Shown piece by piece: positions 1 through 64,000 of a DNA stretch of 64,000 nt. The stretch covers positions 62,001 through 126,000 of the forward strand of contig CALFNN010000104.1 of assembly GCA_937902925.1 (NCBI GenBank). The letters run 5' to 3'. This DNA comes from an uncultured Opitutaceae bacterium. GTDB taxonomy: Bacteria; Verrucomicrobiota; Verrucomicrobiia; Opitutales; Opitutaceae. The position numbers were made by a program, and so were the translations under genes. Within the stretch, counting starts at the first letter, position 1, and each line of letters opens with the position of its first letter. The notes under the pieces were generated by a model, which saw nothing but the letters and a program-made list of their open reading frames with translations, ran no database searches and was not told where the DNA came from.

Positions 1-2
1 CC

Positions 3-686
3 GATCGCTGGATTGAGGGCTGGCGGCTCGCGCCCGACCGGATCCGCACGCAGCGCCACCATTTTTACCAGCGCTGGCGCTGGCCGGTGGCCACGCTGTG
101 GGCGCTCGTCCTGACCGCCGATCTCGCGGTTGCGATCGGCTGGCTCACCCGCCGTGAGTTCGTCGCCGGGTTCCTGCTGCTGGCGCCGGTGCTCGCCTAT
201 CTCCTCTCCCACCAACTCGCCCATCGGCACCACCCGTGGCGGGCGCCGAAGGAGTTGTGCGTCGCCACGCTTCTCGCCGGCGGCGTCGCGCTTTTCCCAC
301 TCGCCCAGCCCGCCATCGCGCTGCATCCGCTGGCCGCGCCCCTCGGGCTCTTCACCCTGCTGTGCCTCGCCAACTGCGCGCTGATTTCCGTTTGGGAGCA
401 CGCCATCGACGAAACCCACGGCCAGACCTCCTTCGCCCGGCAGTTTCGCCGCGGCGCCGCCGTCGGTCGCGCGTTGCCCTGGCTGCTCGCTTTCACCGCC
501 GCGCTGCTGGCCGCACTCGAAACCGGCGACCCACGTCTCGCCGCGCTCTGCGCCGCGGCGAGCAGCGTCCTCCTCGGCGTCGTCGACCGGCTCGAGTCCC
601 GCACCGGCGCGCAACTCGCCCGCGTGCTGGCCGACGTCGCCCTCCTGACGCCCCTCGTGCCGTTGTTGGTCCTGGCCTCGCGATGA
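3..686 (+). CDS. UbiA-like polytopic membrane protein, 5' end missing
   Basis: The reading frame is open from the first bases of the window, so the N-terminus lies outside it; a GTG at 87 is an internal codon rather than a convincing start. The visible part has a basic loop (DRWIEGWRLAPDRIRTQRHH) followed by about six hydrophobic segments. The loop before the first helix and the segment LANCALISVWEHAIDETHG resemble UbiA-type prenyltransferase relatives found in Planctomycetes and Verrucomicrobia, but the Asp-rich prenyl-diphosphate motif is not clear in this half. The stop codon overlaps the start of the next gene (ATGA), so the two are probably translated together. The substrate is unknown, and the UbiA assignment is tentative. 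Confidence 0.55.
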   Translation, partial: DRWIEGWRLAPDRIRTQRHHFYQRWRWPVATLWALVLTADLAVAIGWLTRREFVAGFLLLAPVLAYLLSHQLAHRHHPWRAPKELCVATLLAGGVALFPLAQPAIALHPLAAPLGLFTLLCLANCALISVWEHAIDETHGQTSFARQFRRGAAVGRALPWLLAFTAALLAALETGDPRLAALCAAASSVLLGVVDRLESRTGAQLARVLADVALLTPLVPLLVLASR

Positions 687-1357
687 ACGTTCGCTCCGTC
701 AACTTCGATCCGCTCGCGCGCTGGTATCGTGCGCTGGAATTCCTCGCCTTCGGCCGCGATCTCGAGCGGGCGCGTTTCTGCCTCCTCGACCGCCTCGCCG
801 ACTGCGAGGAGATCCTCGTGCTCGGCGAGGGCGACGGCCGCTGCCTCGCCCGGCTCGTCCAGGCCGCACCCCGGGCCCGTGTCCGCTGTCTCGACGGCAG
901 CGCCGCGATGCTCGCCCGCGCGGCGGCCCGGCTCGCGGAGCAACCGGCACGCAGCCGCGTGAGCTTCGAACAAGCCGATATTCTCGCGGCGACATTTCCC
1001 GCGGCGAGTTACGACGCCGTCGTCACTTGTTTTTTTCTCGACTGTTTCACCGCCGCCGAAGTCGAGGGCATCGTCGCGCGCGTCGCAGCGAGCCTGCGAC
1101 CCGGAGCGCGCTGGCTGTTCGCCGACTTCGCGATTCCGCCGCGGGGTTTCGCCCGAATGCGGGCGCAAATCTGGCTGGGCTCGCTTTACGCCTTCTTCGG
1201 CTGGCGGACGGGGCTTGCGACCCGCCGGCTGCCTCCTTCCGAAACCATTCTCCGCGCGGCCGGCTTCGTCTCCGAAGCCGCGCGCGAATTCCAGGGCGGC
1301 CTCATCCGGGGCGAATTATTCCGCCACCGCCTGGCTCCGGTCGTCACTGCAACTTGA
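683..1357 (+). CDS. class I SAM-dependent methyltransferase
   Basis: This is a 224-residue soluble protein. Motif I of Rossmann-type methyltransferases is visible at residues 45-53 (LVLGEGDGR), followed by the acidic end of strand 2 (VRCLDGS, about 68-73) and a motif IV-like stretch YDAVVTCFFLDCF. This layout is typical of UbiE/COQ5-like or type 11 methyltransferases. The ATG at 683 overlaps the stop of the upstream membrane protein by four bases, which fixes the start and suggests one transcript. With a UbiA-like neighbour, a role in quinone or lipid modification is possible, but nothing in the sequence identifies the substrate. It ends tail-to-tail with the minus-strand gene, overlapping it by 14 bases. 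Confidence 0.82.
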   Translation: MNVRSVNFDPLARWYRALEFLAFGRDLERARFCLLDRLADCEEILVLGEGDGRCLARLVQAAPRARVRCLDGSAAMLARAAARLAEQPARSRVSFEQADILAATFPAASYDAVVTCFFLDCFTAAEVEGIVARVAASLRPGARWLFADFAIPPRGFARMRAQIWLGSLYAFFGWRTGLATRRLPPSETILRAAGFVSEAAREFQGGLIRGELFRHRLAPVVTAT

Positions 1358-2768
1358 GCGGCAGCGCCATCACCCGCGCGGTCAGGCTGTCGAGTGTCGC
1401 GCCGGTGTGCTCGGCGAGGATGTCCTCACCGGTGTGGATCGTCCGCGACGGCGTGAAATCCTTCAGCACCGCGCAGTAGTCGCTGTTGACCATGATGCCG
1501 AGCAATTCGCCGGTCTTGCTGAACACGAGGTCGCCCCGCGAAGGGGCGAAGTCGCCAAACAGTCGTTTGATCAGGCGATTGTCCACCCGCACGAAGCCGG
1601 GCTGCGACGCGTCGAGCTTGAAGCCGACCTCGCCATAACCCTTGCCCCCGCCGCTCACCAGGACGGCGTCGGGGAATTTGTAGGGATCGGCGGCCAGGGG
1701 ATAAACCTTCGCGCCGAGCGCCGCCGCCTGGGCCGGGTCGACCGGCAGCACCACGATCCGCGGATCCTGCGCGAGAAACTCCACCGCCGGGGCCGCCCCG
1801 CGATAGCCGGAGGGCCGCGAGAATTCGACCGCGAGCTTCTCCCAGTCGTCGCCGTTCTCGGCGTAGGAAAACACGGTGTCGGCCACGTGCAGGAGCGCGT
1901 AGATCTGGCTCCCATCCGTCACGAGCACGGTGTTCGATTCCTTGTCGCGCGTCGACATTCCGAACAAGCCCTTGCGGGCGGCGGTGAAGGTCGTCTTCAC
2001 CCGGTTCGCGAGAAAATCGTTGAAGAGCACGTTCCCGTTGATCGGCCGGTTGTCGCGGATCTCCTTGGTCAGCTCGCCCGACTTCGTCGCGAGTTGCCCG
2101 ACACCGGCCGCAAGTTGCGAGGTGGTTTCCTGCACCTTCAACCGCTCGGCGCGCTCGGTCTCGACCTGCGATTTCAGGCCCTCCGCCGCCTCGCGCAGGT
2201 TTTTCTTTTCCTGCTCGCCGACGACGACCGCCATCGTGAGCCCCTCGATTTGTTTCCGGGCCTCGGTCTGCGTCTGCTCGAACTTGGTCTCGAGTTTCGC
2301 CAATGCCTGTTTCTGGCGCTCGGCCTCCGCCTGCTTTTCGGCGAGATCCCGCTGGAGCTGGGCCAGCTGCTCCTTGGTCATCGTCGCCTCTTCGGCGGCG
2401 GCGTTCGCTTTTTTCGCAAGTTCGGCGGCGCTCTGCTGCGTCTCGGTCAGCGTGGCGGCCACGGCGTTTTTCTCCTCGGCGAGCTTTGTCCGCTCCGACT
2501 GGACCGCCGCCAGGCTTTGCTCGCGCGCGGCCAGCGTCGCATCCGTGGAGGCAAGTTTCTGCGCCAGTTCATCCCGCGTCGATTTTTCGTCGACCAAGGC
2601 CTGCCGCATCGTCTCGACCAGGTCCTGATCCTTCGTGACCGCGTTGGCCGCGAGCTCCGGCACCGGCGCCTGCTTCGGGCGCGCCGGCTCCGCCTTCTCC
2701 CACCGCGTCAGGGCCAGGAGATTCAGCAGGAGAAAATCGCAGAGGATGAGGAGGAGCGTTTTGTTCAT
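1344..2768 (-). CDS. single-TM coiled-coil protein with C-terminal globular domain
   Basis: This is a 474-residue protein of unknown function. Residues 1-22 form one transmembrane helix with an Asp in its middle (LLLILCDFLLLNLLAL). A long Glu/Lys/Gln/Ala-rich coiled coil follows (about 45-240), then a globular C-terminal domain of about 220 residues with repeated beta-type patterns. The last domain might be a degenerate trypsin-like fold, but no catalytic triad is visible. The start codon overlaps the stop of the upstream membrane gene (ATGA), so the two are translationally coupled. The single helix with a buried Asp recalls MotB, ExbD and TolR, which pair with a multi-TM partner. That comparison is an inference from layout, not a family match. 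Confidence 0.75.
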   Translation of the reverse strand: MNKTLLLILCDFLLLNLLALTRWEKAEPARPKQAPVPELAANAVTKDQDLVETMRQALVDEKSTRDELAQKLASTDATLAAREQSLAAVQSERTKLAEEKNAVAATLTETQQSAAELAKKANAAAEEATMTKEQLAQLQRDLAEKQAEAERQKQALAKLETKFEQTQTEARKQIEGLTMAVVVGEQEKKNLREAAEGLKSQVETERAERLKVQETTSQLAAGVGQLATKSGELTKEIRDNRPINGNVLFNDFLANRVKTTFTAARKGLFGMSTRDKESNTVLVTDGSQIYALLHVADTVFSYAENGDDWEKLAVEFSRPSGYRGAAPAVEFLAQDPRIVVLPVDPAQAAALGAKVYPLAADPYKFPDAVLVSGGGKGYGEVGFKLDASQPGFVRVDNRLIKRLFGDFAPSRGDLVFSKTGELLGIMVNSDYCAVLKDFTPSRTIHTGEDILAEHTGATLDSLTARVMALPLKLQ

Positions 2769-4465
2769 GACGTCGCGGGCCGGCGGGCGGCCCCGAGCAG
2801 GGAGTCGGCGGTGAGGTCGGCCTGGCCTTCCATGATCAACTGCCGCTTGTAGGGCCGGACATGACGGATCTTCACGAGCGCCACGCATGTGATGCCGAAG
2901 AGATTCGACGAGTAGGCGGCCAGCAGGTTGGGCTCGATGACCCCCAGGACCTGCAGCACGAGCGCGGTCGCGGTGCCGCCGATGCCGACATAGAGACCGC
3001 CGTCGAAGAGGTTCTCCTCGTTCTCCATGAGGCGGAGTTTCAGGAGCGGCGGGACCGACTGGCTCGCGATCTCGCGGATTTTCATCAGGCAGCCGAAATA
3101 CATCGCGACCTGCAAGGCGGCGAAGACGCCGATGGAGAGGAGGGTGGAGGTGTCCATGGTGGTGGTGGGTTGAGTCTTGGGGGCGACCGGCGAATTGGCG
3201 ACGGAGACGAGCACCGGGAGGTGCAGTCGGACCTGATACTCCGAGATCGGCGCGGCCTTCAGGATGAAAGGCTCCGTCACGACCACGAGCAGCACGGCGA
3301 AGAGCACGGCGATCGCGCCCACGCGCATGTGGGTGAGCGCCGACGGCAGGTTGACCGCGTCGAGCGGCGTCACGATCAGGCGGTCGAGGCCGCGCAGCAG
3401 CAGCCACGCCCCCGCGAGGTAGCCGAGATACTTGACGACGAGCATGAACTGCGGATGCGACAGCGCGAGTTCCGCCGCCGTGCCGAGGACCGGCGTGACC
3501 GACCGGTTGACAGGCACCTGCCGCACGAGCAGCAACTGCACGGCGCCCGCGCCCCGCGCCAGCGCGATTTTCAAATCCTCGAGGCCCGCCTTCCCAAACT
3601 GAATCAGGTAGCGCGCGACACGATCGCCGGAATTCGAGAACAACGCCGCCGCGTAGATCAGCGGCAGCTGGTCGGGCGCCACGCGGGCCAGGTGCGCGTA
3701 TTCCCCGACGGCCTCCGCGTTCTCGCACCGGCTGAGCAGTTCCGTCAGCTGCGTCCAATCGAGGCGCCGGCCAAGCGAAAGCAGATCGATGAAAAACGGC
3801 TCGAGTTCGCCGAGCTCTTTTTTATCGACCGCCGCGTCGGCGAGGCTCCGGACTTCACGCTGGAGCGACGGCGAGAAATGTCCGCCCTGGTAAAGCATGC
3901 CCGAGAGCAGCACGAGCGCGTCGAGCGGCTCGCCACCCGGACGGGACGCCGGGACGAAACGGCCCGTCGCCGTGAGCTGGCCCACCTTGAGCAGCGACTG
4001 CACGCCGGCCGAGCCGGAGTCGGCGAGATAGTTGCGCACCGCCGCCCGCGCCTTGTCGGGAATGAAAAACGTCAACACCGGCGTGCTGCCGCGGCGCCCG
4101 GAGTCGGTGCGGAGATGGAAGAGCGGGTCGAGCGTCGGATCCCAGCCACCCCAGGTCATCAGCCCGGGCTGCCGGGTCGCAAAGGTCTCGAGCGCCGATG
4201 CCAGCGCCGGCGCCCGCGGATCGTCCGTCGCCTGCGCCGCGCCGAGCACGAGCGCCGCGGGGCCGATTTTCTCCGCGTCCACCAAGTCGCGACCGAACGC
4301 CCCCAGCGTCGGGGTCCCCGCGCCCGCCGCCTTCAGCAGGGCCGGGCTCACCGATTTCAAGTTGACCGGCAGCATCCAGGCCGCGCTCGCCACCGCCACG
4401 CCAACCGCCACCAGCACCACGGCGGCGGCGGCGCGCGAACCTGAGTGGGGGTGAGCGTAGCTCAT
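2765..4465 (-). CDS. multi-TM membrane protein, possible MotA/ExbB-like partner
   Basis: This is a 566-residue protein that I do not recognise by family. It has an N-terminal hydrophobic segment (AAAVVLVAVGVAVASAAWML), a long soluble region of about 280 residues (25-310), and then four to five hydrophobic segments, including TLLSIGVFAALQVAMYFG and GGTATALVLQVLGVI. The final Gly/Thr-rich helix pair followed by a basic cytoplasmic tail resembles the last two helices of MotA/TolQ/ExbB proteins. I chose the ATG at 4465 (MSYAHPHSG), because the upstream extension is Pro-rich and runs toward the divergent deformylase gene. It is coupled to the downstream coiled-coil gene by a 4-base overlap, and the pair probably forms one membrane complex. 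Confidence 0.7.
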   Translation of the reverse strand: MSYAHPHSGSRAAAAVVLVAVGVAVASAAWMLPVNLKSVSPALLKAAGAGTPTLGAFGRDLVDAEKIGPAALVLGAAQATDDPRAPALASALETFATRQPGLMTWGGWDPTLDPLFHLRTDSGRRGSTPVLTFFIPDKARAAVRNYLADSGSAGVQSLLKVGQLTATGRFVPASRPGGEPLDALVLLSGMLYQGGHFSPSLQREVRSLADAAVDKKELGELEPFFIDLLSLGRRLDWTQLTELLSRCENAEAVGEYAHLARVAPDQLPLIYAAALFSNSGDRVARYLIQFGKAGLEDLKIALARGAGAVQLLLVRQVPVNRSVTPVLGTAAELALSHPQFMLVVKYLGYLAGAWLLLRGLDRLIVTPLDAVNLPSALTHMRVGAIAVLFAVLLVVVTEPFILKAAPISEYQVRLHLPVLVSVANSPVAPKTQPTTTMDTSTLLSIGVFAALQVAMYFGCLMKIREIASQSVPPLLKLRLMENEENLFDGGLYVGIGGTATALVLQVLGVIEPNLLAAYSSNLFGITCVALVKIRHVRPYKRQLIMEGQADLTADSLLGAARRPATS

Positions 4466-4528
4466 GGGCGGAAGTATTGGTTTGCCCGCGGGAATCGGCC
4501 GACCCACGCTGGCGCTTTACACCGACCG

Positions 4529-5104
4529 ATGCCACTGCGAATTGTTCACTATAACGACCCCGTTTTGCGGAAGAAGGGAACCCCCGTCACGCAGTTCGAC
4601 ACGGCGCTGGCCGTCCTGGTCCGGGAGATGATCGCGGCCATGCACGCCGCCGCCGGCATCGGGCTCGCCGCCCAACAGATCGGCCGCGCCCTCCAGCTCT
4701 GCGTCATCGACCTGCGCGAGGTCGAGTCGAAGTTTTTCTGGGAACTCGATGGCGCCCGGCCCCCGCTCGAGCTCTTCATGCCGCTCGCCATCGCCAACCC
4801 GCAGATCACCTTCACGCGCGGAACGCGCGAGACCGTGGATGAGGAGGGCTGTCTGTCGTTCCCCCGGATCCGCGGCGACGTGCCGCGACCCGACGCGATC
4901 ACCGTGAAGTTTCAGGACGAGCGCGGGGTGCCGCACGTCCTCGCCTGCGACGGCCTGCTCTCCCGGTGCGTCCAGCACGAGGCCGACCACCTCAACGGCG
5001 TGCTGTTCATCGACCGGATGGACAAGGCCGTCCGCGCCGGCCTCGACGAGAGCATCAAGGCGCTCGCGAAGGAAACCCGCCTCGCCAAAAATTCCTCCCC
5101 ATGA
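4529..5104 (+). CDS. def: peptide deformylase
   Basis: This enzyme removes the formyl group from the N-terminal methionine of new proteins in the cytoplasm. All three family motifs are present: GIGLAAQQ at residues 43-50, EEGCLS at 105-110 with metal ligand Cys108, and QHEADH with ligands His150 and His154 and catalytic Glu151. The 191-residue length is normal. The ATG at 4529 gives the standard start MPLRIVHYNDPVLR. The stop codon overlaps the start of the next gene (ATGA). The usual partner fmt (methionyl-tRNA formyltransferase) is not adjacent here. The promoter must lie in the 63-bp gap shared with the divergent membrane gene. Confidence 0.96.
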   Translation: MPLRIVHYNDPVLRKKGTPVTQFDTALAVLVREMIAAMHAAAGIGLAAQQIGRALQLCVIDLREVESKFFWELDGARPPLELFMPLAIANPQITFTRGTRETVDEEGCLSFPRIRGDVPRPDAITVKFQDERGVPHVLACDGLLSRCVQHEADHLNGVLFIDRMDKAVRAGLDESIKALAKETRLAKNSSP

Positions 5105-6177
5105 GCCAAAAATCCGACGGCATGAACTACGCGCCGCAGGGCAAACCCCGCCTGGTGGTCAAACCCGGCGAGTTTGTCTTTGCGGCCGCGCATCTCGATC
5201 ACGGCCACATCTACGGCCAGTGCAACGGCCTCCTCGAGGCCGGCGCCGAGCTGAAATGGGTCTACGATCCCGATCCGAAAAAAGTCGACGCGTTCGTCGC
5301 GAAGTTTCCGCAGACGAAGGTGGCGCGCTCGGTCGACGAGATTCTCGCCGACGGCCAGGTCAGGCTGCTTGCCGCCGCCGCCGTGCCGGTGGACCGCGGG
5401 CCGCTCGGCTGCCGGGTGATGGAGGCGGGCAAGGATTACTTCACCGACAAGACGCCGTTCACCTCGCTCGCCCAGCTCGACCAGGCCAAGGCCGCGGTCG
5501 CCCGCACCGGGCGAAAATACATGGTGTATTTCTCCGAGCGGCTGCACGTCGAGTCCGCCATGCACGCCACCGACCTCGTCGCCGGCGGCGCGATCGGCCG
5601 CGTGCTTCAGGTCATCGGGCTCGGCCCGCACCGCCTCGGCAAGCCCGGCCGCCCCGCGTGGTTTTTCGAGAAGGCGAAATACGGCGGCATCCTCTGCGAC
5701 ATCGGCAGCCACCAGTTCGAGCAGTTTCTCACGTTCAGCGGTGCCACCGACGCCACCGTCACGCAGGCCGCCGTCGCCAACTTCGCCAACGCCGACACGC
5801 CCGAGTTCGAGGATTTCGGCGAGGCCTCGCTGCTCGGTGACAACGGGGCGTCGAACTACATCCGCGTCGACTGGTTCACGCCCGACGGCCTCAGCACGTG
5901 GGGCGATGGCCGCACCGTCATCCTTGGCACGAAGGGTTACATCGAGCTCCGAAAATACGTCGACGTCGGCCGCGACAAGGCCGGGGACAACGTCTACATC
6001 GTCGACGAGAAGGGCGAACGCTACACCAACGTCGCCGGCCAGGTCGGTTTCCGGTTTTTCGGCGAGCTGATCCTCGACTGCCTCAACCGCACCGAGAAGG
6101 CCATGACTCAGACCCACGCGTTCAAGGCCGCCGAGCTCTGCCTGCGTGCCCAGCTCGCCGCGCGGAAAATCGCCTGA
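5101..6177 (+). CDS. Gfo/Idh/MocA family oxidoreductase
   Basis: This is a 358-residue protein of the Gfo/Idh/MocA fold: an N-terminal Rossmann domain for NAD(P) and a C-terminal alpha/beta substrate domain. The dinucleotide-binding turn appears as LDHGHIYGQCNGLLEAG (about residues 32-48). The conserved Lys-Pro-type motif appears as TDKTPF near residue 118, and CDIGSHQFEQFL near residue 200 matches the region holding the catalytic His. Members of this family oxidise or reduce sugars and polyols; the substrate cannot be read from the sequence. It overlaps the peptide deformylase stop by four bases, which fixes the start, but the two functions are not obviously related. Confidence 0.85.
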   Translation: MSQKSDGMNYAPQGKPRLVVKPGEFVFAAAHLDHGHIYGQCNGLLEAGAELKWVYDPDPKKVDAFVAKFPQTKVARSVDEILADGQVRLLAAAAVPVDRGPLGCRVMEAGKDYFTDKTPFTSLAQLDQAKAAVARTGRKYMVYFSERLHVESAMHATDLVAGGAIGRVLQVIGLGPHRLGKPGRPAWFFEKAKYGGILCDIGSHQFEQFLTFSGATDATVTQAAVANFANADTPEFEDFGEASLLGDNGASNYIRVDWFTPDGLSTWGDGRTVILGTKGYIELRKYVDVGRDKAGDNVYIVDEKGERYTNVAGQVGFRFFGELILDCLNRTEKAMTQTHAFKAAELCLRAQLAARKIA

Positions 6178-6211
6178 CCGCCGGCGCCCCGCGGCGGCGC
6201 CCCAACCTTCC

Positions 6212-6757
6212 ATGGCCCGCTCCATCGCGACGCGCACCGGGGACGACGGCACGACGAGCCTGCTTTACGGGCAGCGCGTGCCGAAGGATCATCCGCAGAT
6301 CGAGGCGGTGGGCGCGTTCGACGAACTCAACGTCGCCCTCGGGGCGATCAAGCCCCACCTCGCCGGGGGAGCGCGGGGCGCCGAGGTCCGAATCTTGCTG
6401 ACCCAAGTGCAGAAAAACCTGGTCGCCGTGATGGGGGAACTCGCCTGCGCCGAATCCGACGCGGACCGCTACGCCGCCTCCCCGTTCGAGAAACTCGCCC
6501 CGGCCGACGTCCGCCACCTCGACGAAGCTGTCGCGGCGCTCGAGGCGCGCGGATTGAAATTCGACGGCTGGGCCACGCCCGGGGCGAACCTCCGCGCCGC
6601 CTCGTGTGACTTTGCCCGGGTCGTCGCGCGGCGGGCCGAGCGCCGGCTTGCGGCGCTGCCCGCCGCCGGCCGCAGCGTCCGCCCCGAATTAAAGCAGTTC
6701 GTCAACCGGCTCGCCGATCTGTTGTGGCTGCTGGCGCGCGAGGCGGAACAAAGTTAG
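6212..6757 (+). CDS. pduO: PduO-type ATP:cob(I)alamin adenosyltransferase
   Basis: This enzyme transfers the adenosyl group of ATP to cob(I)alamin, making coenzyme B12. The N-terminal ATP-binding signature TRTGDDGTTSL (residues 7-17) is intact, and the C-terminal helix carries CDFARVVARRAERR, matching the conserved Arg-rich stretch of PduO/MMAB enzymes. The length (181 residues) fits the family. It follows the oxidoreductase by 34 bases and precedes a small membrane protein by 68 bases. It implies that the organism uses B12-dependent enzymes, although none is encoded in the window. Confidence 0.93.
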   Translation: MARSIATRTGDDGTTSLLYGQRVPKDHPQIEAVGAFDELNVALGAIKPHLAGGARGAEVRILLTQVQKNLVAVMGELACAESDADRYAASPFEKLAPADVRHLDEAVAALEARGLKFDGWATPGANLRAASCDFARVVARRAERRLAALPAAGRSVRPELKQFVNRLADLLWLLAREAEQS

Positions 6758-6825
6758 ACTGAATTACCGCGGCATCCGCGAAAAAAATCCTGTCCATCCG
6801 GCGGCTTCCCGCTCAGAAACCTCCC

Positions 6826-7404
6826 ATGCCACTCGCCCTCGCCCTCTTCGCGCTCGCCATCGGCTGGCGGATCGTCGGCGCCCACGTGCCCGAACTCGCC
6901 AATTTCGCGCCGTTGATGGCGCTGACCTTCTGCGGCGGAGTCTATTTCCGCGACCGCCGGATGTGGCTCGTCCCGTTTGCCGCCCTCGCGTTCTCCGACC
7001 TCTACCTCGATCACTACTATGCCACGACGTTTAACGAAACGTGGGCCTGGCCGAGCGTGTTGATTCGCCTCGCGTGCTTTGCGATGTCGCTGGGTTTCGG
7101 CTGGGCCGTCGCCCGCCGCAAGAACTGGCTGACGCTGGCGAGCGGCGGCATCGGCAGCTCGATTTTCTTTTACCTCGTCACCAACACCGACGCGTGGCTC
7201 CGCGATCCCGCCTACATCCGGAGCGCGGCGGGCTGGTGGCAGGCGATGACAGTGGGCCGTCCGGAGTATCCGCCGACGCTGTTCTTTTTCCGCAACACCT
7301 TCGTGAGCGACCTGCTGTTCACGGCGGCGTTCGTGCTGGCGATGGAATATGTCGCACGGCGTGAGGGTCAGCCCAATCTCCTGACGAAGCGGCAGGCGGC
7401 CTGA
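6826..7404 (+). CDS. small polytopic membrane protein (DUF6580-like)
   Basis: This is a 192-residue integral membrane protein with about five hydrophobic segments. Conserved-looking stretches are ELANFAPLMALTFCGGVYF near the N-terminus, FSDLYLDHYY after the second helix, and SSIFFYLVTNTDAWL in the middle. These match my recollection of the DUF6580 group of putative transport proteins, whose substrate is not established. It lies directly downstream of the cobalamin adenosyltransferase on the same strand, so a link to corrinoid or vitamin uptake is possible but unproven. It ends 31 bases before the convergent PhoH gene. Confidence 0.7.
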   Translation: MPLALALFALAIGWRIVGAHVPELANFAPLMALTFCGGVYFRDRRMWLVPFAALAFSDLYLDHYYATTFNETWAWPSVLIRLACFAMSLGFGWAVARRKNWLTLASGGIGSSIFFYLVTNTDAWLRDPAYIRSAAGWWQAMTVGRPEYPPTLFFFRNTFVSDLLFTAAFVLAMEYVARREGQPNLLTKRQAA

Positions 7405-7435
7405 GGCCGTCCGTGCTGCGTCCACGCCCCGCCGG

Positions 7436-8989
7436 CTACAGCAGGTCCGCCGCGAGTTCGGCAAGCTTGGAGCGCTCGCCCTTCATCAGCTTCACGTGGG
7501 CCGCGATCGCCTGGCCCTTCATGCGATTATGGCAGTAAACGAGGCCATTGCTCCGGGCATCGACATAGGGATTGTCGATCTGCGTCGGGTCTCCGATCAG
7601 CACGATCTTTGAGCCCTCGGAAATGCGCGTGATGACCGTCTTCACCTCGTGGGGCGTCAGTTGCTGCGCCTCGTCGAGAATGAAGAACCGGCGCGCAATG
7701 GAGCGACCGCGGATGAACGCCAGCGCCTCGATCTCGACGAGACCGCTCTTGAGCAGACGCTCGTAGGGTTTGACGAGCGCGCCGCTGCCATTGCCGTTGC
7801 CATAACCATTGTGCCCGCCGTGCGGCGGAGGCGGGCTCATCGTCGCGAACACTTGATCGTCGCGGTTCTTGTGCTTCTTCTTCGAAACCTTCTTCGCGGC
7901 GAACTGCGGATCCTTCGGCGGCTTCGAGGGGATCAGCACTTCCAGCGCGTCGTGGTAAGGCTGGAGCCACGGTTTCATTTTTTCCTCGAGCGTGCCGGGA
8001 AGAAACCCGATGTCCTTGCCGAGCGCGATGACCGGTCGCGAGATCGAGACGCCGTCGTAGCGCGACTGGTCGTCGTGCGTCTGGTGCAGCGCGCAGGCGA
8101 CCGACAACAGCGTCTTGCCCGTGCCCGCCTTGCCGAAACAGGTCAGCATGTGGACGCTGTCGTCGAGCAGCGCATCCATGAAAAACTGCTGCTCGAGATT
8201 GCGCGCCCGGATCGGAATCCCGGCCGGCGCCTTCACGAAGTCCGGGATGCGCAGCCGCCGCACGATGCCATCGCCATAATAGCGCGCCGGCATCGTCTTG
8301 CCCTCGTCCGAGCGGAGCAGCACGTATTCGTTGAGGCTGAGTTTTTTCGCGTCCGCCTCGAGAACCTCGAACGCGCCCTCGGAGCAGAAGCGCTGCAGCT
8401 CGTAAACGTTGAGCGCGACTTCCTGGTAGCTGGCCTCGTCGTCCGTCTCCGGAACCTTGTCGTTGAGATAATCCTCGGACTCGAGTCCGACGGCGCGCGC
8501 CTTGAGCTGCACGTTGACGTCCTTCGTGACGAGGATCGTCGGTGGCGGATAACGCTCCTGCACGAACAGTGCCGCGGCGATGATGCGGTTGTCCTTCTTG
8601 CTCAGGTCGGGCAGGATCGCCCGCAGCCGGTCCATCGCCGCCGACCGGTGGCCGGGTTCGGCGAGGTAGGGATTGATGATGACCGACAAGGTGCCGCCAT
8701 TGACGAGTTCCACGCCCTCGTGCATCGCGCGCGAATCGGGCAGCAGCTCCTGCAGGATGCGGTGCACCCGCCGTGCGTTGCGGCCGCGCTCGGTGGACTG
8801 CTCGCCCTTGATCGAGTCCAGTTCCTCGAGCACCTCCACGGGTATGGCGAGGTTGTTGTCCTCGAACTTGAAAATCGACTGCGGGTCATGGAGCAACACG
8901 TTCGTGTCGAGCACGAAGGTCTTCACCTTGGCCGTAACCTTGATCCGCGAACTCAGACTGGGAGCGTGGGCTCCGCGAAGGCTTTCCAT
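7436..8989 (-). CDS. PIN domain-PhoH ATPase (PhoH2-type)
   Basis: The protein (517 residues from ATG 8989) joins an N-terminal PIN nuclease domain (about residues 20-170, starting VKTFVLDTNVLLHD with the first catalytic Asp) to a C-terminal PhoH ATPase domain. The Walker A motif is CFGKAGTGKTLL (about 286-293) and the Walker B is FFILDEAQQL. PhoH2 proteins are thought to act as RNA helicase/nucleases. A Lys-rich, Gly/Asn-rich insert (KKVSKKKHKNRD and the following GYGNGNGSG) sits inside the ATPase domain. A TTG at 9022 would add 11 residues; I prefer the ATG because neither start has a clear ribosome-binding site. The gene is alone on its strand. Confidence 0.92.
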   Translation of the reverse strand: MESLRGAHAPSLSSRIKVTAKVKTFVLDTNVLLHDPQSIFKFEDNNLAIPVEVLEELDSIKGEQSTERGRNARRVHRILQELLPDSRAMHEGVELVNGGTLSVIINPYLAEPGHRSAAMDRLRAILPDLSKKDNRIIAAALFVQERYPPPTILVTKDVNVQLKARAVGLESEDYLNDKVPETDDEASYQEVALNVYELQRFCSEGAFEVLEADAKKLSLNEYVLLRSDEGKTMPARYYGDGIVRRLRIPDFVKAPAGIPIRARNLEQQFFMDALLDDSVHMLTCFGKAGTGKTLLSVACALHQTHDDQSRYDGVSISRPVIALGKDIGFLPGTLEEKMKPWLQPYHDALEVLIPSKPPKDPQFAAKKVSKKKHKNRDDQVFATMSPPPPHGGHNGYGNGNGSGALVKPYERLLKSGLVEIEALAFIRGRSIARRFFILDEAQQLTPHEVKTVITRISEGSKIVLIGDPTQIDNPYVDARSNGLVYCHNRMKGQAIAAHVKLMKGERSKLAELAADLL

Positions 8990-9184
8990 CGGTGTGGATA
9001 TCTTGTGAGTAACCGTGGACAACTTTGGCGATTTGTCGATGAAAGATTGCCGGGCCCCGTCAAAGTTCCTCGATCGTCACAATTGGCAAACAGTTGAGCG
9101 GTCGCGGCGTGCCCCGTGCGAAGCGCGACTCGCCGGTCCAGCGACGGGCCGCGGATGCCGCGATTCGGGCTCGCCTGACTCCCG

Positions 9185-9198
9185 GTGAATCTATTCAC
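9185..9198. promoter_or_regulatory. inverted repeat upstream of cysE
   Basis: A perfect palindrome with 6-bp arms, GTGAAT-CT-ATTCAC, ends 20 bases before the cysE start. Its position suggests an operator or part of the leader of cysE. No cognate regulator can be named, and the motif is not repeated at the other sulfur genes in the window. Confidence 0.3.
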
Positions 9199-9218
9199 AA
9201 CCCGGTGGTTCGCACGCC

Positions 9219-10163
9219 ATGCACCTCGAAGACATCAAGCAAGCCCTCCTCGACTCCTACCGGAGGGATGGCGGCATCAATCACCTCGACGGCGTCAACC
9301 TCCCCTCGCAGGTGTCCGTCAACCAGCTCGCGGCGGATTGCATGCACCTGCTGTTCCCCGGCTATTTCGAGGAGACCGGGCTCACCGAGCGTGCCTTGCC
9401 CGCCCACGTCGGCCGCCTGTTGGGCGAGATCGACCGGCGGCTCACCGCCGAGATCGAAAAATGCCTTCGCTTCGCCAAGGTCGCCAACCCGGCCGCCCAG
9501 GCGCGCGACCGTGCCACCGCGGTGCTCGGCGAGCTGCCCGCGCTGCGCAAGCTCATCCAGACCGACGTGGTCGCCGCCTATCGCGGCGACCCGGCGGCGC
9601 GCAGCGTCGAGGAAATCATCGTCGCCTACCCGTGCGTGCTCGTCATCTCGCTGCAGCGCCTCGCGCACGTGCTCTACCACCTCGGCGTGCCGCTGCTGCC
9701 CCGCATGCTCACCGAATTCGGCCACGAACGCACGGGCTGCGACATCCACCCCGGCGCGCGCCTCGGCAGCCACTTCTTCATCGACCACGGCACCGGTGTC
9801 GTCATCGGCGAGACCGCGACCGTCGGCGCGCACGTGAAGCTTTACCAGGGCGTCACGCTCGGCGCGAAATCGTTCGAGGTCGACAGCGAGGGCCAGCCCG
9901 TCAAGGGCGTGAAGCGCCATCCCGATATCGGCGACCACGTCACGATCTACGCGCACGCCACCATCCTCGGCGGCGACACCTCCGTCGGCGCGAACTCGAT
10001 CGTCGGCTCCAACGTCTGGCTGATGAAATCGATCCCCGCCGACTCCGTCGCGCTCTTCAAGGGCGACAGCGTCGTCGTGCGCAGCCGCCGCAAGCACGAG
10101 AATCTCGTCGGTCATGGGAGCCCGGGGAGTCCCGACGCTTCCTCGGGCGAGTGGCAAATCTGA
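9219..10163 (+). CDS. cysE: serine O-acetyltransferase
   Basis: This enzyme acetylates L-serine with acetyl-CoA to make O-acetylserine, the carbon acceptor for cysteine synthesis. The 314-residue protein has an N-terminal helical domain (about 1-170) and a C-terminal left-handed beta-helix of hexapeptide repeats (about 175-285): GCDIHPGARLGSHFFIDHGT, VVIGETATVGAHVKLYQG and ILGGDTSVGANSIVGSNVW. The catalytic His lies in FIDHGTG. The longer N-terminal part resembles EpsC-type enzymes. The C-terminus extends about 20 polar residues past the repeats. It is linked by function to the cysteine synthase at 34 kb but is separated from it by the nitrate locus. Confidence 0.93.
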   Translation: MHLEDIKQALLDSYRRDGGINHLDGVNLPSQVSVNQLAADCMHLLFPGYFEETGLTERALPAHVGRLLGEIDRRLTAEIEKCLRFAKVANPAAQARDRATAVLGELPALRKLIQTDVVAAYRGDPAARSVEEIIVAYPCVLVISLQRLAHVLYHLGVPLLPRMLTEFGHERTGCDIHPGARLGSHFFIDHGTGVVIGETATVGAHVKLYQGVTLGAKSFEVDSEGQPVKGVKRHPDIGDHVTIYAHATILGGDTSVGANSIVGSNVWLMKSIPADSVALFKGDSVVVRSRRKHENLVGHGSPGSPDASSGEWQI

Positions 10164-10172
10164 CCCTTCCGC

Positions 10173-11108
10173 TCACGCCACCGCGCGCGGCGTGCCCAGC
10201 CCGAGCGCCTCGGTCGCGGATTCGCACAGCCCGACGAACGTCTCCTCGGCCAGCGCCAGCCGCCGGCCCTTGAGATGTGCGACACCCCAGCGCCGGCGCA
10301 GCTTGCGCGGGCCCAGCGGCAGCGAGACGAGCGAGCCGTTCTCCAGCTCCTCGCGGGCGATCCACGGTGCGAGCACGCCGGCGCCGATGCCGATCTTCAC
10401 CAGCTCCTTGATCGCCTCCATGCTCCCGAGCTCGATGAAGTTGCTCAGCGCGATCTTCTCCTCGCGGAAATATTCGCTCACGAGCCGGAAGGTGTGGCTC
10501 GCCTTGTTGTAGAGCACCAGCGTCTCGCTCTCGATCGATTCCCGCGGCACGCGCCCCGCTCGCGCCCACGCGTGCAGCGGCGCCACGAGGAAGCGCAACT
10601 CGTCCTGGAACAGCGGCACGAACGCAAATTCGCCCAGTGCCGGCGACGGCGGCTCGAGCACCAGCGCGAGGTCGATGTGTCCACCGCGCAGCAAATCCAG
10701 CTGCTGGCCGTGATCGCCCGGCTCGATGCGGATGATGCATTTCGGGTAACTCTGCCGGAATTCGCGCAGCACCGTCGGCAGGATGTGCTGGCACGCCGTC
10801 GTGCTCGCGCCCACGCGCAGCCGTCCGTGGCCCCACTTGGTGAGCGTCTCGAGTCCGGCCCGCGCGGCCTCCATCTCGCGGAGGATTTTCTCGGTGTGGC
10901 GCAGGAACTGTTCGCCCGCCTGCGTCAGGAGCACGCGCCGCCCCGCCCGGTCGAGCAGCCGGCAGCCGAGGTCGTCCTCGAGCGCCTTGATCGCGTGGCT
11001 CACCGCGGATTGCGTGAGAAACAAGTCCTTGGCGGCGAGCGTGAAGCTGCCGCGCCGCGCGAGCGCGGCGAATGCATGCAACTGCCGGCTGTCGAGGGTC
11101 GGCTTCAT
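10173..11108 (-). CDS. LysR-family transcriptional regulator
   Basis: This is a 311-residue LysR regulator. The winged helix-turn-helix occupies about residues 5-65 (LDSRQLHAFAALARRGSFTLAAKDL, then LTQSAVSHAIKALEDDLG), and the periplasmic-binding-like effector domain follows (about 90-300). The start at ATG 11108 (MKPTLDSRQ) is the usual one for the family. The gene is divergent from the nitrate transport and reduction cluster and convergent with cysE. By position it most likely controls the nitrate genes, as NtcB does in cyanobacteria, but a CysB-like role cannot be excluded. An inverted repeat in the divergent gap could be its operator. Confidence 0.88.
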   Translation of the reverse strand: MKPTLDSRQLHAFAALARRGSFTLAAKDLFLTQSAVSHAIKALEDDLGCRLLDRAGRRVLLTQAGEQFLRHTEKILREMEAARAGLETLTKWGHGRLRVGASTTACQHILPTVLREFRQSYPKCIIRIEPGDHGQQLDLLRGGHIDLALVLEPPSPALGEFAFVPLFQDELRFLVAPLHAWARAGRVPRESIESETLVLYNKASHTFRLVSEYFREEKIALSNFIELGSMEAIKELVKIGIGAGVLAPWIAREELENGSLVSLPLGPRKLRRRWGVAHLKGRRLALAEETFVGLCESATEALGLGTPRAVA

Positions 11109-11120
11109 GGATGAGACAAC

Positions 11121-11137
11121 TTCATTCCTTCGATGAA
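11121..11137. promoter_or_regulatory. candidate LysR operator between divergent genes
   Basis: The sequence TTCAT-N7-ATGAA is a perfect inverted repeat lying 13 bases upstream of the LysR start and about 70 bases upstream of the nasS-like gene. Symmetric sites of this size in the gap beside a LysR gene are typical of LysR binding and autoregulation. The assignment rests on position and symmetry only. Confidence 0.4.
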
Positions 11138-11207
11138 ATGTTTGAAGAGCAGTAATTGCGCCAGTCAGGTGCGGTGGCACACCGGCGGCTGATAAGGCGG
11201 CGACGCC

Positions 11208-12275
11208 ATGCCACTCAATTCCACACCCGCCTCAGTCTCCGCCAGCCGGCCGCGCCCGCTGCGCCTCGGCTTTATCGCCCTCACCGATGCCGCTCCCCTG
11301 GTCGCGGCCGAACAGCTCGGGCTCTTCACCCGCCACAATCTCCGCGTCGAGCTTCGTCGCGAGATCGGCTGGGCGACCATCCGCGAAAAAATCATCTACG
11401 GCGAGCTCGAGGCCGCCCACGCCCTCGCCCCCATGCTCTGGTCGGCGCAACTCGGCCTCGGTTGCCCGCCGTGCGAGGTGCTCACCGCGCTCATCCTCAA
11501 CCTGCACGGCAACGCCCTCACGCTGTCGCAGGCGCTCTGGCAGGCCGGCGTGCGCGACGCCGCCACGCTCCGCACCCACGCCCGCGAGCGCCGGGCGCGC
11601 CAGCCGCTGACGTTCGGCATCGTCTTCCCGTTTTCCTCGCACCGCCTGCTGCTGCGCGACTGGCTGCTCTCCGCGGGACTGGATCCTGAACGCGACGTCC
11701 GCATCGTCGTCGTGCCACCGGCCCAGATGTTCCGCAATCTCGCCGCCGGCACCATCGACGGCTTCTGCTCCGGCGAGCCCTGGAACACGCTTGCCGTCCG
11801 TGAAAACGCCGGCTGGTGCCCCACGTGGAGCGCCGCCCAGCATCCCGGCCACGTTGAAAAGGTGCTCATGGTCACCGGACGTTTCGCCCGCGAACGCGCC
11901 GCCGAGCACGCCGCCCTCGTCGCCGCACTCGCGGAGGCCTGCGCCTGGTGCGACGAACCGCACAACCGCGAACGTCTCGCCGAGATGCTTTCCGGCGCGG
12001 CCTACCTCAACCTGCCGGCGCGCGTCATCGCGCCCTCGCTGCTGGGAAGTTTCGACTGCGGTCACGGTCGCGTGGAAAACGCCCCCGATTTCCATATCTT
12101 TCACCACGGCGATGCCAACGTCCCCACGACCGCCAAGGCCGCCGCGTTGCAGCACGATCTCGCCGCCGCCGGCCTGCTCCCGGCCGGTGTATCCGCGACC
12201 ATCCCCGCGCAACTTTTCCGCGAGGACCTCTACCGCGCGGCGATCCACCAACATCATCATGCCGATCACGCCTAA
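11208..12275 (+). CDS. NrtA/NasS-like nitrate-binding protein without signal peptide
   Basis: This is a 355-residue member of the NrtA/CmpA/NasS binding-protein family: [21 protein letters not shown] at the start of the fold, [13 protein letters not shown], then [13 protein letters not shown]. Unlike the next gene it has no signal peptide, so it should stay in the cytoplasm. Family precedents are NasS, a soluble nitrate sensor that works with the antiterminator NasT, and the NrtA-like C-terminal domain of cyanobacterial NrtC. No NasT is seen here, and the NrtC-type ATPase in this cluster lacks that extra domain. This protein could therefore supply nitrate-dependent control in trans. Its end overlaps the start of nrtA by 17 bases, so the two are coupled. 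Confidence 0.82.
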
Positions 12276-13608
12276 GTCCGGCCTCCTGCGCCGCCTTCTC
12301 TCCTTCACGGCCGCCGCCGTCGCCTGCCAGGTGTCCTTCGGGGCGCCGGCTCCGAAGCTCGAGAAGGAGGAACTCAAATTCGGCTTCATCAAGCTGACCG
12401 ATTGCGCGCCGCTCGTCATCGCCAAGGAGAAGGGCTTTTTCGAGGACGAGGGCCTCTACGTCACGCTCGAGGCGCAGGCCAACTGGAAGATTCTCCTCGA
12501 CCGCGTCATTACCGGTGAACTTGACGGCGCCCACATGCTCGCCGGCCAGCCGCTCGCGGCGACCATCGGTTTCGGCACGAAGGCGCACATCGTCACGGCG
12601 TTCTCGATGGATCTCAATGGCAACGGCATCACCCTCGCCAAATCCGTCTGGGAGGAAATGCTCGCCGCCGATCCCGCGCTCGCCGCCACGCCGACCCCGC
12701 GCCCGGTCAAGGCCGACTCGCTGAAGCCGGTCGTGTCGCGCCTCAAAGCCGCCGGCACACCGCTGAAGATGGGCATGGTGTTCCCCGTCTCCACGCACAA
12801 CTACTACCTGCGCTACTGGCTCGCGGCCGGCGGCATCAGCCCCGGCTACTACACACCGACCGACACGACCGGCACCGTCGATGCCGACGTGCTCATCTCG
12901 GTCACGCCTCCGCCGCAAATGCCGGCGACGCTCGCGCAGGGCACGATCCAGGGCTATTGCGTCGGCGAGCCGTGGAACCAGCAGGCTGTGATCCGTGGCA
13001 TCGGGGTGGCCGCGATCACCGACTGCGAAATCTGGAAAAACAACCCGGAAAAAGTTTTCGCCGTCACCTCCGACTGGGCCGCGAAAAACCCCGCCACCCA
13101 CGTCGCCGTCGTCAAGGCGCTCATCCGCGCCGCAGAGTGGCTCGACGCTTCACCCGAAAATCGCGTCGAGGCCTGCAGGATCCTCGCCCGCCCCGAGTAT
13201 GTCGGCGCCGATTTCAAGATCATCGCCAACAGCATGACCGGCACGTGGGAATACGCACCCGGCGACACGCGCCGCCTGCCGGACTTCAACGTCTTCTTCC
13301 GCTACTTCGCCACCTATCCTTACTACAGCGACGCGATCTGGTTCCTGACCCAGATGCGCCGCTGGGGCCAGATCGGCGAAGCCCGGTCCGACGACTGGTA
13401 TAAGCAGACCGCCGCCGACGTCTACAAGCCCGACATCTACCTCGCCGCGGCCAGGGCGCTCATCGCCGAGCACAAGCTGAAACCCGCCGACGTGCCCGCG
13501 ACCGACGGCTTCAAGCCCGCGACCGGCGATTTCATCGACGGCATCACCTACGACGGCCGCGAGCCCAACGCCTACCTGCGCAAGCTCACCATCGGCCGCA
13601 AAGACTAA
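12259..13608 (+). CDS. nrtA: nitrate ABC transporter substrate-binding protein
   Basis: This is a 449-residue NrtA-type periplasmic binding protein. Residues 1-27 look like a signal peptide (basic start, [21 protein letters not shown]); the Cys at its end is a poor lipobox, so a cleaved soluble form is as likely as a lipoprotein. The family pattern is clear: [54 protein letters not shown] and [16 protein letters not shown]. It starts inside the end of the NasS-like gene and is followed 21 bases later by the permease. It would deliver nitrate or nitrite to NrtB. Confidence 0.92.
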
Positions 13609-13629
13609 CGCTCGTCTCCTGCTCCTGCC

Positions 13630-14613
13630 ATGAGTGCTCCGACCACAACTATGCCCGCGACCACTCGCGCCCCCGGCCGCCTCGACTCGATCCTCCGCGC
13701 CGTCGCCCGCAACGTCGGCATTCCCGCTCTCGCCATCGCCCTCTTCCTCGGCCTGTGGTCGATCGCGGCGCACAACATCAAGGTCAGCTTCGGTTCGCTG
13801 CCCGGCCCCGCGGCCGTCGTCACCGAGATTGGCAACCTCTGGCAGGAACACCGAAGCGAGGTCGCACGCGAGCAGGCCTTTTACGTGCGCCAGGTCGAGC
13901 GCAAGGCGGCCTTCCTCGCGGAAAATCCCACCGGCCAGTGGACGGAGCGCAAATACGCCGGCCACCCGACGTTCTTCAAACAGATCCTCACGAGCCTCGA
14001 GACGGTCTTCACCGGCTTCGTGATCGCCTCGCTGATCGCCGTGCCACTCGGAATCGTCTGCGGGCTGAGCAAGACGCTGAACCTCGCGTTCAACCCCTTC
14101 ATCCAGCTCTTCAAGCCCGTCTCGCCCCTCGCGTGGCTGCCGATCGTGATGATCCTCGTCAGCGCCCTCTATAACCCGCCGGATCCGTGGTTCGAGAAGG
14201 CGTTCCTGAGCTCCGCGCTCACCGTGGCGCTCTGCTCGCTCTGGCCCACGCTCATCAACACCGCCGTCGGCGTCGCCTCGATCGACCAGGATTATCTCAA
14301 TGTCGCCCGCGTCCTGCGCCTCGGCTGGCTGGCGAAGATCTGGAAAATCGTCCTGCCGGCCGCGCTCCCCCACATCTTCACCGGCCTGCGCCTCTCGCTC
14401 AGCGTCGGCTGGATGGTCCTCATCGCCGCGGAGATGCTCGCGCAGAATCCCGGCCTCGGAAAATTCGTCTGGGACATGTTCCAGAACGGCAGCAGCGAGA
14501 CGCTCGCGCAGATCATGGTCGCCGTGTTCACGATCGGCCTCATCGGCTTCGCGCTCGACCGCGCGATGCTCTCTCTCCAACGCGCCGTCAGCTTCGGCGC
14601 CCCCGCGCGCTGA
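13630..14613 (+). CDS. nrtB: nitrate ABC transporter permease
   Basis: This is a 327-residue inner-membrane permease of the NrtB/SsuC type. After a short cytoplasmic lead and a first helix (about 30-50) comes a periplasmic segment of about 60 residues, then the BPD_transp_1 core with five helices. The EAA loop that contacts the ATPases is seen as [29 protein letters not shown]. It works with NrtA and the two ATPases encoded downstream. The usual short spacing to nrtC is broken here by a small opposite-strand gene and its flanking repeats. Confidence 0.92.
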
Positions 14614-14617
14614 CTCG

Positions 14618-14652
14618 CGATCTATGATTCACGATTTACGATCTATGATTTC
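14618..14652. repeat. heptamer tandem array, left side of cassette
   Basis: Five consecutive 7-nt units follow the consensus YGATYYA (for example CGATCTA and TGATTCA), beginning 4 bases after the nrtB stop. One unit pair recurs exactly 21 bases apart, which shows the period. The array is far more AT-rich than its surroundings. The last codons and the stop of the minus-strand gene lie within it. Confidence 0.8.
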
Positions 14653-14992
14653 TGGCGGTCACGCGCGTGGCATTGAAGATTTTGCTCAGCTCCACCGCTT
14701 CGCCTCGCAGTCCTGCGGCACGGCGCGCTCCGACCATCCCACGCCGTTTTGCGATTTCGATCCACAACTCCGTTTCGTCCGCCTCCTCGAGAACGATGGT
14801 AATCTTATTGGCAAAATCGGCCCGCGATTTCCCGCGCAAGGCAGCCCGATAGTTTGCCGCCACCGAACAGCCGCTCCGTGCCACTTGGTTGGCCACCGGC
14901 CGACCGGAAGCGGTGTTGGGAAGCGAATCCGCAAATCTCAGAACGCGAACCGCAAAAGCCATCGTCCGCTCCTTGAGCTCGTTGGGGTTCAT
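14636..14992 (-). CDS. four-helix-bundle protein (S23/IVS family)
   Basis: This is a 118-residue protein with the pattern of the four-helix-bundle family first seen in intervening sequences of 23S rRNA genes: an N-terminal helix (ERTMAFAVRVLRFADSLP), the motif ANQVARSGCSVAANYREA-like (here AANYRAALRGKSRADFANKI), and a helix LEEADETELWIEIAKRRG. The family forms pentameric helical bundles, and its cellular role is not settled. I chose the ATG at 14992 (MNPNELKERT). The gene lies opposite to the nitrate operon, between nrtB and nrtC, and its last three codons come from the flanking repeat. No rRNA is nearby, so this is a stand-alone copy. Confidence 0.83.
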   Translation of the reverse strand: MNPNELKERTMAFAVRVLRFADSLPNTASGRPVANQVARSGCSVAANYRAALRGKSRADFANKITIVLEEADETELWIEIAKRRGMVGARRAAGLRGEAVELSKIFNATRVTARNHRS

Positions 14993-15020
14993 GCGGCGCC
15001 CAGCTTCGCCCACGCGAAGC

Positions 15021-15060
15021 AATCATCAATCATAGATCATGAATCATAAATCCATGATCC
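15021..15060. repeat. heptamer tandem array, right side of cassette
   Basis: Five full 7-nt units and part of a sixth, each close to TNNATCM (for example TAGATCA and TGAATCA), form the complement-type partner of the left array. Two possible start codons for nrtC, ATG 15039 and ATG 15054, both lie in this array. Confidence 0.8.
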
Positions 15061-15965
15061 CCGTCATCGAACTCCGCGCCGCCGCCAAGGGCTACGGCGC
15101 CGGCGCCACGCGCAGCGAGGTGCTCGCCGATCTGAACCTCGAACTCCACGACGGTGAATTCCTCGCCATCGTCGGCTTCTCCGGCAGCGGCAAGACGACG
15201 CTTATCAATCTTCTCGCCGGCCTGCACGCGCCCGACGCCGGCTCCGTTTCACTCGACGGGCAACCCATGCCCGACGCCGGCCCCGACCGCGCGCTCGTGT
15301 TTCAGAATTACTCCCTGCTCCCTTGGCTCACGGTCCACGGCAACATCGCCCTCGCAGTCGACCGCGTGTTCCCGCAATGGACTGCGGGCCAGCGCCGCGC
15401 CCACGTCGAGCGCTACATCGCGATGGTCAACCTCACGCCCGCCCGTGATAAGCGCCCTCGCCAGCTTTCCGGCGGCATGCGTCAGCGCGTCGCCGTCGCC
15501 CGCGCTCTCGCGATGGAGCCTCGCGTGTTGCTCCTCGACGAACCGCTTGGCGCGCTCGACGCCCTCACCCGCGCCGTTCTGCAGGACGAAATCTCCCGCA
15601 TCTGGCAGGAGAACAAGAAAACCGTCGTCCTGATCACCAACGATCCCGACGAGGCGATCCTGCTCGCCGATCGTGTCGTCCCGCTCAGCGCCGGCCCGCG
15701 CGCCACGTTCGGCCCGTCCTTCGTGATCGACATCCCGCGTCCGCGCGACCGCCTCGCGCTCAACCACGACGCCCATTTCAAGCGGCTGCGCAAGGACGTC
15801 CTCGATTGGCTGATGACGTCGGCCGGCCGCCAACCGGCGCGCGCCGCCGCCCGCGAACTCCGGCTTCCGGCACTCGTGCCCGCCAATCTCGACCAAGTCC
15901 GGTGGATCGATCGCGCGCTGCCGCACCGCCGCGCCGCCGGCGCCCAAAAATCGAAAATCTCATGA
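15054..15965 (+). CDS. nrtC: nitrate ABC transporter ATP-binding protein (NrtC/NrtD type)
   Basis: This is a 303-residue ABC ATPase. Walker A is GFSGSGKTT (about 37-45), the Q-loop FQNYSLLPW, the signature LSGGMRQR and Walker [14 protein letters not shown]. The switch region reads [16 protein letters not shown], with Asn where most ABC ATPases have His; this variant is common in NrtC-type proteins. It lacks the NrtA-like C-terminal domain of cyanobacterial NrtC and has only a short basic tail. ATG 15054 ([15 protein letters not shown]) is preferred over 15039, whose extra residues come from the repeat. Its stop overlaps the next ATPase (ATGA). Confidence 0.9.
15946..15959. repeat. short heptamer repeat at the 3' end of nrtC
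   Basis: Two consecutive units of the form RAAAATC encode the last residues of NrtC (QKSKIS). The same unit recurs in the diflavin reductase linker. With only two copies this is weak alone, but it matches the other arrays in period and composition. Confidence 0.4.
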
Positions 15966-16798
15966 GCGCTTTCCTCGAACTCTCGCTGCTCACCAAGACC
16001 TTCGACGGTCCGTCCGGCCCCGTCACGGTCGTGCGTGATTTCGACCTCAAGGTCGCCCGCGGCGAATTCATCGCGCTGATCGGTCACTCGGGCTGCGGCA
16101 AGTCCACCGTGCTCTCCATGGTCGCCGGTCTCACCGAGATCACGACCGGCGGCGTGATCCTCTCCGGCCGCGAGATCGCCGGCGCCGGCCCCGATCGCGG
16201 CGTCGTGTTCCAGTCGCCTTGTCTCCTGCCGTGGCTCACCGCGTTCGACAACGTGATGCTCGGCGTCGACCAGGTTTTTTTCAAGGCCTCGAAGGCCGAC
16301 CGCCGCGATCTCGCCGAATATTACCTCGCGCTCGTCGGCCTGGCCGACGCCATGCACAAGCGCCCCGCGGAACTCTCGCAGGGCATGCGCCAGCGCGTCG
16401 GCATCGCGCGCGCGTTTGCCCTCTCGCCGAAGATGCTCCTGCTCGACGAGCCGTTCGGCATGCTCGACTCGCTCACCCGCTACGAACTGCAGGGCGTCCT
16501 CCTCGACCTCTGGCAGCGCGACCAGAAGACCGCGCTCATGGTCACGCACGACGTCGACGAGGCGCTTTATCTCGCGGATCGCGTCGTGATGATGACCAAC
16601 GGCCCCGAGGCCCGCGTCGGCGAGATCGTCGACATTCCGTTCCCGCGCCCGCGCGATCGCCGCGCTTTGCTCGAGGATCCGCACTACTACGAGCTGCGCG
16701 AGCAGCTCATCGGTTTTCTCACCCACCGCTCCCATCTGAAATCTTTCCCACCGGTGGCAACCGCTCCGCCCGTCGCCGTCATGACGCCCGCCGCGTAG
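15962..16798 (+). CDS. nrtD: nitrate ABC transporter ATP-binding protein
   Basis: This is a 278-residue ABC ATPase, the second of the pair. Walker A is GHSGCGKST, the Q-loop FQSPCLLPW, the signature LSQGMRQR (Gln replaces the usual Gly) and Walker [14 protein letters not shown]. The switch His is present ([15 protein letters not shown]), unlike in its partner, so the two probably form a heterodimer with unequal sites. The C-terminal [13 protein letters not shown] stretch is typical of NrtD/SsuB proteins. The start overlaps the nrtC stop by four bases. A 90-base gap separates it from the porin. Confidence 0.9.
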
Positions 16799-16888
16799 GC
16801 ACCGCGTCCTCTCGTTTGCTTGAGCCAAGTCAAGGCGCACCCGCCTGGATCAGGCACCCTCATGCCCAGTCACTTTCGCCCAACCACC

Positions 16889-18121
16889 ATGAAACACACC
16901 ATCCATCCGCTCCTCGTCGGCGCCGTCACCGCGCCGGCGCTTCTGCTCGCGTCCGCCGCGCTCGCTGCCTCCGACGCTCCGCCCGCGCCCGACACGATCG
17001 GCGACGCCTTTGCCCACGGCAAAGTCTCCCTCAATGTCCGTGCCCGCTATGAGAGCGTCGACCAGACCGCGCTGCAGGACGCCGACGCCTACACCATCCG
17101 CACGCGCCTTGGGTTTACCACCGCGCCGGTCGACGGCTTCAAGGCCATGGTCGAGGGCGAAACGATCACCGCGATCGACGGCGACCGCTACAGCCAGGCT
17201 GGCTTGAATCCCGGCGGCGCCGGTCGCGCCGTCGTCGCCGATCCCACCGGGTCCGAGATCAACCAAGCGTTTCTCTCCTACACCTCCGGCCAGACCAATG
17301 TGATCGCGGGACGCCAGCGGCTCGTCCTCGACCACGCCCGCTTCGTCGGCGACGTCGGCTGGCGGCAGAACATGCAGACGTTCGACGCCGTCACCGTGAC
17401 GGACAAGTCCGTCGGCAAACTCAGCTTCACCTACAGCTACCTCTATCAAATCGACCGCGTGTTCGGCGACCGCAGCGTGCAGGGCCGCTGGCGGAGTGAC
17501 TCGCATCTCGTGAACGCCAGCTACACCGGCCTGCCTTTCGGCACGCTCACGGGCTACGCCTATCTGCTCGATTTCAAAAACTCCGCCGCCAATAGCTGCG
17601 CGACCTATGGCGCCAGCCTCACCGGCACCGTGCCCGCCGGCAATGCGAAGCTCGCCTATCGCGCCGAATACGCGACGCAGACCGACTACCGCAACAATCC
17701 CGCGAGCTACTCGGCCGAATACTGGACCGGCGAACTCGGCGTCGTGACCAAACCCGGCACGCTCGCCGCCGGCTACGAGCTGCTCGGCACCGACCACAAC
17801 ATCGGTTTCAAAACCCCGCTCGCGACGCTGCACGCGTTCAACGGCTGGGCGGACAACTTCCTCGCCACGCCCGCCGCCGGCCTGCGCGACACCTACGGCA
17901 AGGCCGCCACCACCCTGCCGGGCGCGCTCGGCTTGCTCGCGTTCTACCACGACTTCGAGACCGACACCGGTCTCGACCTCGGCCACGAAGTCGACGTCCA
18001 GCTCACGCGCAAGTTCGGCAAATATTTCACTGGTCTCGTCAAATACGCGAAGTTCAACCGCGACACCACCACGGTGCCCGCACTGAAGAAGTTCTGGGTC
18101 CAGGTCGAGTTCGCCTACTAA
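16889..18121 (+). CDS. outer-membrane beta-barrel porin (alginate-export-like)
   Basis: This is a 410-residue outer-membrane protein. Residues 1-27 form a signal peptide ending ASAALAA. The rest alternates polar and hydrophobic residues, with Tyr/Phe-rich strands and a terminal aromatic (WVQVEFAY), as expected for a beta-barrel. KVSLNVRARYESVDQT and AYTIRTRLGF near the start match alginate-export/OprD-like porins of Verrucomicrobia and Proteobacteria. ATG 16889 is chosen because upstream alternatives (TTG 16820, ATG 16862) would bury the signal peptide. Set between the nitrate transporter and a nitrite channel, it probably lets nitrate through the outer membrane. That role is inferred from position. 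Confidence 0.83.
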   Translation: MKHTIHPLLVGAVTAPALLLASAALAASDAPPAPDTIGDAFAHGKVSLNVRARYESVDQTALQDADAYTIRTRLGFTTAPVDGFKAMVEGETITAIDGDRYSQAGLNPGGAGRAVVADPTGSEINQAFLSYTSGQTNVIAGRQRLVLDHARFVGDVGWRQNMQTFDAVTVTDKSVGKLSFTYSYLYQIDRVFGDRSVQGRWRSDSHLVNASYTGLPFGTLTGYAYLLDFKNSAANSCATYGASLTGTVPAGNAKLAYRAEYATQTDYRNNPASYSAEYWTGELGVVTKPGTLAAGYELLGTDHNIGFKTPLATLHAFNGWADNFLATPAAGLRDTYGKAATTLPGALGLLAFYHDFETDTGLDLGHEVDVQLTRKFGKYFTGLVKYAKFNRDTTTVPALKKFWVQVEFAY

Positions 18122-18128
18122 AAGCCGC

Positions 18129-18157
18129 CGAACGCATGAACAACGTTCATGCGTTCG
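18129..18157 (+). terminator. strong hairpin after the porin gene
   Basis: A perfect 13-bp stem (CGAACGCATGAAC and its complement) with a 3-base loop begins 8 bases after the porin stop. There is no T-run after it, so it may be a processing or attenuating hairpin within the operon rather than a full terminator. It lies 116 bases before nirC. Confidence 0.55.
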
Positions 18158-18273
18158 ACAAATTCATCTCAGCGATCCGCCAGCCGATTCCGCCAAACCG
18201 GCACCGGCGCTGCTAAAGGATCACCGGGCGCGCGCTCCCTTCGGTCGCCGCCCATTCAACCGAGGAAACAACT

Positions 18274-19116
18274 ATGGATTACATCAAACCTGTCGACGTG
18301 GTCAAAACCATGGTCTCCGCCGGCGACACGAAGGCCGGCCTCGCCATCAAGGATCTGCTCATCCGCGGCTTTCTCTCCGGCGCGCTGCTCGGTTTCGCGA
18401 CGAGCCTCGCCATCACCGCCACCGCCCAGACCACGCCCATCGTCGGCGCGATCGTCTTCCCGGTCGGCTTCGTCATGATCGTCCTGCTCGGCCTGGAGCT
18501 TGTCACCGGCAGCTTCGCGGTCGTCTCGCTCGCCGGCGTCTCCGGCAAACGCCCGCTCGGTCAGGTCGCCAACAACCTAGCGTGGGTCTTCCTCGGCAAC
18601 CTCCTCGGCAGTGTCGCCTATGGCGCGTTGCTGTGGGTCGTGCTCACCAATTGCGGCAGCGTCGCCCCCACCGGCATCGCCGCGAACATCGTCGCCATCG
18701 CGCAGGCCAAGACCACCGCCTACGCTGCGCATGGCAGCGCCGGCTGGATCACGGCCTTCGTGAAGGCGATCCTCTGCAACTGGATGGTCTGCCTCGGCGT
18801 GGTCATGGCGATGACCAGCGCTTCGACCATCGGCAAGATCGCCGCGATGTGGCTGCCGATCCTCACCTTCTTCGGCCAGGGCTTCGAGCATTCGGTCGTC
18901 AACATGTTCGTCATCCCTACCGGCATGATGCTCGGCGCCAAGGTCACCGTCGCCGACTGGTGGCTGTGGAACCAGATTCCCGTGACGCTCGGCAATTTCG
19001 TCGGCGGTTTTCTTTTCACCGGTCTCTTCCTCTACTGGACCTACCGCCCCGACCGTGCCGCCCAACCCGCGGAAGCTCCACTCACCGCCGAGGACGCCGA
19101 GCCGGCCCGCGCCTGA
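18274..19116 (+). CDS. nirC: formate/nitrite transporter family channel
   Basis: This is a 280-residue FNT-family membrane protein (FocA/NirC type) with six helices. Family signatures are visible: IKDLLIRGFLSGALLGFATS at the first helix, GLELVTGSFAVVSLAGVSG with the Omega-loop region, NWMVCLGVVMAMTS, and GFEHSVVNMFVIPTGMM with the conserved central His. The ribosome-binding site GAGGAAA lies 7 bases before the ATG. It is followed 21 bases later by nitrite reductase, so nitrite rather than formate is the likely cargo; it may import nitrite or relieve its build-up. Confidence 0.92.
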   Translation: MDYIKPVDVVKTMVSAGDTKAGLAIKDLLIRGFLSGALLGFATSLAITATAQTTPIVGAIVFPVGFVMIVLLGLELVTGSFAVVSLAGVSGKRPLGQVANNLAWVFLGNLLGSVAYGALLWVVLTNCGSVAPTGIAANIVAIAQAKTTAYAAHGSAGWITAFVKAILCNWMVCLGVVMAMTSASTIGKIAAMWLPILTFFGQGFEHSVVNMFVIPTGMMLGAKVTVADWWLWNQIPVTLGNFVGGFLFTGLFLYWTYRPDRAAQPAEAPLTAEDAEPARA

Positions 19117-19137
19117 GCCCTGCCCTGCGCACTCATC

Positions 19138-20958
19138 ATGTCTGCTCCCGCGACCGAGATTCCCTCCGCCGGCTTCACCTCCGAGCAAAAGCAATACCTC
19201 GAGGGTTTTCTCGCGGCGCTGGCGGCCCAGTCGCCGTTCGTGGGGCACACCGCCTCGGGACAGATCACCGCCGCGCCAGCCGATGTCGGCGGGGCACCCT
19301 CATGTCGCAACCTCGCCGCCCCACCCACCGAGGACACCGTGTTCGGCACGCCGCTCGGCGACCTGAGCAAACCCGAGCGCTGGAAACACGACGAGAATCC
19401 GCTCGATATCTGGGACAAACTCGTCGCCCACGCCGACGCCGACAAGTTTCCCGACGAGGCCGATTGCTTCCGCTTCAAGTTTCACGGTCTCTTCCACGTC
19501 GCGCCCAACCAGAACAGCTTCATGCTGCGTCTGCGCCTGCCCGCCGGCGAGATCACCTCCGCCCAGCTCCGCGGCGTCGCCGATCTCGCGGCCGAACTCG
19601 GCGGCGGCTACGCGCACATCACCACCCGGGCGAACCTCCAACTGCGCGAGTTCAAGCCGCGCGACATCGTGCACGTGCTCGTGCGGCTCCAGGAACTCGG
19701 GCTCACCTCCCGCGGCGCCGGCGCCGACAACGTCCGCAACATCACCGCCTCGCCCAACAGCGGCTTCGATCCCGACGAACTCATCGATGTCCGCCCCTAC
19801 GCCCGCGGCCTGCACCACTACATCCTCAATCACCGAGATCTCTACGGGCTCCCGCGAAAATTCAACATCTCCTTCGACAGCGGCGGCTCGCTCAACGGCG
19901 CGACCGACACCAACGACATCGGCTTCCAGGCCGTCCGTGTCTCGGAGAATTCGCTCCCGGCTCTTGGCTCCCAGCTCTCGGCTGCGCGCCCCGAACCCGG
20001 CATCTACTTCCGGGTTCAGTTGGGCGGCATCTCCGGCCACGGCGATTTCGCCCGCGATACCGGCCTGCTCGCCAAGCCCAACGAGATCGTCGCCATCGCC
20101 GCCGCGATGATCCGCGTCTTCAACGAAAACGGCGACCGCACCAACCGCAAAAAGGCCCGCCTCAAATATCTCCTCGAAAAGTGGGGCGTCGAAAAATTCC
20201 TCGCCGAGACCGAAAGGAAACTCGCGTTCCCGCTCCGGCGCGCACCGCTCGCCGCGTGCGAGCCGCGCCGGCCCTATCTCAAGCACGGCTGGATCGGCGC
20301 CTACAAGCAAAGCCAGCGCGGCTTCACCTCGCTCGGCATCGGCGTGCCCGTCGGCCGCCTCACGCCGAAGCAAATGCGGCATCTCGCCGACCTCGCCGCC
20401 AACTACGGCAAGGGCGAGCTTCGGCTCACGGTCTGGCAGAGCGTGATCATCCCGCATCTGCCCGATGCCTTCGTCGAGACCGTGAAGCGCAACCTTCATC
20501 GCCACGGTTTTTATGTCGACGCGTCGAACGCCACGAGCGGCATCGTCGCCTGCACCGGGAATTTCGGCTGTAAATATTCCTCGTGCGACACGAAAGCCCA
20601 CGCCGTCGCGCTCGCCAAGTCGCTCACCAGCCGCCGCATCTCGCCCACGCAGCCGGTGAACATCCATTTCACCGGTTGTCCGCATTCCTGTGCCCAGCAC
20701 TACTGCGGCGACATCGGGCTCGTCGGCGCGAAGCTCGGCGACGGCACCGAGGGTTATCATCTCGTCCTCGGCGGCGGCATGGGCGACGAACAGGGCATCG
20801 CCCGCGAGATTTTCAAGGGTGTCCGCGCCACGGAAATCCCGCTGCTCGTCGAGAAAATCCTCGCCGGCTACGAGGAGAAGAAAAAGCCCGGCGAATCTTT
20901 CGTCACGTGGACGCGCCGCCACAGCGTCAACGAACTGCAGGTGATGTTCTCGTCCTGA
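19138..20958 (+). CDS. nirA: siroheme-[4Fe-4S] nitrite reductase (assimilatory)
   Basis: This enzyme reduces nitrite to ammonium with six electrons in the cytoplasm. The 606-residue protein has the duplicated ferrodoxin-like/heme-binding halves of the family. The cluster and siroheme ligands are Cys472 and Cys478 (CTGNFGC) and Cys514 and Cys518 (TGCPHSC). There is no fused NAD(P)H domain. The N-terminal helix FTSEQKQYLEGFLAAL resembles the N-terminus of the flavoprotein encoded next, which may be its electron donor. Residues about 273-282 are encoded by a 7-nt tandem repeat and look like an insertion in a surface loop. It lies 13 bases before the diflavin gene. Confidence 0.92.
   Translation: MSAPATEIPSAGFTSEQKQYLEGFLAALAAQSPFVGHTASGQITAAPADVGGAPSCRNLAAPPTEDTVFGTPLGDLSKPERWKHDENPLDIWDKLVAHADADKFPDEADCFRFKFHGLFHVAPNQNSFMLRLRLPAGEITSAQLRGVADLAAELGGGYAHITTRANLQLREFKPRDIVHVLVRLQELGLTSRGAGADNVRNITASPNSGFDPDELIDVRPYARGLHHYILNHRDLYGLPRKFNISFDSGGSLNGATDTNDIGFQAVRVSENSLPALGSQLSAARPEPGIYFRVQLGGISGHGDFARDTGLLAKPNEIVAIAAAMIRVFNENGDRTNRKKARLKYLLEKWGVEKFLAETERKLAFPLRRAPLAACEPRRPYLKHGWIGAYKQSQRGFTSLGIGVPVGRLTPKQMRHLADLAANYGKGELRLTVWQSVIIPHLPDAFVETVKRNLHRHGFYVDASNATSGIVACTGNFGCKYSSCDTKAHAVALAKSLTSRRISPTQPVNIHFTGCPHSCAQHYCGDIGLVGAKLGDGTEGYHLVLGGGMGDEQGIAREIFKGVRATEIPLLVEKILAGYEEKKKPGESFVTWTRRHSVNELQVMFSS
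19954..19981. repeat. heptamer tandem array inside nirA
   Basis: Four consecutive 7-nt units match CTCYYRG (for example CTCCCGG and CTCTTGG). Because 7 is not a multiple of 3, each unit is read in a different frame, so the peptide is not repetitive. This argues that the repeat is maintained or created at the DNA level. Confidence 0.75.
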
Positions 20959-20971
20959 CCGCGCGCGCGCC

Positions 20972-22732
20972 ATGTCGACTCTCGTTCCCATCCTGCCCGA
21001 ATCCGCGCCGTTCACCGCCGAGCAACGCGCGTGGCTCAATGGCTATCTCGCCGGCCTGTTCTCGCGCGGCACGCTCGACCCGGCCGTCGCTGGTCGCGCA
21101 GCGGCCGTTCCCGCCGCCGCGGCCTTGAAGCCGCTGACCATCCTGTTCGGCTCCCAGACCGGCACGGCCGAAAGTCTCGCCAAAAAAGCCGCCAAGGAAG
21201 CCGGCAAACGGGGCTTCGCCGCGACGGCCATCGATCTCGCCGGTTACACCGTCGCGCGACTCGCGCAGGAGAAAAATGTTCTCCTCATCACGTCGACGTT
21301 CGGCGAGGGCGAACCGCCCGACAACGCGAAGCCGTTTCACGCCGCGCTCGCCACGCCCGACGCACCGAAGCTCGCCGGGGTCTGCTTCAGCGTCTGCGGG
21401 CTCGGCGACACCAACTACGTGCAATTCTGCCAGTGCGCAAAGGACTTTGACGCCCGCCTCGAAAAACTCGGCGCCGGGCGCGTCAGCCCGCGCGTCGACT
21501 GCGATCTGGACTACGAGAATAAGTTCACCGCCTGGCTCGATGCCGCGCTCACGGCGCTCTCCGCCACCACGGCACCGGCTGCGCCCGTCGCCGCACCGGC
21601 CGAAAATTCCAAATCGAAAATCGAAGTTCCCTCCCCGCCCGCCGATCCAACCTATTCCAAAAAGAACCCCTTCCCCGCCCCGCTCCTCGTTTCGCGCAAT
21701 CTCAACGCTCCCGGCTCCACCAAGCAGGTTCACCACGTCGAGTTTTCCCTCGAAGGCTCCGGGCTCTCCTACGAGGCCGGCGATGCCCTCGGCGTGTTCG
21801 CCCAAAACTGCCCGGACCTCGTCGCCAGCGTGCTCGGCGCGCTGGGCTGCGATGGCGAGGAAGCCGTTCCCGCGCCCGACGGCAGCATCGTCCCGCTCCG
21901 CCGCGCGCTCACGGAGTTCTACGATCTCGGCGGCCCTTCCTCCGATCTTCTCGCCGCCTGCAGCGTGAACCTTGGCGGCGGCACCGCCGTCGCGCTGCAC
22001 CACGTGGTGGACGTGATCCTCGCCCGGCCTGAGTTGAAGCTGGCGCCCGCCGATTTCGTCCGCGCGCTCCGCAAGCTCCAGCCGCGTCTCTATTCGATCG
22101 CCTCGGCGCCCAAGGCCCATCCCGGCGCGGTGCACCTCACCGTCGGCGCGCTCCGCTACGAAAAGGACGGACGGGGGCGCAAGGGCGTTTGCTCGACGTT
22201 TCTTTCCGACCGCGCCGTCCCCGGCCAGGCGCGCATCGGCGTCTTCGTTCATTCGAACAAGGCGTTCCGCCTGCCGGCGAACGCCGACACCCCGGTGATC
22301 ATGATCGGTCCGGGCACCGGCATCGCGCCGTTCCGCGCATTTCTCGAGGAGCGCCGCGCCACCGGCGCGAAAGGAAAAAACTGGCTCTTCTTCGGCGACC
22401 AGCATGCCGCGAGCGATTTCCTCTACCGCGACGAACTCGCCGCGCTCCAGCACGACGGCGTTCTCACGCACCTCGACACCGCCTTTTCCCGCGACCAGCC
22501 GGAAAAAATCTATGTCCAGCATCGCATGCTCGACCACGCCACCGAGATCTTCGCGTGGCTCGAGCAGGGTGCGCACGTCTACGTCTGCGGTGACGCCAGC
22601 CGCATGGCCAAGGACGTCGACGCCGCGCTGCATCAGATCGTCGAACGCGCCGGCAACAAGTCCGCCCCTGACGCCGTCGCCTACGTGCAGGATCTGCGCA
22701 CCGCCAAGCGTTACGCCCGCGACGTCTACTGA
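20972..22732 (+). CDS. CysJ-like diflavin reductase (FMN, FAD, NADPH)
   Basis: This is a 586-residue electron-transfer flavoprotein. A flavodoxin domain (about 55-195) begins LTILFGSQTGTAESLAKKAA. A Pro/Ala/Ser linker follows (about 197-230), then the FAD-binding domain with RLYSIASAP and a ferredoxin-NADP reductase-type C-terminus with MIGPGTGIAPFRAFLEE and VYVCGDASRMAKDV, ending in an aromatic (DVY) as in CPR/CysJ enzymes. CysJ normally feeds sulfite reductase; here the gene sits between nirA and the nitrate reductase genes, so it probably supplies NADPH electrons to nitrite reductase. It may also serve the sulfite reductase at 34 kb, which has no flavoprotein neighbour. Confidence 0.9.
   Translation: MSTLVPILPESAPFTAEQRAWLNGYLAGLFSRGTLDPAVAGRAAAVPAAAALKPLTILFGSQTGTAESLAKKAAKEAGKRGFAATAIDLAGYTVARLAQEKNVLLITSTFGEGEPPDNAKPFHAALATPDAPKLAGVCFSVCGLGDTNYVQFCQCAKDFDARLEKLGAGRVSPRVDCDLDYENKFTAWLDAALTALSATTAPAAPVAAPAENSKSKIEVPSPPADPTYSKKNPFPAPLLVSRNLNAPGSTKQVHHVEFSLEGSGLSYEAGDALGVFAQNCPDLVASVLGALGCDGEEAVPAPDGSIVPLRRALTEFYDLGGPSSDLLAACSVNLGGGTAVALHHVVDVILARPELKLAPADFVRALRKLQPRLYSIASAPKAHPGAVHLTVGALRYEKDGRGRKGVCSTFLSDRAVPGQARIGVFVHSNKAFRLPANADTPVIMIGPGTGIAPFRAFLEERRATGAKGKNWLFFGDQHAASDFLYRDELAALQHDGVLTHLDTAFSRDQPEKIYVQHRMLDHATEIFAWLEQGAHVYVCGDASRMAKDVDAALHQIVERAGNKSAPDAVAYVQDLRTAKRYARDVY
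21602..21629. repeat. heptamer tandem array in the diflavin linker
   Basis: Four 7-nt units close to SMAAATC (for example GAAAATC and CCAAATC) encode the linker peptide ENSKSKIEV between the flavodoxin and FAD domains. The patch is AT-rich in an otherwise very GC-rich gene, and the unit matches the repeat at the end of nrtC. Confidence 0.7.
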
Positions 22733-22734
22733 CC

Positions 22735-24270
22735 GTGGTCGCCCCGCGGCAAAATTCCACGCTCGCCCTCATCGACGAGCTGCTCGCCGAACAGGGCCGC
22801 CTCCAGACCCCCGTCGCGCGCTTCGCGTCCGCCCACGATTCCGGCTCGATTTCGTCGCTCGCCGCTCGTCATTCGTCACTCATTCCGTTCACCACCCCGC
22901 GCCCCGGCGAACAATACGCCTTCGAGGTCGAGCTCGATTCGTGCACGGGCTGCAAGTCCTGTGTTTCCGCCTGCCACTCGCTCAACGGTCTCGATGACGG
23001 TGAAACCTGGCGCGACACGGGTCTGCTCGTCGGCGGCGATGCCCGGCATCCGTTCACGCAAACGATCACCACCGCCTGCCATCACTGCGCCGATCCCGCC
23101 TGTCTCAACGGCTGCCCCGTCCTCGCCTACGAGAAGGACCCGGTCACCGGCATCGTCCGCCACCTCGACGACCAATGCATCGGCTGCAGCTACTGCGTGC
23201 TGAAGTGCCCCTACGACGTCCCGAAATACAACGCACGCCTCGGCATCGTCCGCAAATGCGACATGTGCCACGGCCGGCTCGCCGCGGGCGAAGCGCCCGC
23301 CTGCGCCCAGGCCTGCCCGACGCAGGCGATCCGGATCGTCACCGTTCCCGTGCGCGTGAACGGCAGCATCCACGCCGACACTTCTGCCTTTCTCCCCGGC
23401 GCACCCGATCCCGCCTACACGCAGCCGACCACCCGCTATATGACGAAACGCGGGCTGCCGCCGGACACCGCCGCCGCGGACTCCGGGGCACTTCGCCCAC
23501 AACCGCCGCACTGGCCGCTCGTCGTCATGCTCACGCTGCTGCCGCTGGCCGTCGGCTGCCAGGCAGTCGCCGCCCTGCCGCTGTCGCGCCCAGCATTGCT
23601 GGGCGCACCTCTACCCGTGGTTGCGACCGGCGCGGGCGTGCTCGGGCTCGCGGCAAGCGTGTTCCATCTCGGCCAGCCGCTGCGGGCGTGGCGGATTTTT
23701 CTCGGCTGGCGCAAAAGCTGGCTCAGCCGCGAGGCCCTCGTCTTTGCCGTGTGGCTCACGTTTTCTGCCGCCACCCTGGTCCGTCAGTCTTTCGCACCGG
23801 TCGCCGCGATCGCCGGAATCGCCGGCCTGTTCTGCTCGGCGATGGTCTACATCGACACCCGCCGGAGCTTCTGGCGCCTCACCCAAATCATTCCCCGGTT
23901 CTTCGGCACCGCGCTGGTCTTTGGACTCGCCGGCGTCGCGCCACTCGGGGGTGCGATCATGCTGGTCGCAAAACTCGCGTGGGAATCGCACGTGTTTCGC
24001 TCGGCGGGGGATCGCGCCAGCGCCCGCCTCCTGCGCGGCCCGCTCCGGCGAATCGCCGGCGCGCGCTATCTCTTCGGTATCACCGCCGCGCTGTTGCTCG
24101 CCGTGCGCGCCGCCAATCACACATCACCGGTGGGCATGACCCTCTTCGCCCTGCTGTTCCTCGCGCTCGGCGAACTGATGGAGCGCTATCTTTTCTTCCG
24201 CGCCGTCGACGCGCCCAAGATGCCCGGCTTGCCGGCGGGGCCGGTTGACCACGGGGCTCATCACGCATGA
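22735..24270 (+). CDS. DmsB-DmsC fusion: four-cluster ferredoxin plus membrane anchor
   Basis: The 511-residue protein fuses an iron-sulfur subunit to a membrane anchor. Residues about 60-205 carry DmsB-type Cys groups: [41 protein letters not shown] and [21 protein letters not shown], enough for four [4Fe-4S] clusters. Residues about 255-495 hold eight hydrophobic helices of the DmsC type ([27 protein letters not shown] is a family pattern). The start is GTG 22735, two bases after the diflavin stop. No Tat signal is present, so the clusters face the cytoplasm. It should pass quinol electrons to the nitrate reductase encoded next, which it overlaps by four bases. Confidence 0.88.
22852..22886. 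repeat. heptamer tandem array in the dmsBC gene
   Basis: Five 7-nt units match TCRYYVY (for example TCGTCAT and TCGTCAC). They lie in the N-terminal lead before the first Cys cluster and encode a low-complexity Ser/Leu/Ala stretch. As in nirA, the frame shifts from unit to unit. Confidence 0.7.
23586..23606. repeat. perfect 10-bp-arm palindrome inside dmsC part
   Basis: Arms GCGCCCAGCA and its exact complement are separated by one base. They encode part of the loop between the first two DmsC-type helices. It resembles a REP-type palindrome placed in a tolerant loop. Confidence 0.5.
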
Positions 24271-26561
24271 GCGGCTCGATCGATGCCACGCTCCGCGCCC
24301 GCACCGGGCCGATGACCCGCGAGCTCGTGCTGCATCCCGCCGACTTCGGCCTCGCCCAGGTTCCCGCCCGGCTGAATCCCGCCGGCACCGCGCACTCGGT
24401 CTGCGGCTATTGCAGCACCGGCTGTTCGCTCAAGGTGCATCTCGACGAGCGCGGCGAAGCGCTCAACCTTTCGGCTAATCCCGATTATCCCGTCAATCTC
24501 GGGATGGCGTGCCCGAAAGGCTGGGAGGCGCTCACGCCGCTCCGCGCGCCCGACCGCGCCACCACCCCGCTGCTGCGCAACGACCGCGGCGAACTCGAGC
24601 CGGTCGACTGGGATCGCGCGCTCCACGTGTTTTGCGGACGCTTCAAGGAGATCCAGGCGAAACACGGCGCCGCCTCCGTCGCGTTTCTCAGCACCGGCCA
24701 GATCATGACCGAGGAAATGGCGTTCCTCGGCGCCCTCGCGAAATTCGGCATGGGCATGAAGCACGGCGACGGCAACACGCGGCAGTGCATGGCCACCGCC
24801 GTCGCCGCCTACAAGGAGTCCCTCGGTTTCGATGCGCCGCCCTACACCTACGCCGATTTCGAGGAGAGCGACGTGATCGTGCTCTGGGGTTCCAACCTCT
24901 GCATCGCCCATCCGATCCTGTGGCAGCGCGTGATGAACAACCGCCATTCGCCCGCGATCGTCGTCGTCGATCCGCGCGCCACGGAGACCGCGCAGGCCGC
25001 CACGCAACACGTCGCGCTCCGCCCCAAGAGCGATCTCACGCTCCTCTACGGCCTCGCGCATCTGCTCATCGCCCGCGGCGCGGTGAACCGCGATTACATC
25101 GACGCGCACACGACCGGCTTCGAGGCCTTCGCGTTGTTCGCCCGGGATTTCACGCCCGAGCGTGTCGTCACCGAAACCGGGCTCGCTCCCGCGACGCTCG
25201 AAAAACTTGCCGCCACGATCGCCCGCGGCCAGCGCGTTTCCTTCTGGTGGACCATGGGAGTCAATCAAGGCCACGAAGCCACGCGCACCGCGCAGGCGAT
25301 CATCAACCTTGCGCTGATGACCGGCAACATCGGCCGCCCCGGCACCGGCGCCAATTCCATCACCGGCCAGTGCAACGCGATGGGCTCGCGGCTTTATTCC
25401 AGCACGACCAACCTCCTCGGCGGACACGACTACGCGAACGCCGCGCACCGCGGGAAAATCTCCCGCGCCCTCGGCGTTCCCGAGGAAAAGATTCCGCGCG
25501 AGAACAGCCTCGCTTACGACCAGATCCTTGACGGCATCGCCGACGGCGCGATTCGCGGACTTTGGATCGTCGCCACCAACACGGCGCATTCCTGGATCAA
25601 CCGCGGTCGTGCGCGCGACCTGCTCGCGCAACTCGATTTCCTCGTCGTGCAAGACATGTATGCCACGACCGACACCGCGCAGGCGGCCGACCTCGTCCTT
25701 CCCGCCGCCGGCTGGGGCGAAAAGGAGGGCACGTTCATCAACTCGGAGCGCCGCTTTGGCCTGACCACGAAAGTCGCGCGCGCACCCGGCCAGGCGCTGA
25801 GCGATTTTCGGATTTTTCAACTGGTAGCTCACTACTGGGGCTGCGGTGAAATGTTCGCGAAGTGGTCGTCGCCCGAGGCCGCGTTCCAACTGATGAAGGC
25901 ATGCACGCGCGGCCAGCCCTGCGACATCACGGGCATCCGGGACTACGCGCACCTCGAGGCCGCCGGCGGCATCCAGTGGCCGTGGACCGAAGCCGATGAG
26001 GTAGGGGCGGCTGTCCCCAGCCGCCCTGGGCTCGCGGCCGATCTCGCAGATCGACCCGAAAACCAGGACGGCTCGGCGAGCCGTCCCCACCTCAATCCTC
26101 TCCAACAACGCCGGCTGTTCGCCGACGGCCGGTTCTTCACGTCCGACGGCCGGGCCCGCTTCGTGTTCGAGGCACCGCGCCCGCCGCCGGAACCGCCGGA
26201 TGCGGAGTTTCCGTTCATGTTGCTCACCGGCCGCGGCACATCGTCCCAGTGGCACACGCAGACGCGCACCGCCAAATCCGACGTGCTGCGCAAACTCTAT
26301 CCGGCGCACGTTTACGCCGAGCTCCATCCCGACGATGCCGACCGGCTCGGCATCGCCGCCGGCGATGCCCTGGTCATCCGTTCGCGCCGCGGCGCGATTA
26401 CCGCCGCCGCCTTTGTCACCGCGACGATCCAGCCCGGCCAAGTCTTCCTGCCGATGCACTACGCGGAAACAAATCTGCTCACGCACTGGAGTGTCGACCC
26501 CTACTCCCGCCAGCCCGCCTACAAGGCCGCCGCCGTGGCGGTCTCGCGCGCAAAAGCCTGA
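24267..26561 (+). CDS. nasA: assimilatory molybdopterin nitrate reductase
   Basis: This is a 764-residue molybdopterin oxidoreductase of the NasA/NarB/NapA type, which reduces nitrate to nitrite. The N-terminal [4Fe-4S] ligands are Cys46, Cys49, Cys53 and Cys82 (CGYCSTGC, then ACPKG). Cys174 in [14 protein letters not shown] is the expected molybdenum ligand. [19 protein letters not shown] and [13 protein letters not shown] are typical of the family. No twin-arginine signal is present, so the enzyme is cytoplasmic. It lacks the C-terminal [2Fe-2S] domain of some NasA proteins. Residues about 578-609 come from an in-frame palindromic repeat. The four-base overlap with the DmsBC fusion suggests a membrane-bound complex. 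Confidence 0.92.
25998..26093. repeat. REP-like palindromic unit, in frame within nasA
   Basis: About 96 bp (32 codons) contain two hairpins: arms GGGCGGCTG/CAGCCGCCC with a 4-base loop at 26005-26026, and arms GGACGGCTC/GAGCCGTCC with a 3-base loop at 26066-26086. The outer ends also match as inverted repeats (GAGGTAGGGGCGG against the complement of the last 13 bases, 11 of 13). This is the architecture of a two-headed REP/BIME unit. The encoded peptide is low-complexity and lies between the family core and the C-terminal domain, so the enzyme could tolerate it. Confidence 0.7.
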
Positions 26562-26589
26562 CGAACGTCCGGCTCCTTCCGCCCCGCAC

Positions 26590-27003
26590 TCAGATGTAAT
26601 ACATCTCGGCGGGATTCTTGCTGACGAGCTGGTTGAGCGTGTAGCTCTTGGTTTTTTCCACCAATCCCTGGCCGATCTCGTCCCACACCTGTTTCAACCG
26701 ACGGCCACTGCGACCCTGGAAGTTGCCGCTGAGATGGAGGCACCGGCCCTCGACCGCGATCAGGATGTCGTGCAACGAAATTTCCTCCGGTGGCCGCGCA
26801 AGCATGTAACCGCCCAGATTGCCGCGACGGCTGGTGATCAAGCCGTGCTCACGCAGCTTCCCGAGGATCTGCGCGAGGAAGTTCGCCGGCACCTCCTCGA
26901 TCCGCGCGAGATGCTCGATCTGCGCGAGTTCGCCCGAGCCGTGCAGTCGTGCCAGCTCCGCCATGACGCGGCAGGCATAGTCGACCTTGACGGAGATTCT
27001 CAT
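26590..27003 (-). CDS. Rrf2-family transcriptional regulator
   Basis: This is a 137-residue Rrf2 protein. The winged helix lies in residues about 1-65 (MRISVKVDYACRVMAELARL, VPANFLAQILGKLREHGLI, SRRGNLGGYML). The three-Cys cluster region of IscR/NsrR is not present: only one Cys (EGRCLHLSG) is found there. In this it resembles CymR, the cysteine-metabolism repressor, which has no Fe-S cluster. It follows cysN by 22 bases on the same strand, so it is probably cotranscribed with cysH, cysD and cysN and may regulate them. A shared motif upstream of the sulfur genes is a candidate operator. Confidence 0.88.
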   Translation of the reverse strand: MRISVKVDYACRVMAELARLHGSGELAQIEHLARIEEVPANFLAQILGKLREHGLITSRRGNLGGYMLARPPEEISLHDILIAVEGRCLHLSGNFQGRSGRRLKQVWDEIGQGLVEKTKSYTLNQLVSKNPAEMYYI

Positions 27004-27025
27004 GGCGAGTGCGGCGGACCGGCGG

Positions 27026-28369
27026 TCAGATCACGTAGTCGCCGTTCTCCGGCTTCACGATTTCGCGCGGCGGCAGCAGCATGCCGGCGGCGACGGTGGC
27101 GTTGCTGCCCTGCTCGATCAGGATGAAGGAGCCGGTGAGCCGGTTGGTCGCGTAACCGTCGAATACGATCGGCTTCGCCGTCCGCAGCCGGATCTCGCCA
27201 ATATCGTTCATCGCGAGCGCCGCCGGCTCGGGCTCGGCGTCGAGCGTCGCCATGTTGAGCTTGCTGACGATTTCCGTGACGGCGGCCTGCACGGTTTGCG
27301 TGGTGTGCTTGAGAAAATATTTCTTGCCCGGCTGGAGCGGTCGCGGGTGCATCCAGCAAATCTCCGCCTGCAGCTGGCTGCTCGCACCCGGCAGCTGGTC
27401 GGTGCCAATAATCGTGCTGCCCCGGCTGACGTCGATGTCGTGCTCCAGCACGAGTGTGACGGACTGCGGACAAAACGCCTGCTCCACCGGCCCGTCGTAG
27501 GTCCAGATTTGCTTCACCGTCGTCACGATGCCCGCCGGCAGCGCGATGACCTTCTGGCCGGTGCGCACGATGCCGCCCGCGATCTGGCCGCTGAAACCGC
27601 GGAAATCGTGGAGCTTCGGATCGGTCGGATTGTTCGGCCGGTTGACCCACTGCACCGGCAGCCGGAAGCCGTTCAGGTTCCAGTCGCTCGCGATGTGCAC
27701 CGACTCGAGGTGGCCGAGCAGCGTGGGCCCGACATACCACGGCGTGTGCGGCGAGGGTTCGACGACATTGTCGCCGTTGAGGGCGCTGAGCGGAATGAAT
27801 TTGACGTCCTTGATGTCGAGGCGCGGCAGGAATTCCTCGAATTGCGCGCGGATCTCCAGAAAGCGCTGCTCACTCCAGTCGACGAGGTCCATCTTGTTGA
27901 CGGCGACCACGAGGTGCGGGATGCGCAGGAGCGCCGCGATGGCGGTATGGCGCCGGCTCTGTTCGATCACGCCGGCGCGCGCGTCGACCAGCACGATGGA
28001 GAGGTTGGCCGACGACGCGCCGGTCACCATGTTGCGCGTGTATTGGACGTGGCCGGGTGTATCGGCGATGATGAACTTGCGCCGTGGCGTCGCAAAATAG
28101 CGGTAGGCGACGTCGATCGTGATGCCCTGCTCGCGCTCGGCGCGGAGGCCGTCGGTGAGGTTCGCAAGATTGATCTGGCCGCCGCCGGTGATGTCGGCCG
28201 AGCGCTCCAACGCCTCGAGCTGGTCCTCCATGAGCGACTTCGAGTCGTAGAGGAGGCGCCCGATGAGCGTGGACTTGCCGTCGTCGACGCTGCCGCAGGT
28301 GTTGAAGCGAAGGATGTCGACCGGGACGTTCACAAGGGGAGGCGGAGGAAGGATTTCGTCGGTGAACAT
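27026..28369 (-). CDS. cysN: sulfate adenylyltransferase subunit 1 (GTPase)
   Basis: The GTP-driven subunit of ATP sulfurylase raises the yield of adenosine 5'-phosphosulfate. The 447-residue protein has an EF-Tu-like GTPase domain: G1 is GSVDDGKST (residues 26-34), G3 is DTPGH and G4 is NKMD. Two beta-barrel domains follow. No APS kinase is fused at the C-terminus; that activity is a separate gene (cysC) here. The start codon directly abuts the cysD stop, which is the usual tight coupling of cysDN. Confidence 0.95.
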   Translation of the reverse strand: MFTDEILPPPPLVNVPVDILRFNTCGSVDDGKSTLIGRLLYDSKSLMEDQLEALERSADITGGGQINLANLTDGLRAEREQGITIDVAYRYFATPRRKFIIADTPGHVQYTRNMVTGASSANLSIVLVDARAGVIEQSRRHTAIAALLRIPHLVVAVNKMDLVDWSEQRFLEIRAQFEEFLPRLDIKDVKFIPLSALNGDNVVEPSPHTPWYVGPTLLGHLESVHIASDWNLNGFRLPVQWVNRPNNPTDPKLHDFRGFSGQIAGGIVRTGQKVIALPAGIVTTVKQIWTYDGPVEQAFCPQSVTLVLEHDIDVSRGSTIIGTDQLPGASSQLQAEICWMHPRPLQPGKKYFLKHTTQTVQAAVTEIVSKLNMATLDAEPEPAALAMNDIGEIRLRTAKPIVFDGYATNRLTGSFILIEQGSNATVAAGMLLPPREIVKPENGDYVI

Positions 28370-29272
28370 TTAGAAATACCCCGCCTTCTTGCGATCTTCC
28401 ATCGCCGCCTCGGAGGTCTTGTCGTCGGCCCGCGAACCGCGCTCGGTGACGCGCGCCGCCGCGATCTCGGCGATGATGTCGGCCACATCGTCGGCCGGCG
28501 ATTCGATCATGCCCGTGCTGATGATGTCGCCGATGGTGCGCACGCGCACGACGAGGTCGCGCACCTCTTCGTTGGGCTTCGGCGGCACGAGATCGTTCAC
28601 CGGCAGCCACTGGCCGCCGCGCCGGACACACTGCCGGCGGTGGCTGAAATAGATCGAGGGGACCTCCAGCTTCTCGCGCTGGATGTATTCCCACACGTCC
28701 ATCTCCGTCCAGTTGCTGAGCGGGAAGACGCGCATGTTTTCCCCGGGATTCAGCCGGCCGTTGTAGAGATTCCAGATTTCCGGGCGCTGATTCTTGGGAT
28801 CCCACTGGCCGAAGCCGTCGCGGAAACTGAAGAACCGCTCCTTCGCGCGGGCCTTTTCCTCGTCGCGCCGCGCGCCGCCGATGCAGCAGTCGAACCGGAA
28901 TTCCTCGATCGCGGCGAGCAGCGTCGGAATCTGCAGCCGGTTCCGGCTGATCTCGCCGGCCGCCGGCACGGCGACGCCGTTGGCGATCGCGTCCTCGACC
29001 TTGCGCACGACGAGCTTGGCGCCGAGTTGCTGCGCGCGACGGTCGCGAAACTCGTTCAACTCGGGAAAATGGTGGCCAGTGTCGACGTTGAGCAGCGGCA
29101 GCGGCAGCTCGGAGGGCCGGAATGCCTTTTCCGCCAGCCGGAGGAGGCAGATGGAATCCTTGCCGCCCGAGAACAGGAGCGCCGGGCGGTCGAATTCGCC
29201 GGCGACCTCCCGCATGATGTGGATGGCCTCGGTTTCGAGATGCTGCAGATGATCGAGATGGTAGCTGTTCAT
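28370..29272 (-). CDS. cysD: sulfate adenylyltransferase subunit 2
   Basis: This is the catalytic subunit that joins sulfate and ATP to make APS. The 300-residue protein is of the adenine-nucleotide alpha-hydrolase type: the PP-loop is LLFSGGKDS (about residues 32-40), followed by LLNVDTGHHFPELNEFRD, CCIGGARRDEEKARAKER and the family stretch PLSNWTEMDVWEYI. I chose ATG 29272 (MNSYHLDHLQ), the standard start; longer upstream frames are Arg/Gly/Pro-rich and not supported. It lies between cysH (59-base gap) and cysN (no gap). Confidence 0.95.
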   Translation of the reverse strand: MNSYHLDHLQHLETEAIHIMREVAGEFDRPALLFSGGKDSICLLRLAEKAFRPSELPLPLLNVDTGHHFPELNEFRDRRAQQLGAKLVVRKVEDAIANGVAVPAAGEISRNRLQIPTLLAAIEEFRFDCCIGGARRDEEKARAKERFFSFRDGFGQWDPKNQRPEIWNLYNGRLNPGENMRVFPLSNWTEMDVWEYIQREKLEVPSIYFSHRRQCVRRGGQWLPVNDLVPPKPNEEVRDLVVRVRTIGDIISTGMIESPADDVADIIAEIAAARVTERGSRADDKTSEAAMEDRKKAGYF

Positions 29273-29331
29273 GGACGATGGGGCCGCGCGGCGCCCACCA
29301 GGGCGCAGGGAATCAAACGCTGCGGGACGAC

Positions 29332-29988
29332 TCAAGCGTTGACGGCCTTCTTGCCCCACGCGGCGTGCAGGCCGCACTCGCGCTTTTCGTCCGCCTTGGC
29401 GGGATCGAAATAATCCCACTCGTTCGGAAGCTGGTGTTGCGCCAGGTAGGCGTCGAGGTCCGCATCGCTCCAATAGAAGAGCGGGCTGACCTTGAGTGCA
29501 CCGAAATTCTCGTCGAGCGACACGATATCGAGGCCGGCCCGGTTCGGGTTCTGGACCTTGCGGAGGGCAGTGATCCAGACTTTCGGTCCCAGCTCCTTCA
29601 TGCCGCGCTGAAAGGGTTCGAGCTTCATCAGCGCACTGAACTTCTTCAGCCCCTCCTCGTCCTCCGTCGTCGGAATTGGCCCATAAATCGCATCGCGGTG
29701 CGCCGGCGTGATCCGCGGCAGGTAGGGCTTGAGATTAAGGCCGAGCCGCGCGCGCAATTCCTCGGCGTGCTTGTAGGTCGCCGGCCGGTTGTAACCGTGG
29801 TCAACCCAGAGCACCGGGATGTCGGGTTGCGCCTGCACGACGAGATGCAGGATGGCGGCCTCGTAGGGCCGGAAATTAGTCGAGACGATCGCACGCCCGC
29901 CGGATTGGGCCACGGCCCACCGGACAATCTCCAACGGCGACTGGGGGCGAAGTTCGGAGTTCCAGCGAACAAGTTCAGAAGTGGTCAT
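29332..29988 (-). CDS. cysH: phosphoadenylyl-sulfate reductase (thioredoxin type)
   Basis: This enzyme reduces activated sulfate to sulfite. The 218-residue protein has the PP-loop-derived segment IVSTNFRPYEAAILHL, LWVDHGYNRPATYKHAEEL and the C-terminal catalytic motif KRECGLH. The paired Cys residues that hold the [4Fe-4S] cluster of APS reductases are absent, so PAPS is the likely substrate; this agrees with the separate APS kinase gene (cysC). ATG 29988 (MTTSELVRW) is chosen because the upstream extension is not family-like. It is the first gene of the cysH-cysD-cysN-rrf2 operon. Confidence 0.93.
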   Translation of the reverse strand: MTTSELVRWNSELRPQSPLEIVRWAVAQSGGRAIVSTNFRPYEAAILHLVVQAQPDIPVLWVDHGYNRPATYKHAEELRARLGLNLKPYLPRITPAHRDAIYGPIPTTEDEEGLKKFSALMKLEPFQRGMKELGPKVWITALRKVQNPNRAGLDIVSLDENFGALKVSPLFYWSDADLDAYLAQHQLPNEWDYFDPAKADEKRECGLHAAWGKKAVNA

Positions 29989-30480
29989 GTTATTGGGCTT
30001 GGGCGGAACAGACCAAAACCGACGCGACGAACCAGGCATTCGTCCCGGCCATCGCGACCCGGCCACGCCAGCGAATATCCAAGGTGAAGCACTCGCCCGG
30101 CAGAGCCGGGGTGAGATGAAAAAACGATTTATCGAACATGACAGCGAGAATGCTTGCACCTGCCGGACAATCGGTAAAGTCTAAAAGAAGTCATATTGAC
30201 TAAAGATGTCATGTTTAGCTTAAACCAGTCGCCCGCAAAGGTTTTTATTTCGGCCCTCCGGACTGGACCCAGCGCACCTGTCCCATCCATTGTATTTGGT
30301 CATGCGAACTGTCGGACCTCGATCTTCGTCCATCTATATACAGTGGGAACCGGCAACCTGTCTCGTTCTTCCCGCCTTGGCGGCGCAAGATGTGGAGCCG
30401 ATCGAAAGATTCGCCGTTACGAACCGGTAGAAATTCGAAATCCTAGCCGGCGCCTCCCGTCTTCCGCGCCGATCCAGCCG
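29989..30480. other. 492-bp divergent intergenic region between cysH and cysC
   Basis: No gene is supported here. It is the least GC-rich part of the sulfur cluster. It holds a cluster of repeated motifs at 30179-30218 (listed separately) and must contain promoters for cysH (minus) and cysC (plus). The cysC leader after the motifs is about 260 bases. I see no known riboswitch. A TATATA at 30335-30340 could be a -10 element but has no good -35 partner. Confidence 0.6.
30179..30218. promoter_or_regulatory. candidate sulfur-regulon operator cluster
   Basis: Two direct copies of a 13-14-nt motif lie here: GTCTAAAAGAAGTC (30179-30192) and GACTAAAGATGTC (30198-30210). The second copy is also half of a near-perfect palindrome, CTAAAGATGTCATGTTTAG (30200-30218, 8 of 9 pairs), followed by a smaller one, GTTTA-GCT-TAAAC. 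A -35-like TTGACT (30196-30201) overlaps the palindrome. A third copy of the motif is found upstream of cysK and sir. The linked Rrf2 protein is the most likely ligand, as an inference. Confidence 0.55.
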
Positions 30481-31155
30481 ATGCCAGACTCCGAAAAATC
30501 CTCCCCCCGCGTCCACGCTTCATCTTCTGTCTCCTCTGCGCCCGCCGGGCCGATCACTCCCGCCACTCGCGCCAAGTTGCTCGGTCATCGCGGGGCCGTG
30601 ATCTGGCTCACCGGCCTGTCCGGATCCGGAAAATCCACGCTGGCCGCGGCACTCGAAACCGAGCTGTTCCGGGTCGGCGTGCTGCCCGTCGTGGTCGATG
30701 GCGACGTCCTGCGCACCGGGCTCAGCCAGGGCCTTGGGTTCTCCGATGCGGACCGGAAGGAGAATATCCGGCGCGCCGCCGAGGCGGCATTGCTCCTCGC
30801 CGAGACTGGCGCCGTCGCGATCACCGCCCTGATCTCCCCCTTTCGCGACGACCGCCACCACATCGCCAAACGCTGCCGGGCGCGCGGCGTGCCCTTTGCC
30901 GAGGTGTTCATCAACGCGCCACTGGCGGCGTGCGAGCACCGCGATCCCAAAGGTCTCTACAAGAAAGTTCGCGCCGGTCTCATTCCCTCGTTCACCGGCA
31001 TCGACTCACCCTACGAGGCCCCGCTCGCGCCGACGCTGGAATTGCACACCGACCGTGAAAGCGTCGCGCAATCGCTGGCGAAGCTCACCGCATTGACCCT
31101 GAGCCTGGCACGTCCGGCGGGCACCGCCCGTGGCGCGGGCGGTGCTGAAAGCTGA
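30481..31155 (+). CDS. cysC: adenylylsulfate kinase
   Basis: This enzyme phosphorylates APS to PAPS, the substrate of CysH. The 224-residue protein has Walker A GLSGSGKST (residues 45-53), the family motif VVDGDVLRTGLSQGLGFS, and FINAPLAACEHRDPKGLYKKVRAG in the lid region. An N-terminal lead of about 35 Ser/Pro-rich residues is longer than usual. ATG 30481 is the first plausible start; the frame stays open far upstream, but that stretch is operator DNA rather than family-like protein. It starts the plus-strand operon that continues into the siroheme genes. Confidence 0.94.
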   Translation: MPDSEKSSPRVHASSSVSSAPAGPITPATRAKLLGHRGAVIWLTGLSGSGKSTLAAALETELFRVGVLPVVVDGDVLRTGLSQGLGFSDADRKENIRRAAEAALLLAETGAVAITALISPFRDDRHHIAKRCRARGVPFAEVFINAPLAACEHRDPKGLYKKVRAGLIPSFTGIDSPYEAPLAPTLELHTDRESVAQSLAKLTALTLSLARPAGTARGAGGAES

Positions 31156-31159
31156 AGTC

Positions 31160-31957
31160 ATGTCGTCGTTTCCCGACCATGGCCGCTCTGTCGGCACCGT
31201 CTATCTCGTCGGCGCGGGCCCGGGCGACCCCGAGTTGCTCACCATCAAGGCCCGCCGGTTGCTCGGCGAGGCCGACGCGATCGTGCACGACTATCTCGTG
31301 CCCGCCGAAATCGTCGCCCTCGCGCGGCCCGGCGCCGAACTGGTCTTCGTCGGGAAAAAAGGCGGCGGCTTCTGCTGCCCGCAGCGCGACATCGAGGGCA
31401 CGCTCATCCGTCTCGCGCGCGAGGGCAAAACGGTCGTCCGGCTCAAGGGTGGCGATCCGTTCGTCTTCGGCCGCGGCGGCGAGGAGGCCGAGGCGCTCGT
31501 CGGGGCCGGCATCGCGTTCGAAGTCGTCCCGGGCGTCACCTCGGCACTCGCGGCCGCCGCCTTTGCCGGCGTTCCGCTCACGCATCGGGCACACAGCTCG
31601 GCGGTCGTGTTTCTCACCGGGCACGAGGATCCCGCAAAACCCGACTCCGCGATTTGCTGGGAAGACTATGGCAGACTCGGCGCGACGCTCTGCATTTACA
31701 TGGGCATGAAAAATCTCGAGACGATCACGCGGCGCCTGCAGGCCGGCGGTCTCGCGCCCGGCACCCCGGCGCTCGTGGTGCAGTCGGCCACGACCAGCGA
31801 ACATCGCCAGCTTCTCTCCACCGTGGGCGAGATCGCCCTGCGCTCGGAGCGTGAGGGCTTTGGGGCGCCGGCCATGGTGGTCATCGGCGAGGTTGCACGC
31901 CTGGCCGAAAAACTCGCCTGGTTCGAGGCCGCGCGGACCGCCGCGCTCACATCATGA
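31160..31957 (+). CDS. cobA: uroporphyrinogen-III C-methyltransferase
   Basis: This SAM-dependent enzyme makes precorrin-2, the entry to siroheme and B12. The 265-residue protein has the family start VYLVGAGPGDPELLTIKA, DAIVHDYLV, then VVRLKGGDPFVFGRGGEEA and EVVPGVTSALAAAAFAGVPLTH. No dehydrogenase/chelatase domain (CysG N-terminus) is fused. ATG 31160 lies four bases after cysC; a GTG at 31130 would overlap cysC and is less likely. The product is needed by both the nitrite and the sulfite reductase in this window. Confidence 0.93.
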   Translation: MSSFPDHGRSVGTVYLVGAGPGDPELLTIKARRLLGEADAIVHDYLVPAEIVALARPGAELVFVGKKGGGFCCPQRDIEGTLIRLAREGKTVVRLKGGDPFVFGRGGEEAEALVGAGIAFEVVPGVTSALAAAAFAGVPLTHRAHSSAVVFLTGHEDPAKPDSAICWEDYGRLGATLCIYMGMKNLETITRRLQAGGLAPGTPALVVQSATTSEHRQLLSTVGEIALRSEREGFGAPAMVVIGEVARLAEKLAWFEAARTAALTS

Positions 31958-32772
31958 CTTTTGCGCTGATCGACAATGGCTCCCTCGAGCCCGCGGCACA
32001 TCTGCGGCTGCGCCGCGCCGCCGCGGCGATCGCGGAGCGGGCCGGCCTCCCCGTCCACGCGCTCTCGTGGAAGCACAGCGATCGTATTCCCGCCGCGGCG
32101 CTCGCCGGCCAGCCGGCTTGGACGCTCGCGCCGTGGATCCGCGCGCAACTGGCGCAGCGCGAGCACGAGTTCGTCTTCGTCCCGTTTTTTTCCAGCGTGC
32201 AGGGCGCGATCGGTTCCGCCTTGCGGCGCGACTTGAAGAGCCTCCAGCACGAGGCCTACGACTTCGACTTCCGGTTCGCCGCGGGACTCGCCGCGCGCCA
32301 CGCCCTCGCACCGATCGTCGCCAGCCGCGTGCGCGAAACGCTCGCGGCGCAAAAACTTTTGCGCCCGGCCGTCATCGTGGTCGATCACGGCGGACCGTCG
32401 GCCTCCTCCGCAGCGCTGCGTGACCGGGTGACCGGGAAGGTTCGGAGCCTGCTGGGCACCGAAGTCAGCGCGGTTTCCGCTGCCTCGCTCGAGGGCGCCG
32501 ACCATGTCCACAGCCGTCCGCTGCTCGCGGATCTGCTCGCAACGCCGGGATTCAACGATGGCGATGTGGTCGTGGCACCGCTCTTTTTCGCTCCTGGCCG
32601 GCACGCGGGTCCGGCCGGCGACATCGCAGAAATCTGCCGCGCCGCCACCGCGCGGTGCCACGTAACCGGCTTGATTGGCGACCATCCGAACGTCGTCGAG
32701 GTGCTGGCCGGCGCCCTGCGCGATGCCCTGGCCCGAACGGTCCCGACGGAGGCGGGCGGCTATGTCAGTTGA
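31954..32772 (+). CDS. sirohydrochlorin chelatase (CbiX/SirB-like)
   Basis: This is a 272-residue protein with two CbiX-like halves. The second half contains VIVVDHGGPSASSAALRDRV, with the metal-binding His, and VVVAPLFFAPGRHAGPAGDI, with the second conserved His. The first half (MTFALIDNGSLEPAAHLRLRRA and FVFVPFFSSVQGAI) looks like a degenerate copy that has lost the first His. It probably inserts iron into sirohydrochlorin to finish siroheme. It overlaps cobA by four bases (ATGA) and ends 8 bases inside the convergent cysteine synthase gene. The dehydrogenase step between the two enzymes is not encoded nearby. Confidence 0.82.
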   Translation: MTFALIDNGSLEPAAHLRLRRAAAAIAERAGLPVHALSWKHSDRIPAAALAGQPAWTLAPWIRAQLAQREHEFVFVPFFSSVQGAIGSALRRDLKSLQHEAYDFDFRFAAGLAARHALAPIVASRVRETLAAQKLLRPAVIVVDHGGPSASSAALRDRVTGKVRSLLGTEVSAVSAASLEGADHVHSRPLLADLLATPGFNDGDVVVAPLFFAPGRHAGPAGDIAEICRAATARCHVTGLIGDHPNVVEVLAGALRDALARTVPTEAGGYVS

Positions 32773-34159
32773 CCTTCGCCGCGACGGCCGGCGCGGTGGG
32801 TTGCTGCTTGCGCACCCACTCGTTGATGCCGCCCTTGAGGCTACGGACATTCCGGTAGCCGAGCGATTTCAGGTAGAGCGTCGTCGGCTTCGAGAACTTG
32901 CCGATGCCGCAGACCATCACGATCGGCGCGTTGCGGTCCGGCGGCAGCTCACCCTTGCGCTGCGAAAGCTCGGACTGCGGAAGATTGACCGCGCCCGGGA
33001 TATGGAGGTCCGCGAACTGCTCCGCCGGGCGGACGTCGACGACCAGCGGCTTCGGCCCGTCGGCACCGTTGAGTTCGCGCGCGAGATCGGTGACGGCGAC
33101 AGAGTCGTAGGGATTCTTGAGATTCTCGATCATCTCGTCCATGAGCTGCTCGTTCCTGCTCGGCGCCGCGCCCGCCGCTTCGCCCGGCATGCCGCCGGCG
33201 AGCGCGGGGCACATTTGCGGAAAATGCCGGCAGACGGACGAGGCATACTTGAAAATATTGTCGGGGAAAATCACGACGGCGATCACGCCGGGTTCGTCGG
33301 GCACGAGCTTGAGCGCGCCGGCCAGCGCCATGCCGGAACTCGGGCCGGCGATGACGCTCTCCTCGCGATTGAGCCGGAGGCAGAGATCGAACGCCTCGCG
33401 ATTGGTGACCTCAACCTCGCCGTTGTATTCCTGCGGAAAATAAAGCTTGGTCTGCGCGAGCTGCCGCTTGCTGCGGACGCCGGGAATGTCGTGGCCGTCC
33501 TCCGGATAAACGCCGAGGACCTTCACGGCGGGATTCTTGCTTTTGAGGAAGCGCCCGTTGCCGGTGATCGTGCCGCACGTGCCGAGGCCGGCGACGAAAT
33601 GCGTGATCTTGCCCTCGGTCTGCCGCCAGATTTCCGGTCCCGTGGTGCGGAAATGCGCGTCCGGATTCGCCTCGTTCGTATACTGGTCGAGCAGCACGAA
33701 GCCGGGCTGCTTCGCCGTCTCGCGCGCGGTGGCGATCGCGCCCTCGGGCGCGCCAGGCGCGGGGCAGAGCGAGTCGTCGAGTTCCTGCACATCCGTGCCG
33801 AAAAACCGCAGCACCGTGCGCTTCTCCAGCGGAATCGCCGCCGACAAGGGCGTGCGCAGCGGGTAGCCTTTCGCATTGCCAATCATCGCCAGGCCCAGGC
33901 CGGTGTTGCCCGACGTGGCCTCCACGAGCTTGTTGCCCGGCGCCAGCGTGCCGCGCTCCTCGGCGTCGCGAACGAGATTCGCCGCCACGCGATCCTTCAC
34001 CGCGCCGAACGGGTTATACCATTCGAGCTTCGCATAGATCTTCGCGTGCCGGAAGGGCACGACCCGATGCAAACGCACCAACGGCGTCGGGTTCTCCTCG
34101 CTGGAGAGCAGACCCAAAACCGAGTCATAGACTCGCAACTCATGCGGATTACTTGCCAT
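32765..34159 (-). CDS. cysteine synthase-rhodanese fusion
   Basis: The 464-residue protein joins a PLP-dependent cysteine synthase (about residues 1-335) to a rhodanese domain (about 345-455). The PLP lysine is Lys55 in NPFGAVKDR, the substrate loop is TSGNTG (82-87), and the cofactor-phosphate loop is GLGTCGTITGNG. The rhodanese part has VVDVRPAEQFADLHIPGAVN and an active-site loop VMVCGIGKFS with the sulfur-carrying Cys. Cysteine synthase would combine O-acetylserine from CysE with sulfide. The fused rhodanese could deliver or receive persulfide sulfur. It is divergent from the sulfite reductase gene, with a shared promoter region that carries the sulfur motif. Confidence 0.9.
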   Translation of the reverse strand: MASNPHELRVYDSVLGLLSSEENPTPLVRLHRVVPFRHAKIYAKLEWYNPFGAVKDRVAANLVRDAEERGTLAPGNKLVEATSGNTGLGLAMIGNAKGYPLRTPLSAAIPLEKRTVLRFFGTDVQELDDSLCPAPGAPEGAIATARETAKQPGFVLLDQYTNEANPDAHFRTTGPEIWRQTEGKITHFVAGLGTCGTITGNGRFLKSKNPAVKVLGVYPEDGHDIPGVRSKRQLAQTKLYFPQEYNGEVEVTNREAFDLCLRLNREESVIAGPSSGMALAGALKLVPDEPGVIAVVIFPDNIFKYASSVCRHFPQMCPALAGGMPGEAAGAAPSRNEQLMDEMIENLKNPYDSVAVTDLARELNGADGPKPLVVDVRPAEQFADLHIPGAVNLPQSELSQRKGELPPDRNAPIVMVCGIGKFSKPTTLYLKSLGYRNVRSLKGGINEWVRKQQPTAPAVAAKVN

Positions 34160-34178
34160 GTGGGAAAATGCGGAGAAC

Positions 34179-34191
34179 CACTAAAGAAGTC
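34179..34191. promoter_or_regulatory. third copy of the sulfur-regulon motif
   Basis: CACTAAAGAAGTC lies 20 bases upstream of the cysteine synthase start and 89 bases upstream of the sulfite reductase start. It matches the motif GACTAAAGATGTC of the cysH/cysC gap at 11 of 13 positions. The gap also holds AT-rich TGTCATTTAAT further downstream, which may be a half site. Confidence 0.5.
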
Positions 34192-34279
34192 CGCTTCCCG
34201 GTCCGCGCCAGTTAAAACTGCCGGACGTCGTGTCATTTAATTTTTCCCGTCCACCAAAACCCACTCGCCCATCCATTTC

Positions 34280-36553
<2,274 letters not shown>

Positions 36554-36576
36554 ACTTTCACTGCCAATCTCCCCCG

Positions 36577-37146
36577 ATGGAACTCCAGCATTTTGTCGCC
36601 AAAATCCACGCCGACGGTCCGCTCGGCCTCGACCCCGCGAAGGTGGTCGACGTTTTTCACCAGTGGGTCGCCGCCCAGTCGGTGCCCCGCGTCGTGCTCA
36701 TCGACGTCGCCGAGTTGCTGCACGTGCCCGACGGCCCCGGCGTCATCGCCGTCGGCATCGAGGCCGACTTCGCGCTCGACCACACCGACGGCGTCTGGGG
36801 CGTGCTCTACCGCCGCAAGAACGTCCTCCCGGGCACGAACGCCGACCGCGTCGCCGATGCGCTCGAAACCGCCGCCCAGACCGCCCTGCGCCTGCAGGAG
36901 GCGTTTCCGGGCGCGCTGAAATTCAGCCGCACCGATTTCGAGCTGATCGTCAACGACCGCGGTATCGCGCCCAATACGCCCGAGAGCTACGCGGCCGCCG
37001 TCCCGGAGATCGAGTCGGCCCTCCGCGCAGTGCTCGGCCACGGCGACTTCAAGCTCACGCGCCACGACCAAGAGCCCCGCCAGCGGTTCGGCGTGACGGT
37101 GAAATCGGCCAAGCCGTTCGAACTCGCCCGCCTCGCGGCCCGCTGA
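36577..37146 (+). CDS. conserved protein of unknown function, sulfite-reductase linked
   Basis: This is a 189-residue soluble protein that I cannot place in a named family. It starts MELQHFVAKIHADGPLGLDP and has GVIAVGIEADFALDHTDGVWGVLYRRKN in the middle and FELIVNDRGIAPNTPESYAAAV later. No Cys ligands, signal peptide or membrane helix are visible. It follows the sulfite reductase by 23 bases on the same strand and ends at a terminator, so it belongs to the same transcript. A role in sulfite reduction, as a small partner or assembly factor, is suggested only by that linkage. Confidence 0.75.
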   Translation: MELQHFVAKIHADGPLGLDPAKVVDVFHQWVAAQSVPRVVLIDVAELLHVPDGPGVIAVGIEADFALDHTDGVWGVLYRRKNVLPGTNADRVADALETAAQTALRLQEAFPGALKFSRTDFELIVNDRGIAPNTPESYAAAVPEIESALRAVLGHGDFKLTRHDQEPRQRFGVTVKSAKPFELARLAAR

Positions 37147-37205
37147 GCCGGATCGCGGAACCAGCCGGGCGTCGATCCACCGCCCGATTTACGACCAAAA
37201 AAAGA

Positions 37206-37237
37206 GGGCGGGCCGCCTACCCCTAAGCGGCCCGCCC
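37206..37237. terminator. bidirectional rho-independent terminator
   Basis: A perfect 11-bp GC stem (GGGCGGGCCGC and its complement) has a 10-base loop. On the plus strand it is followed by ATTGCTTTCTT, ending the sir operon. On the minus strand it is followed by CTCTTTTTTT, a strong T-run, ending the minus-strand gene at 37319. Confidence 0.85.
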
Positions 37238-37239
37238 AT

Positions 37240-37309
37240 TGCTTTCTTACTTACCCCAATTCTCCACCGCTAAGCGGAGGAGAAAATTCAACTGCCCGGT
37301 AAGAAAGCA
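37240..37309. other. nested inverted repeats, possible structured RNA
   Basis: Outer arms TGCTTTCTTAC (37240-37250) and its exact complement (37299-37309) enclose an inner stem, TCTCCACCGC / GCGGAGGAGA around TAA (37261-37283, one mismatch), extended by AATT pairs. It lies in the 3' region of the minus-strand gene, just before its terminator. It could be a structured 3' UTR, a small RNA or a REP-type repeat. Confidence 0.4.
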
Positions 37310-37318
37310 CAGATTCGC

Positions 37319-37660
37319 TCAAGTTCCAGCGGCCCCTGCATTTTTTCCGCTTATGCCCCCGGGAACCGCCGGTTTTCTTTTCGGCGTGGGCTCCACCCAG
37401 AGGCGAAGCAGCAGTTCGGATAGGTTTTTCATGCTCGTCCGGGCCAGCCCCTCGACCCGCGCCGCCTCCTTGAAGGGCGACGCAACCCCACTGCGTTCCA
37501 CATAGTAACGCCAAAGCTCCACCTCGAGTCGCACCACCGCAACGTGATGATCCGCAGCGATCTTGGCGATGCCACGAACCTTGTCCTGCCAGAACTGTCT
37601 CTCGTCCGCGTGACCCCCGAAATATTCGAAGATCCGCTGCTCGCTGCGGTTGAGACTCAT
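37319..37660 (-). CDS. small conserved hypothetical protein
   Basis: This is a 113-residue basic protein starting MSLNRSEQRIFEYFGGHADE, with QFWQDKVRGIAKIAADHH and RLEVELWRYYVERSG, then a helix AARVEGLARTSMKNLSELLLRLW and a basic tail. It appears all-helical, without membrane segments. I associate similar proteins with Opitutaceae, where the function is unknown. The stop is followed by the nested repeats and a strong terminator. It is divergent from the coiled-coil membrane protein at 37777. Confidence 0.7.
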   Translation of the reverse strand: MSLNRSEQRIFEYFGGHADERQFWQDKVRGIAKIAADHHVAVVRLEVELWRYYVERSGVASPFKEAARVEGLARTSMKNLSELLLRLWVEPTPKRKPAVPGGISGKNAGAAGT

Positions 37661-37776
37661 GCCGCCAAGCTGCTGGGCGCCTCGCGAAAAACAACTGCAA
37701 AACCCGCTCCCACAGCGGCGTTGCATTTCCGCCCGATCCTCGGATAGCCTCTTTTCCGCACAACCAATCCCCCGTC

Positions 37777-38589
37777 ATGTGGCAAAAATTCAAAGAGCAA
37801 ATTCCTGCCGTTATTCTAACTGCGCTGCTGGTCATCGGCGTCCTTTACTGGGTTCAGCAGAAGTCCGCCGCGGACGCCGCCGCGCGACAGCAGGCCGAAC
37901 TCGAGCCCATCCGGGCCGCCAATGACGCTCTGAAAGCGCAAAACGAGGACAACCGCCGGGAGATCGACGCGACCAACAAGCTGCTCAAGGACGCCATCTC
38001 GAAGCGCGAGGCGGATATGTTCCGCACCGACGAAGAACTCCAAAAGCTCAACACCGAGCGGATGGATGCCCTCGCCGAGATCATCGCGAAGAAGATGCAA
38101 CCCTACAACCCCCTCCCGAAGTCGCCGGAGGAGGCTGAGAAGATGCAAAACGAGCAGGTCGACAAGGTCTCCTCCCGGATGGCCGAAAAGATCCAGCCGA
38201 TCCTCTCCGAAATGTCCAAGGACCAGAATTTGACCCGCGATTCCATCGCCCAATACAGCCAGCGGATTTCCAATCAGGTCGGCAGCGTCCTTACCGCGGA
38301 GCTCGCGAAAAACCAGCAGCTCCAGAACAACCTCGTCGCCACGGAGACCGTCGCGCAGGATTCGCTCAAGCTCTCGCACGAGATCACCGCGCTCTATCTC
38401 AGCTCGTTCAAGGACCAAGGCCTCATCACCCGCCTCCTCACGCTGCCCGCCAACGTCGTCAAGGATGCCGCCAGCCTCAGCATCGTGAACAGCTCCGACC
38501 GCAAAAAGATCGAGGAGCAACTCGTGGCCCGCATGAACGACATCGACAAGCGTCTCGCCGAGATTCAAGCGCAGGCCCCCCAGAAATAA
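37777..38589 (+). CDS. membrane-anchored coiled-coil protein
   Basis: This is a 270-residue protein with one N-terminal membrane helix (IPAVILTALLVIGVLYWV, about 9-26), then mainly charged helical sequence with heptad character (about 35-215: ADAAARQQAELEPIRAAND, NRREIDATNKLLKDAISKRE) and a final helix KKIEEQLVARMNDIDKRLAE. The bulk faces the periplasm or cytoplasm depending on orientation; the sequence does not decide. No enzymatic motif is visible. It is a single-gene unit ended by a good terminator. Confidence 0.72.
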   Translation: MWQKFKEQIPAVILTALLVIGVLYWVQQKSAADAAARQQAELEPIRAANDALKAQNEDNRREIDATNKLLKDAISKREADMFRTDEELQKLNTERMDALAEIIAKKMQPYNPLPKSPEEAEKMQNEQVDKVSSRMAEKIQPILSEMSKDQNLTRDSIAQYSQRISNQVGSVLTAELAKNQQLQNNLVATETVAQDSLKLSHEITALYLSSFKDQGLITRLLTLPANVVKDAASLSIVNSSDRKKIEEQLVARMNDIDKRLAEIQAQAPQK

Positions 38590-38614
38590 CACCTTCCGGT
38601 TTGCCTCCCTCCCC

Positions 38615-38645
38615 AGCCACGCGACCATTGCCGCGTGGCTTTTTA
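38615..38645 (+). terminator. rho-independent terminator
   Basis: A 9-bp stem, AGCCACGCG / CGCGTGGCT with an 8-base loop, is followed by TTTTATTT. It lies 26 bases after the coiled-coil gene and before the lipoprotein gene. Confidence 0.9.
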
Positions 38646-38666
38646 TTTGCTCCCTAGCGTTCGCCC

Positions 38667-40307
38667 ATGATGAAGCTTCGCCCCGTTGCCGCCGCGGCCG
38701 CCGCCGCCCTCGTCGCCCTGCTCCCCGCCGCCTGCTCCAAGCGCGAAACGCCCGTCGAGTTCGGCGACCGCACCCAGACGCTCCAGCTCGGCAATCTCAC
38801 CGAGCCGACCGATCTCGACCCCCAGATCATTAACAGCCAGCAGGACTTCAACATCGTCATCGCCCTCCTGGAGGGCCTCGCCCAATACGACCCCAAGACC
38901 TGCCTCCCGGTCCCCGCCGTCGCCGAGCGGTGGGAGGTTTCCGCCGACAATCTCACCTGGACCTTTCACCTCCGCGACACCGCCCGCTGGTCCAACGGCG
39001 ACCCCGTCACCGCCCACGATTTCGTCTACGCCTACCAGCGCGGACTCTCGCCCGGCCTCGCCGCCGAATACGCTTACATGCTCTTCGCCCTGAAAAACGG
39101 CGAGGCCTACTACGAGGGGAAGGTGAAGGACTTCGCCGAGGTTGGCGCCAAGGCGGCGGACGATCACACGCTGGTCCTCCAGCTCGGCCATCCCGTTCCG
39201 TATCTGCCGAAACTCGTCTGTCACTCGATGTGGTATCCCGTCCACCGCGCCACCATCGAGAAATTCGGCAAGATCGACCAGCGCGGCACCCTCTGGACCC
39301 GCCCCGGCAACTACGTCGGCAACGGCCCCTTCGTCCTCGCCGAGTGGAAGCCCAACCAGATCATCCGGGTCACCAAGTCGCCGACCTATTGGAACCGCGA
39401 CCATATCCGGCTCAACGCGGTCAATTTCTACCCGATCGAGGACAACACCACCGAGGAGGCGATGTTTCGCACCGGCCAGCTCCACATCACCAGCACGATG
39501 CCGATCGAGAAGATCGCCGTCTACAAGCACGACCCCAAGCTCGCCGGCTATCTCAGCCAATACACGATGCTGGCGACGTATTTTTTCCGCTTCAACGTCA
39601 CGAAACCGCCGCTCGACGACGTCCGCGTCCGCCGCGCGCTCGCCTACGCCATCAACCGCCGGGAGATGGTCGACCGCGTCACGCTCGGCGGCCAGCTCCC
39701 CGCGGGGCACCTGACGCCGCCTGACACCGGCGGCTTCACCGCCACCGCCAACGTCCCCTCCGACCCGGCTCGCGCCCGGCAGTTGCTCGCCGACGCGGGT
39801 TATCCCGGCGGCGCGAAATTCCCCCACCTCGAACTCCTCTACAACACGAACGAGGGCCATCGTAAAATCGCCGAGGCGCTCCAGCAGATGTGGCGCCGCG
39901 AGCTCGGCATTTCCATCACGCTCGTGAACCAGGAGGCCAAGGTGCAGTCCGACACGATGCGCCAGGGCAACTACCAGATCGCCCGCTATGCGTGGATCGG
40001 CGACTACCTCGACCCGAGCACGTTCCTCGACATCATGACTGGCGATAGCGGCAACAACCAGACCGGCTGGAAAAACGCCGAATACGACCGGCTCATCGCC
40101 GCCGCCGGCCAGACCGGCGACGAAGCGACCCGGTTCAAATGCTACCAGCAGTGCGAGCAGATCCTCGCCGACGAATGCCCGATCGCGCCGCTGTATTTCT
40201 ACACGCGCAATAACCTGCACCTGCCCGACGTGAAGGGCTGGTATGGCAACCTCCTCGACCTCCATCCGTTCACCGACGTCTACCTCGAGGCCCCCGCCGC
40301 CCGGTAG
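38667..40307 (+). CDS. oppA: OppA-like peptide ABC transporter binding lipoprotein
   Basis: This is a 546-residue extracytoplasmic binding protein of SBP family 5. The signal peptide ends LLPAACSKRE, and the Cys at about residue 23 is the lipidation site. Family patterns are LGNLTEPTDLDPQIINS, FHLRDTARWSNGDPVTAHDFVYAYQR and VRVRRALAYAINRREMVD, followed by ARYAWIGDYLDPSTFLD. The last stretch is typical of oligopeptide (OppA/MppA) members. No permease or ATPase gene is adjacent, so it must use components encoded elsewhere or act alone. Confidence 0.9.
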   Translation: MMKLRPVAAAAAAALVALLPAACSKRETPVEFGDRTQTLQLGNLTEPTDLDPQIINSQQDFNIVIALLEGLAQYDPKTCLPVPAVAERWEVSADNLTWTFHLRDTARWSNGDPVTAHDFVYAYQRGLSPGLAAEYAYMLFALKNGEAYYEGKVKDFAEVGAKAADDHTLVLQLGHPVPYLPKLVCHSMWYPVHRATIEKFGKIDQRGTLWTRPGNYVGNGPFVLAEWKPNQIIRVTKSPTYWNRDHIRLNAVNFYPIEDNTTEEAMFRTGQLHITSTMPIEKIAVYKHDPKLAGYLSQYTMLATYFFRFNVTKPPLDDVRVRRALAYAINRREMVDRVTLGGQLPAGHLTPPDTGGFTATANVPSDPARARQLLADAGYPGGAKFPHLELLYNTNEGHRKIAEALQQMWRRELGISITLVNQEAKVQSDTMRQGNYQIARYAWIGDYLDPSTFLDIMTGDSGNNQTGWKNAEYDRLIAAAGQTGDEATRFKCYQQCEQILADECPIAPLYFYTRNNLHLPDVKGWYGNLLDLHPFTDVYLEAPAAR

Positions 40308-40328
40308 GCATCATTCGGCGGCGCCGCT

Positions 40329-41012
40329 TTACGGCGTGAGGTAAAACGGATTCGGCAGCTTGAAGGTCCGCTCGGCGTAACCACCCGCGAGATCGCTCTC
40401 CTGGTCGCCAATGTTCGCAACGATCGCGCGCCCCGCGGCGGTGAGTCGTTTTCGCTCGCCCGTCTTGAAAGCGGCGACCGGGCGCCGGTCATCGTTCGGT
40501 TTCATGATCAATCCCGCGTAGTCGTTGCAGCCGATGGCCACGAGATTCTTTTCCGTCGGCGGCCGGTCGCGCTCGGCCCGGCCCGTGAGCAAAAACACCT
40601 CGATGTGCAACTGCCGGGCCCGGCGATAGACCGCGCGCACCGCCCCGATGGCGGGCGCGTCGCCCATGGCGAGCCAGGCCGCCCATGTCGCATCGCTGCC
40701 GCCGAAGTCATTCTCTTTCTCCGCGGCCAGGTCCGACAGCAGTGTCTCATCCAAGTCCAGCACGAGCGCCAGTCGCTCGCCCGGTGTGCGCCGGGCCGCG
40801 CGTTCCTCCAGCCACGCCGTCGCCTTTGCCGCCACGGCGGCGATGTCGCGATCATAGCCCCCGGAGTCGACGTAAATTCGAATTTCTTGTTTTAGCGGAT
40901 CGAGGTTCGCCGGCTCGTGCGGGCCCGTCACGCAACCGCCGGTCGACATCGCCCACGCCATCAACCCCCAGGAAAAAAGGAGATTCACGGGAAACCCGGG
41001 CGTTTTGCACAT
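40329..41012 (-). CDS. HAD-family acid phosphatase, lipoprotein type
   Basis: This is a 227-residue protein of the class B/C acid phosphatase group (HAD subfamily IIIB). The signal region ends MAWAMSTGGCVTG, with a Cys that could be lipidated. HAD motif I is LVLDLDETLLS with the nucleophile Asp, motif II is VFLLTGRAE, and motif IV is VANIGDQESDLAGG. It probably removes phosphate from nucleotides or other small molecules at the cell envelope. It is convergent with the OppA-like gene (21-base gap) and divergent from the acyltransferase. Confidence 0.85.
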   Translation of the reverse strand: MCKTPGFPVNLLFSWGLMAWAMSTGGCVTGPHEPANLDPLKQEIRIYVDSGGYDRDIAAVAAKATAWLEERAARRTPGERLALVLDLDETLLSDLAAEKENDFGGSDATWAAWLAMGDAPAIGAVRAVYRRARQLHIEVFLLTGRAERDRPPTEKNLVAIGCNDYAGLIMKPNDDRRPVAAFKTGERKRLTAAGRAIVANIGDQESDLAGGYAERTFKLPNPFYLTP

Positions 41013-41199
41013 CCCTCATCCTCCCCTCGCCCCGTTGCGGCGGTCAAGTTCTCCAACTCGGTGTCGACCGCCACGCCCGGCCCGGCCAACGCGGATTTGA
41101 TTTCGAACCTCCGATATTTTGCCCGGTCCGTGGGGACCGCGGCACCGCGGGTGCGCCCTTCCTCGCACGAGGGCCAAGCCCGGTCCGATTCAAGTTGCC

Positions 41200-42420
41200 A
41201 TGCCGAGAACAGAGCCAGCGAAGAACACCGACATCGAAGTCCTGCGGGCCGTCGCGATTTTGTTCACCTTGTTCAGCCACCTGCTCTGGGGCCTGCTGCC
41301 CACGTTCGGGCGGATGGGCCGGATGCTGCAGTCCTCGCTGCAATTCTGGACCGGGGTCGATTTGTTTTTCGGTATCTCGGGTTTTATCATCACCGCGTCG
41401 CTGTTGCGGCAACTGGCCGCCGGGGATCCGCCGCCTTCTCTTGCCCCGTCGCGCCGGTGGCGGGAATTCCTCGCCTTTGCCGTGCCGTTCTGGATCCGAC
41501 GCGTGTTCCGCCTGCTGCCTTCGGCCTGGCTCTGGATCCTCGTGACCCTGCTCCTCGCCGCCGGCTTCAACACCCACCAGTCCTTCGGCGCGCTGCGCGA
41601 CAACCTCGACGAGGCCGCGGCCGCCCTGTTGAACGTCGCCAATCTGCACTTCTACGAATGGTTCACCCACGGAAATTCCGCCTACGGTTCGCTCGGCGTT
41701 TACTGGAGCCTGTCGCTCGAGGAGCAGTTCTACCTGATCTTTCCGTTCCTGCTGTATTTCGTCCCGCGCCGGCTCCTCGTGCCCGTGCTGCTCGCCGCGT
41801 TTTTCGCGCAGGTCTTTGCGTTTCGCCCCGACGGTTTCGTGCCCGGCAACACCTCGTTGCTGTGGTTCGTGCGCACGGATGCGCTGCTGCTCGGCGTGCT
41901 GATCGCGCTCTGGAAAAACCAGGCCGGCAGTTACCGGAAACTCGCGCCGCGATTCCTGCGCCGCCCGCGATATTCGCTGCCGGTGGTTGGCGGCGGCATC
42001 GTGCTCCTGGCGCTCATTCCGTCGTCCGCCGCGGTCGCCGCCTTCTCCACCGGGCTCACCGCCCTTTGCTGCGGGTTCCTCGTGTGGCTCGCCAGCTACG
42101 ACCGCGATCTCATCCTTGCCCCCTGCCGCTTGAAAGCCGCCCTCGTGTGGCTCGGCACCCGCTCGTATAGCGTCTATTTGATCCATACGATCTGCCACGC
42201 CTTCGTGCAGGAGCTGAAAAAAAACGCCGGGATCGCCGAGGGCCACCTCCTGTCCGAAAGCCTGACTATTCTCTCCGTCGCGCTCATCCTGACATTGGCG
42301 GAGTGCAACTATCGCCTGGTCGAAAAACCCCTGCGCCACGTCGGCCGGCGCCTCGCCGACCGCATCCTGCAACGGCTGCGCCGCCCGGCGGTGGTCGCCG
42401 CCGCCCCGGTCCCCGGCTAG
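41200..42420 (+). CDS. acyltransferase 3 family membrane protein (OafA/YrhL-like)
   Basis: This is a 406-residue protein with about ten membrane helices. The family start TDIEVLRAVAILFTLFSHLL carries the conserved Arg and His. WTGVDLFFGISGFIITASLL, GVYWSLSLEEQFYLIFPFLL and LGTRSYSVYLIHTICHAFV are the other hallmark segments. Such enzymes move acetyl or similar acyl groups onto extracellular or cell-wall sugars. ATG 41200 gives the normal start; longer frames are Pro/Arg-rich. The target is not indicated by the neighbours. Confidence 0.9.
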   Translation: MPRTEPAKNTDIEVLRAVAILFTLFSHLLWGLLPTFGRMGRMLQSSLQFWTGVDLFFGISGFIITASLLRQLAAGDPPPSLAPSRRWREFLAFAVPFWIRRVFRLLPSAWLWILVTLLLAAGFNTHQSFGALRDNLDEAAAALLNVANLHFYEWFTHGNSAYGSLGVYWSLSLEEQFYLIFPFLLYFVPRRLLVPVLLAAFFAQVFAFRPDGFVPGNTSLLWFVRTDALLLGVLIALWKNQAGSYRKLAPRFLRRPRYSLPVVGGGIVLLALIPSSAAVAAFSTGLTALCCGFLVWLASYDRDLILAPCRLKAALVWLGTRSYSVYLIHTICHAFVQELKKNAGIAEGHLLSESLTILSVALILTLAECNYRLVEKPLRHVGRRLADRILQRLRRPAVVAAAPVPG

Positions 42421-42430
42421 GCGCGCCGCG

Positions 42431-44626
42431 TCACCCCAGCGTTAAATCCGTCCGCTTCACGTCCTTGATCGCCCATTTTGTGACGGTCAGACCCTTCGAG
42501 GTGCGCGTGCTCACCGGCACCGGCGTGAGATCGAAGTCGATCTCGCGGTTGCGGGCCCCGCTGCGGCCGTCGAGCGACACGTGCACGCTCTTGGGCATGT
42601 CCTTCTCCCTCGCGCTGACCTCCAGGTAGGCGACCTTGGAGCCCTCGGACTTCGTCAGCGGATAAAGCTTGTCCCGCGAAAGCCCGCCGATCTGGAACTT
42701 CTTGGCGAAGGCTTTCCCGGTCGCCTTGTCCTGGTAGACCATCGTGTAGAAATTCGTGTCCCCGTCCTTTGGCCACACGGCGCAGTGAATGATGTCGCGA
42801 CCCATGAAAACCTTCTCGCCGACCTTCGCGACCTTGAGCGACCCGTCGCGCATGATGCACAGCGCGCTGTCGAGGATCGTGCATTCCTGCACGAACTCGT
42901 GCTGCCGCCAGTTGAGCCCGATGAACCCGTCCTCGCGGTTCACGTAGAGCCGCTGGTTCGCCGACACCACCTCGGCCGCGTTGATCTGCTCGATCTCGTC
43001 GTAACTCGTCCGGCGCTTCCGGCCCTTGCCGTATTTCTCCTGCAGCATCTCGAACCACGCCACCGCGTAGCCCGTGAGATTCTTCAGGTTCGCCTTCGTC
43101 TCCTTCATGCCCTCCTCGATCTTCTTGAGCGCCTCGTCGGCCTGGAAACGATTGTAGGCCGAGATGCGCTTGATCCGGATTTCGGTCAGCCGCGTGATGT
43201 CGTCGTCCGTGACTTCGCGGCGGAGCTGCTTCAGGAACGGCTTCAAGCCCTCGCGGATCTCCGCCAGCACGCTCTCCCACGTTTTCGACTTCTCGATGCG
43301 CCGGTAGATGCGCTCCTCGATGAAGATCCGCTCCAGCGAGTCCCAGTGCCACTGCTGTTCCAGTTCCTCGAGCTTGATCTCGAGCTCGCGCTTCAGCAGC
43401 GCCTTCGTCTGGTCGACGCTCCGCTTCAGGATCTCGCGCACGCCGAGGAACTGCGGCTTGTCGTGCTCGATCACGCACGCCGCCGGCGAGAGATTCGACT
43501 GGCAGCCCGTGAACACGTAGAGCTGCTGGATCACCTGCTGGGGGTCGGAGCCGGCCGGCAGGTGGACGAGGATCTCGACCGCATCGGCCGTGTTGTCGTC
43601 CACGTGCTTGATCTTGATCTTGCCCTTCGCGTTGGCCGCGAGGATGGACTCGATGAGCGACTCGGTCGTCGACCCGAACGGCAGCTCGGTGATCGCCAGG
43701 AGATACTTGCTGCGCTCCTCGATCTTGGCGCGGATCTTCACCTTGCCGCCGCGCTCGCCGTCGTTGTATTCCGAGAAATCCGCGACGCCGCCCGTCGGAA
43801 AATCCGGATAGATGCGAAAGGTTTTCCCTTGGAGGTGATTGATCGCCGCGCGGCAGAGGTCGTTGAAGTTATGCGGCAGGATTTTCGTCGCCAGCCCGAC
43901 CGCGATGCCCTCCGCGCCGTCAAGCAGCACGATGGGAAACTTGGCCGGCAGCGTCACGGGCTCGCGGTTGCGCCCGTCGTAGCTGAGCTGCCAGGTCGTG
44001 GTCTTCGGGTTGAAGAGCACATCCTTCGCAAACGGCGTCAGCCGCGCCTCGATGTAGCGGGGCGCCGCCGCCTCGTCGCCCGTGAGCGTGTTGCCGAAGT
44101 TCCCCTGCGGCTCGACGATGAACCCGCGCTGCCCCATGCCGACGAGCGCCGCACCGATGGACGCGTCGCCGTGCGGGTGAAACCGCATCGTCGCGCCGAC
44201 GATGTTGGCAACCTTGTGGAAACGCCCGTCGTCCATCTCCCACAGCGTGTGCAGAATCCGCCGCTGCACGGGCTTGAGCCCGTCGTCGAGGTGCGGCACC
44301 GCGCGGTCGAGGATGACGTAGCTGGCGTAATCGAGAAACCAATTGCGGTAATGGTTCGCCAGCGGCGAGTCCTCGTCCTGCACCTTCTTCCCGCCCCGCC
44401 GCGGTCCGGGCGAAAACACCGCCGGCCCCGCCGGCGCCGCGGCCAGCGTGGCTTTCGGCTCCGTCGCCGCGCCGGCCTTGGCTGCAGCCTTCATATCGCC
44501 GGCGTCGGGGTTCTGGCCTTTGGGCTCCGCTTTCTGGCCATCCGATTCCGGCGACGGCGTGTCGCTACCGTTGCCGAGCGGCAGTTCAGGTTGATCGGCG
44601 TTCTTGGAGGACTTTTTCTTGGGCAT
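42431..44626 (-). CDS. parC: DNA topoisomerase IV subunit A
   Basis: This is the cleavage subunit of a type IIA topoisomerase. The 731-residue protein has a basic, Pro/Ala-rich N-terminal extension of about 85 residues, then the GyrA/ParC core: LANHYRNWFLDYASYVILDRA, LDDGLKPVQRRIL, FHPHGDASIG, and the catalytic Tyr191 in AAPRYIEARLTP. It is shorter than GyrA, and the C-terminal part lacks clear GyrA-box repeats, which favours a topoisomerase IV role. Its partner parE is encoded at 50 kb on the same strand, about 5.5 kb upstream. The extension is disordered in appearance and is not a family feature. Confidence 0.9.
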   Translation of the reverse strand: MPKKKSSKNADQPELPLGNGSDTPSPESDGQKAEPKGQNPDAGDMKAAAKAGAATEPKATLAAAPAGPAVFSPGPRRGGKKVQDEDSPLANHYRNWFLDYASYVILDRAVPHLDDGLKPVQRRILHTLWEMDDGRFHKVANIVGATMRFHPHGDASIGAALVGMGQRGFIVEPQGNFGNTLTGDEAAAPRYIEARLTPFAKDVLFNPKTTTWQLSYDGRNREPVTLPAKFPIVLLDGAEGIAVGLATKILPHNFNDLCRAAINHLQGKTFRIYPDFPTGGVADFSEYNDGERGGKVKIRAKIEERSKYLLAITELPFGSTTESLIESILAANAKGKIKIKHVDDNTADAVEILVHLPAGSDPQQVIQQLYVFTGCQSNLSPAACVIEHDKPQFLGVREILKRSVDQTKALLKRELEIKLEELEQQWHWDSLERIFIEERIYRRIEKSKTWESVLAEIREGLKPFLKQLRREVTDDDITRLTEIRIKRISAYNRFQADEALKKIEEGMKETKANLKNLTGYAVAWFEMLQEKYGKGRKRRTSYDEIEQINAAEVVSANQRLYVNREDGFIGLNWRQHEFVQECTILDSALCIMRDGSLKVAKVGEKVFMGRDIIHCAVWPKDGDTNFYTMVYQDKATGKAFAKKFQIGGLSRDKLYPLTKSEGSKVAYLEVSAREKDMPKSVHVSLDGRSGARNREIDFDLTPVPVSTRTSKGLTVTKWAIKDVKRTDLTLG

Positions 44627-44738
44627 TGCGCGCGGGAAAAACAGGCACAGAGCCGGGTTTGCCGGCGGTTAGCGATATTCTTTTTCGACCAACTCGCTCG
44701 CGGCCGTCAAGCCGGGCCGAACACCCCGCCCCTGCCGT

Positions 44739-46013
44739 TCAGCGCGCCGCCGGAACCGCCGCTGGCGACTGCAACACCGCCAGCGCCGCCTCGATGTCCG
44801 GATCGCGACCGGCCCGCAAATCGGCCAGCGTGAACGGCACCGTCACGTCCGGTTCGATGCCGTGTCCCTCCAGTCGCTCGCCCTTCGGCCGCACGTAGTC
44901 CTCGCGACTCAACTGGAGCTCCCCGCCGTCGGGCAGGGTGTAGAACCAGCTCGCCAGCACCGCCCCGGCGCTCTTGCGCCCGACGATCGTGGCGCGCCCG
45001 TGATCCTGCAGCACCGCGGAAAATATCTCCGCCGCACTCGCCGTCGCGTTGTCGATCAGCACCGCCACCCGGCCGGCATAGTGCGCCGAGCCGAACTGCC
45101 ACGAATTCTTCACGCTCCGGCGCCCCGCGCGGGTGATGAATGTCCCGCAATCCACCGACCGGTCGAAGAATTCCCCCACGGTGATCCCGAGCGACAGGGT
45201 CTCGCCCCCCGGGTTGCGCCGCAAGTCGAGCACGACGCCGGGGGCGGCCCGGTGCTCTTTCAGTTCGTCGCTCAGCCAGCGGCGATCCGGCCCGTCGAAC
45301 CCGTCGAACCGCAGGTAAAGGAATCCGCCGGTCAGCTCCCGCTCGAGCTGGCGGGGCTTGGTCGAAAGCGGACGCGCCGCCAACGGCACCTTCACGGTCC
45401 GGTCGTCGCGATCCAGAAACTCCCACGTCGCGATCTCGCCTTCGCCCGGTCGGAAATCGCTGCGGTCCCCGAGGGGCACGCCGTTGCGCGCCAGCACCAG
45501 CCAGCCGGGCGTCACCCCGCCCGCCTCGGCCGGGCTGCCGGGCAGCACCTCGGCCACCGCCCACCGGCCGTCGATCCGTTCCATGTTAAACCCCGTCCGC
45601 TCGCGCACCTGGGTATGATGCTCCGTCGCCTGCTCGGGCGTGAGCGCATGCGTGTGGCTGTCCTGCAACAGGCCGAGCATCGTGTTGATCGTCGCGTAGA
45701 GCGATTTCTTGTCGGTCGCCGCCGCCGCCTCCTTGCCATATTTCACCCCCGCGGCCGGCCAGTCGACACCCTGCAACTTCGGGTCGTAGTGGTGGTCGGC
45801 CACCAGGCTCCAGGCCGCATCGAACACCCGGAGGTTGCGCGTCGCCCGGTCCACCTGCGAGGGCGGCAGGTCCGCGAGCGGCACCCGCGGCGGGGGCGTG
45901 GAGACGCAGCCCGCCAGCAGGCTCAACACGACCGCGCCGGCCGCCTGCCAGCCCGGCCGGCGGATTTTCCAAAAATTTATTTTACGCAGCGGCAACAAAA
46001 TGAACGGCGGCAT
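44739..46013 (-). CDS. S41-family peptidase lipoprotein with PDZ-like domain
   Basis: This is a 424-residue protein with a lipoprotein signal (VVLSLLAGC, Cys36). The order is an N-terminal helical region with LLQDSHTHALTPEQ, a PDZ-like domain (VLPGSPAEAGGVTPGWLVLARNG), then the peptidase core: VVLDLRRNPGGETL and NATASAAEIFSAVLQDHGRA. The Ser in ASAAE is the expected nucleophile. The Lys of CtpA-type enzymes (FGKG) is Ala here (SAGA), while the upstream DSHT matches the His region of tricorn-like S41 members, so it probably uses the latter arrangement. It lies downstream of a kinase gene but is separated from it by a terminator. Confidence 0.85.
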   Translation of the reverse strand: MPPFILLPLRKINFWKIRRPGWQAAGAVVLSLLAGCVSTPPPRVPLADLPPSQVDRATRNLRVFDAAWSLVADHHYDPKLQGVDWPAAGVKYGKEAAAATDKKSLYATINTMLGLLQDSHTHALTPEQATEHHTQVRERTGFNMERIDGRWAVAEVLPGSPAEAGGVTPGWLVLARNGVPLGDRSDFRPGEGEIATWEFLDRDDRTVKVPLAARPLSTKPRQLERELTGGFLYLRFDGFDGPDRRWLSDELKEHRAAPGVVLDLRRNPGGETLSLGITVGEFFDRSVDCGTFITRAGRRSVKNSWQFGSAHYAGRVAVLIDNATASAAEIFSAVLQDHGRATIVGRKSAGAVLASWFYTLPDGGELQLSREDYVRPKGERLEGHGIEPDVTVPFTLADLRAGRDPDIEAALAVLQSPAAVPAAR

Positions 46014-46065
46014 TCGCCGCGAGATGGAGTTCGGAACTGATTCGATGCAGTGGGTTCGTCCTGTC

Positions 46066-46095
46066 AAAAAAAAGAAAGCCCCGGACACGCCGGGC
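46066..46095 (-). terminator. rho-independent terminator of the kinase operon
   Basis: Read on the minus strand, a stem of about six pairs (GCCCGG and CCGGGGC around CGTGT) is followed by TTTCTTTTTTTT. It lies just after the hybrid kinase stop and before the S41 peptidase start. Confidence 0.8.
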
Positions 46096-46131
46096 GCAAC
46101 CTTCCGTCTCCCCCGGCCGGCCACGGCCCGC

Positions 46132-48108
46132 TCACGCACCAAGTTGCGGCCGCGCGGCGGCGCGGGCGGCCCGATCGCCCGCCTGCAGCCAGTCGTGGCC
46201 ACGGGTCAGCGCGGCCATCAGGTCGTCCGTGCGCACGGGCTTGCTCAAATAGTCCTGCATCCCCGCCTCGAGGCAGGCGTTGTAATCTTCCTTCCGGGCA
46301 TTCGCCGTGAGCGCCAGCACGTAGGGCGGCGTGTCGGCCGGGACGACGGCACGCAAATGCCGCGTCGCCTCGAGCCCGTCCATCTCCGGCATCTGCACGT
46401 CCATCAACACGAGGTCGCACGGCTGCCGGGCGAGGTGCTGCAGCACTTCGCGCCCGTTCGCCACGGCGGCGGGACGGTAGCCGAGCCGCTCCAGGATGGT
46501 GAGGATGACCTTGCGATTCACCGCATTGTCCTCCGCCACGAGGATGCGCAGGGGATTGCGTCGCGAAAAATCGCGGTCGAATGGCGAGGCCAGCGCCGCC
46601 CGCTCGACGGGCACGGTGGAATGCCCGAGCGCGTGCACGATCACCGTGTAGAGTTCGGTCGGCTTGATGGGCTTCGTCATCTGGGCCACCACGGGCGCCC
46701 CCGTCAGCGTCGGCAGTTCACCCCGCGACGTAAGCATGATCACCGGCGGCAGCGTCGCGGCAAACCGCGCCCGCAGCGCCGCCGCCACCTGCACCCCGTT
46801 CATCACCGGCATGTCGAAATCCAGCAGGACCACATCGAACAGTTCGCCCCGCTCGAACCGCGCGAGCGCCGCCGCGCCGTCGGCGACGCATTGCACCGTC
46901 ATCTCCCAGCTTGCGAGCTGGCGGTCGAGGATGCGGCGGTTGATCGCGTTGTCGTCGACCACGAGCACGCGGCGTCCGCGCAGGTCGACGGCCGGCGCGG
47001 CCGCCACCGGAGGTGCGCCGGCCGGCTGGGCGCCGACCCCGACGATGAAGCTGAAACACGTCCCCTGGCCGACCTCGCTCGTCACGACGATGCGTCCACC
47101 CATGAGCTCGACCAGCCGCCAGCTGATCGCGAGGCCGAGCCCGGTGCCGCCGTAGCGCCGCGTCGTCGAGGCGTCGCCCTGGGAAAACGATTTGAACAGC
47201 CGGTCCATGTGCCCGGCGGGAATCCCGATGCCGCTGTCCTCGACGACGAACGCCAGCCGCCAGCCCGCCTCGGCGGGCTCCGCGGAAACGGACACCATGA
47301 TGCCGCCCTGCGCGGTGAACTTCACCGCGTTGCCCACGAGATTCACGAGCACCTGGCGCAGGCGCGTGCTGTCGCCGACGACCACCCGCGGCACGTGCGC
47401 GCCGACATACAATCCCAGCTCGATGCCCTTTTCCGCACAACGCGCGGCGAACAAGTCGAGCACCTGCTCCAGGCCCTGCCGCAAATCGAAGGGATGCGAT
47501 TCGAGCTCGAGCCGGCCGCTTTCGATTTTGGAGAAGTCGAGAATGTCGTTGATGATGTCGAGCAGCGCATCGCCGCTGTTGCGGATGGTCTCGACGTATT
47601 CGCGCTGCTCGGGCGGGAGCTGCGCGTCGAGCAGGAGGCTGCTGAGGCCGATGATGGCGTTCATCGGCGTCCGGATCTCGTGGCTCATGTTGGCCAGGAA
47701 TTCGCTCTTCGCCCGGTTGGCCGCCTCGGCGGCCTCCTTCGCGGCGCGCATCCCCGCCTCGGCGGCGTTGCGCTGCCGGATGAGGTCCTCGAGCACGTGG
47801 GTGAGCCCGAGCAGGTCGTCCGCCGTCGGCGTCTCGGCGCCCTCGCCGGCGTGCAGGGCCCGCACCGACGCTCGCAGTTTTTCGAGCACGGCGAGGTTGC
47901 GCGCATTCTGTTCGAGCAGCCGCTCGTTGGCCACGGCGATCTCCTCGGAACTCAGCGCCATCGCGCGGTCGGTCAGGCGGCGGTCCGTGTCGAACTGGTC
48001 GTAGGCGTCCTGCACCGCGTCGAGCAGGCGCCGCCACGCCGGGGGAATCTCGGGCTCGGGCCCGAGCACCTTGCGCACCTGGCGGTCGAGTAGGCGGTGG
48101 CGAAACAT
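46132..48108 (-). CDS. hybrid sensor histidine kinase with two receiver domains
   Basis: This is a 658-residue cytoplasmic kinase. It has an N-terminal helical/coiled-coil lead (1-145) with no membrane helix, a HisKA domain with the phosphorylation site [13 protein letters not shown], a HATPase domain ([31 protein letters not shown]), then receiver 1 ([27 protein letters not shown]) and receiver 2 ([28 protein letters not shown]). It lacks a sensor domain of its own and is coupled by a four-base overlap to the FIST-domain gene upstream, which probably provides the signal. Confidence 0.93.
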
Positions 48109-49238
48109 CAGTCCTCCCGCAGCGTGGTGATCGTCATGGTCTGGTTGTGCAACTGGCACGCCACCGAGCTGCCCGAGGGCGCCAGCTCGCCATAGGAGTA
48201 AAAGCCGGTCAGCACCGCCGCGGGGCCAACGACGGCGCGCACGCTCTCGGTCTCTTCCTCGGTGCGCTGCCCCAGCACGATCCGGCGGCCCACGCAGCTC
48301 ACGCAAATCGCCAGCTCGGCCGCCGTCCCGCCGCGCGTCTGCTCCGCCGCCTGCGCGGCCCCGTCGATCAAATCCTCGTAGGACGCCCGCATGAACCGCA
48401 CGCGCGCGCCGGCGGGAATGTCGCCCGCGAACGTCATCGCCTCCGCCTTTTCGTCGATCGACAGGATCGTGCGCACCACCGTGTGGTCGGAGCCGGCGGG
48501 CGTCACGCACAACGGGAAACGCAGCGCGGACCCGGGCAGCTGCGCCGCCTGATCGCCGAGATATTTCTTGTAGAGCTGCAGCGCCGACTGCCCATCGAGC
48601 TCGTAGAGCGTGTTGTGCTCCGCGCGCGTGACGATGCGGGCCGGCCCGAACGCCTCCCAGCCCCCCGCCGAGCCGAAGCCCACGCGCAGCGCCGACCCGC
48701 CCAAGCCGACGGCGACGATCCGCCCGGGCACCGGACGCTCGTCGAGCCCGACGACCGTGCGTTCGAAACGCGTGCCGTCACCGGCGAGTCCGCCGCTCAG
48801 CTGGACGCCGCGCGGCAGGTTTTCGTTGAAGCCCCGTGCCAGCTCGGTGCCGTTGACCAGCTGCCCGTCGGAGACGACGAACACGTGCACCAGGTCGGGC
48901 GCGTGCAGCTGGCGGGCCAGTTCGCGCCCGGCCTCGTGGCTCTGGCTCACCCGGGAAACCGTCGCCGCCGCGCAGACCACGCGCGTCTTCGCAAACGCCA
49001 GCGCCGTGGCGACCAGCCGGCCTTCGCTGACCTCGGTGCCCATGATTTCGCCGGACGTGGACGCCGCCAGCACGCGGGCTCCGGGATAAAATTTCCCCAC
49101 CTCATCGAGTCCGGTTCCCGCCTCCAGCAAATCACGGTCGCCAAACACGAACACGAGCTGCGCCCGCTCACTCGCGAGTTCGCCGTCCCGCATGCCCCAT
49201 CCCGTCGCGGGATCGAAGACACGCTGCTCGATTTTCAT
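48108..49238 (-). CDS. FIST-domain signal sensor protein
   Basis: This is a 376-residue soluble protein with FIST N (about 25-215: [43 protein letters not shown]) and FIST C (about 220-360: [44 protein letters not shown]) domains. FIST proteins bind small ligands. The pairing with a sensorless hybrid kinase resembles NosP, a heme-containing nitric-oxide sensor that regulates a neighbouring kinase. I cannot confirm heme ligands from the sequence. ATG 49238 (MKIEQRVFD) is preferred to the longer start at 49247. The end overlaps the kinase start. Confidence 0.87.
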
Positions 49239-49320
49239 GACCGACACCTAGCGAGCGCAAACCGGCCGGTCGATGCCAAAACCGCCCGCCCGCCGGGGAC
49301 TCTGCCCCGCCGGCGGCGGG

Positions 49321-49402
49321 TCACGCCTCCGCCACCACGAGATCCTTCTCGATCTTCAGGTTGTCGATAGTGAAGTCCCGCCGGTCGGACGTGTTCTTGC
49401 CC
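49321..49402 (-). pseudogene. displaced remnant of the parE 3' end
   Basis: This 82-bp stretch aligns with the last 76 bases of parE (50140-50215): 67 of 76 bases match, with one 6-base insertion near the stop. Translated, it gives NTSDRRDFTIDNLKIEKDLV against [20 protein letters not shown] in parE, and keeps a stop codon. No other part of parE is present. The FG-GAP lipoprotein gene lies exactly between the two copies, ending 4 bases from this one. It looks like a scar of insertion or recombination at the 3' end of parE. Confidence 0.8.
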
Positions 49403-49405
49403 GCT

Positions 49406-50107
49406 TCAATTGGGAGCCAACGCCGGCGACTCCTGATGCGGCTCTTTGTCCAACTCCAGTTTCTCCTCCCGAATCCGGAAAAGCCGCCGCGACGCATCCC
49501 AATCGAGCGAAACCTTGAAATCCTTGTCCTTCTCCGGAGTCCGCCGGCGGTAGTCTTCATAACAAAAACCCGCGGCGGTCAGCTCGAAGGCGTCGGTCGA
49601 GTTTTCGTCCGGCGGCGCTAGGACAAGAACGTTGGCACCTTCGATTCGCAGCGGTGCGACCCGGCCTGCGGGCAGGACGGTGAACAGGCAAAATGCCGAG
49701 TTGATACAGCTGCCATAGGATCCGACGTTGAAATCGAGCCGTCCGTCGTGGTTGTAGTCGGCGGTGACGATCGGCCATGGCTGGTCGGACCACGCACGGA
49801 AGAATTCGAAGACGTCGTTCAAACCGAGGGACTCGAACGTGGTGTCCACCGTCGCGCCGCCGGCAAACGCGACGCGAAACACGAACTGACCCGTATATTT
49901 CTCCCCCGCCCCGCACCAAAGGTCCTCGTCGACGAAACGCCGGCCGCCCATCCAGACGAGCGAGAGGACATCATTGCGCCCATCGCCGTTGAAGTCCTGG
50001 ACCGCCCGGCCGAGAACCACCGGAGGGCAGTCGTTGGTTGCAGCGAACGGCGCCGCACAAGAGGCGAGCGACGGCAGCAACGTGACGAACAACCAAATTG
50101 CGCGCAT
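49406..50107 (-). CDS. secreted FG-GAP/VCBS-like lipoprotein inserted at the parE 3' end
   Basis: This is a 233-residue exported protein. The N-terminus MRAIWLFVTLLPSLASCAAP is a lipoprotein signal peptide (LASC). Two Asp-rich calcium-loop motifs of the FG-GAP/EF-hand-like type follow: QDFNGDGRNDVLSLVW (about 37-52) and ADYNHDGRLDFNVGSYG. Four or more Cys residues may form disulfides. The codon choice looks less GC-rich than in its neighbours, which would fit transfer. It begins 32 bases after the parE stop and ends at the displaced parE fragment, so it fills the gap between two copies of the same sequence. Confidence 0.7.
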   Translation of the reverse strand: MRAIWLFVTLLPSLASCAAPFAATNDCPPVVLGRAVQDFNGDGRNDVLSLVWMGGRRFVDEDLWCGAGEKYTGQFVFRVAFAGGATVDTTFESLGLNDVFEFFRAWSDQPWPIVTADYNHDGRLDFNVGSYGSCINSAFCLFTVLPAGRVAPLRIEGANVLVLAPPDENSTDAFELTAAGFCYEDYRRRTPEKDKDFKVSLDWDASRRLFRIREEKLELDKEPHQESPALAPN

Positions 50108-50139
50108 GTGATCGTCCGCCCGTCTGCGGCCTACAAGCC

Positions 50140-51981
50140 TCACGCCTCCACGAGATCCTTTTCCACCTTGAGATTGTCGATGATGAAGTCCTGCCGGTCG
50201 GGCGTGTTCTTGCCCATGTAGAATCCGAGCAACTCGTCGCTGTTGTGGAGATGGCTTAGGCTCACCGGCTCGAGCCGGATATTCTCGCCAATGAAATCCT
50301 TGAACTCACCCGCCGAGATTTCCCCGAGGCCCTTGAAGCGCGTGATCTCGTGGCTCGCCCCGAGCTCGGCAATCGCCGCCTGCTTCTCGGCCTCCGAGTA
50401 GCAATAGATCGTCCGCTTCTTGTTGCGCACGCGGAAGAGCGGCGTGTCGAGGATGAAGAGGTGGCCGTTGCGGATCAGGTCGGGAAAAAACTGCAGGAAG
50501 AATGAAATCAACAGCAGCCGGATGTGCATGCCGTCGACGTCCGCGTCCGTCGCGATGACGACCTTGTTGTAGCGGAGCCCATCGAGCGCCTCCTCGACGT
50601 TGAGCGCGGACTGCAGGAGGTGGAATTCCTCGTTCTCGTAGATGACCTTCTTCGACAGCCCGTAGGTGTTGAGCGGTTTGCCCTTCAACGCAAAGACCGC
50701 CTGCGTCTGCACGTCGCGCGTCGCCGTCAGCGAGCCGGCGGCGGAGTCGCCCTCGACGATGAACAGCGTGCTCTCCTCCGCGCGCGCGTTGCGGTCGCCC
50801 AGGTGCAGGCGGCAGTCGCGGAGCTTGCGGTTGTGGAGCGAGGCCTTCTTCGCCCGCTCGCGCGCGAGCCCGCGGATGCCGGCGAGTTCCTTGCGCTCGA
50901 GTTCGCTCTCCTCGATCTTCCGCTTCAACGTCTCGGCCAGCTCCTTGTTCTTGTGCAGGTGCCCGTCGAGCGACTGCTGGATGAACTTGCCGACAAATTC
51001 CTTCAGCGACGGGCCGTCGGGCCCGACATTCGCGGAGCCGAGCTTCGTCTTGGTCTGCGATTCGAACACCGGCTCCATCACGCGCACCGCGATGGCCGCG
51101 TCGATCGACTGGCGGATGTCGGCGGCATCGTAGTCCTTCTTGAAAAAATTCCGCACCGTCTCGACCAGCGCCTCGCGAAACGCCGCCAGGTGCGTGCCGC
51201 CCATCGTCGTGTGCTGGCCGTTGACGAACGAGTAATACTCCTCGCCGTAGTGCCCGCCGTGGGTGAACGCCACCTCGATGTCCTCGCCCTCGAGGTGCAC
51301 GATGGGATAGAGCGGGTCGCCGCTGAGCTCCTTCGTGAGCAGGTCCTTCAGCCCGTGCTCCGATTTGAACGGCTTGCCGTTGAGCGTGAGCGTAAGGCCG
51401 CGGTTGAGGAACGCGTATTTCCACAGCATGTCCTCGATGAACTCGGCGCGGAACCGGAAATCCTTCCCGAACAGCGCCTCGTCCGGCGTGAACTCGACCA
51501 GCGTGCCCGTGCGCTCGCCGGTCTTCGCGACCTTGTGGTCCTTCTTGAGCTTGCCCTGGACGAACTCGACGAGCTTCGTCTGCCCGTCGCGAAACGCCTG
51601 CGCCCGGTAGTCGAACGCGAGGGCGTTGACCGCCTTCTGGCCGACGCCGTTGAGGCCGACGGATTTTTGGAAGGTCTCGCTGTCGTATTTCGCCCCCGTG
51701 TTGATGATCGAGACGCAGTCGATCAATTTGCCGAGCGGGATGCCGCGGCCGAAGTCGCGCACCCGGAGCGTGCGCTCGGTCAGCTCGACCTCGATCCGCC
51801 TGCCCGCGCCCATCGTGAATTCGTCGATGCTGTTGTCGATCGTCTCCTTGAGCAGGACGTAGATGCCGTCTTCCGCATGCGAGCCGTTGCCGAGCCGGCC
51901 GATATACATGCCGGGGCGGAGGCGGATGTGCTCCAACGACGAGAGGGTTTTGATCGATGCTTCGGTGTAGGCTTGGGCCAT
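50140..51981 (-). CDS. parE: DNA topoisomerase IV subunit B
   Basis: This is the ATPase subunit of topoisomerase IV. The 613-residue protein has the GHKL ATPase motifs ([13 protein letters not shown] with the Mg-binding Asn, [24 protein letters not shown]), a transducer domain, and the TOPRIM domain with [12 protein letters not shown] and [14 protein letters not shown]. The start [23 protein letters not shown] is normal. Its last 25 codons are duplicated in degenerate form at 49321-49402. The partner parC lies downstream on the same strand but is separated by four other genes and the remnant. Confidence 0.92.
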
Positions 51982-52132
51982 GGGAAAAGTTTCGCGTTGC
52001 GCGGCGGTGGCACCGCACAGCGTCCGGCCGCGGCCCCGCGTGACAAGCGAAATTCCCGGCGGGCTCCTGTCGTGTGCAAAAATAATTCTTCCCTCGGAAA
52101 CTTTTGCGGCACGCCCTCGTCTTCCCCGCACG

Positions 52133-52378
52133 ATGAGTCCGGTCGCGTGCAGCGGAAGTCAAAGTCAACGACGTCGCACCCACCCGAGAACCTGGCCGAG
52201 CCTAGGGGAACCACCCGTTCGCGAATCGGTCACATCCCCCGCGAAAAGTCGCCGTCCGCGATTCTGGCGGTCGGTGTTGTGCGCTCTCTGGCTGCTCGGT
52301 CTCGGGCTCTTCGCCGGATTCGTGAGCGAACGGTTTTCCGCCGCCGGAGAAAATATTCGCGTGCACGTCGGTCCCTAG
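52133..52378 (+). CDS. small single-TM protein, tentative
   Basis: This frame of 81 residues has a basic N-terminal half, then [23 protein letters not shown], which would make one membrane helix with a short tail. I recognise no family. The frame is open further upstream, so the start is uncertain. It lies between divergent parE and the AsmA-like gene. Support is limited to the plausible membrane helix and codon pattern. Confidence 0.4.
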
Positions 52379-52437
52379 CAGGCGGCTTGCGCTCCGGCGC
52401 CAGGGAGCCCATGGTGGCCGGCAGTCCCGTCCCACCG

Positions 52438-53181
52438 ATGCGCAAAAAACTCCTCTATGTCGCCGGCGGTCTCGCCGTGCTCGCCGTCGCCGTCTTTGTC
52501 GGCCTCGAGTTCTTCCTCGGCTCGATCGTCACGGCCGGCGTCAACCGCTTCGCGCCGCAGATCACCCAGACCAAGGTCGAGCTCGCCGGCGCGCATATTT
52601 CGCCGCTCAGCGGCGTTGGCACGCTCACCGGCCTCTACGTCGGGAATCCCAAGGGCTGGGCGTCGGACAAGGCCTTCTATCTTGGAAAAATCCATGTCGA
52701 CGTCGCGCCGTTTTCCCTCCTCGGCGACCACATCATCATCAATGAAATCACGATCGATCAGCCGGAATTCGTCTATGAGACCAAAATCGTCGCGAGCAAC
52801 ATCGGCGACCTCCTGAAGAACATCGAGCAGACCACCGGCGGCGGCACCACGGGACCGGCGGCCACCACCAAGAGCGGGAAGCCCATCAAGATGGTGGTCA
52901 AAAAATTCGTTTTGCAGAACGGCCGGGTAACCCTTGGCGTCGGCCCGGCCGCGTTCACGATCCCGATGCCACCCGTCACGCTCACGGACCTCGGCACGGC
53001 GGAGAACGGCATCACGCCCGGCGCCGTCGCGGTCGCCGTCATGCGCAGCGTCACCCCGAGCATCGTCGCCGCCTCCACCCAGGCGCTCACCAAGGTCGGC
53101 GGCACGACGGGCGCCGCCGCCGCCGAGGCGGCCAAACAGGCCGGGGCCGCGATCAAGAACCTGTTCGGCGGGAAAAAATAG
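52438..53181 (+). CDS. AsmA-like/DUF748-type membrane-anchored protein
   Basis: This is a 247-residue protein with an N-terminal membrane helix (YVAGGLAVLAVAVFVGLEFFL) and a periplasmic domain: ITQTKVELAGAHISPLSGVGTLTGLYVGNPKGW, then KIHVDVAPFSLLGDHIIINEITIDQPEFVYE. This is the start of an AsmA/DUF748-type repeated beta domain, the group that includes inter-membrane lipid-transport bridge proteins. It is far shorter than full AsmA proteins. The C-terminal part is Ala/Lys-rich (AAAAEAAKQAGAAIKNLFGG). It appears to be a single-gene unit. Confidence 0.75.
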   Translation: MRKKLLYVAGGLAVLAVAVFVGLEFFLGSIVTAGVNRFAPQITQTKVELAGAHISPLSGVGTLTGLYVGNPKGWASDKAFYLGKIHVDVAPFSLLGDHIIINEITIDQPEFVYETKIVASNIGDLLKNIEQTTGGGTTGPAATTKSGKPIKMVVKKFVLQNGRVTLGVGPAAFTIPMPPVTLTDLGTAENGITPGAVAVAVMRSVTPSIVAASTQALTKVGGTTGAAAAEAAKQAGAAIKNLFGGKK

Positions 53182-53208
53182 GACTGGGTTAGGTTGTCGG
53201 GCAGGATC

Positions 53209-53257
53209 GCCGGACCCGTCGGTTTTTTGTTCGCGTGACCCCGCCGAGGCAGGCGGG
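53209..53257 (+). terminator. weak terminator-like hairpins after the AsmA-like gene
   Basis: A short stem (CCG/CGG) is followed by six T (53223-53228), and a second 6-bp stem, CCCGCC / GGCGGG at 53240-53257, is followed by TTT. Either could end transcription of the upstream gene; both stems are short. Confidence 0.35.
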
Positions 53258-53369
53258 TTTCGGCGACCCCACCCCATCGGTTGTGCCGTCCGCCATTGCG
53301 CATCGCTGTAACGCCGGCCTCCGCTTCGCCGATTGACGACTCCCACCCGCCGCGCTCCGCTGCTCGCCG

Positions 53370-54032
53370 ATGAAAGTCACCTACTACCTCGAGGTCACAT
53401 CGTCCTGGTGTTTCTGGTGCGAGCCTATGTGGGCCGAATTGAAGCGGCGCTACGAAGGCCGCGCCGGGTTCGAGTGGAAGATCGCACGCATGCAGGATTC
53501 CGACTGGCCGGTCTCGCGCGCCCAATGCGAGTGGTTCTACCGCCGCAGCGGCACGGTAATGCGGTCGCCGTTTATGCTCAATTCCGCCTGGTATGAGGCG
53601 CCGAAGCCCGGCACCTACCCGGCGGCCAGCTCTGTCGCCGAGGCCGCGCGGGACTTCGGGTTCAACGGCGACGATATCCGCCTCGCCCTCTCGCACGCCG
53701 CCGAACGCGAAGGCCAGAAGGTCGGCCGCATGGAAGTCGCCGTCGCCGTCGCCGCGAAGGCCGGCGGCAAAAAACTCGACCCGAAGAAACTCCGGGCCGC
53801 CGCCGAGTCCTCCCTCGTCGCGGACCGCATCGCGGCGAGCACGAAGGAATTCTTCGATCATCAGATCAACCAGCGCCCGGCCTTCGTGCTCACCGACGAC
53901 ATCGGCGACAAGGCGGTCTTCTCGGGCGTCGTGCGCATCGAGCCGCTCGCCGCGGCAATCGAAGCGATGCTCGCTGACTCCGCCGCCTACGCCTCGTTCA
54001 AGGCCCACTTTGGCGGCCCGCCTGCGAATTAA
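53370..54032 (+). CDS. DsbA-family thioredoxin-fold protein
   Basis: This is a 220-residue protein with the thioredoxin motif CFWC at residues 14-17 close to the N-terminus (YYLEVTSSWCFWCEPMWAEL), a long helical insertion (about 70-160), and the cis-Pro region INQRPAFVLTDDIGDKAVFSG. This resembles the FrnE/2-hydroxychromene isomerase branch of the DsbA superfamily. No signal peptide is present, so it probably acts in the cytoplasm as a thiol oxidoreductase. It is convergent with the kinase operon, with 172 bases between that show nothing distinctive. Confidence 0.82.
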   Translation: MKVTYYLEVTSSWCFWCEPMWAELKRRYEGRAGFEWKIARMQDSDWPVSRAQCEWFYRRSGTVMRSPFMLNSAWYEAPKPGTYPAASSVAEAARDFGFNGDDIRLALSHAAEREGQKVGRMEVAVAVAAKAGGKKLDPKKLRAAAESSLVADRIAASTKEFFDHQINQRPAFVLTDDIGDKAVFSGVVRIEPLAAAIEAMLADSAAYASFKAHFGGPPAN

Positions 54033-54204
54033 TCGCGCTCGCGACCGCCGGTTCCCGCCAGCGGACGCCGTGGCGGCAGCCTTCAACCTGCTCCTTGTCG
54101 GTTCTGAGGGCGAGGCGGAGACCCTGCCCTGCCTCGAATCTCATCTGCCCGCTCTTCGAGCAAATCTCAACCGACCGTCCCACAGGCCCGACTCCTCTCG
54201 ATCA

Positions 54205-55290
54205 CTATTGCCGTGACGCCAGCGGCAGCTCGAAGACGACGGTCAGGCCGCACCCTCCGGGACCGGCCTCGAGCCTCAGCGTGCCGCCCGCCAGCTGCGC
54301 GGTGCTTTGCGCGATGGCGAGGCCGAGCCCGAGCCCTTGTTGCTCGCGCTTCTGGCGTTCGAATTGGGTGAACGCGCCGACCTGCGCCCGCTGTTCGGCG
54401 GTCAATCCCATCCCTTGGTCGCCGACTTCGATGCGATACGAGACGGCCCGAGCCGTGCCGGTCACCGTCACGGGGCTGCCGGCCGGAGAGAACGTCAGCG
54501 CGTTCAAAACCACCTCGTAGATCGCGTCGCGGAGCAGGTCGTCGCGGAGAGCGACGTCGCCCGCGGCGGCCGTCACCGTCAGCGTGCGGGCGCGATCTTT
54601 TTCCTGTGCGGCCTGCGCGGCGCCGGCCGCGATCGCGGAGGCGGCCGCACATTGCGCCGGCGGGGCCGGTTGCGCGGCGTGCCGCATCTGCTCCAGGCTG
54701 AAATACCGGATCAGTTTCCGCGCGAGCCGCTCCTGGCGCGTCGCCCCCTCGCGAATCAGCGCGAGCATCTCCTTCACCTCGGCGGGAGTCATCGTCTCGG
54801 CCGCGGCGTCGAGCAACTCGAGGCTGCCGATCACGGCGTTGAGCGGCGTGAGCAGCTCGTGCGACCAGTGGGCGTTGATCTCGCGCTGGTGATGCTCCGC
54901 AAACTGCTGGATGCGCTCGCGCACGCTGAGCTGGCGCTGCGTGCGGGCCGCGATCGCGTCGAGAATATCCTTTTCGGAAAAAGGCTTCGTGATGTAGTCA
55001 TCCGCACCGAGCGCCATGCCTTCGCGCTGCTGGGCGCGCTCGGCCCGCGCGGTCAGGAAAACGAAAGGCACGTCGCACACGCCGGGCATTTGCTTGATCG
55101 CCGCGAGGACGCCGTGGCCGTCGAGTTTCGGCATCTGGACGTCGCAAAAAATAAAGTCGGGAGTTTGCGCGGCGAGCTTCACGCCCTCCACGCCGTCCTC
55201 GGCCGCGAGCACTTCATGGCCGTTGATTTCCAAAACATCCTGCAGCGTCGCACGCACATCGGCCTGGTCTTCGACAATGAGAATTTTCAT
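54205..55290 (-). CDS. receiver-histidine kinase protein
   Basis: This is a 361-residue protein with an N-terminal receiver (1-120: MKILIVEDQADVRATLQDV, phosphoacceptor Asp in FIFCDVQMPKLDG, and the conserved Lys in DDYITKPFSEKD) followed by a kinase with the H-box AHWSHELLTPLNAVIG and HATPase motifs YEVVLNALTFSPAG, GDQGMGLT and GLGLGLAIAQ. There is no output domain. It is the last gene of a four-kinase operon and lies 38 bases after the similar gene upstream. It probably relays phosphate rather than controlling transcription itself. Confidence 0.9.
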   Translation of the reverse strand: MKILIVEDQADVRATLQDVLEINGHEVLAAEDGVEGVKLAAQTPDFIFCDVQMPKLDGHGVLAAIKQMPGVCDVPFVFLTARAERAQQREGMALGADDYITKPFSEKDILDAIAARTQRQLSVRERIQQFAEHHQREINAHWSHELLTPLNAVIGSLELLDAAAETMTPAEVKEMLALIREGATRQERLARKLIRYFSLEQMRHAAQPAPPAQCAAASAIAAGAAQAAQEKDRARTLTVTAAAGDVALRDDLLRDAIYEVVLNALTFSPAGSPVTVTGTARAVSYRIEVGDQGMGLTAEQRAQVGAFTQFERQKREQQGLGLGLAIAQSTAQLAGGTLRLEAGPGGCGLTVVFELPLASRQ

Positions 55291-55328
55291 GACGGACGCC
55301 GGAAATGATTTTCCGCTTCCCCACGCTG

Positions 55329-56390
55329 CTATTTTGCGGCGGGGAGTTCGAACCAAAAGCGGCTCCCGGCGCCGGGCTGGCTCTCGACACCGGCATTCCC
55401 ACCGAGCTTCTCCGCGATTCGCCGCACGATCGACAGGCCGAGGCCGTGTCCCTTGACGCGGGTTTGGGTGACGCGCGCGAAAGGTTGGAAGAGCGCGGCT
55501 TGCTGCTCGGGCGTGAGACCCGGGCCGTTGTCCTGCACCCAAAAGCGGACACAGGCGCGCGCCGGTGCCGCATCGGCGCCGAGTCGAATGTCCGGGGGCT
55601 GGCCGCCGTATTTCACGGCATTGCTCAAATAATTTGTCCAGATCTCGGCCGCCCACGGGCCGTGACCCAACGCCGCGGGCCACGCGGCCGGCTGCGCGAC
55701 CCGGGCGCGGGACTGTTGAATCAAGTTTTCGATGCGGCCGAGCGACTCCTGCACCACCGCGTCCATCTCGACCGGCTTGAGCTGCACCGTCTGCCGTCGG
55801 ACGCCGGCGAGCAGGAGCAACTCGTCAACGATGTTGTTCAATCGCGCGGTGTTCTTATCGAGCTCGACAACGTGCTGCAGCAGCGTGGCATCGTCCGCCG
55901 ATTCCCAGATCGAGCGCAGCAGTTGCGCCCGCATGCTGACCACCGCAATGGGATTCTTCAGATCGTGCGCGACGGTGTGCGCAAAGGCGTCGAGTTCATC
56001 GAGCAACGCTTTCTTTTCCAGCCGGGCCCGGATCGACTGCAACACCTGGTCCTCGGTGAACGGCTTCACGATGAAATCCTCCGCCCCAAGGTCCATGCCC
56101 CGGCGCATGCGTTCCGGCTCGACCGACGCCGAGATGATGATGATCGGAATCTGGCGGGTGAGTTCGTCGGCGTGCAACGTGCGAATCAGCTCGAAGCCGT
56201 CGAGGCCCGGCATGGAAATATCCGTCAGGATCACGTCGGGACGCTCGCGCCGCGCAAGTGCGACCCCGTCGAGGCCGTTGACCGCATGGACGACCGTGTG
56301 TCCGTTGAGTTCGAGAATATCGATCAGCGTGGCGCGGATTGCGCTATCGTCTTCAATCACCAGGACGTTTGCGCCGGAAGCGGAGTGCAT
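55329..56390 (-). CDS. receiver-histidine kinase protein
   Basis: This is a 353-residue protein with the same plan as its downstream neighbour: an N-terminal receiver (VLVIEDDSAIRATLIDILELNG, phosphoacceptor in VILTDISMPGLDG, Lys in EDFIVKPFTED), then an H-box VAHDLKNPIAVVSMRAQ and HATPase motifs NYLSNAVKYGG, VQDNGPGLT and GHGLGLSIVRR. The receiver sequences of the two are clearly related, suggesting duplication. Its ATG at 56390 lies two bases after the stop of the membrane kinase upstream, so translation is coupled. Confidence 0.9.
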   Translation of the reverse strand: MHSASGANVLVIEDDSAIRATLIDILELNGHTVVHAVNGLDGVALARRERPDVILTDISMPGLDGFELIRTLHADELTRQIPIIIISASVEPERMRRGMDLGAEDFIVKPFTEDQVLQSIRARLEKKALLDELDAFAHTVAHDLKNPIAVVSMRAQLLRSIWESADDATLLQHVVELDKNTARLNNIVDELLLLAGVRRQTVQLKPVEMDAVVQESLGRIENLIQQSRARVAQPAAWPAALGHGPWAAEIWTNYLSNAVKYGGQPPDIRLGADAAPARACVRFWVQDNGPGLTPEQQAALFQPFARVTQTRVKGHGLGLSIVRRIAEKLGGNAGVESQPGAGSRFWFELPAAK

Positions 56391-56392
56391 GT

Positions 56393-58714
56393 TCAGGCAG
56401 GGGGTTGATGCAATGGGACGCTGACCCGAAAGGTTGCGCCGCGAACTGCCGGCAGCAACTCAATCCGCCCGCCCATCAGCTCGGTGTAGCGCTTCGCGAG
56501 GTTGAGGCCGAGCCCGGTGCCGGCGACCTGACCGACATTGCTGCCGCGCACAAACGGCTCGAAGATTCGCTCCCGCTCCGCCTCGGGAATGCCGATGCCT
56601 TCGTCGGCGACCGTGAGATCGAACGCTTTGTCGCCGACCTCCAGCACGACCGCAATCTTGGTGCCAGCGGGTGAATAGCACCGCGCGTTTTCGACGAGAT
56701 TGGACAGGATGTGATGGAGCAGATTGGTGTCAGCCGGAACCGCGCTCACTCCACCAGTCTGCTGAAAGGAAAACATGTGCTGCTGGTGGTCGCCCGTTTC
56801 GGCGTTTTGAATCACATCCATGACAAAGCGCGCGAGATCGACGTCCATCCGCGAGACTTTCACGTAGCCGGAATCGGCCCGGCTGAGCATGAGCATGTCG
56901 TTCATGATCGTGGTCAGGCGGTCCAGGGCGCGCTGGATGCGAGTGAGCAGCTCGGCCCGCTTTGTTTCCGGCAGGCGTCCCGCGTGCCGCTCCAGCAGCT
57001 CGGCGCTGCCGACCGCCGCCGCGAGCGGCGTGCGAAACTCGTGCGACGCCACGGTGATGAACTGCGATTTCATCTCGGAGAGCTGGCGCTCGCGCTCCAG
57101 GTGGGCGAGCACATCCCGCTCGGTCCGTTTGCGCGCTGAAATGTCGCGCAGAAGAACGAGCACGCGGTCGGGTCCCGCCCGGGTCGCCCGCGCCTCGATC
57201 GAGACGGCGACTCCGTTCACCTGGCGATCGAATTCCTGCACTGCGGTCCGATCTCCGGATCCAGCGAGCGCGTGGATCGCGTGCGCGATTTCCTCCAGGA
57301 CCGGATCGAGGCCATGGTCGGCCGAACGGCTGCCGCCATGGACCAAGTCCGGCTGCTCGCCCGACGCGTGGAATGAAATCATCGCGCCGTTCCCGTCGAA
57401 CAGCAATACGGTGTCGGGTATCGAATCGAGCAACGCCTGGATTTCGTGGTGGCGGGCGGCGAGCTCGCTGGTGCGAAGCGCGACGCGCTGTTCGAGTTCC
57501 GCGTTGAGCCGCCGGAAGCGTTCCTCGCTGGCGCGCAGGGCGTCGTCGGCTTGTTTGCGCTCGGTGATATCCAGTTCGACGCCGTCCCAGATAATGTGCC
57601 CGTCGGCCGCCCGACGCGGCGCCGAGGTCACGAGATTCCAGCGGATGCGTCCGGACGGCAGTTGCGAACGCAACTCCGCCCGGAACGGCTTCATGCCGGC
57701 GAGCGCCTCCGCCTCCAGCGCGGCGACGACCGGCCGGTCGTCCGGCGCGATTTGCCGATAAAGCACGTGCGCATCCTCCAAGATGGTCGCGGCGGTGACT
57801 TCGTGCAGCTTTTCCGCCCCGGCGCTGACGTAGGTGAACCGTCGCTCCTTTCCATCCGGACCTATGTCCAGTTGATAGATCATGCCGCCGGGCAGATTGT
57901 CGCCGAGGTTGCGGATGAGCGCTTCGTTTTCCCGCCGCACCGCCTCCGCTCGTTCGCGTTCCAGCATCTGCTTCCACAGGGTTGCGAAGGAATAAACAAA
58001 CATGCCCAGAATCGCGGCGATGTTCGCCCCCATGGCCGACAGGAGCGCGTGCGCGCGCCATTCGAATCTAGCCACCTCGCCGGCAGTGCGCTGGGCGAAC
58101 ATGACGTAGAAGTCGTCGATCGGCTGCATGACCCTGGCTTTGTTGTCGTGATAGGCCGCGTCGTTCATCAATGTCATCGCCAGCGCGCGGTCGGGCGCTC
58201 GTTTCGCGGTGAAGTTGCCCGCGCCGTCGTCGAACAGCCCCTTGGCTGCGTTCATGGCAATCTCCTCGGTCTGCACCAGGGCATCGGAATACTTCTGGGC
58301 TGAGGCGAGCTTCGCGAGCTCGGCATCCGTGAAACCCTCCCGGAACATCAGCTCGTGTAGCGCGATGGCCGGCCCATCGCGCCGGGGTTTCGGCCGGTTT
58401 TTCGTGACCAGATCCCAATAGATGCGGTTGTAATCCAGCGGACGGGGAAGCTTGCCGTTGCGAATATCGAAGACGGCCTGATATTGGCGCGCGAATTCCG
58501 CGTCGCCGGTCGCGACGAAGCTTCTCGCCAGCCGGGTGAGATCGTCCGAGCTCTGGCGCAGCTCGTCCGCCAGCAGATACGACTGGAAATGAACCTGCTG
58601 TGCCCGGCTCAGCGCTTGTTGATTCCAGAACAGCGCGGCGGTCAGCGTCGCCAGGCCAAGCGCCAGGGCGAATTGGATGCCGAGGAGGAAGCGGAAGCGT
58701 TGTCTTAGCTGCAC
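56393..58714 (-). CDS. membrane sensor histidine kinase with PAS domains
   Basis: This is a 773-residue kinase. It has a membrane helix at about 8-30, an extracytoplasmic helical sensor region (35-220) and a second helix at about 228-250. A PAS domain (RFTYVSAGAEKLHEV to GVELDITERKQ) and a second PAS-like region (ALLDSIPDTVLLFDGNG to LLRDISARKR) follow. The kinase core has VASHEFRTPLAAAVGSAE and NLVENARCYSPAG, ADEGIGIPEAERE and GTGLGLNLAKRY. The start is GTG 58714, supported by GGAGGA 6 bases upstream. Its kinase core is close to that of the next gene upstream, so the two are paralogues. Confidence 0.9.
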   Translation of the reverse strand: MQLRQRFRFLLGIQFALALGLATLTAALFWNQQALSRAQQVHFQSYLLADELRQSSDDLTRLARSFVATGDAEFARQYQAVFDIRNGKLPRPLDYNRIYWDLVTKNRPKPRRDGPAIALHELMFREGFTDAELAKLASAQKYSDALVQTEEIAMNAAKGLFDDGAGNFTAKRAPDRALAMTLMNDAAYHDNKARVMQPIDDFYVMFAQRTAGEVARFEWRAHALLSAMGANIAAILGMFVYSFATLWKQMLERERAEAVRRENEALIRNLGDNLPGGMIYQLDIGPDGKERRFTYVSAGAEKLHEVTAATILEDAHVLYRQIAPDDRPVVAALEAEALAGMKPFRAELRSQLPSGRIRWNLVTSAPRRAADGHIIWDGVELDITERKQADDALRASEERFRRLNAELEQRVALRTSELAARHHEIQALLDSIPDTVLLFDGNGAMISFHASGEQPDLVHGGSRSADHGLDPVLEEIAHAIHALAGSGDRTAVQEFDRQVNGVAVSIEARATRAGPDRVLVLLRDISARKRTERDVLAHLERERQLSEMKSQFITVASHEFRTPLAAAVGSAELLERHAGRLPETKRAELLTRIQRALDRLTTIMNDMLMLSRADSGYVKVSRMDVDLARFVMDVIQNAETGDHQQHMFSFQQTGGVSAVPADTNLLHHILSNLVENARCYSPAGTKIAVVLEVGDKAFDLTVADEGIGIPEAERERIFEPFVRGSNVGQVAGTGLGLNLAKRYTELMGGRIELLPAVRGATFRVSVPLHQPPA

Positions 58715-58728
58715 GTTGGTTCCTCCGG

Positions 58729-61700
58729 TTAAATCAAGGGAATGTTGACGCGAAACGCGGCGCCTCGCTCCGTGGGCAGCAACTCGATGCGGCCGCCCAT
58801 CAATTCGGTGTAGCGCTTGACGATGTTGAGGCCGAGACCGGTGCCGTTGATCTGCCCGACGTTGCTGCCGCGCGCAAACGGCTCGAACACTCGCTCGCGT
58901 TCCGCTTCGGGAATCCCGATGCCTTCGTCCGCGATCGTAAACGAAAATGCCTGCTGTCCGATGTCCAGTGTGACCGAAATCCTAGTGCCGGCCGGGGAAT
59001 AGCGCACGGCGTTGCCCAGCAGGTTGGACAAGATGTGATTGAGGAGATTCGTATCCACCGGCACGGCGTCCCCTTTGCCGGATGGCTGAAAGGTAAACCC
59101 GTGGCTCTGGCGATCCCCGGCCTCCACCTCGCGGATGAGATCCTGCACGAATTGCACCAAATCGACTGCCGTCCGCTTCACCTTCACCCGCCCGGAGTCG
59201 GCGCGACTGAGCTGGAGGACATTGTCCATGATCGCGGTCAACCGGCCGAGTGACCGCTGGGAGCGGGTGAGCAACTCGACGCGCTTCGCCTCCGTGATCC
59301 GCGCCGCGTGGCGCTCAAGCAATTCGAGGCTGCCCGTGGCCGCCGCCAGCGGCGTGCGAAACTCGTGCGAAGCGACCGAGATGAATTGCGTTTTCATGTC
59401 CGACAGCTGGCGTTCGCGTTCCAGATTCGCTTGCGCGACCCGCTCGCCGCGTTTGCGGGCGGAGATATCGCGCAGGAGAATCAGCATCCGGTTTTCGCCG
59501 GCGGGCGTCGCGCGCGCTTCGATCGAGTAGTCGACGCCGTTGAGGTTCCGATCAAACTCCAGCATGGTGGCCTCCCGGCTGGCCGACGCGACCGCGTGCA
59601 GTTCGCGGGCAATCTCGAGCAGGACGGGATGTTGTTGCGACAGCCCATCGCCGCTGCTCACGCTGGCGAATGGGAACGAACTCACACGGTTCTGCGCAAA
59701 ATGCGAGGTGACTAATTCGCCGCGCTCGTCACAGAGCAGCACAGTGTCGGGAATCGACTCGACCAGCGCCTCGATCTCGCGATTGCGCGCCGCCAATTCC
59801 GCCGTGCGGGCCTCGACCTGCTCCTCCAGCTCGGTGTTGAATTTCTCCAGCGTCGCGCGCGCCTTCCGCCGTTCCGTGATGTCGCGGGTCACGCCAAGGA
59901 CGTGGGTGATTTGGCCGGACGCGTTCAACAAAACGGACGTCACCACCTCGGTCGGCACGAGGCTGCCGTCCTTGCGCTGGTGCTCCAATTCGACGGCCAG
60001 GTGCACCGGCGCCCGGGTTCCCCCGGCGGAACCCATCGCCTGTTCGAGCGCGCGACGGGCCGCCTCCCTCGAGGCCGGCGTCACGAAGTCCAGAAGCCTC
60101 CGTCCGACGATTTCCTCGGGCAGATAACCGAGGAGCGGAAGTGCGGCCGGGCTGGCGTAGGTGAATCGCTCGGCCACCCGATCATAGAGCCAGATCAGGT
60201 CCGACGTGTTGTCGGCGATCAGGCGGTAGCGCTCTTCGCTCGCCTGCAGCGCCGCCTCGGCCCGCTTGCGGTCGGTAATGTCCTCGATCAGCGAGAGGAC
60301 GCAGCGCTGGCCGTTCAACTCGATCAGCTCGGCGTGAAGCAAAACCGTCTTCGCTTCTCCGCCGCCGGTGCGGGTCTGAAGCTCGAAGTTCCGCAGCGAC
60401 CCGTCGGTGGACAGCGCCTTCAACATTTGACTGCGATCGTCGGCGCTGCCCCAAGTGCCGACTTCCACCGAGGTGCGACCAATCACGTCCTGAGGGGAAC
60501 AGCGCATGATGCGGCAAAAGCTCTCGTTGACTTCGATAAATCGGCCGCTCGCGAAGTCGGTGAGGGCGATGCCGCTGGGATTCGCCTGGAACGCCTTGGA
60601 GAATTTTTCCTCGCTCCCCCGCAGCTGCGCCTCGGCCCGCTTGCGCTCCGAGATGTCGCGCAGGATCGACAACAGGTGCGGTCGGCCGTCCATCTCGACG
60701 TGGCGCACGCTGGCTTCGGCCGGAAAGGTCGTGCCGTCTTTTCGCCGGTGGATCGTTTCGAAGACCATGCCGTCATGTGCCGCGGCGCTGGCGAGCACGT
60801 CCTGAAGCTTCGCCGGAGTATCGGACGAGCGCAGATCCTGGATCGTCTTTTGCAGCAACTCCTCTCTCGACCACCCGTAAGTCTCGATCGCCTGCTGATT
60901 GACATCGATCAGGCGCAACTCCTCGTCGAGGAGCAGAATGATGTCCTTGGCGTGCCGCATCACGAGGCCAAGCCGCACCGCGAGCCGCTTCTGCTCCAAC
61001 TCGGCGGCGACGCGGTCGTGCAAAAGATCCTTTTGGCGCTGCCGCCACAGCCAGCTCGTGACGAACCCCGTGCTCGCGAGCAACCCGGCAAGGGCGCTGG
61101 CAACGCCGATCGCGCTCCGGCGCAACGGCGCATACACTTCCGTGGAGTCCACCCGGCTCGACAACAGCCACGGGGAATTGGGAATAGGGCGGCCGAAGCC
61201 GACGATCATGACGCCCCGATGATCCAGACCTTCGCCCACGCTCAGTTCGCCCCGCGCCATCCGGGTAAGCATGGATTGCGACTGCCCCGGATCCGAAATC
61301 GAACGAATCATCCCAAACGGGCGCAGCTCGTCCGGCGTGGTGCCCGGCACTCGCCGATAGCCGCCCAGCGAGACCAGACGGTCCCCCTCCCGATACCAGA
61401 GCATTGACTGGCCGGTCTGGTATTCCTCCCGCCACGATTGGAGGATTTGAATAGCGGAGCGTGTGGGATCCGTCTGCAGCAGGATCGCGCCTTCGAGCGT
61501 GGCGGACTGGAATGTGCGCAAGGGGACGAGCAAGTCCCAGTGCAAAACGTCCGTCCCGTCGACATAGGGTGGGAGTTCCACCACGTCCGAATCCGGACGC
61601 AGCGTTTGGAGCCGCTCGCGCAATCCGGCAGCAGGGAGATCCGGTTGCCCCGGCGCGGTCACGGTCAGCACGGGCTCCATCGCCCGGTTCATCACGACCA

Positions 61701-62748
61701 CCCTAGCATAGCCATATTCCTGCACGAACACCCGCAACCACTCGGTTAATTCGGCGCGCTTGGGGTCCGCGGTCGAGTCAGTGCTCAACGGGCGCACCGC
61801 CCCGGCGAGGAACGGCAACCGCATCAGCGTGCGCGCATCGCCGAATCGTTCCCGCCGCCATTGCTCGATCTGGTAGACCTTCAGGTCGGACATCGACTGC
61901 AAGGCCTCGATACTGCGCGTCTGGTAGCTCTTCGTCTCGAAGCGCAGATAAACCACGCTCGCGGTCACGGCCAGCAGCCCCAACCCGGCCAGCAAGCCAA
62001 ACACCAGCCGTTCCTCGCGCGAAACCGGCGCGAAGTCCGCGGCTGATGGGTCGGCGCCGAAAAACCAATAGCGCAGCCGATTGGTCGCGCGGCCGCCCAT
62101 CAAAAGCAAAAAATTGAAGAGCGCGAATTCGAACATTACGAGCGGCGCGACCTTCAGCCACCCGTCGTTCGACACGGGCGGGTTGCCCGCCGCATACGAC
62201 ACCACCGTCACCAGCGCGAAGAGTTCCACCGCCAGCGCGGAAAAAATGCCCGCATCGCGCAAGGTTGGGCGGCCGGCCAACGGTGACAGCAATGCGAGCA
62301 GCGCAAAATTGGAAAACAACGACAGCACGGCCGATTGCGTGGGAATGTAGCCGACCGAAAACCCCTCCACCGCCCTTCCGCCGAAGCCGAGCCATGATTC
62401 CCACGGTGGCACGCGACCGTTTAAATGGCAGAAAAGCACGTGCAACGCGGCCAACGCCGCAAGTGCCGAGAGGAGGGCCGCGATGCGACGCGCCACCGGC
62501 CGGGTCGGAAAAAACAAATGCAGCCCGAACGCGACCCCCAGCGCCATCAACAGCCATTCGGTGGCCGGCGCCATGGGCACAATCTGGCCGAAACTGACCC
62601 CCTGAGCAGCGAAGCCCCGCCACCGGAAAAAATCTCCCAGCGCAAGCGCCACGACGAGGCCTATCCCGCCGCGCTGCAGCCGGGCCCGCACACTACGGCG
62701 CGACGCTGATCGCGCAGGCAAGGCAAGTGGGTCCGGGGACGGCATCAT
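58729..62748 (-). CDS. large membrane sensor histidine kinase, multi-PAS
   Basis: This is a 1339-residue kinase and the first gene of the operon. It has an N-terminal block of about seven to eight membrane helices (30-290, MASE-like), an extracytoplasmic dCACHE-like region (about 295-540, containing YGYARVVVMNRAMEPVLTVT and LLVPLRTFQSATLEGAILLQ), another helix (VASALAGLLASTGFVTSWLW), and four PAS units. The latter include LDEELRLIDVNQQAIETYGW, LTDFASGRFIEVNESFCRIM and FTYASPAALPLLGYLPEEI. The core has VASHEFRTPLAAATGSLELL, NLLGNAVRYSPAG and GTGLGLNIVKRY. ATG 62748 is chosen; ATG 62745 and TTG 62775 are alternatives. The ligand is unknown. Confidence 0.9.
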   Translation of the reverse strand: MMPSPDPLALPARSASRRSVRARLQRGGIGLVVALALGDFFRWRGFAAQGVSFGQIVPMAPATEWLLMALGVAFGLHLFFPTRPVARRIAALLSALAALAALHVLFCHLNGRVPPWESWLGFGGRAVEGFSVGYIPTQSAVLSLFSNFALLALLSPLAGRPTLRDAGIFSALAVELFALVTVVSYAAGNPPVSNDGWLKVAPLVMFEFALFNFLLLMGGRATNRLRYWFFGADPSAADFAPVSREERLVFGLLAGLGLLAVTASVVYLRFETKSYQTRSIEALQSMSDLKVYQIEQWRRERFGDARTLMRLPFLAGAVRPLSTDSTADPKRAELTEWLRVFVQEYGYARVVVMNRAMEPVLTVTAPGQPDLPAAGLRERLQTLRPDSDVVELPPYVDGTDVLHWDLLVPLRTFQSATLEGAILLQTDPTRSAIQILQSWREEYQTGQSMLWYREGDRLVSLGGYRRVPGTTPDELRPFGMIRSISDPGQSQSMLTRMARGELSVGEGLDHRGVMIVGFGRPIPNSPWLLSSRVDSTEVYAPLRRSAIGVASALAGLLASTGFVTSWLWRQRQKDLLHDRVAAELEQKRLAVRLGLVMRHAKDIILLLDEELRLIDVNQQAIETYGWSREELLQKTIQDLRSSDTPAKLQDVLASAAAHDGMVFETIHRRKDGTTFPAEASVRHVEMDGRPHLLSILRDISERKRAEAQLRGSEEKFSKAFQANPSGIALTDFASGRFIEVNESFCRIMRCSPQDVIGRTSVEVGTWGSADDRSQMLKALSTDGSLRNFELQTRTGGGEAKTVLLHAELIELNGQRCVLSLIEDITDRKRAEAALQASEERYRLIADNTSDLIWLYDRVAERFTYASPAALPLLGYLPEEIVGRRLLDFVTPASREAARRALEQAMGSAGGTRAPVHLAVELEHQRKDGSLVPTEVVTSVLLNASGQITHVLGVTRDITERRKARATLEKFNTELEEQVEARTAELAARNREIEALVESIPDTVLLCDERGELVTSHFAQNRVSSFPFASVSSGDGLSQQHPVLLEIARELHAVASASREATMLEFDRNLNGVDYSIEARATPAGENRMLILLRDISARKRGERVAQANLERERQLSDMKTQFISVASHEFRTPLAAATGSLELLERHAARITEAKRVELLTRSQRSLGRLTAIMDNVLQLSRADSGRVKVKRTAVDLVQFVQDLIREVEAGDRQSHGFTFQPSGKGDAVPVDTNLLNHILSNLLGNAVRYSPAGTRISVTLDIGQQAFSFTIADEGIGIPEAERERVFEPFARGSNVGQINGTGLGLNIVKRYTELMGGRIELLPTERGAAFRVNIPLI

Positions 62749-63047
62749 GGCCAAAGCAAAACCCTCCGAGGGCAAGCGGCACTTAGGGGATGCTTAAAAA
62801 GACTGGCGAGACTTAATCCATCACCTGTCGAGCCAACGGGGCACCGGGTGCGACCATTCCGTCGGGCCGAATTCGATGTTCCGCCGCTTCACTGTCCCAC
62901 CATTCAGAAACAGCCTTGGGGGTCGTCGGTGAATTATAGACCATCACCAATGGCTGGCGCGATCCGGTCTGGTTCGCCTCAACCAGCAAGGCGGCCGCAG
63001 TGCGCGACGTTGACCGCACGGCGGGGACCGCCTTGGCTGTTCGCGCA

Positions 63048-63539
63048 ATGCGGTCGAAATGGCGGATCTCCCACGCGCAGGGTTACCTCGGCCTCGGCAT
63101 GGTCGCGGAGGCCGCCGCGGAACTCGACCAGATCGCCGAAGCCGAGCGCGACGCGCCGGAGGTGCTCGCACTCCGGCTCACCGTGCTGCAGGAGCGATGC
63201 GAGTGGCCGGCGTTGCGCGCCGTCGCAGCCGAGTTCGTGCGCCGCTCGCCGGCCGAGCCCGCCGGCTGGGTGACGTGGGCCTACGCCACCCGCCGCGCCG
63301 AATCGCTCGCCGCCGCGGAAAAAATCCTCCTCGAGGCCGAGCGGTTGCATCCCGCCGAGGCGACGATCCAGTTCAATCTCGGCTGTTACGCGTGCCAGCG
63401 GGGCGCCCTCGCCGAGGCGCGCCGCCGCGTGAACCGCGCGATCGCCCTCGACAAAAAATTCGCCGCGGCCGCCGCGACCGACCCCGACCTCGCACCGCTG
63501 CGTGCCGCCGGCCACGCGGACTGTCCGCCCAGCGCGTGA
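63048..63539 (+). CDS. small tetratricopeptide-repeat protein
   Basis: This is a 163-residue soluble helical protein with TPR-like pairs: SHAQGYLGLGMVAEAAAELDQI, EVLALRLTVLQERCEWPALRAVA, ESLAAAEKILLEAERLHPAEA and TIQFNLGCYACQRGALAEARRRV. The last two units fit the TPR consensus best. ATG 63048 gives a plausible start; a GTG at 63000 would add 16 residues of unlike composition. TPR proteins mediate protein contacts; no partner is indicated. The preceding 299 bases (62749-63047) hold no gene that I can support. Confidence 0.75.
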   Translation: MRSKWRISHAQGYLGLGMVAEAAAELDQIAEAERDAPEVLALRLTVLQERCEWPALRAVAAEFVRRSPAEPAGWVTWAYATRRAESLAAAEKILLEAERLHPAEATIQFNLGCYACQRGALAEARRRVNRAIALDKKFAAAAATDPDLAPLRAAGHADCPPSA

Positions 63540-63588
63540 TTTGACAGCCGGAATGCCGTCCGGCGCCATCACGCCTCCCTCCGCTCGA

Positions 63589-64000
63589 ATGTCCGCCGCC
63601 CCGCTCCTCGCCCTCCGCCACCTCGCCAAGTCGTTCGGCGGCGCCCGGGCGCTCCGCGGGGTCGATTTCGACCTGCACGCCGGCGAGGTCCATGCGCTGC
63701 TGGGCGAAAACGGCGCCGGCAAAAGCACCCTGATCAAGATCGTCACCGGCGCACACCAACCCGACGCCGGTTCGATCGCGATCGCCGGGGAGACCGTCGC
63801 GGACCTGACACCCGCCTCCGCCCGCAAACTCGGCATCGCCTGCATTTACCAGCAACCGGCGCTCTTTCCCGATCTCACGGTCGCCGAGAACATCGGCCTC
63901 CGCCTCGAGCCGGCGGCGGCGTTTCGCCGGGTGGCGTGGGCCGCCCGCCGGCGGCGCGCGCAGGAGCTGCTCACCCGGATCGGCGCGGCGGTTTCGCCCG
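63589..64000 (+). CDS. sugar ABC transporter ATP-binding protein, 3' end missing
   Basis: The first 137 codons of an RbsA/MglA-type ATPase are in the window; the frame runs off the end. MSAAPLLALRHLAKSFGG is followed by VDFDLHAGEVHALLGENGAG with Walker A GENGAGKST (about 42-50) and the Q-loop region CIYQQPALFPDLTVAENIGL. The ARKLGIACIYQQ pattern is typical of double-domain sugar ATPases. A permease and a binding protein are expected downstream, outside the window. Residues about 112-124 are unusually Arg-rich (AARRRRAQE). Confidence 0.88.
   Translation, partial: MSAAPLLALRHLAKSFGGARALRGVDFDLHAGEVHALLGENGAGKSTLIKIVTGAHQPDAGSIAIAGETVADLTPASARKLGIACIYQQPALFPDLTVAENIGLRLEPAAAFRRVAWAARRRRAQELLTRIGAAVSP

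Follow-up and report, generated by a model that had tools for sequence, protein, structure and literature searches.

The window, by which we mean the whole 64,000-nt stretch of DNA analyzed here, comes from an uncultured Opitutaceae bacterium and carries an intact parE gene, whose product matches DNA_gyraseB, Toprim and HATPase_c above the Pfam cut-offs and is 91% identical to its closest relatives among the matches listed (Table 1). Behind parE on the same strand lies a single gene for an FG-GAP-repeat protein, followed by a second, degenerate copy of the parE 3′ end, with the stop codon of the intervening gene 3 bases from that copy, one fewer than the first-pass annotation had counted. A consensus scan of positions 49200–50300 returned neither terminator-like nor promoter-like sites, and a GC-rich hairpin past the displaced copy, considered as a native terminator, was dropped with that result. 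An 885-codon open frame also runs antisense to parE (50524–53181, + strand) and could mislead gene callers that rely on ORF length.

Table 1. Features of the parE 3′ region in the window, listed in the direction of transcription
Feature	Position	Strand	Basis
parE (topoisomerase IV subunit B), intact, 613 aa	50140..51981	-	ORF + Pfam
Current parE 3′ end (copy in use)	50140..50215	-	repeat search, alignments
Spacer between parE stop and cargo start, 32 nt	50108..50139	-	read from sequence
Cargo gene, FG-GAP-repeat protein, 233 aa	49406..50107	-	ORF + Pfam
Displaced, degenerating copy of the parE 3′ end	49321..49402	-	repeat search, alignments, profile scan
FIST-domain gene, first gene past the displaced tail	48108..49247	-	ORF + Pfam

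The repetition of the parE end is evident by several measures. A repeat search of the window paired 49330–49402 with 50143–50215 at 86% over 73 nt, and the ungapped alignment of the two matches at 63 of 73 positions, spanning −76 to −3 of parE. Aligned end to end, the last 76 bases of parE match the copy at 67 positions with one 6-nt insertion in the copy, reproducing the figures first reported, and the distance from the parE stop to the copy, previously put at about 740 bp, is 737 nt. The copy scores 53 as a parE tail, while 500 dinucleotide shuffles of the downstream DNA reached at most 15. It translates as GKNTSDRRDFTIDNLKIEKDLVVAEA up to a stop codon, where the parE counterpart has 24 residues. 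Since the P, the Q and the first I that are altered in the copy are invariant in 15 aligned family tails, the displaced tail is decaying, with its remaining differences from parE either silent or V/I exchanges, as are found between functional tails. A second full-length parE decaying in place, which had been named as a case that would overturn the idea of a displaced end, was rejected: a 180-base query against the window's own genome found only two sites at E ≤ 0.001, the two tails described here.

The gene between the two tails matches FG-GAP (PF01839) at 25.9 bits against a Pfam cut-off of 22.1, so that the original assignment of one FG-GAP gene to the gap holds. Its start is presumably lipoprotein-like, LASC fitting the lipobox motif. 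The GC content at third codon positions (GC3) is 0.76 for this gene versus 0.92 for parE. We found no homologue in the 251 other family genomes, in the other 371 of 372 order genomes, among the genome contigs of close relatives, or in plasmids or phages. This cargo gene is foreign-looking.

To see how far this layout extends, we ran a profile built from 15 parE tails on 252 family genomes, 226 of which matched, 11 of them with two or more matches at E ≤ 0.01. The named matches in the survey belong to Opitutaceae/Opitutae, and the 80 relatives retained (Opitutaceae, Opitutae, Opitutia, Opitutus, Verrucomicrobia and related names) are nearly all metagenome assemblies. In seven of the 11 (the window's genome, G000, together with G163, G167, G168, G170, G157 and G253) a short second tail lies 0.7–1.5 kb behind parE. 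Four double matches were set aside: those of G032 and G268 fall on two contigs, that of G160 reflects a parE cut by contig ends, and that of G046 is an assembly artefact in which near-identical parE tails flank a run of N (L018 / L295). We also read the DNA behind 141 parE copies from 140 genomes (a selection of 132 of the listed profile matches, eight of the two-match genomes and the window), 5 of these regions extending less than 1.7 kb downstream. Seven of the 141 regions carry a displaced tail, and nucleotide and profile scans concur on the same seven, with nucleotide scores of at least 40 (null maximum 26) and profile scores of at least 40.3 (null maximum 25.2, next best 23.1). Two further nucleotide scores above the null maximum, in G187 (30) and G210 (27), are long gapped alignments without support from the profile scan and were not accepted. 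Among the 226 matching genomes no more distant second tail was found at E ≤ 0.01, a search in which tails under about 14 aa are undetectable. On the parE tree the seven displaced-tail rows need 5 changes, which suggests four gains and one loss. The four events differ in cargo, namely BrnT, PhnA/YjdM-like, HipA and FG-GAP, so both the pattern first described (the 3′ end of a conserved gene restored, the old end displaced and cargo between) and the expectation of other cargo between parE and a second tail are borne out in relatives.

Outside the family the layout was not found in the order sample. The parE tail matched in 169 of its 352 genomes, a count that takes in family members, and three genomes from beyond the family had two matches; in G392 and G497 these resemble fragments of parE cut off at the ends of contigs, and the second match of G439 is weak (25.1, equal to the null maximum), on the opposite strand and 13 kb away. 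As a control, a single SufB sequence, a query less sensitive than the parE profile, matched 221 of the 252 family genomes, 18 more than once. When the multi-match genomes were rerun, no second SufB match had the form of a short truncated tail downstream of the main one; long frames made up most of them, including 438–455-aa frames adjoining the main copy in G114, G117, G225 and G226, which we take to be SufD-like, and the short frames in G273 (at a contig start), G144 and G137 are all on other contigs. Counted by genome, displaced tails differ between parE (7/226) and SufB (0/221) at p=0.015, and counted by event (4 versus 0) at p=0.12. Given the event-level value, we do not claim that parE is especially liable to such events.

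The clearest view of what the second tail represents comes from genus g26. Four members (G163, G167, G168 and G170) have the same DNA inserted between parE and a displaced tail, the insert of G170 encoding BrnT (PF04365) beside a partner ORF with no Pfam match, and those of the other three resembling it by eye. In a fifth member, G166, no cargo is present and the parE stop is followed by atcgcgactattatctatgcaccga, the same stretch that in G168 follows the displaced tail, as it does in G170 apart from one change. A HipA gene likewise starts 109 nt past the displaced tail in G163 and G168 and 109 nt past parE in G166. The DNA behind parE in G166 and its HipA spacing are thus shared with the DNA behind the displaced tail, and the g26 displaced tail is therefore the old parE end. 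The parE tree groups G166 with G163, G168 and G170, with G167 outside. Nested among inserted genomes in this way, G166 is most simply read as having lost its cargo between the two tails, and this loss was probably clean. The G170 assembly contains two versions of the displaced tail (C287 end, L064; C147, L063) that differ at parE-like bases, which suggests a strain mixture or gene conversion between tails.

These genomes also bear on whether the layout could be a trivial one, in which the parE end was copied within its own genome or contigs were misjoined. An artefact of that sort does exist, in G046, but in the window both tails stand on a single contig and the copy has diverged, four separate assemblies share the g26 layout, and a copied tail would by itself bring no unique cargo. 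We consider local duplication or faulty assembly to be very improbable.

The other two events show different cargo again. In G157 it is PhnA/YjdM-like (PF03831), the two tails being identical at 52 of 54 positions, and the insertion is, as far as its tails can be dated, a young event. In G253 the cargo is HipA-like, identified by clustering with the HipA_C protein of G168. Among the regions read, BrnT and PhnA occur behind parE only in inserted genomes. Thirteen genomes, L142 (G166), L162 (G042), L139 (G103) and L168 (G255) among them, have a HipA-like gene that begins less than 130 nt past parE, and they are scattered so as to need 11 label changes on the tree. A test for parE tails travelling together with HipA was negative, since 271 of 500 shuffles gave values just as low. 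Between parE and HipA we often saw, by eye, a TCTGTGCG(A/T)AA-like motif.

Displaced ends are not confined to parE. For parC, named as such by its DNA_topoisoIV match (Pfam), 5 of 85 copies in 84 genomes have displaced tails (G202, G192, G204, G036 and G038). In G202 there are three clear ones at +85, +3709 and +4521 and a weak fourth near +3910, and the array (L082 / L227), which occupies 0–4.7 kb behind parC, includes a DUF899 gene whose own tail is displaced too. This parC/DUF899 array is the clearest serial case, and serial displaced ends of this kind are absent from the window locus. In G192, G204, G036 and G202 the nearest displaced copy lies 37–85 nt behind parC with no gene between, from which it follows that a displaced tail needs no cargo gene. 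A copy without cargo had also been named as an observation that would speak against the original reading; such copies do occur at parC in the sense that no gene intervenes, though some inserted DNA does. Ahead of several displaced parC tails in genus g37 (L072, L076, L077, L082) we saw by eye REP-like palindromes (GCGACGGCGGA, GACGAAGGCGGG), and a REP-related joining process at these tails is possible.

A tail scan of 368 downstream genes (57 parC, 48 S41 and 17 HipA among them) yielded the parC cases of G202 and G192, tandem phage-tail-like paralogues in G039 (by eye), and a cyclopropane-synthase (CMAS) gene in G172 whose last 87 nt occur again 918 nt downstream, the intervening DNA holding a PIN-domain gene. 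Weak matches in G227, G145, G283 and G049 (24–28, null maximum 22) were not counted as cases. A further scan covered 238 tails in G000, 273 in G202/G187 and 524 in parE loci; apart from L233, its matches besides parE, parC, CMAS and DUF899 were by eye paralogues, repeats or weak. At the other end of the gene, one clear displaced 5′ end was seen among 49 parC starts examined, in G186, where 130 of 147 nt of a parC head (−54 to +93 around the start codon) lie 151 nt behind parE, the place where several relatives start parC, and the intact parC lies 3.6 kb past this head. The remaining displaced heads listed look like paralogues, with the exception of L234.

The first-pass annotation had interpreted the two tails as att sites of an integrating element that targets the 3′ end of a conserved gene, with a decayed or recombination-driven event as its fallback. 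On the first interpretation, a small element or island remnant whose attP carries the parE 3′ end would have been inserted site-specifically at an attB in parE, giving attL and attR, by an integrase that either worked in trans or has since disappeared. The layout does resemble known 3′-end integrations, toxin-antitoxin cargo is common in cassettes, every measured displaced tail begins within about 144 nt of the stop codon, and the probable clean loss of cargo in G166 also speaks for it. The boundaries, however, vary between events: the displaced copies begin at −76, about −62, −54 and −142 in the four parE events, and seven of the eight parC copies measured begin between −54 and −144, the remaining one, a weak copy, at −35. 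No common crossover core was found among the measured parE and parC displaced tails, and the start of the displaced parC tail in G202 has no perfect core (CTCACAGTAACAAAG / CTGACCGTCACCAAG). The target genes are also unrelated, and one case is at a 5′ end. The window's genome has 15 phage-integrase matches, 13 of them above the cut-off, but none is on the window's 201,675-nt contig, in accordance with the initial remark that no integrase is present; this search addressed tyrosine integrases. Finally, no remoter second parE tail was found in the 226 genomes, and one degenerate tail pattern was not found in viral contigs. Site-specific integration is thus an unlikely account, and the fallback of a recombination-driven event fits better.

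Synonymous divergence towards the gene ends provides a further view. In 18 close parC comparisons among 9 genomes (g37 and its neighbours), synonymous differences rise from 0.09–0.14 in the body of the gene to 0.33–0.92 in the last 135 nt, as a slope, and family-wide the parC values go from about 0.2–0.29 to 0.45–0.51. For parE a clear rise is confined to the last 30 nt. The parC slope is also present in G187, G199, G274 and G123, which have no displaced parC tail; parC GC3 over the last 20 codons drops to 0.4–0.9 in g37 and its neighbours, with or without a displaced tail; and the S41 control also rises in its last 60 nt (0.50/0.48 versus about 0.35). Relaxed codon bias at gene ends may therefore contribute.

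Scattered breakpoints, unrelated targets, the 5′ mirror case and the parC slope together argue for homology with one loose end over a fixed attachment site. We therefore favor, as moderately probable, a one-sided homologous insertion of DNA that carried a related gene end together with cargo. Incoming foreign DNA would have contained the 3′ end of a related parE and then the cargo gene; homologous, presumably RecA-dependent, recombination would have taken place within or upstream of the resident parE end; and the other end would then have been joined into the resident parE about 76 bases before its stop, either through illegitimate (micro-homology) recombination or, had the DNA arrived as a circle, by way of a single crossover. 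Such steps would leave parE whole with the incoming tail, the cargo behind it and the resident tail downstream and free to decay, and the two tails would form a direct repeat permitting later deletion of the cargo. We infer that the window's own event was of this kind. In favor of this one-sided insertion we count the recurrence at parE above the nulls, the parC, CMAS and DUF899 cases and the 13 HipA placements behind parE. Against it, no donor was found, the test of joint travel with HipA came out negative, and the DNA after the displaced tail in G163 and G167 has diverged from that of G166. In addition, random joints along a 1.8-kb gene should often leave longer tails, so the bias towards the 3′ end needs explaining; our guess is that long repeats are lost by recombination, hence the short tails.

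A circular intermediate could also act alone, with recombination between tails freeing a circle of tail and cargo, which a single crossover would then insert into the parE of another genome; a scheme of this sort has been proposed for rhs tips. That tails can recombine to delete what lies between them is suggested by G166, and the G202 array resembles the strings of rhs ends (PMC2935791), but we saw neither a circle nor the same cargo at a second site, and the scheme requires a first insertion of another kind, leaving it distinctly unlikely. A broader reading is possible but doubtful: parE and parC ends in Opitutaceae may serve as an integrase-free capture platform, at which short cassettes of a tail plus a gene or toxin-antitoxin pair are gained, stacked and lost again and again. 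Such a platform would resemble an integron array that lacks an integrase, has an essential gene as its anchor and works via tail repeats.

Read as the product of one-sided insertion, a displaced end suggests a readable trace of the event, the breakpoint and the age of a single foreign-gene insertion, and it suggests that single foreign genes may settle beside essential genes without mobile-element enzymes. If this is general, displaced core-gene ends would let such insertions be counted across bacteria, and displaced-end scans would test the use of essential genes as anchors by toxin-antitoxin genes.

Phages and islands are known to integrate into the 3′ ends of protein genes such as icd. As there, incoming DNA at parE restores the gene end and the old end is displaced; here, in contrast, no integrase was found, the boundaries vary and the parE cargo is 0.7–1.5 kb. 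Homology-facilitated illegitimate recombination has been described during conjugation in E. coli (PMC3240628) and proposed for small variable segments in E. coli (PMC2884548). The proposed mechanism is alike, the difference being that here it is deduced from genome layout and that its trace is a displaced gene end. A process akin to it has been proposed for immunity-gene arrays of the V. cholerae T6SS (PMC5361080), which share with our loci one homologous anchor, an illegitimate other end and sequential displacement, but concern effector-immunity modules at T6SS loci whereas ours concern housekeeping genes. For rhs genes, C-terminal displacement with proposed circular intermediates has been described (PMC2935791). 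A new end with trailing DNA is added there too, the former end moves downstream, where it decays, dissociated ends come to stand in strings, and homologous recombination proceeds without an integrase; rhs ends, however, are variable tips, while here a gene for a housekeeping topoisomerase subunit has a conserved end and acquires cargo unrelated to it. A displaced homologous end with unrelated DNA between, different cargo in relatives and, at parC of G202, several displaced ends in a row were found here as in rhs- and T6SS-type loci. We nevertheless do not place the locus in the rhs-type family, because no variable tip is exchanged: the 15 family tails show the parE end to be conserved. In the literature searched, partly as titles and the beginnings of abstracts, we found no description of the displaced-end layout at parE or parC. 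What differs from the known cases is the anchor, a housekeeping topoisomerase gene with a conserved end, and the cargo, which is unrelated and partly toxin-antitoxin-like.
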